From Sulfuricaulis sp. (GTDB taxonomy: Bacteria; Pseudomonadota; Gammaproteobacteria; Acidiferrobacterales; Sulfurifustaceae): a stretch of 64,000 nucleotides of DNA. The stretch is taken from positions 1 through 64,000 of the forward strand of contig NZ_JANLGY010000028.1 in assembly GCF_024653915.1 (NCBI RefSeq), in the 5' to 3' direction. How positions within the stretch are numbered: position 1 is the first letter of the stretch; every line of letters starts with the position of its first letter. A model generated the notes under the pieces. That model was not told where the DNA came from, did not search any database, and worked only from the letters and a program-made list of their open reading frames with translations. This document shows, in pieces, positions 1 through 64,000 of the stretch. The translations under genes and the position numbers were made by a program.

Positions 1-112
1 TGAGCGGGTCTTCCGGCTTGATGGTATCGCCGGGTTTGACCATGACCTCGATAACGGCGACTTCTTCGAAGTCGCCGATGTCGGGGATTTTGATTTCCAG
101 TGTTTTAGTCAT
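1..112 (-). CDS. aceF: Pyruvate dehydrogenase E2 (dihydrolipoamide acetyltransferase), N-terminus only
   Basis: Only the first 37 codons are in the window and the gene runs off the left edge. The translation begins MTKTLEIKIPDIGDFEEVAV and continues VIEVMVKPGDTIKPEDPL. This is the start of a lipoyl domain, the swinging-arm module that carries acetyl groups in the pyruvate dehydrogenase complex. The gene lies directly downstream of aceE on the same strand, the usual order. The gap between them holds CGCCAAG repeats, so the two may not form one uninterrupted transcript. The lipoyl-lysine and catalytic domain are outside the window. Another lipoyl-domain 2-oxoacid dehydrogenase E2 is possible but less likely beside aceE. 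Confidence 0.85.
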   Translation of the reverse strand, partial: MTKTLEIKIPDIGDFEEVAVIEVMVKPGDTIKPEDPL

Positions 113-148
113 TTGTTCTTGAATAAGAATGCCTAACAAAAAGACATT

Positions 149-253
149 AACCGCCAAGACGCCAAGAACGCCAAGAACGCCAAGAACGCCAAGAACGCCA
201 AGTTTTTATATCTAAAAAAATCTTTTTTTGGCGACCTTGGCGCCTTGGCGGTT
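149..253. repeat. CGCCAAG tandem-arm inverted repeat (family D, copy 1)
   Basis: The left arm (149-202) is six tandem CGCCAAG units, including four exact copies of AACGCCAAG. An AT-rich spacer follows, and the right arm (about 227-253) carries the inverted units CTTGGCG. It sits between aceE and aceF. The architecture matches the CACGGGG, ACAGGATT and CGCAAAG elements elsewhere in the window. Confidence 0.85.
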
Positions 254-273
254 CAAAATCATATTCATTAAAT

Positions 274-330
274 TCAACGCCAAGGAAAGCATGTCTTGAG
301 ATAATCATTCTTGGCGCCTTGGCGGTTCAA
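274..330. repeat. CGCCAAG inverted repeat (family D, copy 2, short)
   Basis: A second, shorter element with a single AACGCCAAGG left arm and a right arm CTTGGCGCCTTGGCGGTTC. It begins about 20 bp after the right arm of copy 1 and ends 10 bp before the aceE stop codon. It may be a remnant of a duplicated or nested insertion. Confidence 0.7.
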
Positions 331-340
331 TCAGTTTTTG

Positions 341-3019
341 TCAAACCGTCAGCGGGTTCGGTTTCTCGGGATCGATTCCGTATTTCTTGATCGCGTCGGC
401 CAGCTTCTGGCGCTCGATCGCACCGTCCTCGGCCAGCGCGGCCAGGCTGGCGAGTGTCACCCAGTGGCGGTCGACTTCGAAGAAATAGCGCAGCTTCTCA
501 CGCGTATCCGAGCGTCCGAATCCGTCGGTGCCGAGCACCGTGTAACGACGTGGCACGAACGGCCGGATCTGCTCGGCGAACGCGCGCACATAGTCGGTCG
601 AGGCGATCACCGGGCCCTGGGTGTCCTTGAGGCACTCGGCCACATGGCAGAAACGCGGTGGTTTCGTCGGATGCAGCAGGTTCCAGCGTGCGTACTCGTT
701 GCCGTCGCGCGCGAGCAGGGTGAAGCTCGGGCAGCTCCAGATATCGGCCTCCACACCCCAGTCGTTCTTGAGCAGATCGGCGGCGGCGATGACCTCGCGC
801 AAAATCGATCCCGACCCCAGCAACTGCACGCGCGGTCCGTTCCCGGCGGCGCCCTGACGCAAGCGATACATGCCCTTGAGTATGCCCGCCTCGGCTCCCT
901 CGGGCATTGCCGGATGTTCGTAGTTCTCGTTCATCACGGTGATGTAGTAGTAGATATCCTCCTGCTCCTGGTACATCCGGCGCAGGCCGTCGTGCATGAT
1001 CACGGCGAGCTCGTAAGCGAACGTCGGATCGTAGGGCATGCAGTTCGGAATCTGGGCAACCGAGATATGTGAATGCCCGTCCTCGTGCTGCAGGCCCTCG
1101 CCGTTCAAGGTGGTGCGGCCCGAGGTGCCGCCGAGCAGAAAACCGCGCGAGCGGGAGTCGCCCGCTGCCCACCAGAGATCCCCGGTGCGCTGGATGCCAA
1201 ACATCGAGTAGAAGATGAAAAACGGAATCATCTGCACGCCGTGGGTCGAATACGAGGTCGCCGCCGCGATCCATGAGCACACGGCACCGGCCTCGTTGAT
1301 GCCTTCCTGCAAGATCTGGCCGCCCGCGTCTTCCTTGTAGAACATGAGCTGATCCTTGTCCTGCGGCGTGTACAGCTGGCCCTTCTGCGACCAGATGCCG
1401 AGACTGCGAAACAGCCCTTCCATGCCGAAGGTGCGCGCCTCATCGGCGACGATGGGCACGATGTGCTTGCCGAGGTGCTTGTCCTTGAGCAACGCCCCGA
1501 GCAGACGCACGAAGGCCATGGTCGTGGAGAACTCCCTGCCTTCGCCGGAAGCCTTGAGCAGACTCTCGAATGCCGACAGCGGCGGTACCTCGAGCGGCAC
1601 TGCCTTGCGGCGGCGCTGAGGAATATCGCCGCCGAGCGCATCGCGTCGCTCGCGCATGTACTGGTACTCCGGCGAGTCTTTCGCCGGCTTGATGTATTCC
1701 AGGTTCTCGAGCTGTTTGTCCGTGAGCGGCAGCTTGAAGCGGTTGCGGAACGCCTGCAGCGAGATCGTGCCCATCTTTTTCTGCTGATGCGTGATGTTCT
1801 GCGCCTCGCCGGCCTCGCCCATGCCATAGCCCTTGATGGTCTTGGCCAGGATCACCGTCGGCTGACCCTTGTGGTTGACCGCCGCGTGGTAGGCCGCGTA
1901 CACCTTGTGCGGGTCATGGCCGCCGCGATTGAGCCGCCAGATGTCGTCGTCCGACCAGCTGGCCACCAGCTCCTTCAGCGCCGGGTACTTGCCGAAGAAG
2001 TATTCGCGCACGTACGCGCCGTCCTTCGACTTGAAGGTCTGATAATCGCCGTCAACGCATTCCTCCATGCGCTTGCGCAGCAAGCCCATGCGGTCGCGCG
2101 CCAGCAGCGGATCCCAGTAACTGCCCCAGATGAGCTTGATTACGTTCCAGCCGTGGCCGCGGAAGCCGGCCTCAAGTTCCTGGATGATCTTGCTGTTGCC
2201 CCGCACCGGACCGTCGAGCCGCTGCAGGTTGCAGTTCACCACAAATATAAGATTATCCAGATTCTCGCGCCCGGCCAAGCCGATGGCGCCTTGCGACTCG
2301 GGCTCGTCCATCTCCCCGTCACCGAGGAAACACCATACCTTGCTCTCCTCCGTGTTGACGATGCCGCGCGCGTGCAGATATTTCATGAAGCGCGCCTGGA
2401 AGATCGCCTGGATCGGCCCGAGGCCCATGGACACCGTTGGAAATTGCCAAAACTCGGGCATGAGCCAGGGATGCGGGTAGGAAGACAGACCTTTGCCATC
2501 GACCTCGCGGCGGAAATGGTCCAGCTGCGCGGCAGTGAGTTGACCGAGCATGAAGGCGCGCGCGTAGAAACCCGGTGCCGAGTGGCCCTGCATGTAGATC
2601 AGATCTCCGCCATGCTTGTCGGACGGGGCGCGCCAGAAGTGATTGAAGCCGACATCGTAAAGCGTTGCGGCCGAGGCGTAGCTCGCGATATGTCCGCCGA
2701 GATTGGAATCGTCCTTGTTGGCCTTGAGCACCATCGCGACGGCGTTCCAGCGCACAAACGAGCGGATGCGGTCCTCCAGCGCGTGGTTGCCGAGCGAGCG
2801 AACTTCCTTGTCGGGCGGAATCGTGTTGATGTAGGCGGTGTTGGCCGCGTACGGCACGTTGATGCCCGCGGCGCGCGCGAGCTCGATCTGCTTCTCGATC
2901 AGGTAATGCGCGCGCTCCGGCCCTTCCTGCTGTATGACGGCCGACAGCGCATCGAGCCATTCCTGGGTCTCCTGGGCGTCCAAGTCGATCTGCGGGGGTA
3001 TCGGGGTCACAGCGGCCAT
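341..3019 (-). CDS. aceE: Pyruvate dehydrogenase E1 component, homodimeric type
   Basis: An 892-residue protein, the usual length for the homodimeric E1. It decarboxylates pyruvate with thiamine diphosphate and transfers the acetyl group to the E2 lipoyl arm. The thiamine-diphosphate motif is visible near residues 230-262 as GDGEMDEPES followed by NLDNLIFVVNCN. Other family segments include GHIASYASAATLYDVGFNHF and FRSLGIWSQKGQLY. The start ATG at 3019 has a good ribosome binding site (AAGGAG, 7-8 nt upstream). aceF follows downstream after a 228-bp gap filled with family D repeats. Long open frames on the opposite strand here are GC-rich shadows. Confidence 0.97.
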   Translation of the reverse strand: MAAVTPIPPQIDLDAQETQEWLDALSAVIQQEGPERAHYLIEKQIELARAAGINVPYAANTAYINTIPPDKEVRSLGNHALEDRIRSFVRWNAVAMVLKANKDDSNLGGHIASYASAATLYDVGFNHFWRAPSDKHGGDLIYMQGHSAPGFYARAFMLGQLTAAQLDHFRREVDGKGLSSYPHPWLMPEFWQFPTVSMGLGPIQAIFQARFMKYLHARGIVNTEESKVWCFLGDGEMDEPESQGAIGLAGRENLDNLIFVVNCNLQRLDGPVRGNSKIIQELEAGFRGHGWNVIKLIWGSYWDPLLARDRMGLLRKRMEECVDGDYQTFKSKDGAYVREYFFGKYPALKELVASWSDDDIWRLNRGGHDPHKVYAAYHAAVNHKGQPTVILAKTIKGYGMGEAGEAQNITHQQKKMGTISLQAFRNRFKLPLTDKQLENLEYIKPAKDSPEYQYMRERRDALGGDIPQRRRKAVPLEVPPLSAFESLLKASGEGREFSTTMAFVRLLGALLKDKHLGKHIVPIVADEARTFGMEGLFRSLGIWSQKGQLYTPQDKDQLMFYKEDAGGQILQEGINEAGAVCSWIAAATSYSTHGVQMIPFFIFYSMFGIQRTGDLWWAAGDSRSRGFLLGGTSGRTTLNGEGLQHEDGHSHISVAQIPNCMPYDPTFAYELAVIMHDGLRRMYQEQEDIYYYITVMNENYEHPAMPEGAEAGILKGMYRLRQGAAGNGPRVQLLGSGSILREVIAAADLLKNDWGVEADIWSCPSFTLLARDGNEYARWNLLHPTKPPRFCHVAECLKDTQGPVIASTDYVRAFAEQIRPFVPRRYTVLGTDGFGRSDTREKLRYFFEVDRHWVTLASLAALAEDGAIERQKLADAIKKYGIDPEKPNPLTV

Positions 3020-3573
3020 GGTCTCGCACTCCTTAGATTATTGCGACGGCATGAAACTATTTGAGCCATTCGGGCATTTTCGACACTCGGTGTCACATCC
3101 ATATAAATCATGCCGCCACAATAATCAGAAATCTTAATGAATTTTGTTATTAACCCGGCACGCCTATCCACCGGAACGCTGTACTGTTAGATCAGGCATG
3201 CCCTTCGTTTAATAACAATCGTGCCGGGTTAATAACTCTGCCTCCCGCGGATAATCCGGACGGGCAACTCTCGGGCCAGGGACAGTGTCCGGGCGGTGTT
3301 GTTACGGCCGGGTTAGCGGCAGTGGGCAAAAACAGGACTTCCGTTCGTGCAAAGCTTCATCCGTTGTCAGCCGGTCTCATGAATCTCCCTGATATCGGGT
3401 GGGAATCGGCCGGGTCGCAGTGCCGTGCCCTGAGCGGACGGCGTGATTCAGTCCGGTATTATCCAAGACTTGCGCGCGGTATGATCGTTTTTTTGCCCAA
3501 ACAGGTCAAGACAAACAGCGTTTCCGGTCCACTTTCGATTCCATTCCGATATTAATTTTAAATCGAGGCGTCC
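3020..3573. other. Intergenic region between divergent aceE and the M17 aminopeptidase gene
   Basis: A 554-bp non-coding gap between divergent genes, so it should hold promoters for both. Its main recognisable content is the 91-bp terminal-inverted-repeat element at 3146-3236. The rest is unremarkable, and I see no convincing small gene: the short open frames here have no ribosome binding site or recognisable product. Confidence 0.6.
3146..3236. repeat. MITE-like element with perfect 16-bp terminal inverted repeats (copy 1)
   Basis: GTTATTAACCCGGCAC at 3146-3161 is the exact reverse complement of 3221-3236. A homologous element in opposite orientation lies at 52001-52099. The two share the termini and also the adjoining segment CCTTCGTTT...ATCGTGCCGGGT. 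No target-site duplication is obvious and the element encodes nothing. Confidence 0.8.
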
Positions 3574-5061
3574 ATGTATTCCGACATTCCGAAGATCAGG
3601 CAAGAAGCCAACCGTTTGGCCGCCAAAACACTCGATATCCACGCCAATGCGATTTTCCTGGTACCGGCCAAGAATGCCGATCTGAATGCACTGCCCTACG
3701 GAAAGGAAATCGCCCAGCGCCTCAAGCGTGCCGGCCATAAACTCGACAGTAGCAAACCCTTTGTCACCGATCTGCCCAATCCGAACGCCACCCGTGTCGC
3801 CATTGCCGGGATTGATCCGGCATCCAGCGCCTTTGAACTGCTGACGCTCGCGCGCCAGCTCGTTGCCGCGCATAAGGCCCAGAAACCCGGAAGCATCGCC
3901 GTGGCCTGCTTCGGTCTCAAGCCGAAGGACGCGGAACGCGCCTGCGAAGCCGTACTGGCAGCCATACTGGCCGCGAATTTCTCCCTGCCGGATTACAAAA
4001 GCAAACCGGAGAAGCCGGCCAAGCTTCGCGAGATACATATATATGGTCACGTGGCGCCGGACGACTATGCCCGCACCATCGCGGAAGCCAAAGGCAACAA
4101 TCTGGCGCGTTATCTCACGGCCCTGCCGCCCAATGAACTGACGCCCGGTAATTATCGCCGTCGCGTCGAAAAACTCGCGCGCGAATACGGCTGGAAAACC
4201 GAATTTCTCGACATCCGCAAACTGAAGACGCGCGGCGCCGGCGCCTTCCTCGCCGTGGCCCAGGGTAGCCCGGAACCGGACGCCGGCATCCTGCGACTGT
4301 GTTACGCACCCAAAAAGAAATCATCCAAATCCGCCCTCGCGCTGGTCGGCAAAGGCATCTGCTTCGACACTGGCGGCACCAATCTCAAGCCCGCGCGCCA
4401 CATGCACGGCATGCACGAAGACATGGAAGGCAGCGCCGTCGCCCTCGGTACACTGCTCGCGCTGACGGAACTGAAAGTAGATTTTCCGATAGATGCCTGG
4501 CTGGCGCTGGCGCAGAACCATATCGGCCCCAAGGCTTATAAACAGAACGATGTGGTGAAAGCTGCCAACGGCAAAACCATCGAGGTCATGCACACCGATG
4601 CGGAAGGCCGCATGGTCTTGGCCGACACGCTTTATTTTGCCTCGCGGGAAAAACCGAAACTGATCGTGGACTTCGCGACGTTGACCGGCGCCTGCGTCGG
4701 CGCGCTCAGCACGCGCATGAGCGGCACGCTGACCAATCGCGAGAAACTGGTTCCGGTATTGATCGAAGCCGGCAACGCCTCCGGCGAACGTGTCTGGCCG
4801 TTCCCACTGCCAAAGGACTATGAAGACGCACTCAAAAGCGACATCGCCGACATCAAGCAATGCACGCTCGACAACGACGCCGACCACATCCTCGCGGCGA
4901 CGTTTCTGAAAAAGTTCCTGGTCAACGATCCGGATTGGGTGCACGTGGATTTGTCGGCGGGAAATCACAAGGGTGGGCTTGCCCATATTCCAACGGATAC
5001 GACGGGGTTTGGGGTCAGGTTTACCTTGAATTTGTTGATGGATCAGAAGGTCCTGAGTTAA
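3574..5061 (+). CDS. Leucyl aminopeptidase family protein (peptidase M17)
   Basis: A 495-residue cytosolic metallo-exopeptidase that would release N-terminal residues from peptides. The C-terminal catalytic domain shows the metal and active-site segments: LVGKGICFDTGG with its lysine near residue 254, DMEGSA downstream, and HTDAEGRM near 336. The last is the family signature, usually NTDAEGR(L/M), with His in place of Asn. LIVDFATLTGACVGAL follows, as in PepA. The N-terminal 150 residues are divergent from E. coli PepA, so this is better called an M17 family member than PepA itself. It stands alone, and a REP-type hairpin just downstream could terminate transcription. Confidence 0.88.
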   Translation: MYSDIPKIRQEANRLAAKTLDIHANAIFLVPAKNADLNALPYGKEIAQRLKRAGHKLDSSKPFVTDLPNPNATRVAIAGIDPASSAFELLTLARQLVAAHKAQKPGSIAVACFGLKPKDAERACEAVLAAILAANFSLPDYKSKPEKPAKLREIHIYGHVAPDDYARTIAEAKGNNLARYLTALPPNELTPGNYRRRVEKLAREYGWKTEFLDIRKLKTRGAGAFLAVAQGSPEPDAGILRLCYAPKKKSSKSALALVGKGICFDTGGTNLKPARHMHGMHEDMEGSAVALGTLLALTELKVDFPIDAWLALAQNHIGPKAYKQNDVVKAANGKTIEVMHTDAEGRMVLADTLYFASREKPKLIVDFATLTGACVGALSTRMSGTLTNREKLVPVLIEAGNASGERVWPFPLPKDYEDALKSDIADIKQCTLDNDADHILAATFLKKFLVNDPDWVHVDLSAGNHKGGLAHIPTDTTGFGVRFTLNLLMDQKVLS

Positions 5062-5071
5062 TTTTTTCTGT

Positions 5072-5099
5072 CGTCACCCCGGCGGAAGCCGGGGTCCAG
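5072..5099. terminator. REP-type GC hairpin downstream of the aminopeptidase gene
   Basis: ACCCCGGC-GGAA-GCCGGGGT forms an 8-bp stem with a tetraloop 15 bp after the stop codon. The sequence CCCCGGCGGAAGCCGGGGTC resembles a REP hairpin widespread in proteobacteria. No T-tract follows, so termination is only likely. The remaining ~200 bp to the next gene contains a second small palindrome (GCGCGCTCCGCGCGC) and nothing else recognisable. Confidence 0.6.
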
Positions 5100-5299
5100 T
5101 TCTTAAAATGGTTCGCGCGCTCCGCGCGCGACTGCTTCCTGCGGTTCTCGCACGAATCGGCGCTCGCCTAACTCGCCGGGCACTTAGAAACGCGCCACAA
5201 ACTCAAACACGAGGCTCGTTTCTCCCGATTCCGGCTGCGATGCTTGGCGGCGGCTACGGGGACCCGAAAAAAGCTACCACTTCTGCACTCCGAGCAATG

Positions 5300-6043
5300 T
5301 CAGGTTGATGTGAAGGTACGTTTTCTCCTTGCCAGCGCGAGTACGCTCATCAATCCGGAACCGAGCAGCCAGAATGAGGCCGGAACCGGTACCGGGGTAA
5401 CTGTGCCTCCGAGAGTAAACTCGACAGCGCACGAAGTAGGCAAGCAGGGTCCCCCGACGGTTGAATCTACTGTCGAAACCCAAGACATAGAGTAGTCCCC
5501 GGTTAATGGGTTCCAGTTTCCGGTAGCAAACCACGTGGTAATTCCGACGCTTTTACCAGAACCTGCGTTGAAGTCGACATTGCCCCAATTCCCAAACAGA
5601 CTGCTTAGATTCATTGTGATTGTGCCACTGATATCGTCAAGTGTTCCTGTAGGAACCGGTCCTCCAACGATGCTTCCGGTAGGCGACGAATCATCCCCTA
5701 GGTTTGATGCCGCTGTATATGTATTAAAGGGAGAACCAAACCATATTCCTCCAAATATCGAGGCAGAGTCGGAGGTGGAACTTGGCAGACCTCCACCACC
5801 GTTTCCAATATAACCGCTGACGAGATTTGTATTTGGTCCAAAGTAAGTGATTGGGGAAATACTACTTCCGGTACTCGGATTTACAAGCAGCGCATTATTG
5901 CTGTCCCAAACGATATAGGTGCCATTAGTGATGTTCATGCTGCCAATACTGAAGGTCGCTGCATTAGCGCTATCTGTCAGCGCGATTCCCAATAGTGACG
6001 TCAGGAATGCAAGGCGCAATAGTGCCTGCTTGGATAGAAACAT
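5300..6043 (-). CDS. Exported protein with VPxPA-CTERM (PEP-CTERM-like) sorting signal
   Basis: A 247-residue protein with an N-terminal signal peptide (ALLRLAFLTSLLGIALTDSA, cleavage probably after SANA). A long Gly/Ser/Thr-rich middle follows. The C-terminus is a tripartite sorting tail: VPVPASFWLLGSG, a hydrophobic helix and the basic end LARRKR. Such tails are processed by exosortase-type transpeptidases in exopolysaccharide-producing Gram-negative bacteria. The central region matches no domain I know and is low in charge, typical of surface-exposed secreted proteins. The start has a strong AGGAGGA site. No exosortase gene is in the window, so the sorting machinery must lie elsewhere. The gene is monocistronic between convergent and codirectional neighbours. 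Confidence 0.85.
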   Translation of the reverse strand: MFLSKQALLRLAFLTSLLGIALTDSANAATFSIGSMNITNGTYIVWDSNNALLVNPSTGSSISPITYFGPNTNLVSGYIGNGGGGLPSSTSDSASIFGGIWFGSPFNTYTAASNLGDDSSPTGSIVGGPVPTGTLDDISGTITMNLSSLFGNWGNVDFNAGSGKSVGITTWFATGNWNPLTGDYSMSWVSTVDSTVGGPCLPTSCAVEFTLGGTVTPVPVPASFWLLGSGLMSVLALARRKRTFTST

Positions 6044-6266
6044 GACTTCCTCCTAGTTGGTTCTGCTTATTACCACACTCAATGGTTGTTACAAATCGAG
6101 TGGCGTACGCTTGTTATTGGCCACCAGCCGTTATCTGACTATGTTGGCGCCTTTATATTGCTCTTTACAGTCAGAAAAGGCCACGAATCACATTACGCAA
6201 CCTTAATAGATAAAGATAACTAATTGATTTGGTTATTTGACCAGCAAAGAATATTCAGTGCGCGTT

Positions 6267-8087
6267 TCACGCGCGTTGCAACTTTAACCCAGCTTTCTCC
6301 AATTCCTCCGAAACCTTCAGGCCCTCCGTGCCGCGACAGGATTCGATAAATTCCTTCGTCGCGATCACGCGAATGACCTCCCCGCCACCGGCCTTCCCGG
6401 TCTTGGACGCCAGGGCGAACAGCTTCGCCATTCCTTCCTCGCCCTTAAGGCGCCAGGTTCCCTCGGCGTCCACCGTGAAGGCAAAACCGTGCAGCAACCA
6501 AGTCACGACGGGGCCGTCTTTCGATGCGCGACGCGCCGATTTCCTGATCGCCGGCATGGAACGCTCCATCACCGATATCACGTCCTGCAACACCTCGGCT
6601 GATTGGTCCGCCGACACCAGCCAATAGAACACCATGGTGTCGTGAAAAAAGGCATGCAACAGCGGCATGCCCTTGAAAAACGGCGAGGTGACGAGCCCGT
6701 AACGCGACAGGCCGACCTGTTTCTTGAGCGAAGCACCGAGCCCGAGACGGGCGCGGCGGTTATTAAGATGAATATGACACTGTGCCAGTACCACGCGACA
6801 GGCATTGCCTTCATCAAGCGCCGTGGAAAAAAACGGCTGGCCGCTGCGGCGAAAACCCGCGAACATGTAGTTGAAGCGAGCCACGGTGAAATACGCCAGG
6901 CTGAAGGCAAACGGCGCCGTGAGGTCCACGAAGATCGTGGAGAAATTGAGCGTGAGATACGATACTGCCAGGAAACCGGATTGCAAGACGGTAAAAGTCA
7001 GGTTCACTATGCGATGGTCGATGTTGTACACGAATGCGATCGTGAGCAGCACGACCGATATCAGTGTGACCAGGATATAAATCCATGGCGGCAGTTCGGT
7101 AAGGTAGTCGCCCTTTTTCAGGTTGTCGATGGCGGACGCCAGGATCTCCACGCCCGGGTGCGCCTTCGCCATTGGAGTTGTTTTCAGATCGAACAGCGAT
7201 GGCGCGGTGGAACCGATAATGACGATCTTGCCGGCGAACTCGTCCACGGGGCGCGTCTTCTTGCTTTTCAGCAGATCGAAGTAAATCTCATGGAAGGACA
7301 CGCGTCGGTACGACGGCGGCTTGCCACGCCAGTTGAGCAGGATGTCGGTCTGGTCCGGCAACGGTACTCCCAAGGCCGCCGCCACGTTAGCCGGCAGCGA
7401 ACCCACGCGCCAGCCGTATTCATCGGCGTAAACATCGTAGGTCCGGACCATGCCGTCTTCGCCGGTGTAGATATTATTGGTGCCCAACCGGTGATCCGTC
7501 AGCGCGTCGAAAAAGAATGGCAGGATTACCGCCATGGTGGCGCTGTCGGGCGCTGCCGGGTCGAGTTTCGATGCGCCGGGCAGCTGCATGACACGCAGTT
7601 CGCTCAGCGAGTCATTTTCCTCGTTCAGCCGGATCATCGGGAAAAACGTGTTGGGCGCGGCGGCAATCACGCCGCGGAAATATCTGTCGCCCTCGATGTT
7701 GAACACATCCGGATCGCTGAAGGCGATGTCGAACACGATAGCTTTCGGCTGTTGCGCCGCGATGCCTTCCACCAGCTCGCCCATGATGTTGCGCGGCCAC
7801 GGCCAGCGGCCGTACTCCGGCGCCATGGCGGCCAAAGCCGGCTCGTCGATGTCCACGATCACAATGTCCGTATCAGCCGCGGGATGCTGGAAGCGCGACT
7901 TCATGATCAGGTCGTAGGCCTTGTTTTTCATGCCGGCGGTCGAGCCGGTGGCGATGGCGAACACCGCCACGGCACTCACCACGACCGCAAGACCGACGTA
8001 AAACCAGTTTCCGAGCCGGTCTGATAGCGAGGACAGCGGCAGCAGAAAGAAACGTGCGAAACCTTGGAGCGGATTATGGGCTTGCAT
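6267..8087 (-). CDS. CHASE2 sensor membrane protein with uncharacterised C-terminal domain
   Basis: A 606-residue protein. One N-terminal membrane helix (about residues 26-48) leads into a periplasmic CHASE2 domain (about 60-320). Visible family motifs are DIVIVDIDEPALA, RWPWPR, IVFDIAFSDPD, LLNWRG and GKIVIIGSTAPSLFDLKTTP. Three membrane helices follow near residues 333-420. CHASE2 domains usually end in a cyclase, kinase or phosphatase output. Here the last ~190 residues show no kinase, GGDEF or cyclase motif, so the output is unknown. The next gene on the other strand is divergent with a 140-bp gap. Extracytoplasmic sensing is inferred from the CHASE2 family, and the ligand is unknown. Confidence 0.8.
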   Translation of the reverse strand: MQAHNPLQGFARFFLLPLSSLSDRLGNWFYVGLAVVVSAVAVFAIATGSTAGMKNKAYDLIMKSRFQHPAADTDIVIVDIDEPALAAMAPEYGRWPWPRNIMGELVEGIAAQQPKAIVFDIAFSDPDVFNIEGDRYFRGVIAAAPNTFFPMIRLNEENDSLSELRVMQLPGASKLDPAAPDSATMAVILPFFFDALTDHRLGTNNIYTGEDGMVRTYDVYADEYGWRVGSLPANVAAALGVPLPDQTDILLNWRGKPPSYRRVSFHEIYFDLLKSKKTRPVDEFAGKIVIIGSTAPSLFDLKTTPMAKAHPGVEILASAIDNLKKGDYLTELPPWIYILVTLISVVLLTIAFVYNIDHRIVNLTFTVLQSGFLAVSYLTLNFSTIFVDLTAPFAFSLAYFTVARFNYMFAGFRRSGQPFFSTALDEGNACRVVLAQCHIHLNNRRARLGLGASLKKQVGLSRYGLVTSPFFKGMPLLHAFFHDTMVFYWLVSADQSAEVLQDVISVMERSMPAIRKSARRASKDGPVVTWLLHGFAFTVDAEGTWRLKGEEGMAKLFALASKTGKAGGGEVIRVIATKEFIESCRGTEGLKVSEELEKAGLKLQRA

Positions 8088-8227
8088 CCTGGACTATCCC
8101 TGTCGAATCGGCGATATCATACTGAAACATGCGTTATGCGGATGCTTGAATTACTCCAATACCTGCTTTACCCTAGCGCCCCACGAAAGCAGTCAACAAT
8201 TCAATCGTTCTGAAAGAGGGAATAACC

Positions 8228-8335
8228 ATGAAAACTCCGCTGGATTCAATTGCAGGCACCGTTATTAGCGGTTTGATCCTGACCGTGATTCTGTATTTCT
8301 TTGTCATCAATTTCCTGGTCAAGACCAACGTCTGA
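8228..8335 (+). CDS. Small single-helix membrane protein (35 aa)
   Basis: A short open frame (MKTPLDSIAG..., ending LVKTNV) with a good ribosome site AGAGGG 9 nt before the ATG. It lies 33 bp upstream of, and codirectional with, the Urate_ox_N-type membrane protein gene. Residues 11-29 form one hydrophobic helix (TVISGLILTVILYFFVINF), with charged ends consistent with a single-pass inner-membrane peptide. The spacing suggests one operon, and a small subunit or regulator of the next protein is an inference. No known family was recognised. The coding call rests on the ribosome site, the clean hydrophobic/charged pattern and the position. Confidence 0.6.
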   Translation: MKTPLDSIAGTVISGLILTVILYFFVINFLVKTNV

Positions 8336-8368
8336 CCCTGACCACCGAACAATTCACGGGAGAACAAC

Positions 8369-8869
8369 ATGGAACTGATTATTGTCCGCTGGTTGCACAT
8401 CTTCGCCGGCATTATCTGGATCGGCCTGCTTTATTACTTCAATTTCGTCCAGGCCGTGGCACTGCCCAAGGCCAAAGCCGATAACACCGCCGCCGGCATC
8501 ACCAAACACATTGCGCCCCAGGCACTGTTGTGGTTCCGCTGGGCCGCGCTCGCGACCTGGATTCTCGGCGCCTACTACCTCGAACGCGCCGGCATCGGCC
8601 TCGGCAACGCCTTCATGCTCAAGAGCGCAGCCGCCTCCATCGGCATCGGCGCCTGGCTCGGCACGATTATGCTCTTTAACGTATGGGTGCTGATCTGGCC
8701 CAATCAGAAAAAGGTGCTGGGCCTGGTCCAGGCCGATGACGCCACCAAGGCCAAGGCCGCACGCATCGCCTTTCTGGCCTCGCGCACCAACACCATGCTG
8801 TCCATCCCGATGCTGTTCTTCATGGTCGCTGGCAGCGCGGGACCGGGACACGGCCTGCCGCATATGTAA
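8369..8869 (+). CDS. Urate hydroxylase PuuD-like membrane protein (Urate_ox_N domain)
   Basis: A 166-residue integral membrane protein with about four helices. It begins MELIIVRWLHIFAGIIWIGL, with LLYYFNFVQAVALP next and LLWFRWAALATWILGAYYLE in the middle. This resembles the membrane domain found at the N-terminus of PuuD urate hydroxylases (Urate_ox_N, formerly DUF989). Conserved histidines (WLHIF, KHIAP) could bind haem, as proposed for that family. The cytochrome c domain of full PuuD is absent, so the substrate is unclear and urate should not be assumed. The gene follows the 35-residue peptide gene and ends 21 bp before a strong terminator. A GGGAG ribosome site precedes the start. Confidence 0.65.
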   Translation: MELIIVRWLHIFAGIIWIGLLYYFNFVQAVALPKAKADNTAAGITKHIAPQALLWFRWAALATWILGAYYLERAGIGLGNAFMLKSAAASIGIGAWLGTIMLFNVWVLIWPNQKKVLGLVQADDATKAKAARIAFLASRTNTMLSIPMLFFMVAGSAGPGHGLPHM

Positions 8870-8890
8870 ATTGGCCTACCGGCTGCACCG

Positions 8891-8916
8891 AGGCCCGGCC
8901 GTGCCGGGCCTTTTTA
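8891..8916 (+). terminator. Rho-independent terminator
   Basis: AGGCCCGGC-CGT-GCCGGGCCT followed by TTTTTATTT. A 9-bp GC stem and T-tract sit 21 bp after the Urate_ox_N-type gene and close that short operon. Confidence 0.88.
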
Positions 8917-9009
8917 TTTCCGGCCCTTGCGTTCTGGCCCGCAGACGGTAGAATTTTTGCTTTAAGTGGCGCCCGCAAGGCGCCTTTGTCTTTTTAGAGC
9001 GCTGAAAAA

Positions 9010-10197
9010 ATGCCGACTTCGTACCAAATGCCGCTGTTCTCCGCGCTGCCCGTGGCTTTCACGCATGGTCAGGGCGCCTGGCTGTGGGACACCCAAGGCA
9101 AAAAATATCTCGATGCCCTCGCCGGCATCGCCGTCTGCGGACTCGGGCATGCACACCCGGCGGTCACTGCGGCGTTGTGCGATCAGGCCGGCAAACTGCT
9201 GCACACATCCAACTGGTATGAAATCCCGTTGCAGGAGCAGCTGGCCGAACGCTTGTGCAAACTGGCTGGCATGGACAATGCTTTCTTCTGCAATTCCGGC
9301 GCGGAAGCCAACGAAGCCGCCATCAAGCTGGCACGACTCTACGGCCATCAGCGCGATATCCTGACACCCGGGATCATCGTCACCGAAGGCAGTTTTCACG
9401 GCCGCACGCTCGCCACGCTGTCCGCTTCCGGCAATCGCAAGATCCAGTCGGGCTTCGAGCCGCTGGTGCAAGGTTTCTATCGCGTGCCTTACAACGATCT
9501 CGCCGCGGTACAGCAGGTTGGCGAACGCAACAAGGATGTCGTGGCGGTGCTGGTCGAACCCATCACTGGCGAAGGCGGCGTAACCATTCCGGACGCAGGC
9601 TACCTGAAAGGGCTGCGCAAAATTTGCGATGAACGCGGCTGGCTGCTGATCGTGGATGAAATCCAGACCGGCATGTGCCGCACCGGCAAATGGTTCGCCT
9701 GCCAGCACGAAGGCGTGGTGCCGGACGTCATGACGCTGGCCAAGGGACTGGGCAACGGGGTGCCGATCGGCGCCTGCCTCGCGCATGGCAAGGCAGCGCA
9801 GGTGTTCAAGCCTGGCAGCCATGGCTCCACCTTCAGCGGCAACCCGCTGGTCTGCCGCGTGGCACTCGCCGTCATCGATGAATTGGACAAGGGAAAATTC
9901 GCCGTTCGCGCCGCCAAGCTTGGTGAAAGGCTGCTGGCCAAGCTCAAGGAAAAACTGGGCAAGGTCCCCGGCGTCAGGGAAATTCGCGGGCAGGGTCTCA
10001 TGCTCGCCGTCGAACTCGATCGGCCGTGCAAGGAACTCTTGCAACGTGCCCTGGAAAGCGGGATTCTTATCAACGTCACGGCGGAAAATGTCATTCGCCT
10101 GCTCCCGCCGCTCATCTTCACGGACAGCGAGGCCGATTTGCTGGCCGACACTCTCGACATGGTGGTGCGCGCTTACTTGGAACCCATAACAAAATGA
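9010..10197 (+). CDS. argD: Acetylornithine aminotransferase
   Basis: A 395-residue class III PLP-dependent aminotransferase that converts N-acetylglutamate semialdehyde to acetylornithine in arginine synthesis. Visible motifs are NSGAEANEAAIKLARLYG for phosphate binding, GSFHGRT, LLIVDEIQTGMCRTGK with the cofactor-binding aspartate, and TLAKGLGNGVPIGA containing the Schiff-base lysine near residue 247. GSHGSTFSGNPL follows. The length is typical. argF follows on the same strand after a 136-bp gap that holds a CACGGGG repeat, which supports the arginine assignment over the related GabT and RocD. There is no obvious ribosome site at the start, which is otherwise consistent with homologues. Confidence 0.95.
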   Translation: MPTSYQMPLFSALPVAFTHGQGAWLWDTQGKKYLDALAGIAVCGLGHAHPAVTAALCDQAGKLLHTSNWYEIPLQEQLAERLCKLAGMDNAFFCNSGAEANEAAIKLARLYGHQRDILTPGIIVTEGSFHGRTLATLSASGNRKIQSGFEPLVQGFYRVPYNDLAAVQQVGERNKDVVAVLVEPITGEGGVTIPDAGYLKGLRKICDERGWLLIVDEIQTGMCRTGKWFACQHEGVVPDVMTLAKGLGNGVPIGACLAHGKAAQVFKPGSHGSTFSGNPLVCRVALAVIDELDKGKFAVRAAKLGERLLAKLKEKLGKVPGVREIRGQGLMLAVELDRPCKELLQRALESGILINVTAENVIRLLPPLIFTDSEADLLADTLDMVVRAYLEPITK

Positions 10198-10204
10198 ATT
10201 CGAG

Positions 10205-10290
10205 CCACGGGGGACACGGGGAAAAGCATGAAAGGTGTGAATGGGCGCCCCGTTTCTGATACTTTTTACTCCCCGTGCTCCCCGTGGTTT
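10205..10290. repeat. CACGGGG tandem-arm inverted repeat (family A, copy 1)
   Basis: Left arm CCACGGGGGACACGGGGA, an AT-rich spacer of about 45 bp, and right arm TCCCCGTGCTCCCCGTGG. It fills the gap between argD and argF. Other copies are at 16939, 58377 and 59727. Confidence 0.85.
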
Positions 10291-10333
10291 AAAAATTTAG
10301 GTTTTCGTTTTGCCAGAGATTCTTAGAGAAAAA

Positions 10334-11251
10334 ATGAAACCGCGTCATTTCCTGTCATTGCTGGACCTTAGCGCCGCAGAACTCAAGCGCTTGATGACGC
10401 GCGCCATGGAACTGAAGAGCCTGCAGCGGCGCGGCAAACGCCACACAACGCTGGCCGGCAAGACCATGGCAATGATTTTCGAGAAGTCCTCCACGCGCAC
10501 GCGTGTATCCTTTGAGGCCGGCATGGCTCAGCTCGGCGGCGTGAGCCTTTTTCTTTCGCCACGCGACACCCATCTCGATCGCGGCGAAGCCGTGGAGGAC
10601 ACCGCGCGCGTATTGTCGCGCATGGTGGACATCATCGTCATCCGCGCCAATTCACATGCCATGGTCGAGCGCTTCGCGGCACACTCGCGGGTGCCGGTGA
10701 TCAACGCGCTGACCGAGCTCAATCATCCCTGCCAATTGTTAGCCGACATCCAGACCTATCTCGAAAAGCGCGGGAAGATTGCCGGCAAGAAAGCCGCGTG
10801 GATCGGCGATGGAAACAATGTCTGCCATTCCTGGATCGACGCCTCGCACCAGTTCAAATTTCAGCTCAATATCGCCACGCCCAGGGGTTACGAACCGAAA
10901 CCGGAATGGGTTTCTGCCTGCCGCGACCACGTGACGCTGCATCATGAACCGGCACAGGCGGCAAAGGGGGCGGATATCGTCGTGACCGACACCTGGGCCA
11001 GCATGGGGCAAGAACATGAAAAAGCTGAACGCACCAAGGCCTTCTCCGGGTTTATGGTGGACAACACGCTCATGAAGCTGGCCAAAAAAGATGCTGTCTT
11101 CATGCACTGCCTGCCAGCCTATCGCGGTGCCGAAGTGGCGGCCGATGTCATTGATGGACCGCAGAGCGTCGTCTGGGACGAAGCCGAAAACCGGTTGCAT
11201 GCCCAGAAAGCCCTGCTGGAATTCCTGCTCGCCAGCCCTTCAAAAAAATAA
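10334..11251 (+). CDS. argF: Ornithine carbamoyltransferase
   Basis: A 305-residue transcarbamoylase making citrulline from ornithine and carbamoyl phosphate. Carbamoyl-phosphate motifs are KSSTRTRVSFE near residue 50 and HPCQLLAD near 130. The ornithine and catalytic segments are DTWASMGQE and the C-terminal MHCLPAYRG. I chose the ATG at 10334, which gives the usual length and the family-like start MKPRHFLSLLDLS. An upstream in-frame TTG at 10310 would add eight residues encoded beside the family A repeat. It sits with argD in the arginine pathway. Confidence 0.95.
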   Translation: MKPRHFLSLLDLSAAELKRLMTRAMELKSLQRRGKRHTTLAGKTMAMIFEKSSTRTRVSFEAGMAQLGGVSLFLSPRDTHLDRGEAVEDTARVLSRMVDIIVIRANSHAMVERFAAHSRVPVINALTELNHPCQLLADIQTYLEKRGKIAGKKAAWIGDGNNVCHSWIDASHQFKFQLNIATPRGYEPKPEWVSACRDHVTLHHEPAQAAKGADIVVTDTWASMGQEHEKAERTKAFSGFMVDNTLMKLAKKDAVFMHCLPAYRGAEVAADVIDGPQSVVWDEAENRLHAQKALLEFLLASPSKK

Positions 11252-11327
11252 ACCGCACTACCCGGGCTCGTTCGCTCCGCCCCCAACGCGTTTGGCCGCC
11301 CCGGCGCGCATCTGCTAGGCTAGCGTT

Positions 11328-12410
11328 GTGAACGAAATCCTCGCGCTCGATGACATTGAATGTCAGTACGATGGACGCCTCGCCGTGTGCGGTCTGTCGA
11401 TGCGCGTCAATGCGGGCAGTATTGTTTGCCTGCTGGGGCCGAGCGGTTGCGGCAAAACCACTGTGTTGCGCGCTATCGCCGGTTTTCATCCGCTGAGCGC
11501 GGGCAATATCTGGATCAATGGCAACGCCGTTTCCCAGCCGGGTTTCACCCTGCCTCCGGAGAAGCGTCATCTTGGCATGGTGTTTCAGGATCATGCCCTG
11601 TTTCCGCACCTCGATGTCGCTGGCAACATTGGCTTCGGCCTGCGCGGAATCACAAGCGCGCAGAAGCAAAAGCACGTCAGTGAGCTGCTTGAGATCACCG
11701 GCTTGAATGGCATGGGGGCACGCTACCCGCATGAACTCTCCGGCGGCCAGCAGCAGCGCGTGGCGCTGGCACGCGCATTGGCACCCAAGCCTGACCTCAT
11801 CCTGCTCGATGAACCGTTTTCCAATCTCGATATCGAACTGCGCGAACGCCTGTCTGGTGAGGTGCGCGAGATTCTCAAACAACGCGGCGCCACCGGCGTG
11901 CTGGTGACACACGATCAACACGAGGCCTTTGCACTCGGCGATGCTGTTGGCGTAATGCACGAGGGTAAACTGTTGCAATGGGATACGCCCTACAACCTGT
12001 ATCACGAACCGAACAACCGCTTTGTTGCGGACTTTATCGGTCAGGGCGTGTTCCTGCGCGGCACGCTGCTAACACCCGACACGGTCGAAACCGAAATCGG
12101 CGTACACAAGGGCAATCGTGCTTATGACTGGGGACGGGGGACGCAGATCGAACTGCTGTTGCGCCCGGATGACATTGTGCCGGACCCGGAAGGTCCGCTC
12201 AAGGCGAAAGTGGTTCAGAAGGCTTTTCGTGGCGCGGAGATTCTTTACACCTTGCGCCTGTCCAGCGGCGGTCGGTTACTGGCGCTGTTTCCCAGTCACG
12301 CCGATCACGCCATCGGCGAACGCGTCGGCATCCGCGTACAGGCCGATCACCTCGTGGCCTTCCCGCTCTCCACGGGGCAGCCTGTCAAAACAGCTCAAGC
12401 GGCGAAGTAG
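11328..12410 (+). CDS. ABC transporter ATP-binding protein, FbpC/PotA-like
   Basis: A 360-residue ATPase. Walker A is GPSGCGKTT near residue 38, the Q-loop segment is [12 protein letters not shown], the signature is [15 protein letters not shown], Walker B is [12 protein letters not shown] and the H-loop is [12 protein letters not shown]-terminal TOBE-like region (about 240-345) is typical of importer ATPases for iron(III), spermidine or sugars. The start is GTG, giving [14 protein letters not shown]. No permease or binding protein lies nearby, so the substrate cannot be read from context; FbpC-type iron uptake is the closest resemblance. It ends 18 bp before the convergent Sat-CysC gene. Confidence 0.85.
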
Positions 12411-12428
12411 CCGCGCCTGATCCTGGAG

Positions 12429-14291
12429 TTATTTGTGAATCGGTTTCCCGCTGCCAAGAACAGGCCCCGCATCGCCATGGGATTGGGTCAAGGGCAACAC
12501 ACTCCCGGAGTTTGAAGTCCAGAGCGTGGCCGGATCGCGTTTCGGCTTGGCCTGACCCGCGCCAACCTTGTCCACGCGCGCCATGTAGCCCTCCGTCGTG
12601 AGATACGCGAGTATCTTGTCCGCCGCTTCATTGGCCGATTGCAAGGAAGTGTCTACAACGATCTCGGGGTTGATCGGTGTTTCATAAGGATCGGACACGC
12701 CGGTAAATTGTTTGATCAGGCCTGCACGCGCCCGTGCATACAGCCCTTTGCGGTCACGCGATTCACAGGTGTCGAGCGGTGTGGCCACGTGAATCTCGAT
12801 GAAGTCACCGTCCTCCTCGACCATGGAGCGTACCTGCGCGCGCGTGTTGGCATAGGGTGCAATCGGCGCGCAAATCGCAATCCCGCCGTGGCGCGTGATC
12901 AGGCTCGCGACATAGCCCTGGCGCAACACGTTAATGTCACGATGCTCGCGCGAGAAACCGAGCTCAGAGGAAATGTTCTTGCGCACGATGTCACCGTCGA
13001 GCAGCGTGACGGGGCGTGCCTCCTGTTCCTTGAGCCGCGCAGTCAGCACCTGCGCCAGCGTGGATTTGCCCGCGCCCGACAGGCCGGTAAAAAACAGGGT
13101 GAAACCCTGGCGCAGCGTCTTGTGCCATTCTTCCAGCACCGCCGGATAGGAAAACCAGTGCGCCACCTCGGCATTCTGTTCGTGCGAAGCCACCCGGATC
13201 TTTCCCTTCATGCGCCGGCTGGCGCCGCGGGGTGAAAGCAGTTTCTCCGGCTGGTCTTCCTCCAGCACCAGGTTGCGGAATGGCACGACTTCGATGCCGA
13301 TCTCCTGCGCGTGCCACACCACGGAATCGAGGCCATGATATTTCCCGTACAAAGACTCACCCGTGGCGCCCTCGCCCTGGTCATCGTAATCGTGCTCCAC
13401 GATGAAGTGCGTGCAGCCGAAATTCTTGTGGAGAATGGCATGCCATATGGCGCTGCGCGCGCCACTGTGGCGTGGCGACAGTTCGAGCAGATTAAGTTGC
13501 GCGGCCTGCGACGAATAATGATCAAGTACTGCACTCAATGCCCGTGCGCGTGAAAAGTGATCGGCGTCGTTCAAACCCCGACGTCCAACGGACGATTGAA
13601 TCAGCAGCACGGCATCTTTCAGGTAAGTCGTGCGCTTGGTGAATTCCACGTGCGCACGGTGCATGAGATGGCGCGGGTGATAACCGACCACGCGTGTGGC
13701 GCCCTGGCGCGCCAATCGCGCGCGCACTTCCGCCGGCGTCTGGCGCAGGGGAGCAAAATCATGATGGGTCGGCAGTTCCACGACTTCGAGTTTGCCGCTG
13801 AGGCAAGCGTCACCGCTGGCGTTGAGCAGCTGATTTGCCGCCGCATGCGTGATGGAACGGGTGCCGTAGAGGCACTGCGCTTCCGCGCCCTTGTCCGGCT
13901 GCCATTTCTCCGCCACCGTGAGCACGGCCATGAGCGTGCCCTCGCCATCGCGTAGCGCGATGGTCTGACCCGGTGAAATGCTTTCCGAGAATTTCAACGA
14001 TACATCAAGCGTCACCGGAATCGGCCAGAGCTTGCCATCGGCAAGACGCATGCCCGCGCACACGGCCTCGTAATCCGACTGTCCCATGAAAGACTGAAGC
14101 GGCGAAAACACGCCGGTCGCCAGCATTTCCAGATCGGCGAGCTGCCGAGGAGAAAGATCGAGAGAAACGAGATCGCGCGAAGCTGTCTTGATTTCGGCTG
14201 CGCGTTCAGGATTAACCTTGAGATTGACCAGTGTGCCGCCGTAGGGTGAATTCAGTTCTTTCGAGGTGACCAGCCGCTGTATGCCGCTCAT
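12429..14291 (-). CDS. Bifunctional sulfate adenylyltransferase-like / adenylylsulfate kinase
   Basis: A 620-residue fusion. The N-terminal ~400 residues resemble ATP sulfurylase. The C-terminal ~180 are APS kinase, with P-loop GLSGAGKST, LLDGDIVRKNISSELGFSRE and the YANTRAQVR region. The sulfurylase active site is unusual. The canonical QTRNPLHRAH-type motif reads HPRHLMHRAH, keeping the Arg and HxxH. The canonical GRDHAG reads EHDYDDQG. The product could therefore be APS/PAPS, or the first domain could have altered activity. The start ATG at 14291 has an AAGGAG site, and the longer upstream frame is not supported. It is convergent with the ABC ATPase and divergent from the FimX-like gene. 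Confidence 0.82.
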   Translation of the reverse strand: MSGIQRLVTSKELNSPYGGTLVNLKVNPERAAEIKTASRDLVSLDLSPRQLADLEMLATGVFSPLQSFMGQSDYEAVCAGMRLADGKLWPIPVTLDVSLKFSESISPGQTIALRDGEGTLMAVLTVAEKWQPDKGAEAQCLYGTRSITHAAANQLLNASGDACLSGKLEVVELPTHHDFAPLRQTPAEVRARLARQGATRVVGYHPRHLMHRAHVEFTKRTTYLKDAVLLIQSSVGRRGLNDADHFSRARALSAVLDHYSSQAAQLNLLELSPRHSGARSAIWHAILHKNFGCTHFIVEHDYDDQGEGATGESLYGKYHGLDSVVWHAQEIGIEVVPFRNLVLEEDQPEKLLSPRGASRRMKGKIRVASHEQNAEVAHWFSYPAVLEEWHKTLRQGFTLFFTGLSGAGKSTLAQVLTARLKEQEARPVTLLDGDIVRKNISSELGFSREHRDINVLRQGYVASLITRHGGIAICAPIAPYANTRAQVRSMVEEDGDFIEIHVATPLDTCESRDRKGLYARARAGLIKQFTGVSDPYETPINPEIVVDTSLQSANEAADKILAYLTTEGYMARVDKVGAGQAKPKRDPATLWTSNSGSVLPLTQSHGDAGPVLGSGKPIHK

Positions 14292-14670
14292 AGATATACT
14301 CCTTGTCGCTTCCCGCCTTTCCACGATATCGGCGCCACCCCCGAAAAGGTGAACGTTCGACATTCCCCGGTAGGTAAACCCCAATCTTGGGTTAGAGCCG
14401 TGTGTATCAGGCACTTGCTTGCGCAACCCCACTAGAAGGGCAAGCCTATACAGGGTTTGCAAAAGGACAATTGAACGGTCATGTCAGGACGATAAGTGGC
14501 ACATATTGCTGGACCAGGGGCACCGTAACCTGCCGGTAGAATAGGGATATCTGGAACGATTTTTGCTGCCATACTAAAGACTGGTCATCCACGTTGTTTC
14601 CCGCATTTTGCGGCCCAAAAACGGGTTTACAGGGGCGTTTTGCTAAAATAGTCTTCAGAAAGAGGGAATT
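14292..14670. other. Divergent intergenic region, Sat-CysC / FimX-like
   Basis: A 379-bp non-coding stretch that should contain divergent promoters. I see a short hairpin (CCCAATCTTGGG) near 14381 and a possible -10 box TAAAAT about 25 bp before the FimX-like GTG start, without a convincing -35. No repeat of the main families and no credible small gene is visible. Confidence 0.5.
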
Positions 14671-16905
14671 GTGGATAAAAAGATATTACGCCTGCTGATT
14701 GTTGACGATTCGCCGGATGACTCCGAACTGGCCGTGGCATCGCTGCGCAAGGCCGGTTACATGCTCAAGAATCAGCGCGTGCAGGATCTCGCCTCCATGC
14801 AAGCGGCGCTCGACAAGGGAACCTGGGACGTGGTGCTCTCGGAATACACGCTCCCGCATTTTGGCGCGCAGTTGGCGCTGGACCTGGTCAAGCGTGCGCA
14901 TCTCGATATTCCCTTTCTCGTCGTCACCCGCAACATCCGCGACCCGGACCTCGTCAAGATCATGCGCAACGGCGCTCATGACGTGGTGTTGAAAAGCCAG
15001 TCGGCGCGCCTCGCCCCCGCCGTGGAGCGCGAGCTGCACGTGGCCGAGGAGCGCCGCAAGCATCAAAAAATGTCGCTGGCGCTGAACGAAGTGGAGAACA
15101 AAAACCGCGCCATCATCGAAGGTTCGCGCGAGGCCATTTGTTACTGCCTAGACGGCATGCACATCGACGCCAACAAGGCCTACCTCGAGATGTTCGGCTA
15201 TCAGGACCTGAGCGAACTCGAGGGCGTGCCCGTGCTCAATCTGGTCGATAAATCCGAACACGTGCGCTTCAAGGATTATCTGCGCAAGATCAATTCACCG
15301 AATCCTCCCGAGCCCCAGGAATTTCTGGCGGCGAAAAAGGGCGGGCAGCATTTCCACGCGGAACTGGCCATCTCGCCCATCGTCCTCAACGGCGAGAGTT
15401 GCACGCAATTCGTCGTCATTGACGTCTCGAAACGCAAGGCCGTCGAGAACCGCTTGCAATACCTGAATCAGCACGATCCGCTCACCGGACTGTACAACCG
15501 CCATCATTTCACCCAGGAACTGTCCAAGGCGCTGGAAAAGGTGAAACAGGATGACAGCCGGAGCGCCCTGCTTTATCTCGATCTCAACGAGCTCAAGGAC
15601 ATCAACGATTCCCTCGGCCATGCCGCCGGCGACCGGCTGCTGCTGAAGATTGCCCGCATGTTCCGGGACAAACTCGGCGAGTCGACAATTCTTGCGCGCT
15701 TCAGCGGAGATGAATTCACCGCGCTGTTGCACGGCATGAACGACAGTCAGATCAAGGAAGCCGTGGCCTCCATGCTTTCGTCACTGAAAGAAACCACTTT
15801 TAGCGAGGGCGGCAAAACTTTCCGCTGCGATGGCACGATTGGCGTAGTAGTGATCGACAAAAACAGCGAAAACGCACAAGCGGTGCTGAACAAGGCCTAC
15901 CAGACCTGTCAGGGCAACCGGCCGTCCAAACCGACGCCCGTAGCTGTTCCTGTTCCGGCAACGGAAATGGCAACGGCCTCGAAGCCATTGCCCGCGGTCG
16001 AGGTTCACGCCACGGCTAACATACCGGCACTGGCACCGGCGCCGATACCCGTGCTCACGGAAATCCGCCGTCCCGCGCCGGCTATCTCGGCAGCCACCGC
16101 GCACGAGTGGGAGGCACGGCTCAAAACCGCGCTGGAGAAAGACGGCTTCCAGCTTGCCTACCAGCCCACCGTCAATCTTCACGGTGACCCGGCGGAGTAT
16201 TTTGAAGTGCTGCTGCGACTGCCCGGCCGCAATGGCGAACTGATCCACGCCGGCGAATTCATGCCCGCCGCGGAACAACTGGGATTGCTGGCCGTGATCG
16301 ATCGCTGGGTCATCCGCCAGTCAGTTCAATCGCTCGCCGCGCTGCATCGCGAGGGCCGGCAGGCCAGCTTCTTCATCAATTTGTCCCCGGTGTCGCTGGG
16401 GGACCCTGAACTGCTGTCAATGCTCCAGAAACAGATTGCCGTCGCGCAAATCAAACCGGAATATCTGGTGCTCGAGGCCGATGAGCCCGCCGTCATGGCG
16501 AATCCCTCCGACGCCGCCATGTTCATGCAGGCCGTGCGAAGAATCGGATGCCGTTTCGCGATTGACAATTTCGGCAACAACCTCAGCACGCTCAACCGTC
16601 TGCGCGACATGCCGGTCGATTTCCTCAAGATATCGGGTTCTCTTATCCGCAACCTGTCGACCGACGTGCTCACCCGCACCTCGCTCAAGGCCATCATCGA
16701 TCTCGCCAAGTCCATGAACAAACAGACCATCGCCAAATTCGTCGAGAAAGCAGACGATCTCGGCGTGCTCTGGAACCTCGGTTTCGATTACGTGCAGGGT
16801 AACTATTTTCAACAGGCAGACGCCCACACCGATTACACCTTCGCGGACGAAACCACGCTCGCCACTGACACCAGCTCGCCCACATGGGCGAATTCCCGCC
16901 GCTGA
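14671..16905 (+). CDS. FimX-like REC-PAS-GGDEF-EAL protein with degenerate signalling sites
   Basis: A 744-residue cytosolic protein. The order is receiver (about 5-125), PAS (about 145-260), GGDEF (about 270-410), a Pro/Ala-rich linker (about 420-480) and EAL (about 485-725). Several sites are altered. The receiver phosphoacceptor position reads LSEYTLP, with Glu for Asp. The GGDEF motif reads FSGDEF. The EAL motif reads EVLLR, the metal motif DDFG reads DNFG, and KID reads KIS. This domain order and the EVL motif match Pseudomonas FimX, a c-di-GMP-binding regulator of type IV pili that lacks phosphodiesterase output. A pilus ATPase gene is present at 58480. The start is GTG with an AGAGGG site. 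Confidence 0.85.
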   Translation: MDKKILRLLIVDDSPDDSELAVASLRKAGYMLKNQRVQDLASMQAALDKGTWDVVLSEYTLPHFGAQLALDLVKRAHLDIPFLVVTRNIRDPDLVKIMRNGAHDVVLKSQSARLAPAVERELHVAEERRKHQKMSLALNEVENKNRAIIEGSREAICYCLDGMHIDANKAYLEMFGYQDLSELEGVPVLNLVDKSEHVRFKDYLRKINSPNPPEPQEFLAAKKGGQHFHAELAISPIVLNGESCTQFVVIDVSKRKAVENRLQYLNQHDPLTGLYNRHHFTQELSKALEKVKQDDSRSALLYLDLNELKDINDSLGHAAGDRLLLKIARMFRDKLGESTILARFSGDEFTALLHGMNDSQIKEAVASMLSSLKETTFSEGGKTFRCDGTIGVVVIDKNSENAQAVLNKAYQTCQGNRPSKPTPVAVPVPATEMATASKPLPAVEVHATANIPALAPAPIPVLTEIRRPAPAISAATAHEWEARLKTALEKDGFQLAYQPTVNLHGDPAEYFEVLLRLPGRNGELIHAGEFMPAAEQLGLLAVIDRWVIRQSVQSLAALHREGRQASFFINLSPVSLGDPELLSMLQKQIAVAQIKPEYLVLEADEPAVMANPSDAAMFMQAVRRIGCRFAIDNFGNNLSTLNRLRDMPVDFLKISGSLIRNLSTDVLTRTSLKAIIDLAKSMNKQTIAKFVEKADDLGVLWNLGFDYVQGNYFQQADAHTDYTFADETTLATDTSSPTWANSRR

Positions 16906-16938
16906 CTTAACTCTAAAAACCCGGAAAAAAACTGATTC

Positions 16939-17034
16939 AAACCACGGGGAACACGGGGAAAAGAGTGTAAAAAGGTAAAAAAACGACTTCCTATCTTCTC
17001 AGAAATTTTTCATTCCCCGTGCTCCCCGTGGTTT
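16939..17034. repeat. CACGGGG tandem-arm inverted repeat (family A, copy 2)
   Basis: Left arm AAACCACGGGGAACACGGGG, a spacer of about 55 bp rich in A/T, and right arm CCCCGTGCTCCCCGTGGTTT. It lies between the codirectional FimX-like gene and ettA. This is the cleanest copy of family A. Confidence 0.88.
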
Positions 17035-17125
17035 AAGATTTTTTTATAGGTTTACTCCAGTCGGCGTTGCCTCCTTTCATGCGCACTCTATAATAAGCCG
17101 CGTTTGACCCACACCAGGTAACACC

Positions 17126-18802
<1,677 letters not shown>

Positions 18803-19109
18803 CCAGGCTGTCAAGCCTCTTTCTCTTCCCGTGGCGAGCGAAGAACCCACTAAATATTCTATTGTCCGCACCTGGAACAACTGAAAACACACTATAAATG
18901 GGCAGATTCAGCTGACCGACGGCTGGGCAGATGCCAGCGGCTTCTGTTAGATTGTTGCCGTCCTGTACTTATCAGGAACTTGCGCAGGGAAAGTGTGTCA
19001 TAAGTGTTCGGTTGATTTCGTCGGGGTCATGACATCGATCATTTACCCTACTGAGACCCTTCCAGCGGAATTAATCGAATGTATAAACCTTAAACCAATG
19101 GAGACGATC
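18803..19109. other. Intergenic region and leader upstream of the bufferin operon
   Basis: A 307-bp gap. It holds a short hairpin just after ettA (AGGCT-GTCA-AGCCT followed by a pyrimidine tract, a weak terminator candidate) and the ECF-type promoter at 18975-19002. That promoter would leave a leader of about 100 nt before bufA. An open frame running through the leader in frame with bufA has no ribosome site and is not considered real. Confidence 0.5.
18975..19002 (+). promoter_or_regulatory. Candidate ECF (RpoE-type) sigma promoter for the bufferin operon
   Basis: GGAACTT at 18975-18981 matches the sigma-E -35 consensus exactly. After 16 bp, TCATA at 18998-19002 resembles the -10 box TCAAA/TCTGA. 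The start point would be near 19008, about 100 nt before bufA. Bufferin operons are reported to be under ECF sigma control in other bacteria, which fits. Confidence 0.55.
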
Positions 19110-19382
19110 ATGATGAATGCCAAGAAAATCACCGGCCTTGCCCTCGCAACGGCCGCCGCTGGACTGTTTGCGACCGCAGGAATTCCGGCTGCCTACGCTG
19201 CCAAACATGAAATGGAAGCCAAGGTTCACTGCGACGGCGTAAACTCCTGCAAGGGTACGTCGGCCTGCCAGACTGCATCGAGCGCCTGCAAGGGCCAAAA
19301 CAGCTGCAAGGGCAAAGGCTGGTCGTACATGAGCAAAGCGGAATGTGATGCCGCCAAAGCTAAAATGATGGATAAGAAGTAA
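19110..19382 (+). CDS. bufA: BufA2-type bufferin precursor (periplasmic copper-binding RiPP)
   Basis: A 90-residue peptide. It has a signal peptide (hydrophobic run [18 protein letters not shown], cleavage near AAYAA) and a mature part with six cysteines. Five lie in a repeated SCKG/ACxx pattern ([25 protein letters not shown]) and one in AECDAAK. This pattern is that of BufA2 bufferins. In these, MNIO enzymes convert cysteines to thiooxazole-type groups that chelate copper in the periplasm. The ATG at 19110 follows a GGAGA site; an ATG at 19113 is equally possible. The maturation genes bufB and bufC follow, separated by a strong terminator hairpin. Confidence 0.88.
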
Positions 19383-19410
19383 CACAATCCACAATTCAGA
19401 GCCGCAAAAA

Positions 19411-19440
19411 CCGGGCGCCGAAAGGCGCCCGGTGTTTTTT
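19411..19440 (+). terminator. Terminator/attenuator between bufA and bufB
   Basis: CCGGGCGCC-GAAA-GGCGCCCGG followed by TGTTTTTT: a 9-bp all-GC stem, stable tetraloop and T-tract. It ends 4 bp before the bufB start codon, so bufB and bufC would be expressed only by read-through. The precursor peptide would then be made in excess over its enzymes. Confidence 0.9.
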
Positions 19441-19444
19441 CAAA

Positions 19445-20320
19445 ATGACGATGACAAATACCTCTCTACTTCCTGACCGCCCCTTCCTTGGCTTCGGGTT
19501 GGGACTTCGTCCCACGCATTACGAAACCGTCCTGAATGAATCGCCAGCTGTCGACTGGTTTGAAATTATTTCCGAAAACTATCTCATCCCGGGCGGCAAG
19601 CCGTTGCATTATCTCGACCGCATTCGCGAACGATACCCCATGGTCATGCATGGGGTATCGCTTTCGATCGGCTCGCAGGATGCGCTCGACCGGGAATATC
19701 TGAAACAGCTGCGCGCGCTCGCCGACCGCGTCGAGCCCGAGTGGATATCCGACCATCTGTGCTGGACTGGCGCGCATGGGCTCAATGCCCACGATCTGCT
19801 GCCCCTGCCTTACACCGAGGAAGCCTTGAAACACGTAGCGACACGTGTCAGCGAAGTGCAGGATTTTCTTGGCCGCCGGATTCTGCTGGAGAACGTTTCC
19901 AGTTATGTCAGCTACCCGGAATCGGAGATGAGCGAATGGGAATTCCTGCGAGAAATCGCCACACGCGCCGACTGCCTGATCCTGCTCGACATCAACAATA
20001 TCTACGTCAGCAGCGTCAACCATGAATTCGACCCGCATGATTACCTTCAAGCCATACCGGTAGAACGGGTCTGGCAGTTCCATCTTGCCGGCCACCGCAA
20101 TCACGGCGATTACATCATCGACACCCATGATGAGCCGGTCATCGACCCGGTGTGGGATTTGTACGCGCAGGCTGTACGCCGTTTCGGCCGCGTCTCGACC
20201 ATGATCGAACGCGACGACAATATCCCCCCGCTGCCGGAACTGCTGGCGGAATTGGACCGCGCTCGCCAAATTGCCGTTTCGACGCTCAGTCAAACCGCTG
20301 CTTCGGCCGCCTTGGCATGA
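19445..20320 (+). CDS. bufB: MNIO family bufferin maturase (DUF692)
   Basis: A 291-residue multinuclear non-haem iron oxidase with a TIM-barrel fold. Likely iron ligands are visible: [10 protein letters not shown] near residue 60, SDHLCW near 103, LLENVSSYV near 141, LLDINNIYV near 180, FHLAGH near 217, DTHDEPV near 229 and IERDDNIP near 256. It oxidises cysteines of BufA together with its partner BufC. The start codon lies directly after the bufA terminator, and no Shine-Dalgarno sequence is visible. Six nucleotides further is a second ATG that is no better. It overlaps bufC by ATGA. Confidence 0.93.
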
Positions 20321-21192
20321 GCGCGCTCTTCGACCTGCAATCCGATTTCCAGTCGTTCCTGCTCGACGGCAACGAGCGCATGCTGAGTCGTGTCACCGGC
20401 ACTGCAAAAGTCGGTACCGAGCAACGACTCGCCATTTATTACGACGCCTACCGGCTGCGTCTGCTCGAGGCCCTCACGTCGAACTATCCCGTCCTGCGCG
20501 CCTGGATCGGCGACGAGGAATTCGAGAAGGCGGGAATAGCCTATCTCGCCACCCATCCTTCCCGGAATTTTTCCATTCGCTGGTTCGGACACCGCCTGCC
20601 GGAATTTCTCGCCGCCACAGAATCCTGGAGCGGCACACCCTTTCTCGCCGAAATAGCCTCTCTGGAATGGGCCCTGTCCGAAACCTTTGATGCCGAAAAT
20701 GGCACGATCATGGCCACCGAGGACATGGCACGCATTCCGGCAGACGCCTGGCCAGACATGCGTGTGCAATTCCACCCGGCCATGCGCCGACTGAACTTGC
20801 GCTGGAACGTGCCGGTAATCTGGAAGGCCATCAATCAAGATCTGGACGTCGAAAAAAACTCCGTCTCCTGTCGCGGCGAAACCAGCGCCACACCCGCGGC
20901 AGGAAATGCACAGCATGTCGAAGCACTGCGCAACATTCCAGCGCCGGAAGCGAGCGAGTATCCGCAAGCCTGGCTCGTCTGGCGCCAAGACCTTAAAACC
21001 TGGTTCCGTTCTCTGTCTGTGGACGAGGCCTGGGCGCTCGATGCCGCCCGCTCAGGCGAGTGCTTTGCGGCCATTTGCGAGGGGCTCTGTGAGTGGATCG
21101 ACGCCCAGAACGTGGCGCTGCATGCTGCCGGTCTGATAAAACTATGGATCACCGACGGCATTGTCAGTGGAATTGATCTCGGCAGGCAGTAA
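20317..21192 (+). CDS. bufC: Bufferin maturation partner (DUF2063 / HvfC-BufC family)
   Basis: A 291-residue protein whose N-terminal ~100 residues are the DUF2063 domain: [35 protein letters not shown], and the [18 protein letters not shown] segment [20 protein letters not shown]. These proteins deliver the precursor peptide to the MNIO enzyme. The C-terminal half is a second, less conserved domain. It starts inside the bufB stop (ATGA overlap), indicating translational coupling and a 1:1 complex. An upstream in-frame extension is a shadow of bufB. An ACAGGATT repeat follows 21 bp downstream. Confidence 0.9.
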
Positions 21193-21213
21193 TATACCTG
21201 CCAAAGAAAATTA

Positions 21214-21314
21214 GACAGGATTTACAGGATTAAAAGACAGGATTAGCAGGATTTCTTTTGAATTTAGAGAATTTTTAATCCTGTGAATCCTGAAAAATCC
21301 TGTTAATCCTGTCC
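21214..21314. repeat. ACAGGATT tandem-arm inverted repeat (family B, copy 1)
   Basis: Left arm GACAGGATTTACAGGATT plus two further units (GACAGGATT, AGCAGGATT). Right arm AATCCTGTGAATCCTG, then AATCCTGTTAATCCTGTCC. It lies between bufC and dsbB. Other copies are near 28553, 29956, 31429, 35384 and 48737. Confidence 0.88.
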
Positions 21315-21342
21315 ATTTAATTGTGTCAGAACTCTAAACAAC

Positions 21343-21834
21343 ATGTCACAACGAATGATTTTTCTCGGGGGTTTTCTGATCTGCGCCGGCTTGATGGCAG
21401 CGGCGTTGTACTTCCAGTACGGCATGCAACTCGAGCCCTGCCCACTGTGTATTTTTCAGCGGCTGTTCGTGATCGTCACGGGGCTGATATTGCTGGCCGC
21501 CGCACTGCACAATCCCGGAAAGCTGGGACGCCGTATCTACGGAGTTGTTACGGCACTTGCCGCCGGTTTGGGAGCTGCTGTCGCGGGCCGCCATGTCTGG
21601 ATCGAAAACCTGCCATTCGATCAACAACCCGGTTGCGCCTATAGCCTCAATGATATGCTGGAAACATTCCCGCTGCTCAAAACCCTGAAGCTGGTGCTGG
21701 AAGGTAGCGGCGGATGCGGCCAGATCAACTGGTCTTTCCTGGGCCTCAGCATGCCGAGCTGGACTCTGATCTTTTTTATCTTCTTTGTCGGATTGGGGCT
21801 ATTGCTGCTTTTCACTTCGATCGGCAGACGCTGA
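21343..21834 (+). CDS. dsbB: Disulfide bond formation protein B
   Basis: A 163-residue inner-membrane quinone reductase that reoxidises DsbA. It has four membrane helices. The first periplasmic loop carries EPCPLC near residues 31-35. The second holds CAYSLNDML near 101 and GGCGQINW near 127, the cysteine pair that exchanges with DsbA. The length is normal. It ends 13 bp from the convergent tandem-thioredoxin gene, a context of periplasmic thiol chemistry. The bufferin operon upstream also depends on exported cysteine peptides, but an ACAGGATT repeat separates them. Confidence 0.94.
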   Translation: MSQRMIFLGGFLICAGLMAAALYFQYGMQLEPCPLCIFQRLFVIVTGLILLAAALHNPGKLGRRIYGVVTALAAGLGAAVAGRHVWIENLPFDQQPGCAYSLNDMLETFPLLKTLKLVLEGSGGCGQINWSFLGLSMPSWTLIFFIFFVGLGLLLLFTSIGRR

Positions 21835-21847
21835 AGCCGCTTCCAGC

Positions 21848-22885
21848 CTAATTCCAGATATCCACCACGACACCCTGTTCGCGCAGATAATCCGCGCGCG
21901 CCTGGATGAATCGTTGCAGGCTCGGCTGCGTCTTGTAGGCGCCGGAGACGACGTAATCCAGCACCGATTGGACGTGAAAACCTTTCAACATTCCCTCGAT
22001 CCGGATGACTTCCTTTCCACCGTCGTACAACACCGCCGTCGGCACGTAAGCAACGTTCAGTGAATCCGCCCATGCACGCGCATTGGTCTTGTGACCAGCA
22101 GGGGTCACCACCGGCATGTCGCCCCATCGATCCAGCTGGATCACGTGGTAACGTTTGAGAAAATCCATCGTGACGGCATCCTTCAGCACCACCTCGTGCA
22201 TGCGGTCGCAACCCGTGCAATCTTTTTGTTCAAAAAATACCGCGAGAGGTTTACCTCCGGGAACACGCGTCAGATCGTGGGGAGGTCTGGCAAAAAACGG
22301 TTGCGGCTGAAGTGCGCCTTTCGCCGGCGGTGGCGACAGTTTGGCGAGATATTCCTTGAAGGTCAGGCGCTTTTCCTGCTTTTCGCCGACATATTTGAGC
22401 GCCGCCAGAAACTGGTGCGGCGGGTAGTAGCCGTTGATGCGCAGCACCTGTTCACCCTGCTCGTTGAAAAACAGCAAGGTGGGCGTAAACCAGACTTTGA
22501 GTTTGGCAGCGAGTTCCTTCTCCGGCATGGACTTGCCGGAGAGATCGGTGACTTCGCGGTTCCCCCACAAATCAAAATCGATGGCATCAAAATGCTGGCG
22601 TGTGTAGTCCACGATATGCGCCTGACTGAAATTTTTGTTGAAAAGCTCGGCGCAATACGGGCAGCCTTCCTGGCCGAAATAAAGCATCAGCCGCTTGCCA
22701 CTCTGAGTTGCCTCGGCGACGTCTTCCGGCAGATCGAGGAAAGAATTCTTGAACCAAGCAGGAATCTCGAACTGGCCGACACCACGCAACTCAGTCTTCT
22801 CCGCTGCTGGTAAAATGAATGACATCAGGGCCAGCAATATCCCTGCGCCGAGTAGCGCCATGCGCCTGAAACAGCTTCGTAGCAT
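21848..22885 (-). CDS. Exported tandem thioredoxin-fold protein
   Basis: A 345-residue protein with a signal peptide (MALLGAGILLALMSFILPAA). It has two thioredoxin-like domains. The first (about 45-165) carries the redox pair in GQEGCPYCAELF. The second (about 220-335) carries EQKDCTGCDRMHE. Each is followed by the thioredoxin-fold signature of a threonine/valine-proline loop (WFTPTLLFF, AYVPTAVLY). A periplasmic disulfide reductase or isomerase role is likely, and the first domain resembles SoxW-type thioredoxins. The start at 22885 has a GGAGG site; the longer upstream frame lacks one. It is convergent with dsbB. Confidence 0.82.
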   Translation of the reverse strand: MLRSCFRRMALLGAGILLALMSFILPAAEKTELRGVGQFEIPAWFKNSFLDLPEDVAEATQSGKRLMLYFGQEGCPYCAELFNKNFSQAHIVDYTRQHFDAIDFDLWGNREVTDLSGKSMPEKELAAKLKVWFTPTLLFFNEQGEQVLRINGYYPPHQFLAALKYVGEKQEKRLTFKEYLAKLSPPPAKGALQPQPFFARPPHDLTRVPGGKPLAVFFEQKDCTGCDRMHEVVLKDAVTMDFLKRYHVIQLDRWGDMPVVTPAGHKTNARAWADSLNVAYVPTAVLYDGGKEVIRIEGMLKGFHVQSVLDYVVSGAYKTQPSLQRFIQARADYLREQGVVVDIWN

Positions 22886-23015
22886 CACATGCCTCCATTC
22901 TCCGGATTTGTCGCTTGTTCGGCGAACAGACGGCAATTTCCACGGATGAACGTTACAAGTATATGACGTAGATCGGGTAGAATTCATTTCATTCCTGTCC
23001 AACTACCCCAACGCT

Positions 23016-24827
23016 ATGCGAACTCGACATTACGGAAAACCCCCTGCCCGCCAGAGTGACTGGAATGCGATTAAATCGCTATTGCCCTATTTGTGGGAAT
23101 TCCGTGGACGCGTCGCGCTGGCGATGGCCTTTCTGGCGCTTGCCAAGATAGCGACCGTTTCCGTCCCCCTGGTCCTGAAAGAAATCGTCGACGCGCTCAG
23201 CACGACCAACGCCACGCTCGCCTTGCCGGTTTTTCTGCTTGTTGCCTACGGCGCGCTGCGGCTCGCCAACTCCACCTTCGGCGAATTACGCGATGCCGTG
23301 TTCGCCAAGGTCACGCAGCGCTCGATCCGGCGCGTGGCGCTCAAGGTCTTCGAGCACCTGCATAATCTGGCTTTGCGTTTCCATCTCGAACGCCAGACCG
23401 GCGGGATGTCGCGCGATATCGAGCGTGGTACGGCGGGCATCCGTTTTCTGCTCAACTTCATGCTGTTCAATATCCTGCCTACCATCCTCGAGATCGGATT
23501 CGTGGCGGCGATCCTGCTGGTCAAATACGACCCCTGGTTTTGCATCGTCACGCTGGTCACGCTGGTGGTTTACATCGGTTTCACGCTTTGGGTCACCGAG
23601 TGGCGCATGATTTTCCGTCGCAACATGAACGAAATGGATTCCAAGGCCAATACGCGCGCCATCGACAGCCTGCTCAATTACGAAACCGTGAAGTATTTCA
23701 ACAACGAGGGCTTTGAGGCCGGGCGCTACGATGAAACCCTGCAATCCTGGGAAAAGGCGGCGGTCCGCAACCAGACTTCGCTGTCGCTGCTGAACATTGG
23801 TCAGGGCATGGTCATTGCCGTGGGCGTCACGATCCTCATGCTCATGGCCGGTCAGGGCGTGGTACAGGGAACCATGACCATCGGCGATCTGGTGCTGGTC
23901 AACGCCTTCCTGATCCAACTCTATATGCCGCTGCATTTCCTCGGTTTCGTGTATCGCGAGATCCGTCATTCGCTGGCGGACATGGAACGCATGTTCGGGT
24001 TGCTGGCGCAAAATACCGAGGTCAGCGACCGGCCGGATGCCGGCAATCTGAACATCAGCGGCGGGGCCATCCGTTTCGAACACGTCGGTTTCGGCTACGA
24101 CAGCCGGCGCATGGTGTTAGAAGATGTGAGCTTCGATGTTCCTTCCGGGCATAAGGTCGCGGTCGTCGGGTCGAGCGGCGCCGGCAAATCGACCCTTTCA
24201 CGTCTGCTTTTCCGGTTCTACGACGCCACCACCGGTCGCATCCTGATCGACGGTCAGGACATCCGCGACGTCACCCAGAAAAGCCTGCGCCGCGCCATCG
24301 GCATCGTGCCGCAGGACACGGTGCTGTTCAACGACACCATCTACTACAACATCGCCTACGGCCAACCCGATGCCACGCGCGAGCAAATCATCGAGGCGGC
24401 ACGCTCGGCGCATATCCACGAGTTCGTGGAAACGTTGCCGGACAAATACGACACGCTGGTGGGCGAGCGCGGCCTGAAGCTGTCCGGCGGGGAAAAACAG
24501 CGTGTCGCCATCGCCCGCACACTGCTGAAAAACCCACCGATCCTGTTGTTTGACGAGGCCACCTCGGCGCTCGACTCACGCACCGAGAAGGCGATCCAGG
24601 CGGAATTGCAGGAGATCGCGACCAATCACACGACCCTGGTCATTGCCCACCGGCTTTCCACCATCATGGATGCCGATCAGATCCTGGTAATGGAACATGG
24701 TCGCATTATCGAACGCGGTGCCCACAGCGAACTACTGACGCGCAACGGCGCCTATGCCCACATGTGGGCGCTGCAACAGCAGGAACAAAAGGAAGAGGAA
24801 CAGCGGATGAAAGCGGTCAGTAGCTGA
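23016..24827 (+). CDS. Atm1/HMT-type ABC exporter (fused permease-ATPase)
   Basis: A 603-residue half-transporter. Six membrane helices occupy about residues 30-330, followed by an ATPase domain with GSSGAGKSTLSRLLFRFYD, LSGGEKQRVAIART, ILLFDEATSALD and the H-loop VIAHRLS. The segment RAIDSLLNYETVKYFNNE is characteristic of the Atm1/HMT1 branch. That branch exports glutathione-linked sulfur or metal compounds and acts in heavy-metal tolerance and Fe-S biogenesis. Homodimerisation is expected. It ends 5 bp from the convergent DsrC-like gene. The upstream gap to the divergent thioredoxin gene is 130 bp. Confidence 0.92.
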   Translation: MRTRHYGKPPARQSDWNAIKSLLPYLWEFRGRVALAMAFLALAKIATVSVPLVLKEIVDALSTTNATLALPVFLLVAYGALRLANSTFGELRDAVFAKVTQRSIRRVALKVFEHLHNLALRFHLERQTGGMSRDIERGTAGIRFLLNFMLFNILPTILEIGFVAAILLVKYDPWFCIVTLVTLVVYIGFTLWVTEWRMIFRRNMNEMDSKANTRAIDSLLNYETVKYFNNEGFEAGRYDETLQSWEKAAVRNQTSLSLLNIGQGMVIAVGVTILMLMAGQGVVQGTMTIGDLVLVNAFLIQLYMPLHFLGFVYREIRHSLADMERMFGLLAQNTEVSDRPDAGNLNISGGAIRFEHVGFGYDSRRMVLEDVSFDVPSGHKVAVVGSSGAGKSTLSRLLFRFYDATTGRILIDGQDIRDVTQKSLRRAIGIVPQDTVLFNDTIYYNIAYGQPDATREQIIEAARSAHIHEFVETLPDKYDTLVGERGLKLSGGEKQRVAIARTLLKNPPILLFDEATSALDSRTEKAIQAELQEIATNHTTLVIAHRLSTIMDADQILVMEHGRIIERGAHSELLTRNGAYAHMWALQQQEQKEEEQRMKAVSS

Positions 24828-24832
24828 AGCCA

Positions 24833-25198
24833 CTACATAGACGAACCGAACGAGGGATTTACGCTGTCCTTGGGAGCAGGCAAACCGGCAATTTTGGAGG
24901 CCTGCGTCACCGCACCGCCTGGAAAGAGTTGATAGAGGTATTTGCGCCCGCCCATTCTGGAAAACCGCTCTTCGAGAGCCAGAAGCAATGTACGTGCGTG
25001 CAGCACTTGTCCATGCCTCCGATAAAGCTCGCGCAGGAAATGAATCACTTCCCAGTGATCCGGCTTGAGTTCTATTCTCATTTCACTGGCCAGCTTCCGG
25101 GCAATGTCCTCTGACCAGTCATCCAGCCCAATCAGGTTTCCTGCCGGGTCCTTCTCGATCGCGCCTTCATTAACGATGAATTTCATTATGTCGGGCAT
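24833..25198 (-). CDS. DsrC/TusE-family protein lacking both redox cysteines (RspA-like)
   Basis: A 121-residue DsrC-fold protein. Family positions are clear: GNLIGLDDWSEDIARKLA, HWEVIHFLRELYRRH, LYQLFPGG and KIAGLPAP. In true DsrC the C-terminal arm has two cysteines (Q-x-CK and GC-V). Here both are serine (TQASKIAG and KDSV), and an 8-residue tail follows. DsrC homologues with no arm cysteines have been called RspA and are thought to be regulatory rather than sulfur carriers. The start at 25198 has GGAGG 6 nt upstream. It is convergent with the Atm1-type exporter and divergent from kup. Confidence 0.85.
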   Translation of the reverse strand: MPDIMKFIVNEGAIEKDPAGNLIGLDDWSEDIARKLASEMRIELKPDHWEVIHFLRELYRRHGQVLHARTLLLALEERFSRMGGRKYLYQLFPGGAVTQASKIAGLPAPKDSVNPSFGSSM

Positions 25199-25419
25199 GA
25201 TTTGCCTCCGTGCCAATCAAACGGCTTGTACCGACTTGAAGTGATGCCATATTTTATATCAGTGAGCACCAGCCTGCATCGACAAGACTGCCAACAAGAA
25301 AAACCTCGCCGTGCAACTGTTTGATTTGACGATAACACTTACGGGATAACCTCTCCATGCAAGCAATAATCTTGTCGGCTTGCAATCCTGTAACACGAGA
25401 GTAACATTCGCGCGCATTC

Positions 25420-27327
25420 GTGCTTTCCGAGAATAACAATTTGAATAACGACGCCCCTGCGCGGAAATCCTCTACTGCCGCACTTGCCCTGCTCGCCCTC
25501 GGCGTCGTCTTCGGCGACATCGGCACCAGCCCGCTCTACGCCGTCAAGGAGACCTTCAGCCCCGAACACGGCATTCCCCTCAACACGGCGAACATCCTCG
25601 GCGGGCTTTCGACCATATTCTGGGCGCTGATGATCGTGGTATCGCTCAAGTACGTAACGCTCATCATGCGTGCGGACAACAAGGGCGAGGGCGGCATCAT
25701 GGCGCTGCTGGCGCTCGCTTCCACGGCCGTCAGGAATTCGCCACGCACGCATTCGGTTATCCTGCTCCTCGGAGTAATCGGCGCAGCATTGTTCTACGGC
25801 GATGCCGTACTGACGCCGGCGATCTCGGTCCTGTCCGCCGTCGAGGGTCTCGAGGTCGGTACCGCGACCTTCAAGCCATATGTCATTCCGATCGCGGTCA
25901 TCGTGCTGGTAACGTTGTTCGCCTTTCAGCGCCAGGGCACCGCGGTGGTCGGGGCCTTGTTCGGGCCAATCTGCGTCTTGTGGTTTCTCTCCCTCGGTAC
26001 CGTGGGCGTGTACAACATCGTGCAGAACCCGGCGGTGTTATGGGCGCTTAATCCCGTGCATGCGTTTGGCTTCGTCACCGGCCACGGCTTTGCCTCGTTC
26101 GTGGTGCTGGGCGCGGTGCTGCTCGCGTTCACCGGTGCGGAGGCGCTCTACGCCGACATGGGACATTTCGGCAAGCGCGCGGTACGTCTCGCCTGGTTCG
26201 GCCTGGTATTGCCGGCGCTGGCGCTCAATTACTTCGGACAGGGGGCGCTTCTGATCGTCAATCCACAAGCAATTACGAACCCGTTCTACCACGCCTACCC
26301 GGCCTGGGCGCTGTACCCGATGATTGCTCTCGCCACCGCTGCCACCGTGATCGCCTCGCAGGCGGTCATTTCGGGTGCGTATTCCGTCACCAGGCAGGCA
26401 GTCCAGCTCGGTTACCTGCCGCGCATGAATATTCTGCATACCTCGGTAAAACAGATCGGGCAAATTTATATTCCGAGCATCAACTGGATCCTGCTCGTAT
26501 CCGTGCTTGCCGCGGTAATCGGATTCGGCTCCTCTTCCAATCTCGCTTCGGCGTACGGCGTGGCGGTGGCGGGCACCATGCTGATCGACACCATCCTGAC
26601 TTTCTTCGTCATCCGTTATGGCTGGGGCATTCCCATGATCGTGGCGGCCATCAGCACCGGCTTCTTCATTCTCGTGGACATGGCATTCTTTTCCGCCAGC
26701 CTGCTGAAAGTTTTCGACGGCGGGTGGTTCCCGTTAGTTGTCGGAGCGGCGATATTCGTGCTCATGGTCACCTGGCGGCGCGGACGCGATCTGCTGCTGG
26801 CGCGACTACGGGAATCCTCGGTCCCGCTGGAGGCGTTCCTGAAATCGCTGATGCGCAACCCGCCGACGCGGGTACACGGCACAGCGGTGTTCATGACCTC
26901 GACGCCGGGCAGCGTCCCCCATGCGCTGCTGCACAACCTGGCGCACAACAAGGTGCTGCATGAGCGCGTGGTCTTTCTCACCGTCATCATCAAGGACGTC
27001 CCGTGGGTACCATCGAAAGAACGCGTGCACATCCAGGACCTGGGGAACAACTGCTTCCAGGTCACCATTCACTTCGGCTTCAAGGACCGTCCCGATGTCA
27101 TGCAAGCGCTTGAACTGTGCCGCGAATACGAGCTGGAATTCCAACCGCTCCAGACCTCGTTCTTCCTGAGCCGCGAGACCGTGATCCCGAGCATCCGCGT
27201 TGAAGGCATGGCGCTGTGGCGCGAGCGCCTGTTCGCCACCATGGCGCGCAACGGCGGGAGCCCCGTGGAGTACTTCAATCTCCCGGCCAACCGCGTTATC
27301 GAAGTTGGTACCCAAATCGAGATCTGA
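25420..27327 (+). CDS. kup: Low-affinity potassium uptake protein Kup
   Basis: A 635-residue K+/H+ symporter of the KUP/HAK family with twelve predicted helices. Signature segments are GVVFGDIGTSPLYAVKETF near residue 35, GEGGIMALLALAS, FYGDAVLTPAISVLSAVEGL and a cytosolic C-terminal domain beginning about residue 470 (TAVFMTSTPGSVPHALLHNL). Length and order are normal. The start is uncertain: the open frame begins at a GTG (25420) with no ribosome site, and a TTG at 25441 is an alternative; both precede the conserved core. It is divergent from the DsrC-like gene across about 220 bp. Confidence 0.94.
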   Translation: MLSENNNLNNDAPARKSSTAALALLALGVVFGDIGTSPLYAVKETFSPEHGIPLNTANILGGLSTIFWALMIVVSLKYVTLIMRADNKGEGGIMALLALASTAVRNSPRTHSVILLLGVIGAALFYGDAVLTPAISVLSAVEGLEVGTATFKPYVIPIAVIVLVTLFAFQRQGTAVVGALFGPICVLWFLSLGTVGVYNIVQNPAVLWALNPVHAFGFVTGHGFASFVVLGAVLLAFTGAEALYADMGHFGKRAVRLAWFGLVLPALALNYFGQGALLIVNPQAITNPFYHAYPAWALYPMIALATAATVIASQAVISGAYSVTRQAVQLGYLPRMNILHTSVKQIGQIYIPSINWILLVSVLAAVIGFGSSSNLASAYGVAVAGTMLIDTILTFFVIRYGWGIPMIVAAISTGFFILVDMAFFSASLLKVFDGGWFPLVVGAAIFVLMVTWRRGRDLLLARLRESSVPLEAFLKSLMRNPPTRVHGTAVFMTSTPGSVPHALLHNLAHNKVLHERVVFLTVIIKDVPWVPSKERVHIQDLGNNCFQVTIHFGFKDRPDVMQALELCREYELEFQPLQTSFFLSRETVIPSIRVEGMALWRERLFATMARNGGSPVEYFNLPANRVIEVGTQIEI

Positions 27328-27480
27328 CGCCGGCGCAGGGACCAGAATCAACGGCCCGCGAAAATCCATGCGCCCAATCGGGCCTCTTTTCCTGCCCATC
27401 CAGTATTTGCATGGACGCTCGGCAGCGGCAAATTTATACTTGGCGGACCGTTTTTCATTGGCACACTGACCGGAGATTCC

Positions 27481-28557
27481 ATGCGCCCAGCGCTCATCCT
27501 TGCCGTTCTCGAACGTGAATTCCTGAGCACCCGCGAGGGCCACCACACGCCGGTCATGCTGTGGGGCCCGCCCGGTGTCGGCAAGTCGCAGATGGTGGCG
27601 CAAGTGGCGAACAAGCATGGCGTTCCGGTCATTGATGTCCGTCTGTCGCAAATGGAGCCAACCGATCTGCGTGGCATTCCGTTCCGCGTCGGTGACGTCG
27701 TTGAGTGGGCCATTCCGGCGATGCTGCCGGATACCAAACGCCACGGCGCCGAGGGCATCCTGTTTCTCGACGAAATCACTTCGGCAGCGCCAACGGTTTC
27801 CGCCGCCGCCTACCAATTGATCCTCGATCGGCGGCTCGGCGCCTATGTCGTTCCCGCGGGCTGGGCCATCTTCGCTGCTGGCAACCGCCAGGGCGACCGT
27901 GGTGTCACCTACAGCATGCCCGCGCCGCTGGCGAACCGCTTTTCCCACTTCGGAGTAGAGACCCATCTCGACGACTGGGTCGCCTGGGCCTACGCAAATA
28001 ATATCGACGAACGTGTCATCGCGTTCCTGCGCTTCCGCCCTGAATTGCTGTTCGACTTCGACCCGGCACACAACCCCGTGGCCTTCCCGAGCCCGCGCTC
28101 GTGGGAATTCGCGCATCGCGCACTGGCCAAGTTCGGCGAAAGACCAGAGCTGCTGCTGGGCTCGCTCGAAGCCTGTGTCGGCCCGGCCGCTGGGGTGGAG
28201 CTCAAGGCCTTCATCGACAATCTCGACAACCTGCCGGACATCGACGCCATTATCCAGGGAACATCCACCTCCGTCCCGAAGGAAATCGATCTGCAATATG
28301 CCGTGGCGGCGGCGCTCGTGGGTCGGGCGATCCGCGCCAAAGGCAGCGCCGATGAAGCCACGGTATTCGGCCACATCCTCGATTACGCGGGGCGTTTTCC
28401 GAGCCGGGAAATGGGCGTGATGCTGGTCTCGGACATGCAGCGCGCCGTGGGCGAAAAACTTTTTGCACTTCCGCAATTTGCGCTATGGGCCAAAAAGATC
28501 GCCAACGTGATGATCTTCGACATGTGGCAGAAACCCGCTGTGGCTAAATCTAAATAG
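27481..28557 (+). CDS. MoxR-type AAA+ ATPase
   Basis: A 358-residue AAA+ ATPase. Walker A is GPPGVGKSQ near residue 26, Walker B is GILFLDEITSAAP near 95, sensor 1 lies in FAAGNRQGDR, and the arginine-finger region is PLANRFSHF. MoxR ATPases act as chaperones that insert cofactors or remodel partners, usually with a von Willebrand A protein. The next gene is such a partner. A GGAG ribosome site precedes the ATG. The stop codon TAG lies in AAATAGACAAGATT, the edge of a family B repeat arm, so the repeat insertion appears to have set the C-terminus. Confidence 0.88.
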   Translation: MRPALILAVLEREFLSTREGHHTPVMLWGPPGVGKSQMVAQVANKHGVPVIDVRLSQMEPTDLRGIPFRVGDVVEWAIPAMLPDTKRHGAEGILFLDEITSAAPTVSAAAYQLILDRRLGAYVVPAGWAIFAAGNRQGDRGVTYSMPAPLANRFSHFGVETHLDDWVAWAYANNIDERVIAFLRFRPELLFDFDPAHNPVAFPSPRSWEFAHRALAKFGERPELLLGSLEACVGPAAGVELKAFIDNLDNLPDIDAIIQGTSTSVPKEIDLQYAVAAALVGRAIRAKGSADEATVFGHILDYAGRFPSREMGVMLVSDMQRAVGEKLFALPQFALWAKKIANVMIFDMWQKPAVAKSK

Positions 28558-28713
28558 ACAAGATTTATATGATTGCTTGACGCAAAGACGCAAAGGCGCA
28601 AAGAAAAGATCTGAAAATAACCGAAAAAATCTTTGCGTCTTTGCGACTTTGCGTCAGAAATTAATAAATTTAATGCTTCTTAATTAATTCTGAAGAATCA
28701 TGTTAATCCTGTG
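28553..28713. repeat. Degenerate ACAGGATT element (family B) with a CGCAAAG element nested inside
   Basis: Outer arms ATAGACAAGATTTATATGATT (from 28554) and AATCATGTTAATCCTGTG (to 28713) are family B. Between them, 28578-28656 is a complete family C element: left arm GACGCAAAGACGCAAAG with a third unit, right arm CTTTGCGTCTTTGCGACTTT. One repeat seems to have entered another. The interval separates moxR from the VWA gene. Confidence 0.75.
28578..28656. repeat. CGCAAAG tandem-arm inverted repeat (family C, copy 1)
   Basis: Three CGCAAAG units at 28578-28603, an AT-rich spacer, and three inverted units (CTTTGCGTC, TTTGCGAC, TTTGCGTCA) to 28656. A second copy is at 44513-44600. Confidence 0.85.
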
Positions 28714-29949
28714 AATTCGAATGTTCCCAACAACAACGCCGTCGAAGACAAGCTGGTTGCCGCGCGCACCTGGCTGATCATCGACAAGCCCTTCCTTGGT
28801 GCATTGGTATTGCGCCTGCCGCTGGTGGAGGCGAATCCGAAATGGTGCCCAACCACCGCGACCGATGCGCGCTCGTTCTATTACAACCCCCGCTATATCG
28901 AGGCGCTTTCTTTCGAGCAAACCAAATTTATCCTGGCGCATGAGGCGCTGCATTGCGCACTGTCGCACTTTGCACGCCGCGAGCACCGCGACAAACGTCG
29001 CTGGGACCTAGCCTGCGATTTTGCGATTAACCCTCTGCTCGTGGGAGACGGACTGAAACCGGCACCGGATGCGCTTATTCTCGACGCCTACCAGGACATG
29101 ACCGCGGAGGAAATTTATCCCTGCCTCCAGGAAAATGTCGAGCAAAAACCCATGGATCAGCATCTGTACGATCAGGACGATAAGCCGCCGGGACCGGGCG
29201 AACAGGGTGGCGGCGAAAGTGGCGAGGGACAGGCACCGGACGATGACGGCAGCGGGAGCCAAGGCGAAATCGATTCACAAGCCAATGGTGCGCCACAGCC
29301 ACCGCCGCTTTCCGGCCCGGAACGCGATTCGCTCCACAAGCAGTGGCAACAACGCCTCGCCTCGGCCGCGCAACAGGCCATTCAGGCCGGCAAACTTGGC
29401 GGTTCGATGGCGCGCATCGTGGACCACTTGCTGCAACCGCAGCTGCCGTGGCGCATGCTGCTCGCACACTACATGACGCGCGCCGCGCGCGACGATTACA
29501 GCTTCGCGCATCCGTCACGGCGCGAGGGCACCGCCATCCTGCCCGGTATGCGCAGCCAGCACATTGACCTCGTCGTGGTACTCGACACCAGTGGTTCCAT
29601 CTCGGACGAGGAAATGAAGGAATTCGTGAGCGAGGTCAACGCCATCAAGGGCCAGGTCGGCGCACGCATCACGTTGCACGCCTGCGACGACAAGCTGGCC
29701 CAAGACGGGCCCTGGACCTTCGAACCGTGGGAGGAAATTGAACTGCCGAAACAGTGGCACGGCGGCGGCGGAACACGATTCACGCCCATCTTCGATTGGG
29801 CCGAGAGCCAGGAACGGCCACCGAATCTGCTGATGTACTTCACCGACGCTAAGGGTGAATTCCCCAAGCGCGAGCCGTTCTATCCGGTGCTGTGGCTGGT
29901 CAAGGGCAAGGAGAAAGTGCCTTGGGGCCAACGCATCCAATTAAACTGA
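28711..29949 (+). CDS. Putative metallopeptidase with C-terminal VWA-like domain (DUF2201)
   Basis: A 412-residue protein. The N-terminal region has a zinc-peptidase motif HEALHCALSH near residue 75, with the downstream DLACDFAIN glutamate/aspartate region. A Gly/Glu/Asp-rich linker (about 155-215) follows. The C-terminal VWA-like domain carries LVVVLDTSGSISDEE near 289, a MIDAS-type DxSGS motif. It is the natural partner of the MoxR ATPase just upstream. The only start before the conserved region is a GTG at 28711, which lies inside the family B repeat arm (AATCCTGTGAATTC). The original start may have been displaced by the repeat. Confidence 0.85.
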   Translation: MNSNVPNNNAVEDKLVAARTWLIIDKPFLGALVLRLPLVEANPKWCPTTATDARSFYYNPRYIEALSFEQTKFILAHEALHCALSHFARREHRDKRRWDLACDFAINPLLVGDGLKPAPDALILDAYQDMTAEEIYPCLQENVEQKPMDQHLYDQDDKPPGPGEQGGGESGEGQAPDDDGSGSQGEIDSQANGAPQPPPLSGPERDSLHKQWQQRLASAAQQAIQAGKLGGSMARIVDHLLQPQLPWRMLLAHYMTRAARDDYSFAHPSRREGTAILPGMRSQHIDLVVVLDTSGSISDEEMKEFVSEVNAIKGQVGARITLHACDDKLAQDGPWTFEPWEEIELPKQWHGGGGTRFTPIFDWAESQERPPNLLMYFTDAKGEFPKREPFYPVLWLVKGKEKVPWGQRIQLN

Positions 29950-29955
29950 TTTAAT

Positions 29956-30216
29956 GGACAGGATTAACAGGGCGAAGCGGAGTAGTCGCCGATGCACTTA
30001 ACGTGCATCGGCGCCGCTGAGCGCCCGCACAAGGAAGTGCGGGCCGGGGCTCATCGAAGCCACAGCGGTGGCGCCAGGGACGGCAGGCAAGCCTTCCATG
30101 GCGAGGGAATGAAACTTCGACATACTCGGCCCCGCCATCCATGGCGGGGCGCTCGCCGGGACGAAGACACGTTAAGTGTCTTCGTCTGTTTCCGGCTCGC
30201 CCTGCTAAATCCTGTC
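29956..30216. other. Hairpin-rich structured element bounded by family B repeat arms
   Basis: Arms GGACAGGATTAACAGGGCGA (29956-29975) and TCGCCCTGCTAAATCCTGTC (30197-30216) bracket about 220 bp with five perfect hairpins. These are 29987-30013 (11-bp stem, loop TTAAC), 30023-30044 (8-bp stem), 30059-30072, 30129-30150 (10-bp stem) and 30160-30186 (11-bp stem, loop GTTAA). The two outermost loops are complementary to each other. There is no credible open frame. It could be a structured RNA or a compound repeat. Confidence 0.7.
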
Positions 30217-30233
30217 AATTCTCTTTTTTAATA

Positions 30234-31397
30234 ATGGAACTTTCCAGCGAAGACCTGCTGCGGCTGAACGTGCTGCTCGCCAACGACATCGAGGCGATCC
30301 GCATCGACGAGCAGAGCATGACGCTCTACGGACTGGCGCGCGGCAACGAGGCGCGCGTGCCGCTCAACCCCAATTGCCGTCCGGAAAAATATTTGCGGCT
30401 GGTGCGCGAAATGCTGTCGAGCCACGTGCTTGGTTCGCCCGGCGGTTATCCGGTGTTCCTGCAACGCTGGACGCGCATGGGCCAGGCGCGCGAGGCCCGG
30501 CTGGATAAACTGCTGTTGCTCGGCGAACCCGAGGCGGTCACCGCTGTGGCCGGCGCGTCGGGCCTGAGCGACGATCTGGCGCGACGCGCGTGGTGGGCCC
30601 AGCCGACCTCCGACATCGCGCGGCGCATGCTCGATAAGCCGGCCGTGGTGCAGGGAAAGATGGGCAAGGAACTCGCGGATTATCTGGCGGAACATCTGCC
30701 GTTCGAGTCCGACCCGATGCTGGTCATCGCCACGATACGGCTCATTCTCCAGCCCGGCCTGATCGACGCCGAACCGCGCGATCGCATCTTCCGCCTTGGC
30801 ACGCATCGCAATGCCTACCACATCGGATTCCTGGAAGCGCTGCCGGACGAGCTGCCCGATCCCTTGCCGGTGCGGGATGACCATGCAAACTATCGCGACA
30901 CACTTACAGCGCTGGCAACCGCTGGCAATACGCTGGCAGCCTTGCTGGCCAAGCTGCTCGACAGTCCGGGCCAGACTTTTCTCGCTGTTTCCGAGACACA
31001 ACTGCAACACCCGATAGACAAATACACTGTTGCCAAGCTGATGGATATCATCGGGAATTACTTCAAGCCGGCGTTGGGCGCGCAGGGAACGGCCGGAGAG
31101 ATCAGCGCGGCCACGGCCCGTGCGGAAAAACGGATGGCAACCGCCGGCAACAAAGCTGCCGTGCTATTGGATGCCGTTCCGGAACTGCGAGAAGAAATTG
31201 CCGCCATGCTCACTCTCGCGCACACCGGCGAGGCACTGGTCACGCCCATTATCGCTGCGTCCACCGCGAGCGGGACCTTGCTGCGCCGCAAGCTGGAACC
31301 GGTGCTGGAGCCGCTGCTGCAACAATACGCGGTGCTGCGCAAAACAGCGCACGCGCCGTCCGGCAGCAGGGCCGCGCGGCGTATGCCTGGAAAATAG
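30234..31397 (+). CDS. DsrS-like protein of unknown function
   Basis: A 387-residue soluble protein without signal peptide or membrane segments. It begins MELSSEDLLRLNVLLANDIE and includes LGSPGGYPVFLQRWTRMGQ near residue 70, then helical repeats. From memory it resembles DsrS, a cytoplasmic protein of unknown role encoded in dsr sulfur-oxidation clusters of purple sulfur bacteria. I could not check this. It follows the MoxR and VWA genes on the same strand, suggesting a three-gene unit interrupted by repeats. The ATG at 30234 gives the family-like start; the longer upstream frame runs through the structured element and is not credible. Confidence 0.6.
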   Translation: MELSSEDLLRLNVLLANDIEAIRIDEQSMTLYGLARGNEARVPLNPNCRPEKYLRLVREMLSSHVLGSPGGYPVFLQRWTRMGQAREARLDKLLLLGEPEAVTAVAGASGLSDDLARRAWWAQPTSDIARRMLDKPAVVQGKMGKELADYLAEHLPFESDPMLVIATIRLILQPGLIDAEPRDRIFRLGTHRNAYHIGFLEALPDELPDPLPVRDDHANYRDTLTALATAGNTLAALLAKLLDSPGQTFLAVSETQLQHPIDKYTVAKLMDIIGNYFKPALGAQGTAGEISAATARAEKRMATAGNKAAVLLDAVPELREEIAAMLTLAHTGEALVTPIIAASTASGTLLRRKLEPVLEPLLQQYAVLRKTAHAPSGSRAARRMPGK

Positions 31398-31428
31398 CGG
31401 GGAAAACTAAAAAAGCAAAAAAAAATTA

Positions 31429-31502
31429 GACAGGATTCACAGGATTAACAAGATTTTTGTTTCACAATATTTTTAATCCTGTAAATCCTGTTAATCCTGT
31501 CC
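31429..31502. repeat. ACAGGATT tandem-arm inverted repeat (family B, copy 3)
   Basis: Left arm GACAGGATTCACAGGATTAA, spacer of about 25 bp, right arm AATCCTGTAAATCCTG then TTAATCCTGTCC. It lies between the convergent ends of the DsrS-like gene and the 102-residue hypothetical gene. Confidence 0.88.
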
Positions 31503-31519
31503 ATTTATTTTCTAGATTC

Positions 31520-31828
31520 TTATTTCTTCTCGGGGTCTTTCTTGTTGCGGCTGATACTGGTGATCGGTACCACGACGCTCTTCTTCGGCTCATCCACGTA
31601 GTGCGGACGCATGTCCATGGTCTTGCCAGCATCCTCGACGATCTCGCGCTCACGCGCGGAAATCAGCTTGAGGCACTGGCGGATACCTTCGATCGTCCGG
31701 TCTGACAAGGGATGCTTCAGGCCCGGTTGGGTCGCCGTGTCCTTCACCACATCGGTTAATACCAGCTTCAAAGCCTTCAGAATTTGAAATTCCTTGCTCT
31801 CCAGTGGGGTGGTTTTGTCATCGCTCAT
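31520..31828 (-). CDS. Conserved-looking hypothetical protein (102 aa)
   Basis: A small, charged soluble protein (MSDDKTTPLESKEFQILKAL...), mostly helical in character, with no cysteines, signal peptide or membrane segment. I do not recognise a domain. The ATG at 31828 gives a sensible start. The open frame could extend to 31906, but that extension overlaps the transglycosylase stop and looks non-coding. It is 74 bp downstream of the transglycosylase gene on the same strand, so co-transcription is likely. Residue pattern and codon use look like a real gene. Confidence 0.65.
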   Translation of the reverse strand: MSDDKTTPLESKEFQILKALKLVLTDVVKDTATQPGLKHPLSDRTIEGIRQCLKLISAREREIVEDAGKTMDMRPHYVDEPKKSVVVPITSISRNKKDPEKK

Positions 31829-31902
31829 GAATTTGCTCGGCCAATGTGATGGGGAACCACACGTCCGTCCGCAGGTTACGCGGAATGCCGCGCATTGGCA
31901 AA

Positions 31903-32574
31903 TCAACCGCCGGAGGGATTGGCGGCAACGCTGAATATACGATAGTTGGGAGTGTACTGACGTTTATATTGCAAAACCTTTTTGACGTAATTCTCTGTCT
32001 CTTCGTAAGGCGGTATGCCGCGATGTTTTTTCACTGCGTTTTCGCCAGCGTTGTAAGCGGCGATAACGAGCACAGGTCTGTGGTCGAAGGTGTCGAATAA
32101 ATATTTCAGGTGCTGTACCGCCGCGCGAATATTCTCGCCCGGGTTGTAAATGTCCTGCACGCCATATTGACCTGCCGTGGACGGCATCATCTGCATCAAA
32201 CCACGCGCGCCTTTGTCCGACACGGCGTAAGGATTGAACGACGATTCTGCCTGCATGATGGCCTTGACCAGCGCAAAATCCACACCGTACTCATCGGCGT
32301 AACGTCGGATGAGACGGTCATAGGTGGCAGGTGCTTCACGAAACACCGGGCTGTTCTTCTGCGCCGCGAGCTGCCCTGCGCCCTTTACGGTAGGAGCCAC
32401 GCGCACGACGCGCGAGTGTTTGGCATTGATCGGATGGTCGGTGATCATGCGCGAGCCGTCCGGCATTTCGTACACGTACACCTCGGCCCGTGCCACGCTG
32501 CAGACAGAAAATATCGCCAACAGTCCAAGGACTGTCGCGCTCTTACCCGTCAGTGACCGTTTGTTGCCTCGCAT
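31903..32574 (-). CDS. Exported lytic transglycosylase (DUF4124-SLT)
   Basis: A 223-residue periplasmic enzyme that cleaves peptidoglycan glycan strands. It has a signal peptide (residues 1-30, ending VARA). A short DUF4124-like region EVYVYEMPDGSRMITDHP follows, then an SLT domain from about residue 85. The catalytic glutamate is in IMQAESSFNPYAVS, followed by GLMQMMPSTA and VIAAYNAGENAV, the three SLT signatures. Length is typical of the small SLT proteins. It precedes the 102-residue hypothetical gene. Confidence 0.93.
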   Translation of the reverse strand: MRGNKRSLTGKSATVLGLLAIFSVCSVARAEVYVYEMPDGSRMITDHPINAKHSRVVRVAPTVKGAGQLAAQKNSPVFREAPATYDRLIRRYADEYGVDFALVKAIMQAESSFNPYAVSDKGARGLMQMMPSTAGQYGVQDIYNPGENIRAAVQHLKYLFDTFDHRPVLVIAAYNAGENAVKKHRGIPPYEETENYVKKVLQYKRQYTPNYRIFSVAANPSGG

Positions 32575-32771
32575 CCTTTAGATATATAGCTGAGGTTCTT
32601 GCCAATGGAACCTGCAACTCCCGTGCCGCCGATGATTTTTCAGGCAAAAGCTAGGATCATGCCTGAGCTAAGCTCATGCCTGGGAAGGGTTTTTCACAAT
32701 ACGGTCTCGGTCCGCTCTCCTAAAATAGGAAAAAGACAGGAAATGACCGCAACGCGTCCAGGATAGACGGT

Positions 32772-33134
32772 CTATTTAAGGAGCTCGGTATCGTCGTGGG
32801 AGTACGGTGGGGAACAGCTGCAAAGGATTTTCAATTCCGTCGGTCCGGTGTTATCCACCCGGTGCGGCGTCCCGGGTGGTATGCAGATCGTATCACCCGG
32901 AATAATGGCAAATATCTCATCGCCCCGCACCATGCGTCCCTCGCCTTCGGTGACGTGATAAATTTCTTCGCTGCGATGATGCTGATGCAATTGCGTCCCC
33001 TGCCCGACCGGCACGATGGCCTCGGCGAGGCTCTGGTTCGCGTTACCGTGCACGCTCGGGTGCATCAGCTCGCGAATGATGGAACCATCTTTGGTGGTGA
33101 AGGGTTTAACGCTGGTGTAGCGGCTCTTATGCAT
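32772..33134 (-). CDS. Cupin-domain protein
   Basis: A 120-residue single-domain cupin. The metal-binding motifs are visible: HQHHRSEEIYHVTEGEGRM (motif 1, three histidines and a glutamate) near residue 50, and PGDTICIPPGTPHRVDN (motif 2, histidine) near 80. Enzyme activity or sugar/metabolite binding cannot be told from sequence. It follows pgl by 16 bp on the same strand, so it probably belongs to the end of the gnd-zwf-pgl transcription unit. A link to sugar metabolism is an inference. Confidence 0.85.
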   Translation of the reverse strand: MHKSRYTSVKPFTTKDGSIIRELMHPSVHGNANQSLAEAIVPVGQGTQLHQHHRSEEIYHVTEGEGRMVRGDEIFAIIPGDTICIPPGTPHRVDNTGPTELKILCSCSPPYSHDDTELLK

Positions 33135-33150
33135 AACTCACTTGAGTGTA

Positions 33151-33837
33151 CTATGCCTCCGGCCACGCCGCGCGGTCGACATACACGTCAATTCCCAGAG
33201 TGGGCGTGATGTGCTGTGGTGGTATATCCGCCCCCGCACGCCACGACTTCACCGCCGCGCGCTTGGATTCGCCGCCCACCATATACAAAACTCGCTGCGC
33301 ACGGCTCAGCCGCGTGGCGCTCAAACTCACGCGCTCCGGCGGCGGTTTCGGCGCCGTGCTTACCGCAATAACATCAGCGTCGCTCATCCCCAGTCTTTCC
33401 TGGCGACCAGGGAACAGGCTGGCGGTGTGGCCGTCCACGCCCAGCCCCAGCAGCACCAGATCGAACTCCGGCACGCGGCGAAGGATTTCGACATAACGTT
33501 CCGCGCCCTTTTCCGCGCCCTGCTCGGCCGGGATGGGATGGACATTCACGGGTGGAATTCTGATGTGGTCGAGCCAGGCGCGGCGCGCCATGGTGTCGTT
33601 GCGTTCGGGATCGCCGCGCGGCAGGCAGCGTTCGTCACCGAAATAAATCTGCCACTTGGCCCAATTCGCCCCACACTCGCGCAACCGTTCATAGGCATCC
33701 TTCGGCGTATTGCCCCCGGCCAGCACGACATGAAACACGCCACGTGCCGTTATGGCAGCGCGCGCGGCATCGAGAATCATCGCCGCCGCCTGATCCGCGA
33801 GCGCGGCTCCATCCGGAAACACCTGCCAGCGCGTCAT
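33151..33837 (-). CDS. pgl: 6-phosphogluconolactonase
   Basis: A 228-residue enzyme of the oxidative pentose phosphate pathway that hydrolyses 6-phosphogluconolactone. Family motifs are FHVVLAGGNTPKDAYERLRE near residue 37, IYFGDERCLP near 65, and LVLLGLGVDGHTASLFPG near 127. The ATG at 33837 gives the expected length. The open frame continues into zwf sequence upstream, but that part is a shadow. It starts 22 bp after the zwf stop codon, consistent with one operon gnd-zwf-pgl. Confidence 0.95.
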   Translation of the reverse strand: MTRWQVFPDGAALADQAAAMILDAARAAITARGVFHVVLAGGNTPKDAYERLRECGANWAKWQIYFGDERCLPRGDPERNDTMARRAWLDHIRIPPVNVHPIPAEQGAEKGAERYVEILRRVPEFDLVLLGLGVDGHTASLFPGRQERLGMSDADVIAVSTAPKPPPERVSLSATRLSRAQRVLYMVGGESKRAAVKSWRAGADIPPQHITPTLGIDVYVDRAAWPEA

Positions 33838-33859
33838 CGGTGCCTGCGCGCTCACGCCG

Positions 33860-35335
<1,476 letters not shown>

Positions 35336-35383
35336 GTTGTCCTTTCAGTCGTTTGCCTCCCTGACATCCCTATAAAAATAAAT

Positions 35384-35457
35384 GGACAGGATTCACAGGA
35401 TTAACAAGATTTTGTTCACAAGATTTTTTAATCCTGTAAATCCTGTTAATCCTGTCT
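35384..35457. repeat. ACAGGATT tandem-arm inverted repeat (family B, copy 4)
   Basis: Left arm GGACAGGATTCACAGGATTA (from 35384), spacer of about 25 bp, right arm AATCCTGTAAATCCTG then TTAATCCTGTC (to 35457). The right arm overlaps the last codons and stop of gnd, and the element splits the gnd-zwf operon. Confidence 0.9.
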
Positions 35458-36375
35458 ATTGCTTTTTTCCTTCGTCGCGTGCCCGCCGAAGCTCCGGCGC
35501 ATCATCGCCAGCAGCTTGCCGGCGTATTCGTCCTTGCCCTGACTGGCGAAACGCATCATGAGAGCGAGACTCATCACTGGTGTGGGTATGCCCTGCTCGA
35601 TGCCCTCGATTGCGGTCCAGCGGCCCTCACCCGAATCGCCCACGAAGGGCGCGATGTCCTTCAGCTCCTGATCTTGCGTCAGATAATCGGCGCTGAGATC
35701 GAGCAGCCAGCTGCGCACCACGCTGCCGTGGCGCCACATCTCGGCGACCGCACCGAGATCGAGGTCGAAATCCTTGCGCGCCTTCATGAGCGCGAAGCCC
35801 TCGGCGTAGGCCTGCATCATGCCGTACTCGATGCCGTTGTGGATCATTTTCACGAAATGCCCAGCGCCCGCCGGCCCGCAGTGCAGCCAGCCCCTGTCCG
35901 GCGCGGGCGCGAGCACCTTGATAATCGGTTTCAGGTGGTCCACGGCAGCTTTCTCGCCGCCCAGCATCAGCGCATAGCCGTTCTCCAGCCCCCATACGCC
36001 ACCCGACACGCCGGCATCGATGTAATGCAGCTTTTTCGCCGCCAGCTCCTGCCCACGGCGCAACGAATCCTTATAGTAGGAATTGCCTCCGTCCACGATG
36101 ATGTCGTCCGGGTACAGCAGCGCGGAAAGTTGATCGATATGCTGTTGCGTCACCTCGCCGGCGGGGAGCATGAGCCAGACGATGCGGGGAGCCCTGAGCC
36201 GGGAAACGATATCCGCCAGATTGGCCGCGGCCTCGAGGCCGGTTTCCCTGGCGAGGTCCTGCGTGACCTCGGTAGTGCGATTCCAAGCGACGACTTCAAC
36301 ACCGCCCTTCCTCAACCGCCGGGCCATGTTGGCCCCCATGCGTCCCAGACCGATCAGTCCCAGTTCCACGGTCAA
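35446..36375 (-). CDS. gnd: 6-phosphogluconate dehydrogenase, short (decarboxylating) form
   Basis: A 309-residue enzyme of the YqeC/GntZ-like short class, which is often NAD-dependent. The N-terminal dinucleotide site is LGLIGLGRMGANMARRL. IVDGGNSYYKDSLRRG lies near residue 93, followed by DAGVSGGVWGLENGYALMLG with the substrate-binding motif. HFVKMIHNGIEYGMMQAYAE near 173 carries the catalytic lysine. The last four residues (NRQD) and the stop codon are encoded by the arm of a family B repeat, so the natural C-terminus may have been slightly different. It is first in the gnd-zwf-pgl unit. Confidence 0.95.
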   Translation of the reverse strand: MTVELGLIGLGRMGANMARRLRKGGVEVVAWNRTTEVTQDLARETGLEAAANLADIVSRLRAPRIVWLMLPAGEVTQQHIDQLSALLYPDDIIVDGGNSYYKDSLRRGQELAAKKLHYIDAGVSGGVWGLENGYALMLGGEKAAVDHLKPIIKVLAPAPDRGWLHCGPAGAGHFVKMIHNGIEYGMMQAYAEGFALMKARKDFDLDLGAVAEMWRHGSVVRSWLLDLSADYLTQDQELKDIAPFVGDSGEGRWTAIEGIEQGIPTPVMSLALMMRFASQGKDEYAGKLLAMMRRSFGGHATKEKSNRQD

Positions 36376-36445
36376 TGTCTCCCGGAATTATCCTTGCAGG
36401 AATGTTGACCTTAACATGAACCGGGAGTTTGTGAATCTCGCTGTT

Positions 36446-36844
36446 TTACGTATGCGGAAATTGTGGGTTCCAGGCAACTTCCCACAGAAAACCATCGGGG
36501 TCGGCGAAGTAGCCCGTATGCCCGCCCCAGTCCGCGCGCGTGCCCGACTTCACGATGCGGCCTCCCTTGGCCGCGACTTCCTTCAGCAGCGCATCCACCT
36601 CCGCCGCCGAACGCACGTTGTGCGCCAGCGTGAAACCGGGAAACCCTGACCCCGCCGCCGGAACCCCGGCATCCGCCGCCAGCAGCTCGCGCGGATACAG
36701 CGCCAACCAGGTCTTGCCGAGTTCGAAGAAGGTAACTTCGGGCGGCGTGGATATGCGCGGTAGGCCCAATACTTCCTCGTAAAATTTCGTCGCGCGCTGG
36801 AGATCGGAGACGCCGAGGGTTACAAAGCTGAGGCGGGGTTCCAT
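36446..36844 (-). CDS. VOC (glyoxalase/bleomycin resistance) superfamily protein
   Basis: A 132-residue protein with paired beta-alpha-beta-beta-beta modules. It begins RLSFVTLGVSDLQRATKFYE, includes FFELGKTWLALYPRELLA and ends with GYFADPDGFLWEVAWNP, the VOC metal-site glutamate region. Substrate cannot be assigned, because the family includes glyoxalase, dioxygenases and resistance proteins. A GlsB-type membrane protein gene lies 13 bp upstream on the same strand. Confidence 0.88.
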   Translation of the reverse strand: MEPRLSFVTLGVSDLQRATKFYEEVLGLPRISTPPEVTFFELGKTWLALYPRELLAADAGVPAAGSGFPGFTLAHNVRSAAEVDALLKEVAAKGGRIVKSGTRADWGGHTGYFADPDGFLWEVAWNPQFPHT

Positions 36845-36856
36845 GTTGTCAGGTCG

Positions 36857-37108
36857 TTATGCCTTCTTGAGGATGCCGATAATGAACAGCAGCAATGCAG
36901 CCCCGACAGTGGCCATAACGATTGAACCAATTAATCCACCCGCCGTGATACCCAGCAGACCAAATACAAAACCACCAAGCACGGCACCTATGATGCCAAC
37001 AACGATATTACCGAGCAGGCCAAAACCACGACCTTTCATGAATGTTCCCGCCAACCAGCCGGCTAAGGCACCAATTGCCAGAAATATTAACAATCCTGTT
37101 ATATCCAT
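36857..37108 (-). CDS. GlsB/YeaQ/YmgE family stress-response membrane protein
   Basis: An 83-residue membrane protein with three short hydrophobic helices. It is rich in glycine: LLIFLAIGALAGWLAGTFMKG, LGNIVVGIIGAVLGGFVFGL and GLIGSIVMATVGAALLLFII. This is the transglycosylase-associated (misnamed) family, induced by stress in several bacteria, function unknown. A strong GGAGGTGA site precedes the ATG. It probably forms a pair with the VOC gene 13 bp downstream. Confidence 0.92.
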   Translation of the reverse strand: MDITGLLIFLAIGALAGWLAGTFMKGRGFGLLGNIVVGIIGAVLGGFVFGLLGITAGGLIGSIVMATVGAALLLFIIGILKKA

Positions 37109-37144
37109 GATTTCACCTCCGTGTCTATGAAATGATTGAGAATT

Positions 37145-37190
37145 AAAGGAGTCAGGATTAATTATTCAAGAAATTGAGCCTGGCCCCTTT
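37145..37190. repeat. REP-like imperfect inverted repeat (copy 1)
   Basis: AAAGGAGTCAGGATTAATT (37145-37163) pairs imperfectly with AATTGAGCCTGGCCCCTTT (37172-37190). Sequences of the type AATTGAGCCTGACCCCTTT are common REP-like hairpins in proteobacteria. A related one lies at 37714-37768, so the two bracket the DUF2569-like gene. Confidence 0.6.
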
Positions 37191-37211
37191 AGTCCTTGGA
37201 ACCAAGTTCCG

Positions 37212-37688
37212 TTACTTCACGAACGTGGCTTTCACCCGTTTTGACATAAAAATATATGGTACCCATATGAGCGTCACGACAACTGAACGAATAATATTTG
37301 TTGATGTGCCGGGGTCGAATACTGGTTCGTTTGGTAGGACCAATTTTATAGAAAAAGCATCAACAAGAAGGAATACCAGAGTAAATAACAGAATACCGAC
37401 ATACCACCTGGGAAATATTTTTTTCTTTGAGAAAAATAAAAAAGCAATGAATAACCACGCAAAAACCAGAGCAATGTTAATTGTTATTTCACATATCAGA
37501 ATCGGTGCCCAGAGTGGATTGTATGCCTCGGTTCCCGGAGTGGTCAGCACTTCCCAAGACCCATTAGAGAACATTTCAGAATATATCGGGAAAGTTTGTG
37601 CAATTACTAATATTGGAGAAAGAATGATTCCCAAGCCCACAAGCACCAACAAACCACCTAGTCCTTCCAGCTTATTTTCTTCTGTCAT
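37212..37688 (-). CDS. DUF2569-like membrane protein
   Basis: A 158-residue protein with four predicted helices: GLGGLLVLVGLGIILSPILV, IALVFAWLFIAFLFF, WYVGILLFTLVFLLVDAF and IRSVVVTLIWVPYIFMSKRV. The opening GLGGLLVLVG and the ending ...VPYIFMSKRVKATF match the DUF2569 family of uncharacterised membrane proteins. The gene is AT-rich compared with its neighbours and is flanked on both sides by REP-like hairpins, suggesting acquisition. An AAGGGG ribosome site precedes the start. Confidence 0.75.
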   Translation of the reverse strand: MTEENKLEGLGGLLVLVGLGIILSPILVIAQTFPIYSEMFSNGSWEVLTTPGTEAYNPLWAPILICEITINIALVFAWLFIAFLFFSKKKIFPRWYVGILLFTLVFLLVDAFSIKLVLPNEPVFDPGTSTNIIRSVVVTLIWVPYIFMSKRVKATFVK

Positions 37689-37713
37689 GTTTTCCCCTTT
37701 ATTTTCGTAAAAC

Positions 37714-37768
37714 TAGGATCAGAGAGAAATTCTTTACTAAAATTAGCGGCAATTATTCTCTGACCCTA
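37714..37768. repeat. REP-like imperfect inverted repeat (copy 2)
   Basis: TAGGATCAGAGAGAAATT (37714-37731) pairs with AATTATTCTCTGACCCTA (37751-37768), mismatched at a few positions. It lies directly upstream of the DUF2569-like gene. Confidence 0.6.
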
Positions 37769-37842
37769 TTTCTTAGTCCGGACGCCTCCGTTGGCATTAT
37801 GTGCCTTAGGTTGGTGTCCGTTAAAGTAGCTGAGGCAGCCCC

Positions 37843-38868
37843 CTATTTCTCTTTGTTACTCACTTCTTGATTAGATTCTTTTCGTGACGCTACCTCTTCT
37901 GCTTTTATCGCCTCGCGTTTAAGCTCATCAACAAATGGATATTCATAAATCCTCTCATAAGCATCTAAGAATTGGTGCGTTGCCCTGAATTCACTAAACA
38001 ATGGCCAATCATGATACGCATGTTCACTAATAAGCGTGCCTTTTTTACCAATTTTATTCATAATTTCAGCAGCAAAATCATACTTGTGAAGTAAAACTGC
38101 CTCTGCAAGTTTGAATTCATCTATAGCCGCTGTCCAATCGACAGTCTTGAGAATGCTATCTGCGCTTTCTAGTTCTCCTCCGAATTTGAGTGAGATAGCG
38201 TAATCAATAATTGAGATTTTATAATTTAAATCGTTTGAAAATCTTTTTTGACTAATTGCGAATTCCCCAAACACTTGAGCAAGCTTCCATTTTTCTCTTT
38301 GCAAGGAATCGTACGTCACCTGAATTAAATGACTATCAGCCTTATTTATTTGATCAGGGAATAATTTTCTCCAGAGAGTTTGGCCTAACTTTAGGCCCAC
38401 TTCCATCAGCAGTTCACACGATGGAAGAAAATACTCTCCTCCGAGTTTGAGTTTGTCGCCTATTTGAATCTGTGATGAAAATACATAGCCTTCTCTTTTA
38501 CAGACTTGTAGATATTGTTCACTTACTATCCCGTCACAGTGTGTAAGAAGATTTCGTCTTTGAGCGCATTCAACAAATTGCGGCCACCTATCAAAGATCT
38601 TAAGGTTTAGATCAAATACCTTCTCCATGTCCTCGAACTGCTCTACATAGCTTTTCCTTCTAAAGTTTTCAATTTCGTCATGCAATACCGATTCTTTAAG
38701 CGCTTCAAATGAATCGAACTGAAGTATTTCTGATACTGGTACGTTACGATTAATTACGTTGAATAGTTCAGGTTTAAGTCTGTAAATCTCAGCAATAAGA
38801 TTACCTGTAAATGCGTCATATGCACTAAACATTCCTAGAAATAAACTAGTTTCTACAACTTCTGGCAA
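37843..38868 (-). CDS. AT-rich hypothetical protein, 3' part of a frameshifted gene; possible HEPN motif
   Basis: A 341-residue open frame, all soluble and helical in character, much more AT-rich than most of the window. It contains RRNLLTH near residue 105, an R-x4-H pattern like the catalytic motif of HEPN ribonucleases, flanked by long helices. HEPN membership is an inference. The apparent TTG start at 38868 has no ribosome site. The frame stays open without a start codon for 59 more codons (to 39045) and reads into credible protein (e.g. KNIENIRKDIDEIISF). This indicates that the true N-terminus is in the neighbouring frame at 39012-39221. No confident function. Confidence 0.7.
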   Translation of the reverse strand: MPEVVETSLFLGMFSAYDAFTGNLIAEIYRLKPELFNVINRNVPVSEILQFDSFEALKESVLHDEIENFRRKSYVEQFEDMEKVFDLNLKIFDRWPQFVECAQRRNLLTHCDGIVSEQYLQVCKREGYVFSSQIQIGDKLKLGGEYFLPSCELLMEVGLKLGQTLWRKLFPDQINKADSHLIQVTYDSLQREKWKLAQVFGEFAISQKRFSNDLNYKISIIDYAISLKFGGELESADSILKTVDWTAAIDEFKLAEAVLLHKYDFAAEIMNKIGKKGTLISEHAYHDWPLFSEFRATHQFLDAYERIYEYPFVDELKREAIKAEEVASRKESNQEVSNKEK

Positions 38869-39011
38869 ATTTGACGATTCTATACGCTCGACTTGCCTCT
38901 TAACTTTTAAGGCTTTTTTAGTAATTTGAATGGTTTCTTGCGGACCTATGGGTGGAACAAATGAAATAATCTCATCGATATCTTTTCTAATATTTTCGAT
39001 ATTCTTATTAG

Positions 39012-39221
39012 TTAATTTAACTGCAAGCGCATAAATGCTTGCAAGCTAACTTGAATATCGCGCAATCGGTGTAGATACAAACTTATATTTTTTGCAAGAG
39101 GATGTTCTGGCTCAACCACACTTGCCTTGCTTGGAGAATCCTGAGACACGATATCTTGTGGGGGAGAATCAATGGATAACTGCTTAGGTTCCTTTATTTT
39201 ATCGTCGGTTATTTTATCCAT
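39012..39221 (-). CDS. 5' fragment of the frameshifted AT-rich hypothetical gene
   Basis: A 69-codon open frame with an excellent ribosome site (GGGAGGAG) and ATG, encoding MDKITDDKIKEPKQLS... The end (VSLQAFMRLQLN) runs out of frame into the downstream open frame. Removing a GC dinucleotide at 39027-39030 (GCGC to GC) joins both frames into one protein of about 459 residues, reading ...SLQAFMLAVKLTNKN.... This makes a broken gene or assembly error more likely than a separate small protein. Confidence 0.6.
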   Translation of the reverse strand: MDKITDDKIKEPKQLSIDSPPQDIVSQDSPSKASVVEPEHPLAKNISLYLHRLRDIQVSLQAFMRLQLN

Positions 39222-39726
39222 TACTCCTCCCTACGAAAGAATTCCTATAAATTAAGTGTTGTAATTTTGTGCAAAAAACTCAGAGCAGCATATGCTGTCC
39301 TATATCATTGATTTGCTCTGTCTGAATTAGTTTTTACCCTACCATCTTTAAGTGGCATGGTTGTGCTTTCCGTTATATCAGTCAAGCAGGGCGCGGAGAA
39401 TACTTGCTTTTTTAAACCCCGTAGCGCGCGCCGAGTACCGCAGCCCCACCGGGAGCTTTTAAGCGAGACCGTGTTTGAGCCCGGAGCGCGTATTTTGCGC
39501 CCGGCGAGTTGGTCGAGCGCCCGGTGGGGCGAGGATACGAAGGAGGCTTTCGCGCGCTCCGGGGGGAGTGGTTTTGGTGACTTTTGCCGAAACAAAAGCC
39601 ACCCAGGGTGGTCGCTCCTGTGCATCCATGCGCTCGCGACATTAGCACGTCCATGTGCAGCACAGGGCATCAGGAGCCACCCGCAATTATGCTGTTGAAC
39701 GGTGTGCATGGCGCACCCTACATTAA
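39222..39726. other. Non-coding region with a structured, widespread intergenic repeat
   Basis: About 500 bp without a credible gene. Part of it (about 39410-39725) reads like an intergenic repeat seen in many proteobacteria: a GC-rich block, a hairpin GGTGACTTTTG-CCGAAA-CAAAAGCCACC at 39577-39604, then TGCGCTCGCG and the ending GGCGCACCCTACATTA. The 167-codon open frame on the minus strand across it is the well-known spurious translation of such repeats. Confidence 0.55.
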
Positions 39727-39985
39727 CTAGACGATCATGCGGATTTTCAGCTCGATACCGTCCACGATGGGCAGCGGCAGGTGTTTGGAGACGCGGAACA
39801 GAATCCACTCCTCCAAGACCTCTTGGAGTGGTTTCCGACAGGTTTCAAGGGTTTTCGCATTGGAATAAACGCCTTGAAAAGCCGGAATCTCGCCGTAATA
39901 ACTTTTCGTATCGGAAAGAATATTGTGCTTGGCGTATCGCAGGGCGGCTTGAATGTAACTGCGAAGCATGACGCACCTTACATCA
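39706..39985. repeat. Direct repeats of 20 bp (17/20 identical) flanking hicB
   Basis: GCATGGCGCACCCTACATTA (39706-39725) and GCATGACGCACCTTACATCA (39966-39985) are direct repeats 260 bp apart. The second contains the hicB start codon and ribosome site, and the first lies 1 bp beyond its stop. Confidence 0.65.
39727..39969 (-). CDS. HicB-family antitoxin-like protein (orphan)
   Basis: An 80-residue protein beginning MLRSYIQAALRYAKHNILSD and continuing YYGEIPAFQGVYSNAKTLE, then VLEEWILFRVSKHLPLP. This is the HicB-like partial RNase H fold of type II antitoxins. There is no HicA toxin gene (normally just upstream): only 13 bp separate it from the DUF2442 gene. It may be the third member of a DUF4160-DUF2442-HicB cluster or a solitary antitoxin. 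The ATG at 39969 has an AAGGTG site; the longer frame reads into the neighbouring gene in another frame. Confidence 0.85.
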   Translation of the reverse strand: MLRSYIQAALRYAKHNILSDTKSYYGEIPAFQGVYSNAKTLETCRKPLQEVLEEWILFRVSKHLPLPIVDGIELKIRMIV

Positions 39986-40252
39986 TTTAATCTGTTTCGA
40001 CACCAGCGGAAATTTCTCGGGATGTCGAATGGATTCCACGGCCAGATCAACATCGAGATCGGGCCAGTACAAATGGTGAGGTTGCGGCCACTCGACGTTG
40101 AGTAGCTGGCTTACGGGGGCATCCTTAAACCATGGAAACTGGGTAAATGGGACAAACAGTTCTTCATTGCCCAGGAGAATCCAGAATCCATGCTTGGAGA
40201 CGTTGGTGACCTCAGCGGTCGAAGTGCTTTTTCCAAGCTTTGCGGATTTCAT
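39983..40252 (-). CDS. DUF2442 domain protein
   Basis: An 89-residue protein. Family segments include TEVTNVSKHGFWILLG-like VTNVSKHGFWILLGNEEL, then FTQFPWFKDAPVSQLLNVEW and LYWPDLDVDLAVESIRHPE, the common DUF2442 ending. DUF2442 and DUF4160 genes are frequently adjacent and are suspected toxin-antitoxin-like pairs without proven activity. It overlaps the upstream DUF4160 gene by 41 bp and precedes hicB by 13 bp, so the three are almost certainly one operon. Confidence 0.88.
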   Translation of the reverse strand: MKSAKLGKSTSTAEVTNVSKHGFWILLGNEELFVPFTQFPWFKDAPVSQLLNVEWPQPHHLYWPDLDVDLAVESIRHPEKFPLVSKQIK

Positions 40253-40451
40253 TGGCGTGATCCTCGATTAAACCTTCAATAATGCGCAGATCGCGGGCCG
40301 GGATTCCGTAATTCTGCGCCAATTCGATGCGCGGTTCCAGCCAGAATTTCGCCTCGCCCCGTTCACAGTACACGTGCACATGCATACGCGTTTCTTCGCG
40401 TGAAAAGAAAAAGAAACGGAACCCTTTTTCTCGAAATATTGTTGGGCTCAC
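40212..40451 (-). CDS. DUF4160 domain protein
   Basis: A 79-residue protein with the family pattern MSPTIFREKGFRFFFFSREE, then MHVHVYCERGEAKFWLEP and RIIEGLIEDHANEIRKAW. It starts with GTG. DUF4160 proteins are small, commonly paired with DUF2442, and proposed to be toxin-like; no mechanism is known. Histidines in the MHVHV segment could bind metal or RNA. It is first of the three-gene cluster, and the next upstream gene on this strand is purL, 68 bp away. Confidence 0.88.
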   Translation of the reverse strand: MSPTIFREKGFRFFFFSREETRMHVHVYCERGEAKFWLEPRIELAQNYGIPARDLRIIEGLIEDHANEIRKAWKKHFDR

Positions 40452-40518
40452 AAGGTCTTACCCGCTCCCGAAGCAATTTAAAGGATAGCAGGGAAAAGAT
40501 GAAATTGGCTATGGCGGT

Positions 40519-43500
40519 CTATCCGACCCAAACTCGTGCATTTCTGAACATCCTCATCCACGCCCCATCCTCACCCCATTCATCCGGGCGCCAGGAGTTG
40601 GCGACGGCGCGGAACACGCGTTCGGGGTGCGGCATCAGGATGGTGAAGCGCCCGTCCGGCGTGGTCAGGCCGCAGATGCCGTGCGGCGAGCCGTTGGGGT
40701 TGCACGGATAGGTCTGGGTGAGATCGCCGTGGTTGTCCACGAAACACAGCGCCACTTGCTTGTCGAGAATGATCTGCTCGACATGCGCGGGGTCACGGAA
40801 CTCGGCAAGGCCCTCGCCGTGCGCTACTGCGATCGGCATCATCGAGCCCTGCATGCCCTGGAGCAGGATCGAGGGATTCTGCGGGATCTGCACCATGGCC
40901 ACGCGCGCCTCGAATTGCTCCGAGGCATTGCGCACAAAATGCGGCCAGCGCTCGGCGCCGGGGATGATCTCGTGCAGGTTCGACATCATCTGGCAGCCGT
41001 TGCAGATGCCGAGCGCGAACGTATCTTTGCGCGTGAAAAACGCCGCGAACTCGTCGCGCGCGCGTGAATTGAAAAGAATCGATTTCGCCCAGCCCTCGCC
41101 GGCACCGAGTACATCGCCGAAGGAGAACCCGCCACAGGCGGCGAAACCCTTGAAGTCCTTAAGCGCAAGACGGCCTTCGATAATGTCACTCATGGTTACA
41201 TCGACGGCAGCAAATCCGGCGCGGTCGAAGGCCGCCGCCATTTCCACCTGGCCGTTAACGCCCTGCTCGCGCAGGATGGCGATGCGCGGCTTGACCCCAC
41301 GACCGATGTAAGGCGCGGCGATTTTTTCCTCCGGATCGAAAGTGAGCCTGGCGCTCAGGCCCGGATCGGCCATGTCCAGAATGCGGTCGTATTCCTCCTG
41401 CGCGCATTGCGGATTGTCGCGCAGGGCCTGCATTCGGTACGTGGTCTCGGACCAGGCGCGCTGCAGATTCACGCGCGAGTCGTAGAAAATCTCTTTGTTA
41501 TCGTGGTTGAAGCTGATGATTTCGTCGGAGGTCAGGGTGCCGATGATGTGGGTATGGCGCGCAAGGCCGGCCTTCTTGAGCGCGCCGATGATGCCCTCGC
41601 GGCGCGAACGCGGCACTTGCAGCACCGCGCCCAGCTCCTCGTTGAACAGCGCGGCAACCGGATCGCTGCCGAGGTCCGACAGATCAATGCGCACGCCGGT
41701 GCGCCCGGCGAAGGCCATCTCGCAGATGGTGGCGAGCAGGCCGCCGTCGGAGCGGTCGTGATAAGCATAGGCAAAGCCGAGTTCGTTCAGCGCCTGCACC
41801 ACGTGGAAGAACAGGCGCGGCACGCGCGGGTCGTCCACGTCCGGGGCTTCATCGCCGAGCTGCCCGTACACCTGCGCCAGTGCCGAACCACCGAGGCGGT
41901 TGGCGCCCTTGCCGAGGTCCACCAGAATCAAATCGGTCTCGCCCTTGTCAGTGCGCAGCTGTGGCGTCAGCGTCTTGCGCACGTCCATCACCGGCGCGAA
42001 GGCCGTGACGATCAGCGACAGCGGCGCGGTCACCGCACGCTCTTTGCCTTCGGCGTCCTGCCACACGGTTTTCATCGACATCGAATCCTTGCCGACCGGG
42101 ATGGAAATGCCGAGCGCCGGACACATTTCCAGCGCCACCGTGCGCACCGTGTCGTACAGCGCGGCGTCCTCGCCCGGGTGGCCGGCGGCGGCCATCCAGT
42201 TGGCGGAGAGTTTCACGTCCGGGAGTTTCTGGATGCGCGCGGCCGCGAGATTCGTCAGCGCCTCGCCGATGGCCATGCGCCCGCTGGCAGCGGCATTGAT
42301 CAGCGCCAGCGGCGTGCGTTCACCGATGGCCATGGCCTCGCCGGTGTAGCCGTCGTAACCGCTGGCAGTGACGGCGACATCCGCCACCGGCACCTGCCAC
42401 GGCCCCACCATCTGGTCGCGGCACACCAGGCCTGACACGGTGCGGTCACCGATGCTGATGAGGAAGGTCTTGTTGGCCACGGTCGGCAAGTGCAGCACGC
42501 GGTTAACCGCATCCTTGATATCGATGCCCCTGGTCTTGAAGCGTTCGAGTTTGCTCTTTTTATGTTTCACATCGCGCTGCATTTTCGGCGGCTTGCCGAA
42601 CAGCACCGCGAGATCCATATCGATTGGCTTGCCCTGTCGTTCGCCCTGCGCGGCAAACTGGCTGTCTTCCAGCACCAGATGCTGTTCCTTCGTTGCTTGG
42701 CCAACCACGGCATAGGGACAACGCTCGCGCTCGCACAAGGCACTGAAGGTTTCAAATTCCTTTTCTTCCACCGCCAGCACGTAGCGCTCCTGCGCCTCGT
42801 TACACCAGATTTCCATGGGCGACATGCCGGGCTGGTCGTTCGGCACCGCGCGCAGATCGAATCTTCCGCCACGCCCGGCGCCGTTCACCAGTTCTGGCAG
42901 CGCATTCGACAGGCCGCCGGCACCGACGTCGTGAATGGAAAGGATCGGGTTATCCTCGCCCAGCGCCCAGCACTGGTCGATGACTTCCTGGCAACGGCGT
43001 TGCATCTCGGCGTTGGAGCGCTGCACCGAGGCGAAATCGAGTTCTTCGTGGCTGGTGCCGGTGGCCATGCTCGAAGCCGCGCCGCCGCCGAGACCGATAA
43101 GCATGGCCGGCCCGCCGATGACGATGATCTTGGCACCGGCCGGAATCCCGCGCTTGTGCACATGTTGCGCGCGGATGTTGCCGAGGCCGCCGGCAAGCAT
43201 GATGGGCTTGTGGTAACCGCGCACCTCGCCGTCCACTTCCATCTCGAAGCTGCGGAAATAACCGCCGATGTTGGGGCGGCCGAATTCATTATTAAAGGAA
43301 GCGCCGCCGACCGGCCCTTCGAGCATGATCGAAAGCGCGCTCACAATGCGGCCGGGCTTGCCGTAATCCTGCTCCCACGGCTGCGTAGCACCCGGAATGC
43401 GCAGGTTCGACACGGAGAATCCGGTAATCCCGGCCTTGGGCTTGGCGCCGCTGCCGGTCGCGCCTTCATCGCGTATCTCGCCGCCGGAACCAGTAGCCGC

Positions 43501-44487
43501 GCCCGGAAACGGCGAGATCGCGGTCGGATGGTTGTGGGTCTCGACCTTCATGAGGATGTGGGTGTCATCCTCGTGATAGGTGTAAACGCCGGTGCCCGGC
43601 TCGGGAAAGAAACGCCCGATGCGCCCGCCTTCGATGACCGCGGCGTTGTCCTCGTAGGCGCTGAGCGTGCCCTTGGGATTGGCGGCGTGGGTCTTGCGGA
43701 TCATGCCGAACAGCGAATCGGTTTGGGGCTGGCCGTCGATGATCCAGTCGGCGTTGAAGATTTTGTGCCGGCAATGCTCGGAGTTGGCCTGCGCGAACAT
43801 CATGAGCTCGACGTCGGTGGGATTGCGTCCGATACGTTTGAAATTCTTGACCAGGTAATCTATCTCGTCCTCCGACAGCGCCAGGCCCCAGTCGCGATTC
43901 GCCGTTACCAACGCCTCGCGCCCGCCCGCGACCAGGTCCACTACGCGCAGCTGTACCGGCGCGTCCTGGCGGAAAAGTTCCGCGGCCTGCGTCAGCCCCG
44001 GCAAAACGTTTTCCACCATGCGGTCGTGAATCAACGGCATGAGCGTTTCGCGTTCAGCGGCTTCCAGCACACTGCCGTCACTCTTGATGAATTGCCACGC
44101 CACGCCGCGCTCAACGCGCCGGATCTGTTTCAATCCGCAGCAATGCGCGATATCGGTGGCCTTGGTGGACCACGGCGAAATCGTGCCGAGGCGCGGGATA
44201 ACCAATAGAGGTGCTGCAAAGGGGTTCGCATGATCGGCATTGGCCGCGGGGCCGTAGGTCAACAGGCGCTCCAGCAGCCCGCGTCCACGCGCATCCAGCT
44301 CACTCTCGAGTGCGGCGAAATGCCAGTAGTGCGCCGTCACATCGGCAAGTCCCGGCACGCGCGCCTGCATTTCTTTCAGCAACCGGTCGCGCCGGAACGG
44401 CGACAAGGCCGATGCGCCCGGCAAAGACAACAGCGTCGGGGCTTTCGGGGAAGGCCCCTTCGAGGCTTCAGGTTTTCCGTTCGTCAT
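40519..44487 (-). CDS. purL: Phosphoribosylformylglycinamidine synthase (large, single-chain)
   Basis: A 1322-residue enzyme of purine synthesis that converts FGAR to FGAM using glutamine and ATP. Order: N-terminal PurS-like region (about 20-170), linker, two AIRS-type ATP domains (about 200-650 and 690-1010) and a C-terminal glutamine amidotransferase (about 1060-1310). ATP/FGAR segments include [18 protein letters not shown] and [20 protein letters not shown]. The nucleophile cysteine is in [10 protein letters not shown] near residue 1160, with later HGEG. Length matches the gammaproteobacterial single-chain form. A family C repeat lies upstream. Confidence 0.97.
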
Positions 44488-44512
44488 ACCGTTACTCTAA
44501 AACAGATCAGTT

Positions 44513-44600
44513 CACCGCAAAGACGCAAAGAGCGCAAAGGAACAGATAATTGTTGTTGCCCCACTGAGTTCTTCTTTGCGTCCTTCGCGCCTTTGCGGTG
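44513..44600. repeat. CGCAAAG tandem-arm inverted repeat (family C, copy 2)
   Basis: Left arm CACCGCAAAGACGCAAAGAG plus GCGCAAAG, a spacer of about 35 bp, right arm CTTTGCGTCCTTCGCGCCTT then TGCGGTG. It lies between the MBL hydrolase gene and purL, both on the minus strand. Confidence 0.85.
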
Positions 44601-44624
44601 GAATTTCATTTTATTAGAAGATCA

Positions 44625-45404
44625 TTAGACCCAGGCTTCGGCGATATGGTGAAACGCCAGCCCTTCATCCTGTTCGGCGACGTCGATCCATTCCGGTTCA
44701 CAGTCCATGGCGCGCGCCAGCGCCACCTGCGCCAGCACGGGCGTGTTGTTGGTCTCGGAGAGATGTGCCGCCGCCACGTAGCGCAGGCGCGGCGACATGA
44801 CCTGCGACAACAGCTTCGCCGCCGTGGCATTATCGAGGTGGCCATGATCGCCGCCCACGCGCGCCTTGAGCGACGGTGGATAGGGCCCGTCGCGCAGCAT
44901 GCGCACGTCATGATTGCATTCCAGCACGAGCGCATCGCAGTCGCTCAGCATGTCCACGACATGGGTGGTGATGGAACCGATGTCGGTGAGAAATCCCATG
45001 CGCGTGTCGCCGTTGGAGAAAGTGAACTGGCAGGGTTCGCGCGCATCGTGCGGCACCGGAAACGGCTGTACTTCGATATCGCCGATGGCAAAACGCTCGT
45101 GCGGATTAATCAGATGGATATCCGCGTCCTCATCGAACTTGTCCTTGAGGGCGGACCAGGTCCCGGCCGTCATCCACATCGGCACGCCAAACTGGCGCGC
45201 GCAACTGGCGGCGCCGCGACAATGATCGCCATGTTCATGAGTAATCAGAATCGCGGAGAGCCGGCTCTGATGCCGGTTATGCCGCGCCAGGCGCGCACTG
45301 GTTTCGCGCGCGGAAAATCCACAGTCGAGCAGGAGCGCAGTGCGGCCGCACTCGATCAGCGCGGCGTTGCCGCGGCTGCCGCTGCCGAGAATCGCAAAGC
45401 GCAA
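44625..45404 (-). CDS. MBL-fold metallo-hydrolase, YycJ/WalJ-like
   Basis: A 259-residue metallo-beta-lactamase-fold protein. It begins MRFAILGSGSRGNAALIECG and has the zinc motif ILITHEHGDHCRGA near residue 58, then DIGSITTHVV near 145, VLECNHDVRML near 165 and HGHLDNATAAKLL near 190. This pattern fits the YycJ/WalJ branch, proposed nucleases or phosphodiesterases. The start is a TTG (45404), and the open frame can extend upstream, so the N-terminus is uncertain. It lies downstream of bamC on the same strand. Confidence 0.88.
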   Translation of the reverse strand: MRFAILGSGSRGNAALIECGRTALLLDCGFSARETSARLARHNRHQSRLSAILITHEHGDHCRGAASCARQFGVPMWMTAGTWSALKDKFDEDADIHLINPHERFAIGDIEVQPFPVPHDAREPCQFTFSNGDTRMGFLTDIGSITTHVVDMLSDCDALVLECNHDVRMLRDGPYPPSLKARVGGDHGHLDNATAAKLLSQVMSPRLRYVAAAHLSETNNTPVLAQVALARAMDCEPEWIDVAEQDEGLAFHHIAEAWV

Positions 45405-45457
45405 TCCGGCTTCGTCAGCCCGTGCCCGTTTGCCTGTTTTCTGCAGTCGTAACCCGC

Positions 45458-46573
45458 CTATTTCAGTTGGTCAAAAAGCAGCGTCAGGATGCGCTCACTG
45501 GACTTGGGCTGCTCCGGCGCACCTTCCTTGGTCAGCACGTCCACCCGGGTGGAAGCATTATTTCCCTTGAGAACGATTTGGTAATCGTTCGTCGGGTCGG
45601 CTTCCTTCTTGCTGAACAGGCTCCGAAACCAGCCCTTTTTCTTCTGGGCCGTGTCCGGGTCGATATAGCGCACATAATAAACACCCTTGGAACGATCGCG
45701 ATCTTCCACCGTGAAGCTGGTCCGGTCGAGCACCAACCCCACGCGCCGCCACGCGCGCTCAAAATCCTCCTGCAGGGTGAGAGAGATACCGTCTTTTTCG
45801 CGATTAAGCTTGGCGCGTTCGGGCGCGGGTGTTTCTGCGGTGGCGGCGATCATGCTCTTGGCCACTTCCTCTTTCACGCCCAGACTCGCCATCATCAGCC
45901 GCAGCATTTCTGCTTCCAAGTCCGGGTCCGAGGGCCGCGACTGCCATCTCGTCTCGCCCACGCCATCCGGGCTGCTGCCAACAATAACTTCCTCCATGCC
46001 GCGATGGCTCAGGTAGATTTCCGTGGTGCCGGACACGGTGCCGCGTTCAAGGCGGATGCGGTATTTGTCGCGCAATCCGGTGGAGTACAGCGTGCCGAGT
46101 GATTTCGACAGTAACTTCTGCAGACCCGAGCCAACATTCGCGCGGTTTTCGGCCCAGTCGGTTTCAAGGACGCCGGTTTGCGGATTTTCCTTGTCAATAA
46201 TAAGGCCCCGATCGAGAGCGAATTCTCGCACTCTCGGCCAGAGCTGTTCTGCCGGCAACTTGACCACCAGCCAGCGAATCTGACCGGCGCGCTCAATCCG
46301 GATGCCATCGTAGGCCGGAAGCACGTCACTGCTGCCGGGCGCTTTCTTCTGCGCCTCGCCACTGACGAATCCCGATAAGGTTGCCGGGCCGGTACCGCCT
46401 TGTTCCGGCCCCTTGACGCCCTCGGGCGTCGCCAAATCGGGGGGAATATCGAGCGGTGGCAGGGTGCGCGTGGATTTATAGTCGATCTTGCGTTTGTCAG
46501 CGATGGTCTGGCATGCGCCGACGGACACGGCCGCCAGCAGGCAAAGCAGAAGTCTGGCGAATTGTTTCGTCAT
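45458..46573 (-). CDS. bamC: Outer membrane assembly lipoprotein BamC
   Basis: A 371-residue lipoprotein of the BAM complex that inserts beta-barrels. The signal peptide ends in a lipobox, AAVSVGAC, with the lipidated cysteine near residue 21. An unstructured stretch with TLPPLDIPPDL follows, as in E. coli BamC where it contacts BamD. Two helix-grip domains come next (about 110-215 and 255-365). The ATG at 46573 has a GAGG site. It follows dapA by 31 bp, the classic dapA-bamC order. The longer frame upstream is not used. Confidence 0.92.
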   Translation of the reverse strand: MTKQFARLLLCLLAAVSVGACQTIADKRKIDYKSTRTLPPLDIPPDLATPEGVKGPEQGGTGPATLSGFVSGEAQKKAPGSSDVLPAYDGIRIERAGQIRWLVVKLPAEQLWPRVREFALDRGLIIDKENPQTGVLETDWAENRANVGSGLQKLLSKSLGTLYSTGLRDKYRIRLERGTVSGTTEIYLSHRGMEEVIVGSSPDGVGETRWQSRPSDPDLEAEMLRLMMASLGVKEEVAKSMIAATAETPAPERAKLNREKDGISLTLQEDFERAWRRVGLVLDRTSFTVEDRDRSKGVYYVRYIDPDTAQKKKGWFRSLFSKKEADPTNDYQIVLKGNNASTRVDVLTKEGAPEQPKSSERILTLLFDQLK

Positions 46574-46604
46574 GGATCCTCGGCAGGTAAATAAAATCAT
46601 TGGG

Positions 46605-47483
46605 TCAGTGAATAACACCCGCGGCACGCATGGCCTGGCGCACGGTCTCGTGATGTTTTTGCGCCAGCGGCGTCAATGGCAGGCGGATGCCGCCCTTGAT
46701 CAGCCCCATTTCCTTCATCGCCCATTTCACCGGTATTGGATTGGCCTCAATGAAAAGGTTCTTGTGCAGGCCCATAAGGCGTTCGTTGATGGCGCGCGCG
46801 TCCTTTTCCTGGCGTTCGAGCCCGAGCTTGCACATCTCGTGCATGAGCTTGGGCGCGACATTGGCCGTGACCGAAATATCGCCCTTGGCGCCGAGCAGGA
46901 TGCAGTCAAACGCAGTGGCGTCATCCCCGGAATAAAGGTCAATCTTGTCGCCGCAGCGGCGCAGGATGTCACGCGCGCGATCGAGATTGCCGGTGGCTTC
47001 CTTGATGCCCACTATATTAGGTATGGCGGCCAGGCGTTCCACGGTTTCCGGCAACATGTCGACGGCCGTTCGACCGGGCACATTATATAGTATCTGCGGC
47101 ACCGGCACGGCTTCGGCGATGGCCTTGTGGTGGAGATACAAACCTTCCTGGGTCGGCTTGTTGTAATAAGGCGTGACCAGCAGGCAGGCATCCGCGCCGT
47201 GCTTTTCGGCGCAGCGGGTGAGTTCGATCGCCTCGGTGGTGGAATTCGCGCCGGTACCGGCGATCACCGGCACCCTCCCTTTGGCGTGCTCCACCGTCAC
47301 GCGGATCACTTCGCAGTGCTCGTCCATGTCGAGCGTCGGCGACTCGCCGGTGGTGCCGACCGCGACGATAGCGTCGGTACCGTTCTCGATGTGGAAATCG
47401 ACAAGGCGGCGCAACGCGGGCAGGTCCAGCGACCCGTCCTCGTTCATGGGCGTCACCAGGGCCACCATGCTGCCGTGAAACAT
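46605..47483 (-). CDS. dapA: 4-hydroxy-tetrahydrodipicolinate synthase
   Basis: A 292-residue class I aldolase that condenses pyruvate with aspartate semialdehyde in lysine and diaminopimelate synthesis. Motifs are [19 protein letters not shown] near residue 38, [14 protein letters not shown] near 77, [18 protein letters not shown] near 107, [11 protein letters not shown] near 133, and [11 protein letters not shown] with the Schiff-base lysine near 161. Length is typical. It precedes bamC, which supports co-transcription, and is divergent from galT. Confidence 0.97.
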
Positions 47484-47639
47484 AAAGCGCAGACCTGAAA
47501 ATATATCGGGGAAAGGCGCATGGTACTTGCGCCCTCCGACGATGACAAGCCGTTACCAACTCCGTTTGCGTCTGGTTTTATGGCCCAATCAGCGCATTGT
47601 CGTGGCGCCTTCATCGCGCCTGTTTTATGCTGCCGGCCC

Positions 47640-48725
47640 ATGACAGATTCCGCTCCGAAACCCGTCCGCGAAATCCGCATCAACCCGATCGTGCCAAGCG
47701 AATCAGTGCTGGTGGCGACCGCGCGTGGCATGCGCCCGAAAAAAGCCGAGGCTCCCGCGCCACGCGACACCCGTGGTCATGTCGAAACCTGCCCGTTCTG
47801 CACCGGCAACGAACACATGACGCCACCGGTGATTGCCGCCTACCCGGCAGAAAAGAACTGGGAGATACGCATCGTCGAGAATCTCTATCCGGTGCTGGGC
47901 GATGACCGCAGCAACCCCAACCTCACGTTCGGATTGCAACAAACCATCGACGGCTACGGCCGGCACGAGGTTATGATCGACCACCACCAGCACGGCATCG
48001 CCATTCACGAGATGAGCGAACCGCATCTGGCACTGCTGTTCGGCGTCTACCGCGAGCGCATGGAGCAGCTTTACCGATCCAATTCACGGCTGCGCTATGT
48101 GCTGGTGTTCAAGAATTTCGGCCCCGCCGCTGGCGCCTCGATCGCGCATACCCACAGCCAGGTGATCGCCACGCCGGTCATCCCTGACAACGTGCAGGCG
48201 GAGGTTTCGAACAGCCGCGCATTCTATCAAAAAAATCACCATTGTATTTTTTGTTCCCTGATCGACGAGGCACTCACTTTCGAGGCCACCATCTACGACC
48301 GCGAATCCGGCGAGATACGGCGCAAGATCAACGTTGGCCAGTATGTCATCGAGCGCGTGGGGAAATTCATCGCCATCAAACCCTTCGCCAGCCGCTACGA
48401 GTGGGAAGTGCATATCCTGCCGCTGGCACACCAGAGCGATTTCATGCGCATATCAAAAGACGATCTCAACGATCTCGCGCGCGTGATGCGTCGCACCATG
48501 GCGCGTCTTGATGCCGTGCTCGGCGGCGCGCAGTACAACTACTTCCTGCACTCACTGCCCCATGACAAAAACAGCGATGATTGCGCCGCGAGTTATCACT
48601 GGCATCTGGAAATCACACCGCGTACCAGCATCCCCAGCGGTTTCGAGCTGGGCTCGGGATTGTTCGTCAACACGGTGGCGCCAGAAACGGCGGCGGAAAA
48701 ACTGCGGGCGGTGGTATTGGATTAA
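47640..48725 (+). CDS. Galactose-1-phosphate uridylyltransferase family protein
   Basis: A 361-residue HIT-superfamily nucleotidyltransferase. Zinc-binding cysteines are visible as CPFCTGN near residue 53 and CIFCSL near 202. The catalytic region is AGASIAHTHSQVIATP near 170, with the active-site histidine in HTHSQ (HPHGQ in E. coli GalT). A C-terminal HSLPHDKN and YHWHLEITP complete the fold. The exact sugar-phosphate is not certain, because related bacterial enzymes act on other hexose phosphates or ADP-glucose. The ATG at 47640 is favoured; the longer frame at 47520 has no better site. A family B repeat follows. Confidence 0.85.
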   Translation: MTDSAPKPVREIRINPIVPSESVLVATARGMRPKKAEAPAPRDTRGHVETCPFCTGNEHMTPPVIAAYPAEKNWEIRIVENLYPVLGDDRSNPNLTFGLQQTIDGYGRHEVMIDHHQHGIAIHEMSEPHLALLFGVYRERMEQLYRSNSRLRYVLVFKNFGPAAGASIAHTHSQVIATPVIPDNVQAEVSNSRAFYQKNHHCIFCSLIDEALTFEATIYDRESGEIRRKINVGQYVIERVGKFIAIKPFASRYEWEVHILPLAHQSDFMRISKDDLNDLARVMRRTMARLDAVLGGAQYNYFLHSLPHDKNSDDCAASYHWHLEITPRTSIPSGFELGSGLFVNTVAPETAAEKLRAVVLD

Positions 48726-48736
48726 CAAAAAAATTT

Positions 48737-48831
48737 CACAGGATTTTTCAGGATTTACAGGATTAAGAATTATTGAATTTAAAGATTGAATCCTGTTAAT
48801 CCTGTTTTAATCCTGTAAATCCTGTCTATTT
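48737..48831. repeat. ACAGGATT tandem-arm inverted repeat (family B, copy 5)
   Basis: Left arm ACAGGATTTTTCAGGATTT plus ACAGGATTAA, a short spacer, right arm AATCCTGTTAATCCTG, TTTTAATCCTG and TAAATCCTGTC. It lies between the convergent ends of galT and the 63-residue gene and supplies the latter's stop codon. Confidence 0.88.
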
Positions 48832-49017
48832 ATTATCTTGCACGGCGTTGATCACGGCCTCCAGGTCGAGCGACTGGATCGCCGACACGGCGCATTCCCA
48901 GCGCCCTTCCTCGCACAGGCCGCTGATGCCGGCGCTTTCGTAGGCCTCCTGCGCCACTTTGCCGCAGGCCTTGCGCACCGCCTCGGCCAGACGTCGTTGT
49001 GATTCCCGCTGCTTCAT
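48826..49017 (-). CDS. Small hypothetical protein (63 aa)
   Basis: A helical soluble peptide (MKQRESQRRLAEAVRKACGK...) with two further cysteines in GLCEEGRWECAV. Its ATG at 49017 has an AGGAGA site 8 nt upstream. The stop codon TAG lies in AAATAGACAGGATT, the edge of the family B repeat. Similar short proteins ending LEAVINAV are familiar from other sulfur-oxidising and related proteobacteria, but no function is known to me. The gene is convergent with galT and divergent from the BCAM0308-like gene. Confidence 0.7.
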   Translation of the reverse strand: MKQRESQRRLAEAVRKACGKVAQEAYESAGISGLCEEGRWECAVSAIQSLDLEAVINAVQDNK

Positions 49018-49137
49018 GCCGTTGTCTCCTGTTTTCTGTTTCATCATGACGTCAGCTTTGACCTGTATCAAAGCAGTCGCCTATGACCTGGAGCATGGTT
49101 ACGGTAACACATCAACAATGACATGAGGGATGCCGCC

Positions 49138-49644
49138 ATGGGAACCGCAGCCCGAAAAGTCAGCATCAGTCCCCGCCGCCTGCGTCGCGACAGGTTCATC
49201 AAGGGATTCGAACACGACACCTACAAGACCAGGGGCAAACTGCGCGAGCCCACCGTTTGCAGCGAATGCGGCGCGGTGTACCACAAGGGACGCTGGCAGT
49301 GGCTGAAGAAACCGAAAGGCGCGCACGAAACCCTGTGTCCAGCATGCCATCGAACCCATGACAAATACCCCGGCGGTTACCTCACGCTGAGCGGCCCGTT
49401 CCAGAAACAGCACCGGGACGAAATCCTGCGTCTCGCGAAAAATAACGAGGCGCGGGAGAAGAAGGAACATCCGCTGCGGCGCATTATGTCCATCGATAAG
49501 CAGGGTGACGACATCCTGATCACGACGACCACGATGGGCATGGCGCGCGTCATCGGCGATGCCGTGCACGACGCCTACAAGGGCGAGCTCTGCTACCAGT
49601 ACACGGACGAAGCCAACATCCTGCACGTCGCGTGGGAACGCTGA
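49138..49644 (+). CDS. BCAM0308-family zinc-ribbon protein
   Basis: A 168-residue basic protein. Two CxxC pairs, VCSECGAVYHKGRWQW near residue 43 and LCPACHRTHDKYPGGY near 70, form a zinc ribbon. A C-terminal NMD3-like region follows (LRRIMSIDKQGDDILITTTT, then LHVAWER). This matches the BCAM0308 family of uncharacterised proteins, which may bind nucleic acid. I prefer the ATG at 49138 because GAGGGA lies 7 nt upstream; an ATG at 49123 is possible. A short truncated-looking reading frame follows. Confidence 0.8.
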   Translation: MGTAARKVSISPRRLRRDRFIKGFEHDTYKTRGKLREPTVCSECGAVYHKGRWQWLKKPKGAHETLCPACHRTHDKYPGGYLTLSGPFQKQHRDEILRLAKNNEAREKKEHPLRRIMSIDKQGDDILITTTTMGMARVIGDAVHDAYKGELCYQYTDEANILHVAWER

Positions 49645-49671
49645 CACGCTACGCGCTAACGAGGAACCGCG

Positions 49672-49755
49672 ATGAACCTGACTGCCAAAAACCTGGTCGA
49701 AGCGAAGGAAACGGCAGGCGATCTGCTGGAGCAACTGGGGCTGACCACCTACTAG
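49672..49755 (+). CDS. 27-residue open frame with a strong ribosome site, probably truncated
   Basis: MNLTAKNLVEAKETAGDLLE... ends at a TAG after LGLTTY. A GAGGA site precedes the ATG and it lies 27 bp after the BCAM0308-like gene. It resembles the start of a longer small protein sometimes found after BCAM0308 genes, so the TAG may be a premature stop. Coding potential beyond the stop is not evident. Confidence 0.35.
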   Translation: MNLTAKNLVEAKETAGDLLEQLGLTTY

Positions 49756-49784
49756 TCACACCCAGTCCGCGACATCAAGTCAGG

Positions 49785-50489
49785 CTACATGCGCCGGAAT
49801 TCCACCTTGTGACATTTTGCGCAGGGAGGAAGGTGCGCCGGTGTACGCAACACGACACGCTCGCCACAACCGATGCATTCAAATGTCCCGCTGTGGACCA
49901 TTTCGCCTGCCTGATAAACCTGCTGTTCCAGCTTGGTTCCCGCCTGGCGCAACCAGTCAGCCACGGCATCGGCAGCACGCCCGAGAAATACGCTGCCGCG
50001 GTCACGCCACACTTCGAAAAGATCGGATGATTTTTCTGAAAAGGCTTCCCACTTCGGACCCATCTTCATCGCCGCGCTGGTCATGTCCTTGCGCAGCGTG
50101 GCGGTGATTTTGCTGACCGTCTCCGCGGTATATTCTCCGGTCTTTTTGAGCTCCGTGGTTGCGCGTTCGAAGGCCTGCTTCAGCGTCTCGGCGTTCACCG
50201 TGTCACGCGCTTCGGCGAGAACTTTCGTCACCCCCTCGCGCAGCTTGTCGTAAGCCGCGCGCTCTTGCTTCTGCTGCTGTGGCGAGGGTAGCAGGCGACT
50301 GACTTCCCTTTCAGCTACCAGCCAATCATCGAGCGAATTGCCGCCGTTGAATCCGCGTTGCATGGCGCGGAAGTACGCGGATTCCGCGATCATTTGCTGG
50401 CGCTCTTCGGAGGAAATCTGATGACTTCTAAGAGGAACTACGCCGGCCGTTTTGCCGGGGTTCTTTCTGGAAAGTCCTGAGTTGGCCAT
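49785..50489 (-). CDS. DUF2934-like / C-terminal zinc-ribbon protein
   Basis: A 234-residue soluble protein. Residues 20-70 hold a DUF2934-like segment (ISSEERQQMIAESAYFRAMQ, then DDWLVAEREV), found in stress-type proteins. A long helical middle (about 75-190) is rich in Glu, Lys and Ala and could form coiled coil. The C-terminus is a zinc ribbon FECIGCGERVV...PPCAKC as in the DUF1451 family. The ATG at 50489 has a perfect AAGGAGGTG site. Function is unknown. It is convergent with the BCAM0308-like region. Confidence 0.8.
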   Translation of the reverse strand: MANSGLSRKNPGKTAGVVPLRSHQISSEERQQMIAESAYFRAMQRGFNGGNSLDDWLVAEREVSRLLPSPQQQKQERAAYDKLREGVTKVLAEARDTVNAETLKQAFERATTELKKTGEYTAETVSKITATLRKDMTSAAMKMGPKWEAFSEKSSDLFEVWRDRGSVFLGRAADAVADWLRQAGTKLEQQVYQAGEMVHSGTFECIGCGERVVLRTPAHLPPCAKCHKVEFRRM

Positions 50490-50639
50490 GGCACACCTCC
50501 TTATCAAGGATCAGTTAATCCAAATCCGTATCTGCCATATCCTCTGATGGATTCCATCATATTCCCTTCCATGCGCGAAAACCGGAATGAACCATCAATT
50601 TCATTAATGCCTGATCGATTTGGCGAATAAGTGGCCGAT

Positions 50640-51224
50640 TCAGGGAACCGATTCAGCGGTATAACGATGAACATGGATATTCTTCGACCAGTAATCCTGA
50701 TTCAGACCGGCCTTGAGCTTGAGCTGTCGCAGGAAATCGCGCGGCGAAGGCAGCTGCTCCCACACCGAGGGCAGGAAGGTACCGCGGTGATGGCCGTCCT
50801 CGATTATCAAACCATCCACATGCGGACGCAGTTGCGCGAGCAGATCGGCTTCCGAAGAAAACGTCATCGGTTCCGGCGGGCTCAATATCGAAATGTGAAT
50901 TTCCAGCTGCTCAAACTCGGGCCAGGTGAGGGCGGGAAAACGCGAATCATGAAACGCCGCACTCCAGGCATTGCTGACCACATCTTCCACCAGCGGCTTG
51001 CGCGCCTCGAGCGTGCCTACGCAGCCGTGCAACTTGCCCTCCACGTGCAGGGTAACGAACGTGGCACGCTTCTGGCGCAGCGCTTCCGGGTAATCAGTGG
51101 CTTTGACCGCCAGGGATTCGCCACATAGGCCTTTTCTAATGGATTCGCGCGCTGATTCCAGCAGCTGCTGCGTGAGCGGCGGCGTCAGTGCCGCGGCCGG
51201 GTTATTCGAAGACGTAAGCACCAT
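50640..51224 (-). CDS. amrA: AmmeMemoRadiSam system protein A (AMMECR1 domain)
   Basis: A 194-residue AMMECR1-fold protein. Family segments are FVTLHVEGKLHGCVGTLEAR near residue 72, AFHDSRFPALTWPEFEQLEI near 105 and LIIEDGHHRGTFLPSVWEQL near 150. The conserved GCVG cysteine is present. Its reaction is unknown. The ATG at 51224 overlaps the end of the MEMO gene by 23 bp, so the two are co-translated. The radical SAM third member lies divergently at 52206. Confidence 0.93.
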   Translation of the reverse strand: MVLTSSNNPAAALTPPLTQQLLESARESIRKGLCGESLAVKATDYPEALRQKRATFVTLHVEGKLHGCVGTLEARKPLVEDVVSNAWSAAFHDSRFPALTWPEFEQLEIHISILSPPEPMTFSSEADLLAQLRPHVDGLIIEDGHHRGTFLPSVWEQLPSPRDFLRQLKLKAGLNQDYWSKNIHVHRYTAESVP

Positions 51225-51987
51225 AACCCACCACTTGATCTTTCGAACCGGCGGTATCGCCGGAATTGCGCAGATCAATTGTTGTCGCCTTGAGGCCGCG
51301 CCGGCGCGCCACGTGCAACAATCCGTTTACCGGGTTTCGCCCGCAGGCATGATCGTACTGGATATCCTCCGGGCGTAATTGCTCTATCGCCTGCGAGGTC
51401 GCGCGATCCAGCTGCTGCGCGGTGTTATAGTCGTGGTAGTGGCTGAGATCCGAACTGATGACGATCAGCGTCTCCGGCCCGCCCCACAGGAGATCGAGCA
51501 CTTCGGCCACTTCGACAGGCCCGGCATCGCCGACCACCAGTGGCACCAGACTGAATTCCCCCAGCACTTCCTGAAGAAACGGCAGATGCACTTCCAGGCT
51601 GTGTTCCTGCGCGTGAGCGGCGTCTATTATATGTACCTGTGGGAGACGGGAGATTTTTTTGACCGCCTCCTGGTCCACGGTAACGCGCCCCAGCGGAGTC
51701 TGGAAGCAATCCGCGGCGGAAAGCGCCAACCCCTGGAAGCCGACCCGATGCGCGGGCCCGAGCAATACGACGCGCGTGATGCGCCCGCGCGCCGGCTGGA
51801 GACGCGCATAGGCCGAGGCCGCGATAGGGCCGGAGTAAATATAGCCTGCATGGGGCGCGATAATGGCCTTCGGCACAGCGCCGCTCGCAGACCCCGCCGC
51901 GAGATAACCCGTCACCAGCGCGTGTAATTCGCGCGGGTCAGCGGGATAAAACAGGCCGGCCACCGCCGGGTTTCGCACGTTCACCAT
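51202..51987 (-). CDS. amrB: AmmeMemoRadiSam system protein B (MEMO family)
   Basis: A 261-residue MEMO-fold protein related to class III dioxygenases. Metal-site histidines are likely in IIAPHAGYIYSGP near residue 43, AQEHSLEVHLPFLQ near 130 and ISSDLSHYHDYN near 180. Human MEMO1 and bacterial homologues bind copper or iron, but the reaction of the AmmeMemoRadiSam system is not established. The ATG at 51987 has an AGGAAG site. It overlaps amrA, and a MITE-like element begins 13 bp upstream of its start. Confidence 0.93.
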   Translation of the reverse strand: MVNVRNPAVAGLFYPADPRELHALVTGYLAAGSASGAVPKAIIAPHAGYIYSGPIAASAYARLQPARGRITRVVLLGPAHRVGFQGLALSAADCFQTPLGRVTVDQEAVKKISRLPQVHIIDAAHAQEHSLEVHLPFLQEVLGEFSLVPLVVGDAGPVEVAEVLDLLWGGPETLIVISSDLSHYHDYNTAQQLDRATSQAIEQLRPEDIQYDHACGRNPVNGLLHVARRRGLKATTIDLRNSGDTAGSKDQVVGYGAYVFE

Positions 51988-52000
51988 GACACTTCCTGCA

Positions 52001-52099
52001 GCTATTGACCCGGCACGATCATTTCCAAACGAAGGCAGGCCATGACAGGGCTTACCGACCATCCTCACGATATGGACATGGTTATGCCGGGTCAATAGC
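52001..52099. repeat. MITE-like element with perfect 15-bp terminal inverted repeats (copy 2)
   Basis: GCTATTGACCCGGCA (52001-52015) is the exact reverse complement of 52085-52099. It is homologous, in opposite orientation, to the element at 3146-3236. It occupies the promoter region between amrB and the radical SAM gene. Confidence 0.8.
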
Positions 52100-52119
52100 A
52101 AAAATTATTATGAATTTCC

Positions 52120-52147
52120 GATTATTGCGGCGCCCGCCGCAATAATC
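52120..52147. promoter_or_regulatory. Perfect 13-bp palindromic hairpin upstream of the radical SAM gene
   Basis: GATTATTGCGGCG-CC-CGCCGCAATAATC, a 28-bp nearly perfect palindrome 59 bp before the radical SAM start. It could be an operator, a cruciform or a transcript hairpin in the divergent region; no T-tract follows on either strand. Confidence 0.6.
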
Positions 52148-52205
52148 CTGTTACTACAATGTGCCCACCCGGCGGTATTTTCAAGTAAAACCGCGCAGGC
52201 GTAGT

Positions 52206-53351
52206 ATGAATGTTGATTTGGCCCTCCCCAAGCCGCATTTACTATTTATGGAAACGGAAATTCTCGATTCAGCGTCGGTGGTCCCGACCCGTTACTGGCA
52301 CAAGCTCGACGACGGGCGCGTCCAGTGCGATGTTTGTCCGCGTTATTGCAAGCTGCATGAGGGTCAGCGCGGGCTGTGTTTCGTGCGCGGTAACCATAAT
52401 AATCAGATAGTCCTGACGACCTATGGCCGCTCCAGCGGTTATTGCGTCGATCCCATTGAAAAAAAGCCGCTTAACCATTTTCTTCCCGGAACGCCGATCC
52501 TGTCATTCGGCACCGCTGGCTGCAATCTTGCCTGCAAATTCTGCCAGAACTGGGACATCAGCAAGTCGCGCGAGCTCGACACCCTGATGGATCAGGCCTC
52601 GCCCGAAGCCATCGCGCAGGCGGCAGAGAAGCTTGAATGCCGCAGCGTGGCCTACACCTACAACGACCCGGTGATATTCCTGGAATACGCCATTGACGTC
52701 GCCAAGGCCTGTCGCGCGGTCGGCATCAAGTCGGTGGCGGTGACGGCAGGTTACATGTGCGACGAGCCACGACGCGAGTTTTATCAATATATGGACGCCG
52801 CCAACGTGGATTTGAAAGCCTTTACCGAGGATTTCTACTGGAAGGTGACGGGCTCGCATCTGCAACCCGTCCTCGACACGCTCAAGTTCCTGAAGCACGA
52901 AACCAAAGTCTGGTTCGAGCTTACGACGCTGCTGATTCCGGGCATGAACGATTCCGAAAAAGAAATTGAGGAAATGACACGATGGGTGGTAGAAAATCTT
53001 GGTCCGGATGTGCCGATGCATTTCACCGCGTTTCATCCGGACTGGAAAATGCGCGACATCCCGGCAACACCGGTGGCGACGCTCATCAAGGCGCGCCAGA
53101 TCGCCATGAAGAACGGCGTGCGCTATGCCTACACCGGCAACGTGCACAATGAAGAAGGCGATTCGACTTATTGCCATCACTGCGGTGACAAGATCATCGG
53201 GCGCGACTGGTACAACATGACGGCGTGGCATCTCGACGCCGAAGGCAAATGCCAGTCCTGCGGTACGCCCTGCGCCGGCGTATTCGAGGCTCAACCCGGC
53301 AACTGGGGGGCGCGGCGCCTGCCGGTACGTCTCGCCAACTTCGCTGCGTAA
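52206..53351 (+). CDS. amrS: AmmeMemoRadiSam system radical SAM enzyme
   Basis: A 381-residue radical SAM enzyme. The iron-sulfur motif is CNLACKFCQNWD (C-x3-C-x2-C) near residue 117. An N-terminal cysteine cluster CDVCPRYCKLHEGQRGLC near 40 and a C-terminal zinc-ribbon-like part (YCHHCGDKI, CQSCGTPC) are typical of the AmmeMemoRadiSam SAM enzymes, related to pyruvate formate-lyase activase. The product is unknown. The ATG at 52206 is chosen; an ATG at 52248 is possible. It is divergent from amrB-amrA, an arrangement split by two palindromic elements. Confidence 0.92.
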   Translation: MNVDLALPKPHLLFMETEILDSASVVPTRYWHKLDDGRVQCDVCPRYCKLHEGQRGLCFVRGNHNNQIVLTTYGRSSGYCVDPIEKKPLNHFLPGTPILSFGTAGCNLACKFCQNWDISKSRELDTLMDQASPEAIAQAAEKLECRSVAYTYNDPVIFLEYAIDVAKACRAVGIKSVAVTAGYMCDEPRREFYQYMDAANVDLKAFTEDFYWKVTGSHLQPVLDTLKFLKHETKVWFELTTLLIPGMNDSEKEIEEMTRWVVENLGPDVPMHFTAFHPDWKMRDIPATPVATLIKARQIAMKNGVRYAYTGNVHNEEGDSTYCHHCGDKIIGRDWYNMTAWHLDAEGKCQSCGTPCAGVFEAQPGNWGARRLPVRLANFAA

Positions 53352-53517
53352 CCGGTCGTCAGCGCTCCCTGTGTCATTCCCCGCCATTAATCGGAGTGCC
53401 TGTCGTCGAATTTCTATAAAATAAGTCTTCCGATCTAACTCGTGGTGTCATCGTGGGCAACAAGCGCCGGGTACATTTTCCTCACGAAACCTTCCATTTT
53501 TAGCAGCAAATACTGAC

Positions 53518-54948
53518 ATGGATATCACGCTTTTCAGCCGTCACACCGATTACGAATGGGAGATCGCCCCGCACGGCACCATGCGTGTGCCGGCGGTGAT
53601 TTACGCCGACGAAGCTCTGATCCGCACCATGGACCACAAGGTCTATGAGCAGCTGTGCAACATCGCCACCCTGCCCGGCATCGTCAAGGCCGCCTACGCC
53701 ATGCCCGACGCGCATTGGGGCTATGGCTTTCCCATCGGTGGCGTGGCTGCCTTCGATCCCGATGATGGCGGCGTGGTATCCGCAGGCGGCGTCGGATTCG
53801 ATATTTCCTGTGGCGTGCGCTGCCTGCATACCGGACTCAACACCGAAGATGTCATGGCGGTCCAGAAAACACTGGCCGATACCTTATATAGGGATATTCC
53901 GGCGGGCCTGGGCAGCACCGGCGCCATCCGGCTCAATCCATCTGAAATGGATGCGATGCTGTCAGGCGGCGCGGCCTGGGCGGTGGAACAGGGCTATGGT
54001 GACGCGAATGATCTGGAACATATCGAGGAACATGGCCAGATGCGCGGCGCGCGTACGGACTGCGTGTCGGAACAGGCCAAGAAGCGCCAGCGCGACGAAA
54101 TGGGGACGCTCGGCAGCGGCAATCACTATCTTGAAGTGCAGAAAGTCGCAAAGGTCTTCGACACGAACGCGGCAAATGTTTTTGGCATTCATGAAAACGA
54201 CGTCGTCGTCAGCATACACTGCGGATCGCGCGGCCTCGGACACCAAATCGGTACCGAATTCCTGAAGGAGATGGTGACAGCGGCTTCGCACTACGGCATT
54301 AAACTACCCGACCGCGAACTCGCCTGCGCGCCGATCCATTCCCCGCTGGGTGAAAATTACCTTGGGGCCATGCGCGCCGCCATCAATTGCGCGCTCGCCA
54401 ACCGCCAGATACTGACCCATCTGGTACGCGACGCCTTCGCGCAGGTTATCCCGAAAGCGCGTCTGTCACTGCTTTACGATGTCTCGCACAACACCTGCAA
54501 GGTGGAAGAACATGTCGTGGATGGCAAGCGGCGCAAACTCCATGTGCACCGCAAGGGCGCCACGCGCGCCTTCGGTCCCGGTCATACCGACATTCCCGGA
54601 CGGCTTCGCGCCGTCGGCCAGCCAGTGCTGATTGGCGGATCGATGGGCACCGGCTCCTATATTCTCACCGGTACCGCGAAAAGTGAGGCGTTGTCATTCA
54701 GCTCCGCCTGCCACGGTGCGGGTCGCGCCATGAGCCGGCACCAGGCGCACAAAACCTGGAAGGGCCGGCAGGTCATCGATGATCTCGCCGCGCGCGGCAT
54801 CCTGATACGCAGCCCTTCCGGGCGTGGCGTGGCCGAGGAGGCGCCGGGTGCTTACAAGGATGTGTCCGCCGTCGTGGACGCTGCCGATGCCGCGGGTCTG
54901 GCGCGCAGGGTTGCGTGGCTGGAACCGCTCGTCTGCATAAAGGGTTAG
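53518..54948 (+). CDS. rtcB: RNA-splicing ligase RtcB
   Basis: A 476-residue GTP- and Mn-dependent ligase joining 3'-phosphate (or cyclic phosphate) and 5'-hydroxyl RNA ends. Segments include MPDAHWGYGFPIGGVAAF near residue 61, SAGGVGFDISCGVRCL near 87 with the metal cysteine, GTLGSGNHYLEVQ near 197, VSIHCGSRGLGHQIG near 231 and a C-terminal SFSSACHGAGRAMSR near 392 with the catalytic His region. Length is normal. No RtcA or RtcR gene is next to it. The upstream 166-bp gap is otherwise empty. Confidence 0.96.
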   Translation: MDITLFSRHTDYEWEIAPHGTMRVPAVIYADEALIRTMDHKVYEQLCNIATLPGIVKAAYAMPDAHWGYGFPIGGVAAFDPDDGGVVSAGGVGFDISCGVRCLHTGLNTEDVMAVQKTLADTLYRDIPAGLGSTGAIRLNPSEMDAMLSGGAAWAVEQGYGDANDLEHIEEHGQMRGARTDCVSEQAKKRQRDEMGTLGSGNHYLEVQKVAKVFDTNAANVFGIHENDVVVSIHCGSRGLGHQIGTEFLKEMVTAASHYGIKLPDRELACAPIHSPLGENYLGAMRAAINCALANRQILTHLVRDAFAQVIPKARLSLLYDVSHNTCKVEEHVVDGKRRKLHVHRKGATRAFGPGHTDIPGRLRAVGQPVLIGGSMGTGSYILTGTAKSEALSFSSACHGAGRAMSRHQAHKTWKGRQVIDDLAARGILIRSPSGRGVAEEAPGAYKDVSAVVDAADAAGLARRVAWLEPLVCIKG

Positions 54949-55048
54949 CCGAAAAAACATTTAATTCTCATGGGCACCGGCACTGTTGTTTCTCTGTCAT
55001 CCCGACTCGGCCGCCTATACAATTCATCGATAGGACCTGGAAAACACC

Positions 55049-55540
55049 ATGAAAAAAGCAGTGGCAGGGAAGCCCGTTCCCGACGCGGAATTGCAGACCA
55101 CCGGCGGCAAAGCCCTCCGCCTGCACGATCTCAAGGGCAAATACGCGGTGCTGTATTTCTACCCCAAGGACGACACCCCCGGCTGCACCCTGGAAGGCCA
55201 GGATTTCCGCGACCGGCACAGCCAGTTCAAGAAACTCAAGGCCGAGATTTACGGCGTGTCGCGCGACAGTCTCGCCTCGCACGAAAAATTCAAGGCCAAG
55301 TTCAAATTCCCCTTCGAACTCATTTCCGATGAGGGCGAGAAACTCTGCCGCTTGTTCGACGTCATCCGCGAAAAAAGTCTTTACGGGAAAAAATACATGG
55401 GCGTGGATCGCAGCACTTTCATCCTCGACAAGGACGGCGTACTGCAAAAGGAATTCCGCAGCGTCAAGGTAAAAGGGCACGTCGACGAAGTCATTGAGGA
55501 AATCAGGAAACTGCAACCCCCGTTATCAAAGCGTCAATGA
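55049..55540 (+). CDS. Thioredoxin-dependent peroxiredoxin (Bcp/PrxQ family), atypical
   Basis: A 163-residue peroxiredoxin that reduces H2O2 and organic peroxides. The peroxidatic cysteine is in YPKDDTPGCTLEGQDFRD near residue 48. In Bcp the resolving cysteine normally follows five residues later, but here that position is Gln (CTLEGQ). The only other cysteine is in KLCRLFDV near 112. The enzyme may be one-cysteine or use the latter residue. Conserved SDEG, KYMGVDRSTFILDKDG and a C-terminal helix are present. It overlaps the PhoH gene by ATGA, so the two are coupled. Confidence 0.92.
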   Translation: MKKAVAGKPVPDAELQTTGGKALRLHDLKGKYAVLYFYPKDDTPGCTLEGQDFRDRHSQFKKLKAEIYGVSRDSLASHEKFKAKFKFPFELISDEGEKLCRLFDVIREKSLYGKKYMGVDRSTFILDKDGVLQKEFRSVKVKGHVDEVIEEIRKLQPPLSKRQ

Positions 55541-56937
55541 CCACCAAAAGAAAAATCTTCGTCGTCGACACCAACGTCCTTGTCCACGATCCGGCCTCAA
55601 TTCTGCGTTTCAAGGAACACGATGTGGTCATTCCCATCGTGGTGCTGGAAGAGCTCGACAATATCAAGGTTGGCATGTCCGAAGTCGCCCGCAACGTGCG
55701 CCAGGTCAGTCGCCTGCTGGACGAGCTGGTGGAAAAAGCCAATGGCGATATCAGCCACGGCATCAAGCTGCCTTCGGTTTCCAAGGACTTCGAGACCGGG
55801 CATCTCTTCTTTCACATGGAAGAGCCGCGCAGCCCCCTGCCGTTCGGTCTTTCCGGCCGCAGCGCGGACAATGCCCTGCTCGCCATCACGCTCGACCTGG
55901 GCAAAAGCCATCCGGACCGACAAACTATTCTGGTCTCGAAGGATATTAACCTGCGTCTCAAGGCGCGCGCGCTCGGCATGCTCGCCGAGGACTACACCAA
56001 CGATCAGGTGCTGGATGATACGAATCTGCTGTTTTCCGGAGCGGAAAAACTGGCTGCTGATTTCTGGGAAAAACACAGCAAGAACATGGAGTCCTGGAAA
56101 GAGGAAGGCCGCACGTTCTACCGCCTGCGCGGACCCAAGGCTCGCACCTGGCTCCCCAACCAGTTTTTGTACATTAACGGTACAAACACCGATAAAAGCT
56201 TCGAAGCCGTGGTGCGGCGTATTGAAAACGATTCCGCCATCATCGAAGTCGTCAAGGATTTTGCCGCGGATCGCAATAAAGTCTGGGGCATCAGTGCCCG
56301 CAACCGCGAGCAGAATTTTGCCTTCAACCTGCTCATGGACCCGGAGGTCGATTTCGTCAGTCTGCTCGGTCAGGCCGGCACCGGCAAGACACTGCTCACG
56401 TTAGCCGCCGCCTTAATGCAAACGCTGGAATCCAAGCGCTACACGGAAATCATCATGACGCGCATGACGGTGCCGGTCGGCGAGGACATCGGTTTCCTGC
56501 CCGGCACCGAAGAGGAAAAGATGGGGCCGTGGATGGGAGCGCTCGAGGACAACCTGGACGTACTGCAGGAAACCGCCACACAGGAACACGGCGCTTGGGC
56601 GCGTGCCGCCACGCACGACCTGCTGCGCCACCGCATTCGCATCAAGTCGCTCAACTTCATGCGCGGACGTACGTTCCTGAAGAAATTTCTGATCATCGAC
56701 GAGGCGCAAAACCTGAGCCCGCATCAGATCAAAACCCTTGTTACCCGCGCCGGCCCCGGCAGCAAAATCGTCTGCCTTGGCAACATCGCCCAGATCGACA
56801 CGCCTTATCTCACCGAAACCACCTCGGGTCTGACTTACGTGGTGGATCGCTTCAAGCAGTGGGAACACAGCGGGCACATCACACTGCAGCGCGGCGAGCG
56901 CTCGCGCCTGGCGGATTACGCATCGGAAATTCTCTGA
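55537..56937 (+). CDS. PIN-PhoH family ATPase/ribonuclease
   Basis: A 466-residue fusion of an N-terminal PIN nuclease domain (about 5-150) and a C-terminal PhoH ATPase (about 245-460). PIN acidic residues are visible in FVVDTNVLVHDP, VVLEELDNIK, SADNALLAI and VSKDINLRLKA. PhoH motifs are LLGQAGTGKTLLTLAAA near 272 (Walker A), VPVGEDIGFLPGTEEEKM and FLIIDEAQNLSPHQIKT near 385 (Walker B). Related proteins unwind and cut RNA. It is translationally coupled to the peroxiredoxin and convergent with the following hypothetical gene. Confidence 0.95.
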   Translation: MTTKRKIFVVDTNVLVHDPASILRFKEHDVVIPIVVLEELDNIKVGMSEVARNVRQVSRLLDELVEKANGDISHGIKLPSVSKDFETGHLFFHMEEPRSPLPFGLSGRSADNALLAITLDLGKSHPDRQTILVSKDINLRLKARALGMLAEDYTNDQVLDDTNLLFSGAEKLAADFWEKHSKNMESWKEEGRTFYRLRGPKARTWLPNQFLYINGTNTDKSFEAVVRRIENDSAIIEVVKDFAADRNKVWGISARNREQNFAFNLLMDPEVDFVSLLGQAGTGKTLLTLAAALMQTLESKRYTEIIMTRMTVPVGEDIGFLPGTEEEKMGPWMGALEDNLDVLQETATQEHGAWARAATHDLLRHRIRIKSLNFMRGRTFLKKFLIIDEAQNLSPHQIKTLVTRAGPGSKIVCLGNIAQIDTPYLTETTSGLTYVVDRFKQWEHSGHITLQRGERSRLADYASEIL

Positions 56938-56956
56938 TTAAGGCGGCAAGAGAAAA

Positions 56957-57337
56957 TCAATCTTCATTCTTCACGGTCAGCTTTTCGTAGCTCAATCGAA
57001 ACAGAATTTCCATCTCCTCGATCACTTGGACCGCCTCCCTCCCCTGCACAAGATGCTGCGTCATCAGCTCTGAAGTCTGGTTGAGCAGTTTCCGGGCGTC
57101 CAGCATCGGGTAAGTTACGCGCAGGCGTTTGACGGCCTTGACCACGGTTTCCCCGGCGGGACGGGGAATATCGAGTGGTTTCGGGATTTCCACGGCAGCG
57201 ATATTTTTAACCGGCTCGAGCCCGTCGACGCCATGACGTATAAGCAGAAATTCGGCGAATTCCAGCAGTGCTCCGGCCTGCGCGGCGGGAAGACTTTTCA
57301 GTATCTCCGTCAGGCGCTTTTCAGTTCCGTCTGTCAT
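56957..57337 (-). CDS. Hypothetical protein (126 aa) paired with the LysR regulator
   Basis: A soluble protein without signal or membrane segment. It begins with a short helical region (TEILKSLPAAQAGALLEFAE) and has a Crp-like dimer-helix feel, but no domain is recognised. A central IPKPLDIPRPAGETVVKAV is followed by helical RLRVTYPMLDARKLL. Its start is 15 bp after the LysR stop, so it is co-transcribed and probably translationally coupled. A regulatory link is an inference. Confidence 0.7.
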   Translation of the reverse strand: MTDGTEKRLTEILKSLPAAQAGALLEFAEFLLIRHGVDGLEPVKNIAAVEIPKPLDIPRPAGETVVKAVKRLRVTYPMLDARKLLNQTSELMTQHLVQGREAVQVIEEMEILFRLSYEKLTVKNED

Positions 57338-57352
57338 GCGAATCGACGGAGG

Positions 57353-58258
57353 TTATTGCGCGGAGCGCTTTTCGCAATGTTCATGCGCAAAGTCCATGAA
57401 TTCGTCCATCGCGCGCAAACGGAATTTCTGCCGCTGAAAGACGAGGGAAAAAGGCCGCTCGAGCTGCGGCTCGAGTGGGCGCACCGCCAGCGTGCCCAAC
57501 TTCAGTTCCTTCACCACCGTCGCCTGCGAAACGATGGAAACACCCAGGCCCGCTTCGACCGCGCTCTTGACCGCCTCGGGGTTGCCGACCTCAAGATTGA
57601 TGTTAAGGTCGTTCATCTCCATGTTGTTCTTCGCGAGGTATTCGTTGATGAAGTCGCGCGTACCCGATCCCTCCTCGCGGCAAACAAACGGCAGTCCCAA
57701 CAGGTCTTCCGCCGTGATTTTCAATTTTTTGGTCAGGGGGTGCTGCGGAGGGCAGATGAACACGAGCTTGTCGTGCCAACAGACCTCCACCACGAGATTC
57801 TTGTTAGCAATCGGCGACTCGACAATGCCCACGTCCACGGAATTGTCCTCGACCATGTGAACAATCCCCACGGAATTCGACACCTTGAGGCGAATATTGA
57901 TCCCTGGATGTTTTTCCTTGAATTCGCCGAGCAGGCTCGGGAGCGTGTATTCCGCGATGGTCGTGCTGGCGCCAATGATCAGAATACCGCTGACGTCGCC
58001 CGTCAGCTCGCGCACCCGGATATCCATCTCCGAATAGAGCGCGACGATGCGTTCTGCGTATTCGAAGACGCGTTCACCCGCGGCCGTAAGACTGATGCGA
58101 TTGTGGGTACGGTCGAACAAGCGCGTGTTGAAATACTCCTCCAACTGCCGGATCTGAAACGTTACGGCCGGCTGCGTCATGTGCAACGTCTCCGCCGCCT
58201 TGGTGAAGCTCAGCAGCCGCGCCACGGTGTGAAAAACCTGCAGTCTGCGATCCGCCAT
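57353..58258 (-). CDS. LysR-family transcriptional regulator (CbbR/CysB-like branch)
   Basis: A 301-residue LysR regulator. The N-terminal winged helix-turn-helix (about 1-65) contains LLSFTKAAETLHMTQPAVTF and the recognition helix IRQLEEYFNTRLFDRT. An effector-binding periplasmic-fold domain follows (GILIIGASTTIAEYTLPSLL, then GTRDFINEYLA). The effector domain resembles CbbR and related regulators of carbon or sulfur metabolism, but the target is not adjacent, so the ligand is unknown. It heads a two-gene unit with the 126-residue hypothetical. A family A repeat lies 119 bp upstream. Confidence 0.9.
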   Translation of the reverse strand: MADRRLQVFHTVARLLSFTKAAETLHMTQPAVTFQIRQLEEYFNTRLFDRTHNRISLTAAGERVFEYAERIVALYSEMDIRVRELTGDVSGILIIGASTTIAEYTLPSLLGEFKEKHPGINIRLKVSNSVGIVHMVEDNSVDVGIVESPIANKNLVVEVCWHDKLVFICPPQHPLTKKLKITAEDLLGLPFVCREEGSGTRDFINEYLAKNNMEMNDLNINLEVGNPEAVKSAVEAGLGVSIVSQATVVKELKLGTLAVRPLEPQLERPFSLVFQRQKFRLRAMDEFMDFAHEHCEKRSAQ

Positions 58259-58376
58259 CGGATTATCTCGTTCGCCCTGATAGGCCGTTAGAAACTAGGA
58301 ATGCGAATTATGCAGGACAGCGCGCTTAACTCAAAGCCGACTCAGAGTTTGTATTAAAATGAAAACCAAGGATCCT

Positions 58377-58459
58377 AAACCACGGGGGACACGGGGAAAA
58401 ACAAATAGACCCGGTCTTATTCCTTGATCCTTTTGGTCATCCCCGTGCTCCCCGTGGTT
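58377..58459. repeat. CACGGGG tandem-arm inverted repeat (family A, copy 3)
   Basis: Left arm AAACCACGGGGGACACGGGG, spacer of about 45 bp, right arm TCCCCGTGCTCCCCGTGGTT. The surrounding sequence AACCAAGG and CCAAGGTT extends the symmetry slightly. It lies between the LysR gene and the pilus ATPase gene. Confidence 0.88.
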
Positions 58460-58479
58460 CCAAGGTTTTATTGGTGCTG

Positions 58480-59640
58480 TTAGGCGTATCCTTCCAGTTT
58501 AAGTTTGAGATCGGTCGGACTGGTCGCGTAGAACAAGGCAGTCTCTTCATCGATGTGGCCCTGCTTTACCAGACTGAGCAACGAGCTGTCGAAATCCAAC
58601 ATGCCTTCGGCCTGAGTTCCCTTGCGGACGAGATCGCCCAATTCCTTGATTTTGAGCGGATCGAGAATGTATTCGCGTGCGAGCGCCGAGACCGTCATGA
58701 CCTCGCAGGCCACGATACGCCCCTGGTTGTTCTTGCGCGGCAGCAGCCGCTGGCTCACGACACCGCGCAGGTTCTGGGCAAGCTTGGCACGGATACCGAC
58801 CTGTGCCTCCGGTGAAAAGCTGGTGACGATGCGCGAAATCGTATCGGCCGCTCCCGGCGAGTGCACCGTCGAGAATACAAGATGACCGGTTTCCGCCGCC
58901 GTCATGGCTGTTTCAATGGTTTCCGGATCGCGCATCTCACCCAGCAGAATCACATCCGGGTCTTCGCGCAGGGCGGCGCGCATGGCCTCGGCGAAGGTGT
59001 TGGTGTCGATGCCGACTTCGCGCTGGGTGATGATCGAGCGTTTTTCGGAAAACAGGAATTCGACCGGGTCCTCGATGGTGATGATGTGTTCGCTGCGCGA
59101 AAGATTAATGCTGTTGATGAGCGAGGCCAGTGTCGTGGATTTGCCGGAACCGGTGGAGCCCGTGAGCAACACCAGGCCGCGCTCCATTTTCGTGAACGCC
59201 AACACGATTTCAGGCAGGAACAATTCCTCGGGCGTAGGGATGCTGGTACTGATGACGCGCAACACCATGCCGATCGAACCGCGTTGATAAAAAATGTTGG
59301 CGCGTACGCGGCCGATGTCCTTGAAACCGATGGAAAGGTCCACCTGGTGAGCTTTCTCGAATATGGCCAATAAACGCGCCGACATCATGGTGCGCGATAA
59401 CCGATCCATGAAATCAGGCGGCAGCGGCGGAATCTCGCGCAGGGCGCGCAGGTTGCCGTCCACCCGCAGGATCGGATGATTGCGCGTACGTAAATGAATA
59501 TCCGAGGCATTGACACGCACCGCATGCGCCAGCACCTGGCTGAGCAGCTTCAGCGGATCGGTCGTGCTGCTGATCGAAGCGGTTGCTCGATCAACCTCCG
59601 CCGGATTGGAGCCGATATTTGGATTGGTGGATTCGGACAT
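58480..59640 (-). CDS. Type IV pilus retraction ATPase, PilT/PilU family
   Basis: A 386-residue hexameric ATPase powering pilus retraction. Motifs are VLLTGSTGSGKSTTLASLI near residue 155 (Walker A), the Asp box IITIEDPVEFLF near 183, VILLGEMRDPETIETAM near 220 (Walker B) and the His box TGHLVFSTVHSP near 242. The C-terminus has the Ser/Gln AQNLRGVVSQRLL segment. PilU versus PilT is not settled here: the N-terminal extension favours PilU. The FimX-like protein at 14671 could regulate the pilus. Only this pilus gene is in the window. Confidence 0.93.
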   Translation of the reverse strand: MSESTNPNIGSNPAEVDRATASISSTTDPLKLLSQVLAHAVRVNASDIHLRTRNHPILRVDGNLRALREIPPLPPDFMDRLSRTMMSARLLAIFEKAHQVDLSIGFKDIGRVRANIFYQRGSIGMVLRVISTSIPTPEELFLPEIVLAFTKMERGLVLLTGSTGSGKSTTLASLINSINLSRSEHIITIEDPVEFLFSEKRSIITQREVGIDTNTFAEAMRAALREDPDVILLGEMRDPETIETAMTAAETGHLVFSTVHSPGAADTISRIVTSFSPEAQVGIRAKLAQNLRGVVSQRLLPRKNNQGRIVACEVMTVSALAREYILDPLKIKELGDLVRKGTQAEGMLDFDSSLLSLVKQGHIDEETALFYATSPTDLKLKLEGYA

Positions 59641-59726
59641 AACTACCTTAAATGGATGTCTTCTGTGTCTAGTTTAGATCATCCTGTCGTTTACGCGACC
59701 AAACCATCGTTAAAAACCCAAGCCTT

Positions 59727-59820
59727 AAACCACGGGGCACATGGGAAGAGAAAAGTACCCGAAACACAGGAAGGCCCTTTCTTTTGCAGCTCTTGCCCTT
59801 CCCCGTGTTCCCCCGTGGTT
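59727..59820. repeat. CACGGGG tandem-arm inverted repeat (family A, copy 4, degenerate)
   Basis: Left arm AAACCACGGGGCACATGGGA, a spacer of about 50 bp, right arm TTCCCCGTGTTCCCCCGTGG then TT. More mismatched than the other copies. It lies between the pilus ATPase gene and the DUF302 gene. Confidence 0.8.
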
Positions 59821-59851
59821 CGAGTTCATTTTGTTATGGGTCCTTATAAAA

Positions 59852-59879
59852 AAACAGACACGCCAGGGCGTGTCTGTTT
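59852..59879. terminator. Bidirectional terminator-like hairpin
   Basis: AAACAGACACGCC-AG-GGCGTGTCTGTTT, a 13-bp stem flanked by A and T runs on each side. It lies 57 bp past the DUF302 gene (minus strand) and could serve it. Confidence 0.8.
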
Positions 59880-59935
59880 ATTCACTGCGCCGACTCGCCT
59901 CCTGGCAGATTCAGCCAGGAAGCCCGGAGAGACAA

Positions 59936-60862
59936 CTACATATCGCGCTTGAATCCCGCGACCGCTTCGAGGGCCACCTGTATCCCCCACGGCGCCGTCA
60001 TGATCTTGGTGAAGCCATTCGAGCCGGCCATTTTTGTATCGGGGAAATTCAGTGCGATGCGATAACGTGCCCGTAACGCGATCACACGGCCACCATCCAC
60101 CATCAATTCATACGGCAGATAGGCCGTGTGCTTCAGGTCCTGATAGTCGACGATATCAATAATTTCCTTGTCAGTGTCCTTGTTGCCCTTGTCAATACCG
60201 TCACCCTTGGGAATCGACACGCCAAACACGCTGATCTGCTTTCCCGGCAGATCAATCCGGTAGACTTTCTTGGTGCCGCCAAGACCTGCGGCCAGATTTT
60301 TTTCCACGCTATCCACCGCGGTTTTGTAATCCGGATGTTCCATAAAAAAATCTACATCCTTGAAGTACGGCATGAACATGGCATACCGGTACTGGCCCGG
60401 TCCCAGCCTTTCTTCTTCGATGCCGTTCTCCGAGCCGAACGACTTTACGACGCCGAGTGCCGCTTTCATTTTGGCAGAGACAGTTTCAAGCTTGCCCAAA
60501 CCATAGGCCGTCCCGATATAGGCCGGATTAACGTACGACACCTGGATTTTTCCCTTGACGTCGGTCACCGATACGCGTTGAGCGGCGCCAAATCCGCCGT
60601 TGAAGGCCTTGGCGGCAGCTGTTTTCAATTCATTGTTGGTGACGCAAATCACGGTGGCGCCGGCAAATGGCGAATAGCTGCCGACGATCTCAAATCCCGC
60701 TGCGGTCACCTTCAATTTCACCGCATCTGCCACCTGCTTCACATCGCCGGGAAGCGCATCGCCCAATATAAAGGGTTTGAGCGCCTCGGCTGCCGCCTGC
60801 GACGACAGACACAGGAAAGCGCTAATCAGCACGAGAAATCTGCTTGTAACACGGATCCACAT
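59936..60862 (-). CDS. Exported DUF302-domain protein
   Basis: A 308-residue protein with a signal peptide (FLVLISAFLCLSSQAAA). The first half contains a DUF302-like region (AAGFEIVGSYSPFAGATVIC then AYGLGKLETVSAKM). The second half is a less familiar mixed alpha/beta segment. DUF302 proteins are often found in sulfur-oxidising bacteria, but their reaction is unknown. A strong GGAGGTGA site precedes the ATG at 60862. It lies downstream of a FadL-type porin gene, separated by a terminator hairpin. A periplasmic location is inferred. Confidence 0.72.
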   Translation of the reverse strand: MWIRVTSRFLVLISAFLCLSSQAAAEALKPFILGDALPGDVKQVADAVKLKVTAAGFEIVGSYSPFAGATVICVTNNELKTAAAKAFNGGFGAAQRVSVTDVKGKIQVSYVNPAYIGTAYGLGKLETVSAKMKAALGVVKSFGSENGIEEERLGPGQYRYAMFMPYFKDVDFFMEHPDYKTAVDSVEKNLAAGLGGTKKVYRIDLPGKQISVFGVSIPKGDGIDKGNKDTDKEIIDIVDYQDLKHTAYLPYELMVDGGRVIALRARYRIALNFPDTKMAGSNGFTKIMTAPWGIQVALEAVAGFKRDM

Positions 60863-60887
60863 GGTTCTCACCTCCGAATTCAAACAA

Positions 60888-60914
60888 AAGGGCTGGAATT
60901 GCTTCCAGCCCTTT
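60888..60914 (-). terminator. Rho-independent terminator after the porin gene
   Basis: Stem AAAGGGCTGGAA with TTCCAGCCCTTT, followed on the minus strand by a T-rich stretch. It ends the porin transcript 71 bp past its stop and precedes the DUF302 gene. Confidence 0.8.
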
Positions 60915-60984
60915 AAGCTTAGGTTACATCATGCTTTTTCAATAAATCCGCATACAGGTTGTGCCTGTACGCCTCGGATTGGGA

Positions 60985-62241
60985 TTAAAAACCCCATCCC
61001 CAGCTCATTGAAAATGCGTTCTGAGACATTTTAAGTTCGGACGTACCGCCACCAAACGCAGCTAACACTGGACCTGTCTGTTTGCCCTCAAAGGCATGCA
61101 TATAAGCAAAGTTGACCTCGCTGCTCTTCCCTGTGTGCATCGTTGCGCCCAAGGTCAGATGATCCTCAACCACGGCAGGCGCGATGATGTTAAACAGCAG
61201 TTGAGAGTCTGGAATTGGGCTGCTTCCATGATTCCAGCCGGCCCTCAACATCCATTCATTACTGTACTTGTAATCAAACCCGAGCTTGACGACGGTCTGA
61301 TCTTTCCAGCCAAAACCCGCTCCTCCATCATTGCCAAGAGTAGTTGCGCCAGAAGGCGCTGCGTCTAGTGGGTTGGCGATCGACTTAACAGAACCATATT
61401 CGATTTTTTGCACATCAAGGGCGACATTCATTTTGGGATTCATCTTAATGGCCATACCCACCGCATAATTTGCCGGGATGTCGAAATCACCCTGCTCTGC
61501 GAAAAGACCTTTATATTTGTCAAACTTACTCATGGCGATCTTGGACGCATATGTTGCACCCAAGGTCACGGTGGGGCTTACGTTGCCCGTCCAGCCGATA
61601 CGAACACCCGTACCCGTCGCACTATCATAACCATTGTTGGTCAGCTTTGTACTGTCAGTTGAGTTGCCACCGAAAGCTTCAAGGCCGGTAGCCTTGAAGC
61701 GCTGGTAACCCAGCAGCAGTGAAGCACCAAAGGCATTATCCTTATTCAGCTTCGTTGACCAGGTTGGGGCAATGATGAGTTGTGCCAGATCCACACCTAG
61801 CGGTGAGGTACCTGCGCCCAGTCCTAAAAAGGTATTCGTTTTGTATTCGGTGTTCATACCACCGTTGCCGTATACCGACACGCCGATACTGGTGTTGGCG
61901 TCAAGCATGGTATTAAAACCACCTTCCGGCACGAAAAAGAAATCACCGTCGCTCTCATTCTTTCCCGTAGACAATGATCCACCCACAGATTCCTGGCTTC
62001 TCGGCGAGGGATTGAATAACTGCACACCAACATCTTTGCGAGCGCCAACCATAACCATACCTGCAGGATTGGTCGCAGCGGCCAGTGAGTCCTGCGGATA
62101 TGCCACACCGGCACCCGCCATACCAAAGGCCTTGACGCCGTATCCATGGGCAAAGTAACCGTTCGTAGCAAATGCCGCGGGTGCTGCCACCGCCGCCGCT
62201 ACTGCCAAAGCCAGAACCACATTTCGTTTCATGCCCGACAT
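60985..62241 (-). CDS. FadL/TodX (OmpP1) family outer membrane transporter
   Basis: A 418-residue outer membrane beta-barrel for hydrophobic substrates. It has a signal peptide (VVLALAVAAAVAAPAAFA, then TNGYF). The FadL plug and hatch signature GYGVKAFGMAGAGVAYPQDS is at the mature N-terminus. Many amphipathic strands follow and the terminal aromatic residue is in SMSWGWGF. Substrates of the family include fatty acids and aromatic hydrocarbons, and this one is not assignable. The ATG at 62241 has a GGAGG site. It is followed by a terminator, then the DUF302 gene. Confidence 0.92.
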   Translation of the reverse strand: MSGMKRNVVLALAVAAAVAAPAAFATNGYFAHGYGVKAFGMAGAGVAYPQDSLAAATNPAGMVMVGARKDVGVQLFNPSPRSQESVGGSLSTGKNESDGDFFFVPEGGFNTMLDANTSIGVSVYGNGGMNTEYKTNTFLGLGAGTSPLGVDLAQLIIAPTWSTKLNKDNAFGASLLLGYQRFKATGLEAFGGNSTDSTKLTNNGYDSATGTGVRIGWTGNVSPTVTLGATYASKIAMSKFDKYKGLFAEQGDFDIPANYAVGMAIKMNPKMNVALDVQKIEYGSVKSIANPLDAAPSGATTLGNDGGAGFGWKDQTVVKLGFDYKYSNEWMLRAGWNHGSSPIPDSQLLFNIIAPAVVEDHLTLGATMHTGKSSEVNFAYMHAFEGKQTGPVLAAFGGGTSELKMSQNAFSMSWGWGF

Positions 62242-62583
62242 GTCATCTTCCTCCGCAAAGTTAAGGAGCCTCATGCCCCCGAAATTAAATACAAAAACCT
62301 GATGCGTGAAACCGGAATTGCCTTGCGGCTAAACCCGCTCCGGCGTTTGCATGATTCAGAATTTAAAACCCCGTTGGTTACGTCGGCATAAGCCGTTGTG
62401 TGTACCGCAACAAACGTCTCTGAGTTGCAACACTTGCACTTATGCTGGAAGTAAAGATGACGCCGGAGAAATGTCAAATACCTAATGTTATTGGTAGGAA
62501 ATACAGATAAGCCCTTGAATATTAGCTTTTTCTAATGGTCTGGCAGGGCAGAAAACGATGCCTGCGCGGATTACTGCGACCTT
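62242..62583. other. Intergenic region upstream of the porin gene
   Basis: A 342-bp gap between the porin gene start and the LipS2-like gene stop, both on the minus strand. It contains the candidate sigma-70 promoter at 62449-62477. No repeat, hairpin terminator or small gene is convincing. Confidence 0.5.
62449..62477 (-). promoter_or_regulatory. Candidate sigma-70 promoter for the porin gene
   Basis: On the minus strand TTGACA (62477-62472) is a perfect -35 box. A 17-bp spacer separates it from TTACTT (62454-62449), a moderate -10 box. The start point would be about 200 nt upstream of the porin ATG. Confidence 0.4.
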
Positions 62584-63720
62584 TCATTCCTCATAAGTAG
62601 AAATGTCCTCCCCCCGCATTTGTCGCTGCACCTTTTCAATGTCGGCGGCATTCAGGGCGAAGGGAAATGAGCGGATATCCGCCGGCATGGAATCGCCATA
62701 AGGACGGTTGCAGGCCGAAACATCGTCCTGGCGACCGGGGCAACCGGAAGTCTGAAACGGTTTCCCGGATTGCATGATCGCTTCCAGGGCTTCCTTATCA
62801 AACCCGTAATCAGACAACTTGCCCGAGGCGTCGAACTGCATCCGGCTGAAGTGACCCCCGGCGTAATCCATAAGGTATCGCGCCAGTTGCACCCGCCGCC
62901 ACTGATCCCGCGGCACCGGTTCCCAGTCCTCCATCAGCGAACCGCGCTCGGGGAAGAACGCGAACATGTGATTGTGCCCACCCATGTCACAAATCCGCTG
63001 CGCCACCTCAAGTATCTCCTGTTCAGTTTCGCCCATGCCGCATATAAGGTGTGCACCAAAATTCTCCGGCCCATAGATTTCGGCAGCCCATTCGAGCGTG
63101 CGCCAGTATTTCTCCCACTTGTGCGGACTGTCCACGCCCTTCCCGCGGGTACGGTCAAAGATTTCAGGCGTTACCGCATCCAGCGCTACCGTGAAAATAT
63201 CGGCGCCCAGATCATGCATGCGCACGAGGTCGTCGTAATCCAGCGTCGTGGGGTTGGAGAGAATCGAAACCGGGATTTGCGGTACCTCTCGCACCCATTT
63301 TTCCAACAGGATAAAAGTATCGTCATTAGAGTCGGGGTGGCTGATCATGGAGATACACATGCGCTCGAACTGGTCCTTGTCCTCGCTCTTTTTGACACGC
63401 GCGATCACTTCGTCGTAATGCACTGCCGGCCAGTCGACGCGGATGAAATTGCGGTCGGCATAGTCACGCGTCTCCTCCCGGTGACGCGCCAGACCGCAGT
63501 AGGCGCAATTGGCGCGGCAACCTTCCGGATACGTTACCAGCAGATTAAGACAATGCGTGCAGGCCGTACGATGCATCTGACCATCGATCAAGCCCAGGGT
63601 GATGGCCGCAGCGGTGGACAACTGCACGTATTCCGGCGAACGCATTGCCGGCGTCTTGATATGGTAATTCGGACGATAAAACGTGACAGGTATCGAATCG
63701 ATATCGGTGGCGGCGCTCAT
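62584..63720 (-). CDS. Radical SAM enzyme resembling LipS2 lipoate synthase
   Basis: A 378-residue radical SAM protein of the biotin-synthase-like type. The cluster motif is GCRANCAYCGLARH (C-x3-C-x2-C) near residue 70, preceded by ACTHCLNLLVTYPEG with two more cysteines. The barrel includes VSILSNPTTLDYD and GAHLICGMGETEQE. The cysteine-rich TSGCPGRQDDVSACNRPYG near residue 338 may hold an auxiliary cluster. The family resembles LipS2, which with LipS1 inserts sulfur into octanoyl-protein in sHdr-type sulfur oxidisers. The neighbour looks like LipT. The ATG at 63720 has an AAGGAG site. Another BioB-like enzyme is possible. Confidence 0.7.
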   Translation of the reverse strand: MSAATDIDSIPVTFYRPNYHIKTPAMRSPEYVQLSTAAAITLGLIDGQMHRTACTHCLNLLVTYPEGCRANCAYCGLARHREETRDYADRNFIRVDWPAVHYDEVIARVKKSEDKDQFERMCISMISHPDSNDDTFILLEKWVREVPQIPVSILSNPTTLDYDDLVRMHDLGADIFTVALDAVTPEIFDRTRGKGVDSPHKWEKYWRTLEWAAEIYGPENFGAHLICGMGETEQEILEVAQRICDMGGHNHMFAFFPERGSLMEDWEPVPRDQWRRVQLARYLMDYAGGHFSRMQFDASGKLSDYGFDKEALEAIMQSGKPFQTSGCPGRQDDVSACNRPYGDSMPADIRSFPFALNAADIEKVQRQMRGEDISTYEE

Positions 63721-63739
63721 GCTGTCTCCTTGATATTCA

Positions 63740-64000
63740 TCAAGCAAAATATTCACGAAAGGCAATCCAGCCACGACGCTGGACGGGGTCGTCGTTGGCC
63801 TGCGCGCTGCGCCAGTGGCGCGCGAGCTCCGCACGCCGCTCCACGGCGCGGGCCAACGTGGGTCCGTATTGTTCGCGCATGTCTTCGGCATAGCTTTCCA
63901 GCGCGCGGACATTGCCATCTATATACTCCACCGCGGCCAGCCCGGCGCGTTCACCCGACTGCACCGCGGCGGCGATGCCGGCGCCGGTGATGGGGTGTGT
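63740..64000 (-). CDS. FAD-dependent oxidoreductase, LipT-like, C-terminus only
   Basis: The visible C-terminal 86 residues begin HPITGAGIAAAVQSGERAGL, the FAD-binding end motif of geranylgeranyl-reductase-like oxidoreductases. They continue with a helical tail ending FREYFA. The gene extends beyond the right edge. It ends 20 bp before the LipS2-like gene on the same strand. A related oxidoreductase (LipT) is encoded with lipS1 and lipS2 in sulfur oxidisers and could supply electrons; with only the C-terminus visible this stays tentative. Confidence 0.6.
   Translation of the reverse strand, partial: THPITGAGIAAAVQSGERAGLAAVEYIDGNVRALESYAEDMREQYGPTLARAVERRAELARHWRSAQANDDPVQRRGWIAFREYFA

Follow-up and report, generated by a model that had tools for sequence, protein, structure and literature searches.

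Inspection of the window, the whole 64,000-nucleotide stretch of Sulfuricaulis sp. DNA analysed here, indicates that the 268 bp at positions 29953-30220 form a copy of a mobile DNA repeat that is composite, non-coding and non-autonomous, a reading to which we assign a probability of about 0.68. The element consists of two diverged units of ~118 bp that lie tail to tail and are flanked by inverted B arms. It recurs in multiple copies whose flanks are unrelated, relatives have a plain B element or a short spacer at the orthologous site, and the unit also occurs alone. Such solo units are present in most family genomes, often immediately behind an NGG, with the end of the gene restored on their far side. 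The parts of the element are as follows, where R1 denotes a model built from the unit alignment.

29953-29971, + strand: left B arm, AATGGACAGGATTAACAGG, whose final AGG doubles as the NGG preceding the unit
29969-30087, + strand: left ~118-bp unit (R1 match 129.2 bits, E 8.7e-27)
29987-30013, + strand: hairpin 1 of the left unit, 11 bp (29987-29997 with 30003-30013), loop TTAAC
30023-30044, + strand: hairpin 2 of the left unit, 8 bp (30023-30030 with 30037-30044), loop AAGGAA, of the A.GGA type
30059-30072, + strand: 5-bp hairpin (30059-30063 with 30068-30072), missing from the consensus structure of 49 units
30072-30103, no strand assigned: tail-to-tail junction, where the third hairpins of both units are able to fuse into a single stem
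30088-30203, - strand: right unit, diverged from the left (R1 match 116.1 bits, E 9.3e-24)
30129-30150, no strand assigned: hairpin 2 of the right unit, 10 bp (30129-30138 with 30141-30150)
30160-30186, no strand assigned: hairpin 1 of the right unit, 11 bp (30160-30170 with 30176-30186), loop GTTAA on the + strand
30202-30220, - strand: right B arm, reverse complement AATTGACAGGATTTAGCAG

Both units of the window belong to the alignment from which R1 was built. The element almost fills its intergenic space, since the upstream gene ends at 29949 and the downstream gene begins at 30234 with an ATG that is kept in most of the relatives seen. The upstream protein contains two DUF2201 domains (metallopeptidase-like and VWA-like), and the downstream protein, called DsrS-like in the sequence-only reading, matches no Pfam family. 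No gene is assigned inside the element: a frame that opens at 30141 is part of the downstream gene, which has its conserved ATG at 30234. Folding of positions 29950-30225 gives values 11-12 SD below dinucleotide shuffles, both for single-stranded DNA and for RNA of either strand.

The sequence-only reading had described five perfect hairpins of 11, 8, 5, 10 and 11 bp bracketed by B-family arms. All five stems are exact, and the arms are present with their ends at about 29953 and 30220. The 5-bp hairpin, however, finds no counterpart in the 49-unit consensus, and a third conserved short hairpin, GCC..GGC, has to be added at the point where the units meet (30072-30103). That reading had also noted that the loops TTAAC and GTTAA are complementary and might kiss to close a cruciform. 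The loops are mirror images because the element comprises two inverted copies of one unit, but there is no sign of an evolved kissing pair: the TTAAC loop occurs in 45 of 49 units, solo units included, which leaves kissing or a closed cruciform unsupported as its purpose.

A search with the DNA of the window element returned 25 matches in its own genome, some of them one palindromic place counted on both strands. These include two other near full-length copies (C17, C4) as well as fragments at contig ends; assemblies tend to break at repeats. Matches were found in 23 of 60 genomes, its own included, mostly within the same family. Sixteen full or nearly full composite copies could be aligned from five genomes of the genus (three in G000, seven in G005, four in G008 and one each in G006 and G003), two with deletions in the unit region and one with an insert of ~78 bp. 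All follow a common plan with few changes: AATnGACAGGATTnACAGG, the left unit, a variable middle, the right unit and the far end CCTGnTTAATCCTGTCnATT. Hairpin 1 of the left unit shows compensatory variants among the aligned copies. The outer flanks of the 16 copies are unconserved and their sites unrelated, and comparison by eye of these flanks and of sites lacking the element gave no clear target duplication around the composite.

The B arms belong to a repeat family with a patchy distribution of its own. Allowing up to one mismatch, the B word GACAGGATTNACAGGATT has 102, 123 and 116 matches in G000, G005 and G008, respectively, and none in G001, G010, G011 and G020; its reversed control likewise gave none. 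G001 belongs to the same genus as the B-rich genomes, and B elements were also seen in G006, in G002 and in G009 of another genus (L111). B and the unit are separate families, since G011 lacks the B word yet holds at least 22 unit matches. Some B elements of G008 carry other cargo between their arms (L275-L278). Further B palindromic elements lie elsewhere in the window at about 21214-21313, 31429-31501, 35385-35456 and 48747-48826. At four G008 loci (L276, L277, L278 and L274), B elements contain or adjoin another palindromic repeat (TTAATCAGA... with ACGCAAAGACGCAAAG) and, as read from their sequences, appear to be repeats nested in repeats.

Comparison of the orthologous gene pair provides a view of the site without the composite. 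A plain B element lies there in G008, G006 and G002, and its start corresponds approximately to the bases of the window's left B arm. Short spacers without any element are found in G005, G007, G001 and G010, as well as in the more distant G020, G023 and G024. By reading, the same slot holds a different repeat-like sequence in G003 (L136), G012 (L147) and G004 (L142); G026 has a longer insert, and G011 has a long spacer containing a unit-like stretch. The comparison yields no junction for G009. Because other species hold other repeat-like sequences there, the slot looks like a landing place for repeats. With a plain B element at the site and B cargo elsewhere, the composite is a B element with an inverted unit pair as its interior. 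The suggestion of a transposition unit riding on B arms was right in its essentials: five genomes have the composite, with arm and unit junctions in common and unconserved flanks, and its site in sister species holds a plain B element or a short spacer.

To describe the unit itself, 49 copies, composite-derived and solo, were aligned over about 118 bp (A1), with duplicate loci and partial hits dropped; since loci were taken from the best matches, well-conserved units are over-represented. The consensus structure has 29 pairs, 20 of them with changes on both sides. Pairing holds in 99.1% of 1421 cells (shuffled mean 81.3), and 272 cells are changed on both sides, against a shuffled mean of 95.8 with none of 500 shuffles as high and at most 75 when partners are slid by 1-3 columns. 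These double-changed cells are not independent events, because the left and right composite units form two related groups. The covariation that the sequence-only reading had named as a check is plainly present, as are homologues and further copies in the genome. A chance cluster of REP-like hairpins, the fallback offered with that reading, is contradicted by the copies, the conserved structure and the shuffles, and we regard it as practically out of the question. Base identities are also constrained: an A.GGA loop caps hairpin 2 in 47 of 49 units and hairpin 3 in all 49, and in the basal stem GA faces GA in 49 of 49 and 48 of 49 units. G-U pairs are scarce, at 14 of 1421 cells (1.0%) compared with 40 of 752 (5.3%) in 36 tRNAs of the loci studied. 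Selection on RNA usually leaves more G-U pairs; such scarcity would be expected of a DNA hairpin, or if one arm were repaired from the other, and is indirect evidence for DNA.

Matches to R1, whose per-genome counts are lower bounds, were found in at least 19 of 20 family genomes, with 1 to at least 54 in each, the weaker ones partial or diverged; G000 has at least 32 and G008 at least 49. Among 299 genomes drawn evenly from the phylum, 9 match under strict filters (E 1e-4; own genome included), and several of these have units that start at the stop codon of genes whose ends read like xerD, guaB and others. In one genome (G113; L091, L099), relatives of the hairpin unit, ~101 bp each, form a tandem array where an xerD-like gene ends. 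A strict word scan of genome contigs returned 46 stretches, and a search of viral contigs for the exact unit pattern returned none.

Solo units reveal how the unit meets its target. Of 86 hits in 67 loci, 79 could be used, the other seven missing the unit start or having a short flank. In 38 of the 79 (32 loci), the unit directly follows a fragment X whose last three bases are NGG, and X recurs on the downstream side as the opening bases of an intact feature, whereas a control pairing flanks of different loci passes in 161 of 6134 cases (2.6%) at a score of at least 12. At a score of at least 16, 37 of the 38 are retained, against 75 of 6134 controls. The passing hits are not all independent: they include tandem arrays (L014, L061, L082, L166), C-rich repeats (L036, L174), a nested case (L080) and several orthologous sites. 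In L169 the alignment is off by two bases. The remaining 41 hits have no target repeat. The same NGG rule holds in the window, where the AGG of the left arm ends exactly at the unit start.

The repeats are about 16 to 100 nt long. X often starts at, or just a few bases from, the mature 5' end of a tRNA (sense), a tRNA CCA end (antisense) or a start codon, the protein genes being recognised by reading alone. X extends further in L014, L157 and some others, so one account would be that about as much sequence was duplicated as was needed and that selection kept the cases with an intact gene. The first tRNA within 120 bp of 80 hits lies downstream in sense in 10 cases, downstream in antisense in 14 and upstream in antisense in 2. 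Elsewhere the unit's own GGGTGA closes a long upstream frame, as in L059, L064 and L074.

Sites at tRNA-Thr illustrate both states. In G002, G006, G007 and others the site is unfilled, with the native leader directly before the tRNA; in G000, G008, G009 and G005 it is filled, in the order leader, X, unit, spacer and tRNA. Unit and spacer of G005 are unlike those of the other three and may represent a separate insertion. Comparisons among the three alike units, in an alignment fitted to the structure, give 2-3 pairs with double compensatory changes, 1-2 with one-sided changes and 0-1 broken. X is identical at 19 of 19 positions in the four genomes while the adjacent leader has drifted, which makes a passive scar unlikely; some function, repeated insertion or gene conversion may account for this identity. 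The leader in G001 (L197) has remnants of X and spacer and looks like the trace of a unit since lost. In two tRNA-Thr copies the folds hinted at guide-like pairing between unit and target; this is not general, with a mean of 5.19 against 5.17 for cross-pairs.

The conserved loops invite an RNA interpretation, in which the unit is a structured RNA that titrates CsrA/RsmA through its two A.GGA hairpins and tandem G.A stem, and transposition multiplies the sponge. We consider this improbable. The loop and G.A counts given above favour it, as do the pairs kept by double changes at the shared tRNA-Thr site, and the window's best weak Rfam match is to RsmW (24.4 bits where the gathering score is 52; E 0.069). 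Against it stand the near-absence of G-U pairs, the occurrence of units antisense as well as sense to tRNAs, and the lack of any Rfam family above threshold at any unit tested; across 29700-30500 nothing exceeds threshold, with RsmW, Ysr224 and a microRNA model as weak matches. A match to sX4 at L156 is mostly the neighbouring tRNA-Ser. The unit shares A.GGA loops with CsrA sponges of the CsrB/RsmX/Y/Z type but is dispersed DNA in both orientations rather than a single sRNA gene, and it has no Rfam match over threshold. The closest RNA likeness is TwoAYGGAY (RF01731), which the accessible portions of PMC4333381 and PMC2864571 describe as having two GGA-loop hairpins and a tandem G.A stem, with Gammaproteobacteria among its hosts; for this RNA, with its pair of such loops and tandem GAs, the portion of PMC4333381 seen also offers a CsrA reading. 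The unit has the same two GGA-loop hairpins and tandem G.A stem, but its loops are A.GGA rather than strictly AYGGAY, and units draw no covariance-model match over threshold: the RF01731 model lists no match at any unit tested, and in 20 family genomes and 14 control genomes nothing passes its cut-off. Below that cut-off (26-40 bits against 43), matches are present in 7 of the 20 family genomes (L269, L270, L271, L272 and L273); they lie in stretches rich in hairpins, some of which adjoin repeats of the AAAGAAA type; by their sequence, these stretches are possibly a second dispersed family of GGA hairpins. As for the structured RNA envisaged by the sequence-only reading, GGA loops conserved on one strand speak for it and the scarcity of G-U pairs against it, and it is neither established nor dismissed. 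We also regard as rather unlikely a reading in which the solo unit would be mobile by a novel logic of insertion and double as a mobile regulatory RNA, with two CsrA-type loops on its one-strand fold. Such a unit would enter after NGG, within a few dozen bases of either end of a tRNA or protein gene, and would rebuild the gene by re-adding its end on the far side (from the mature end of the tRNA or from the start codon) or by supplying a stop codon of its own (GGGTGA).

Two further alternatives concern the enzyme that moves the unit. Searches of the 20 family genomes for Y1_Tnp and RVT_1 tied no mobilising enzyme to B or to the unit. Paired inverted REP units are known as REPINs, and the REPIN layout of two inverted units with a variable middle is that of the composite. 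Membership in a REP/REPIN family, with movement by a RAYT (Y1) transposase encoded in the same genome, would also accord with the distribution of Y1_Tnp: the 14 of 20 family genomes that have it hold 6 to at least 54 unit matches, and the six without it 0 to at least 5, a correlation confounded by kinship and assembly quality. We nonetheless judge this origin quite unlikely. Five of the six Y1-free genomes still carry 1 to at least 5 units. Among 27 loci scanned with flanks of about 1.5 kb (20 of 43 Y1 hits and 7 reverse-transcriptase hits), no RAYT gene between two inverted copies was found: the unit is present in one locus, about 1 kb from the gene, and the B word is absent from 26, lying in L111 about 1.2 kb from the gene. 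Among the loci whose flanks were seen, four Y1 genes (L106, L107, L118 and L121) have other inverted repeats on both sides. The available part of PMC2817692 includes in the REP definition a GT(A/G)G head before the palindrome; this head is not conserved in the 49 units, in which some, the window's left unit included, have GTAG but the bases vary. Very unlikely, in our estimate, is SINE-like retrotransposition, in which unit RNA would be copied into DNA at a nick after NGG to leave target repeats of variable length. It would suit the one sharp end (NGG), the repeats of about 16 to 100 nt and the other end, often a mature tRNA end or start codon. RVT_1, however, occurs in just 5 of 20 family genomes and is missing from G000 and G008, which are rich in units; the presence of reverse transcriptase is not correlated with units across the 20, and it was rejected as the mobiliser. 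Compensatory changes nearly without G-U also speak against retrotransposed RNA.

The composite mobile repeat remains our preferred reading, and it could have arisen as follows. Units would have inserted at the NGG of both B arms, the B interior would have been lost, and the product would have spread as a B-type element. The moving form would most likely be a single-stranded DNA fold on which some transposase or nuclease acted in trans, and a DNA hairpin would be what the compensatory changes preserve.

The element works like a MITE or REPIN and, by the features tested, is outside the REP/RAYT family. Like a MITE it is short (268 bp) and non-coding with terminal inverted arms, and it is multicopy at unrelated sites and absent from the orthologous site of relatives, the window's site alone having been compared. 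Correia and ERIC are familiar small palindromic repeats of bacteria. The element resembles MITEs and these repeats, as well as the RU elements treated in the accessible part of PMC2759123, in being short, non-coding, multicopy and intergenic with inverted terminal arms; here, however, ends and interior come from two different nested families, and no autonomous partner was found among the 27 Y1 and reverse-transcriptase loci scanned. With REP/REPIN-RAYT systems it shares palindromes with complementary changes, two inverted units around a variable middle and hosts with Y1 genes, but its unit is ~118 bp long with three hairpins, does not flank the scanned Y1 genes and has target repeats at its solo sites. 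Integron attC sites have RYYYAAC and GTTRRRY core sites and are served by the integron integrase; TTAAC and GTTAA lie here at the hairpin tip rather than at unit ends. A limited literature search on the B word, CsrA with mobile repeats, repeats at tRNA genes and Sulfuricaulis repeats, to which we give little weight, found neither family described; the portion seen of the Sulfurifustis/Sulfuricaulis genome paper (PMC5024460) mentions CRISPR alone under 'repeat'.

The element at 29953-30220 is a clear case in which one small repeat has nested in a second family and the composite of both has spread, with relatives that show both the plain host repeat and the bare spacer. Its hairpin unit also illustrates that strong covariation alone does not prove RNA, and near-absent G-U pairs may tell DNA hairpins from structured RNA. 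That unit, together with its junction at NGG and the gene ends it leaves restored, is more surprising than the composite. Solo units pose a testable question of how non-coding DNA inserts at both ends of tRNA genes and leaves each tRNA whole.
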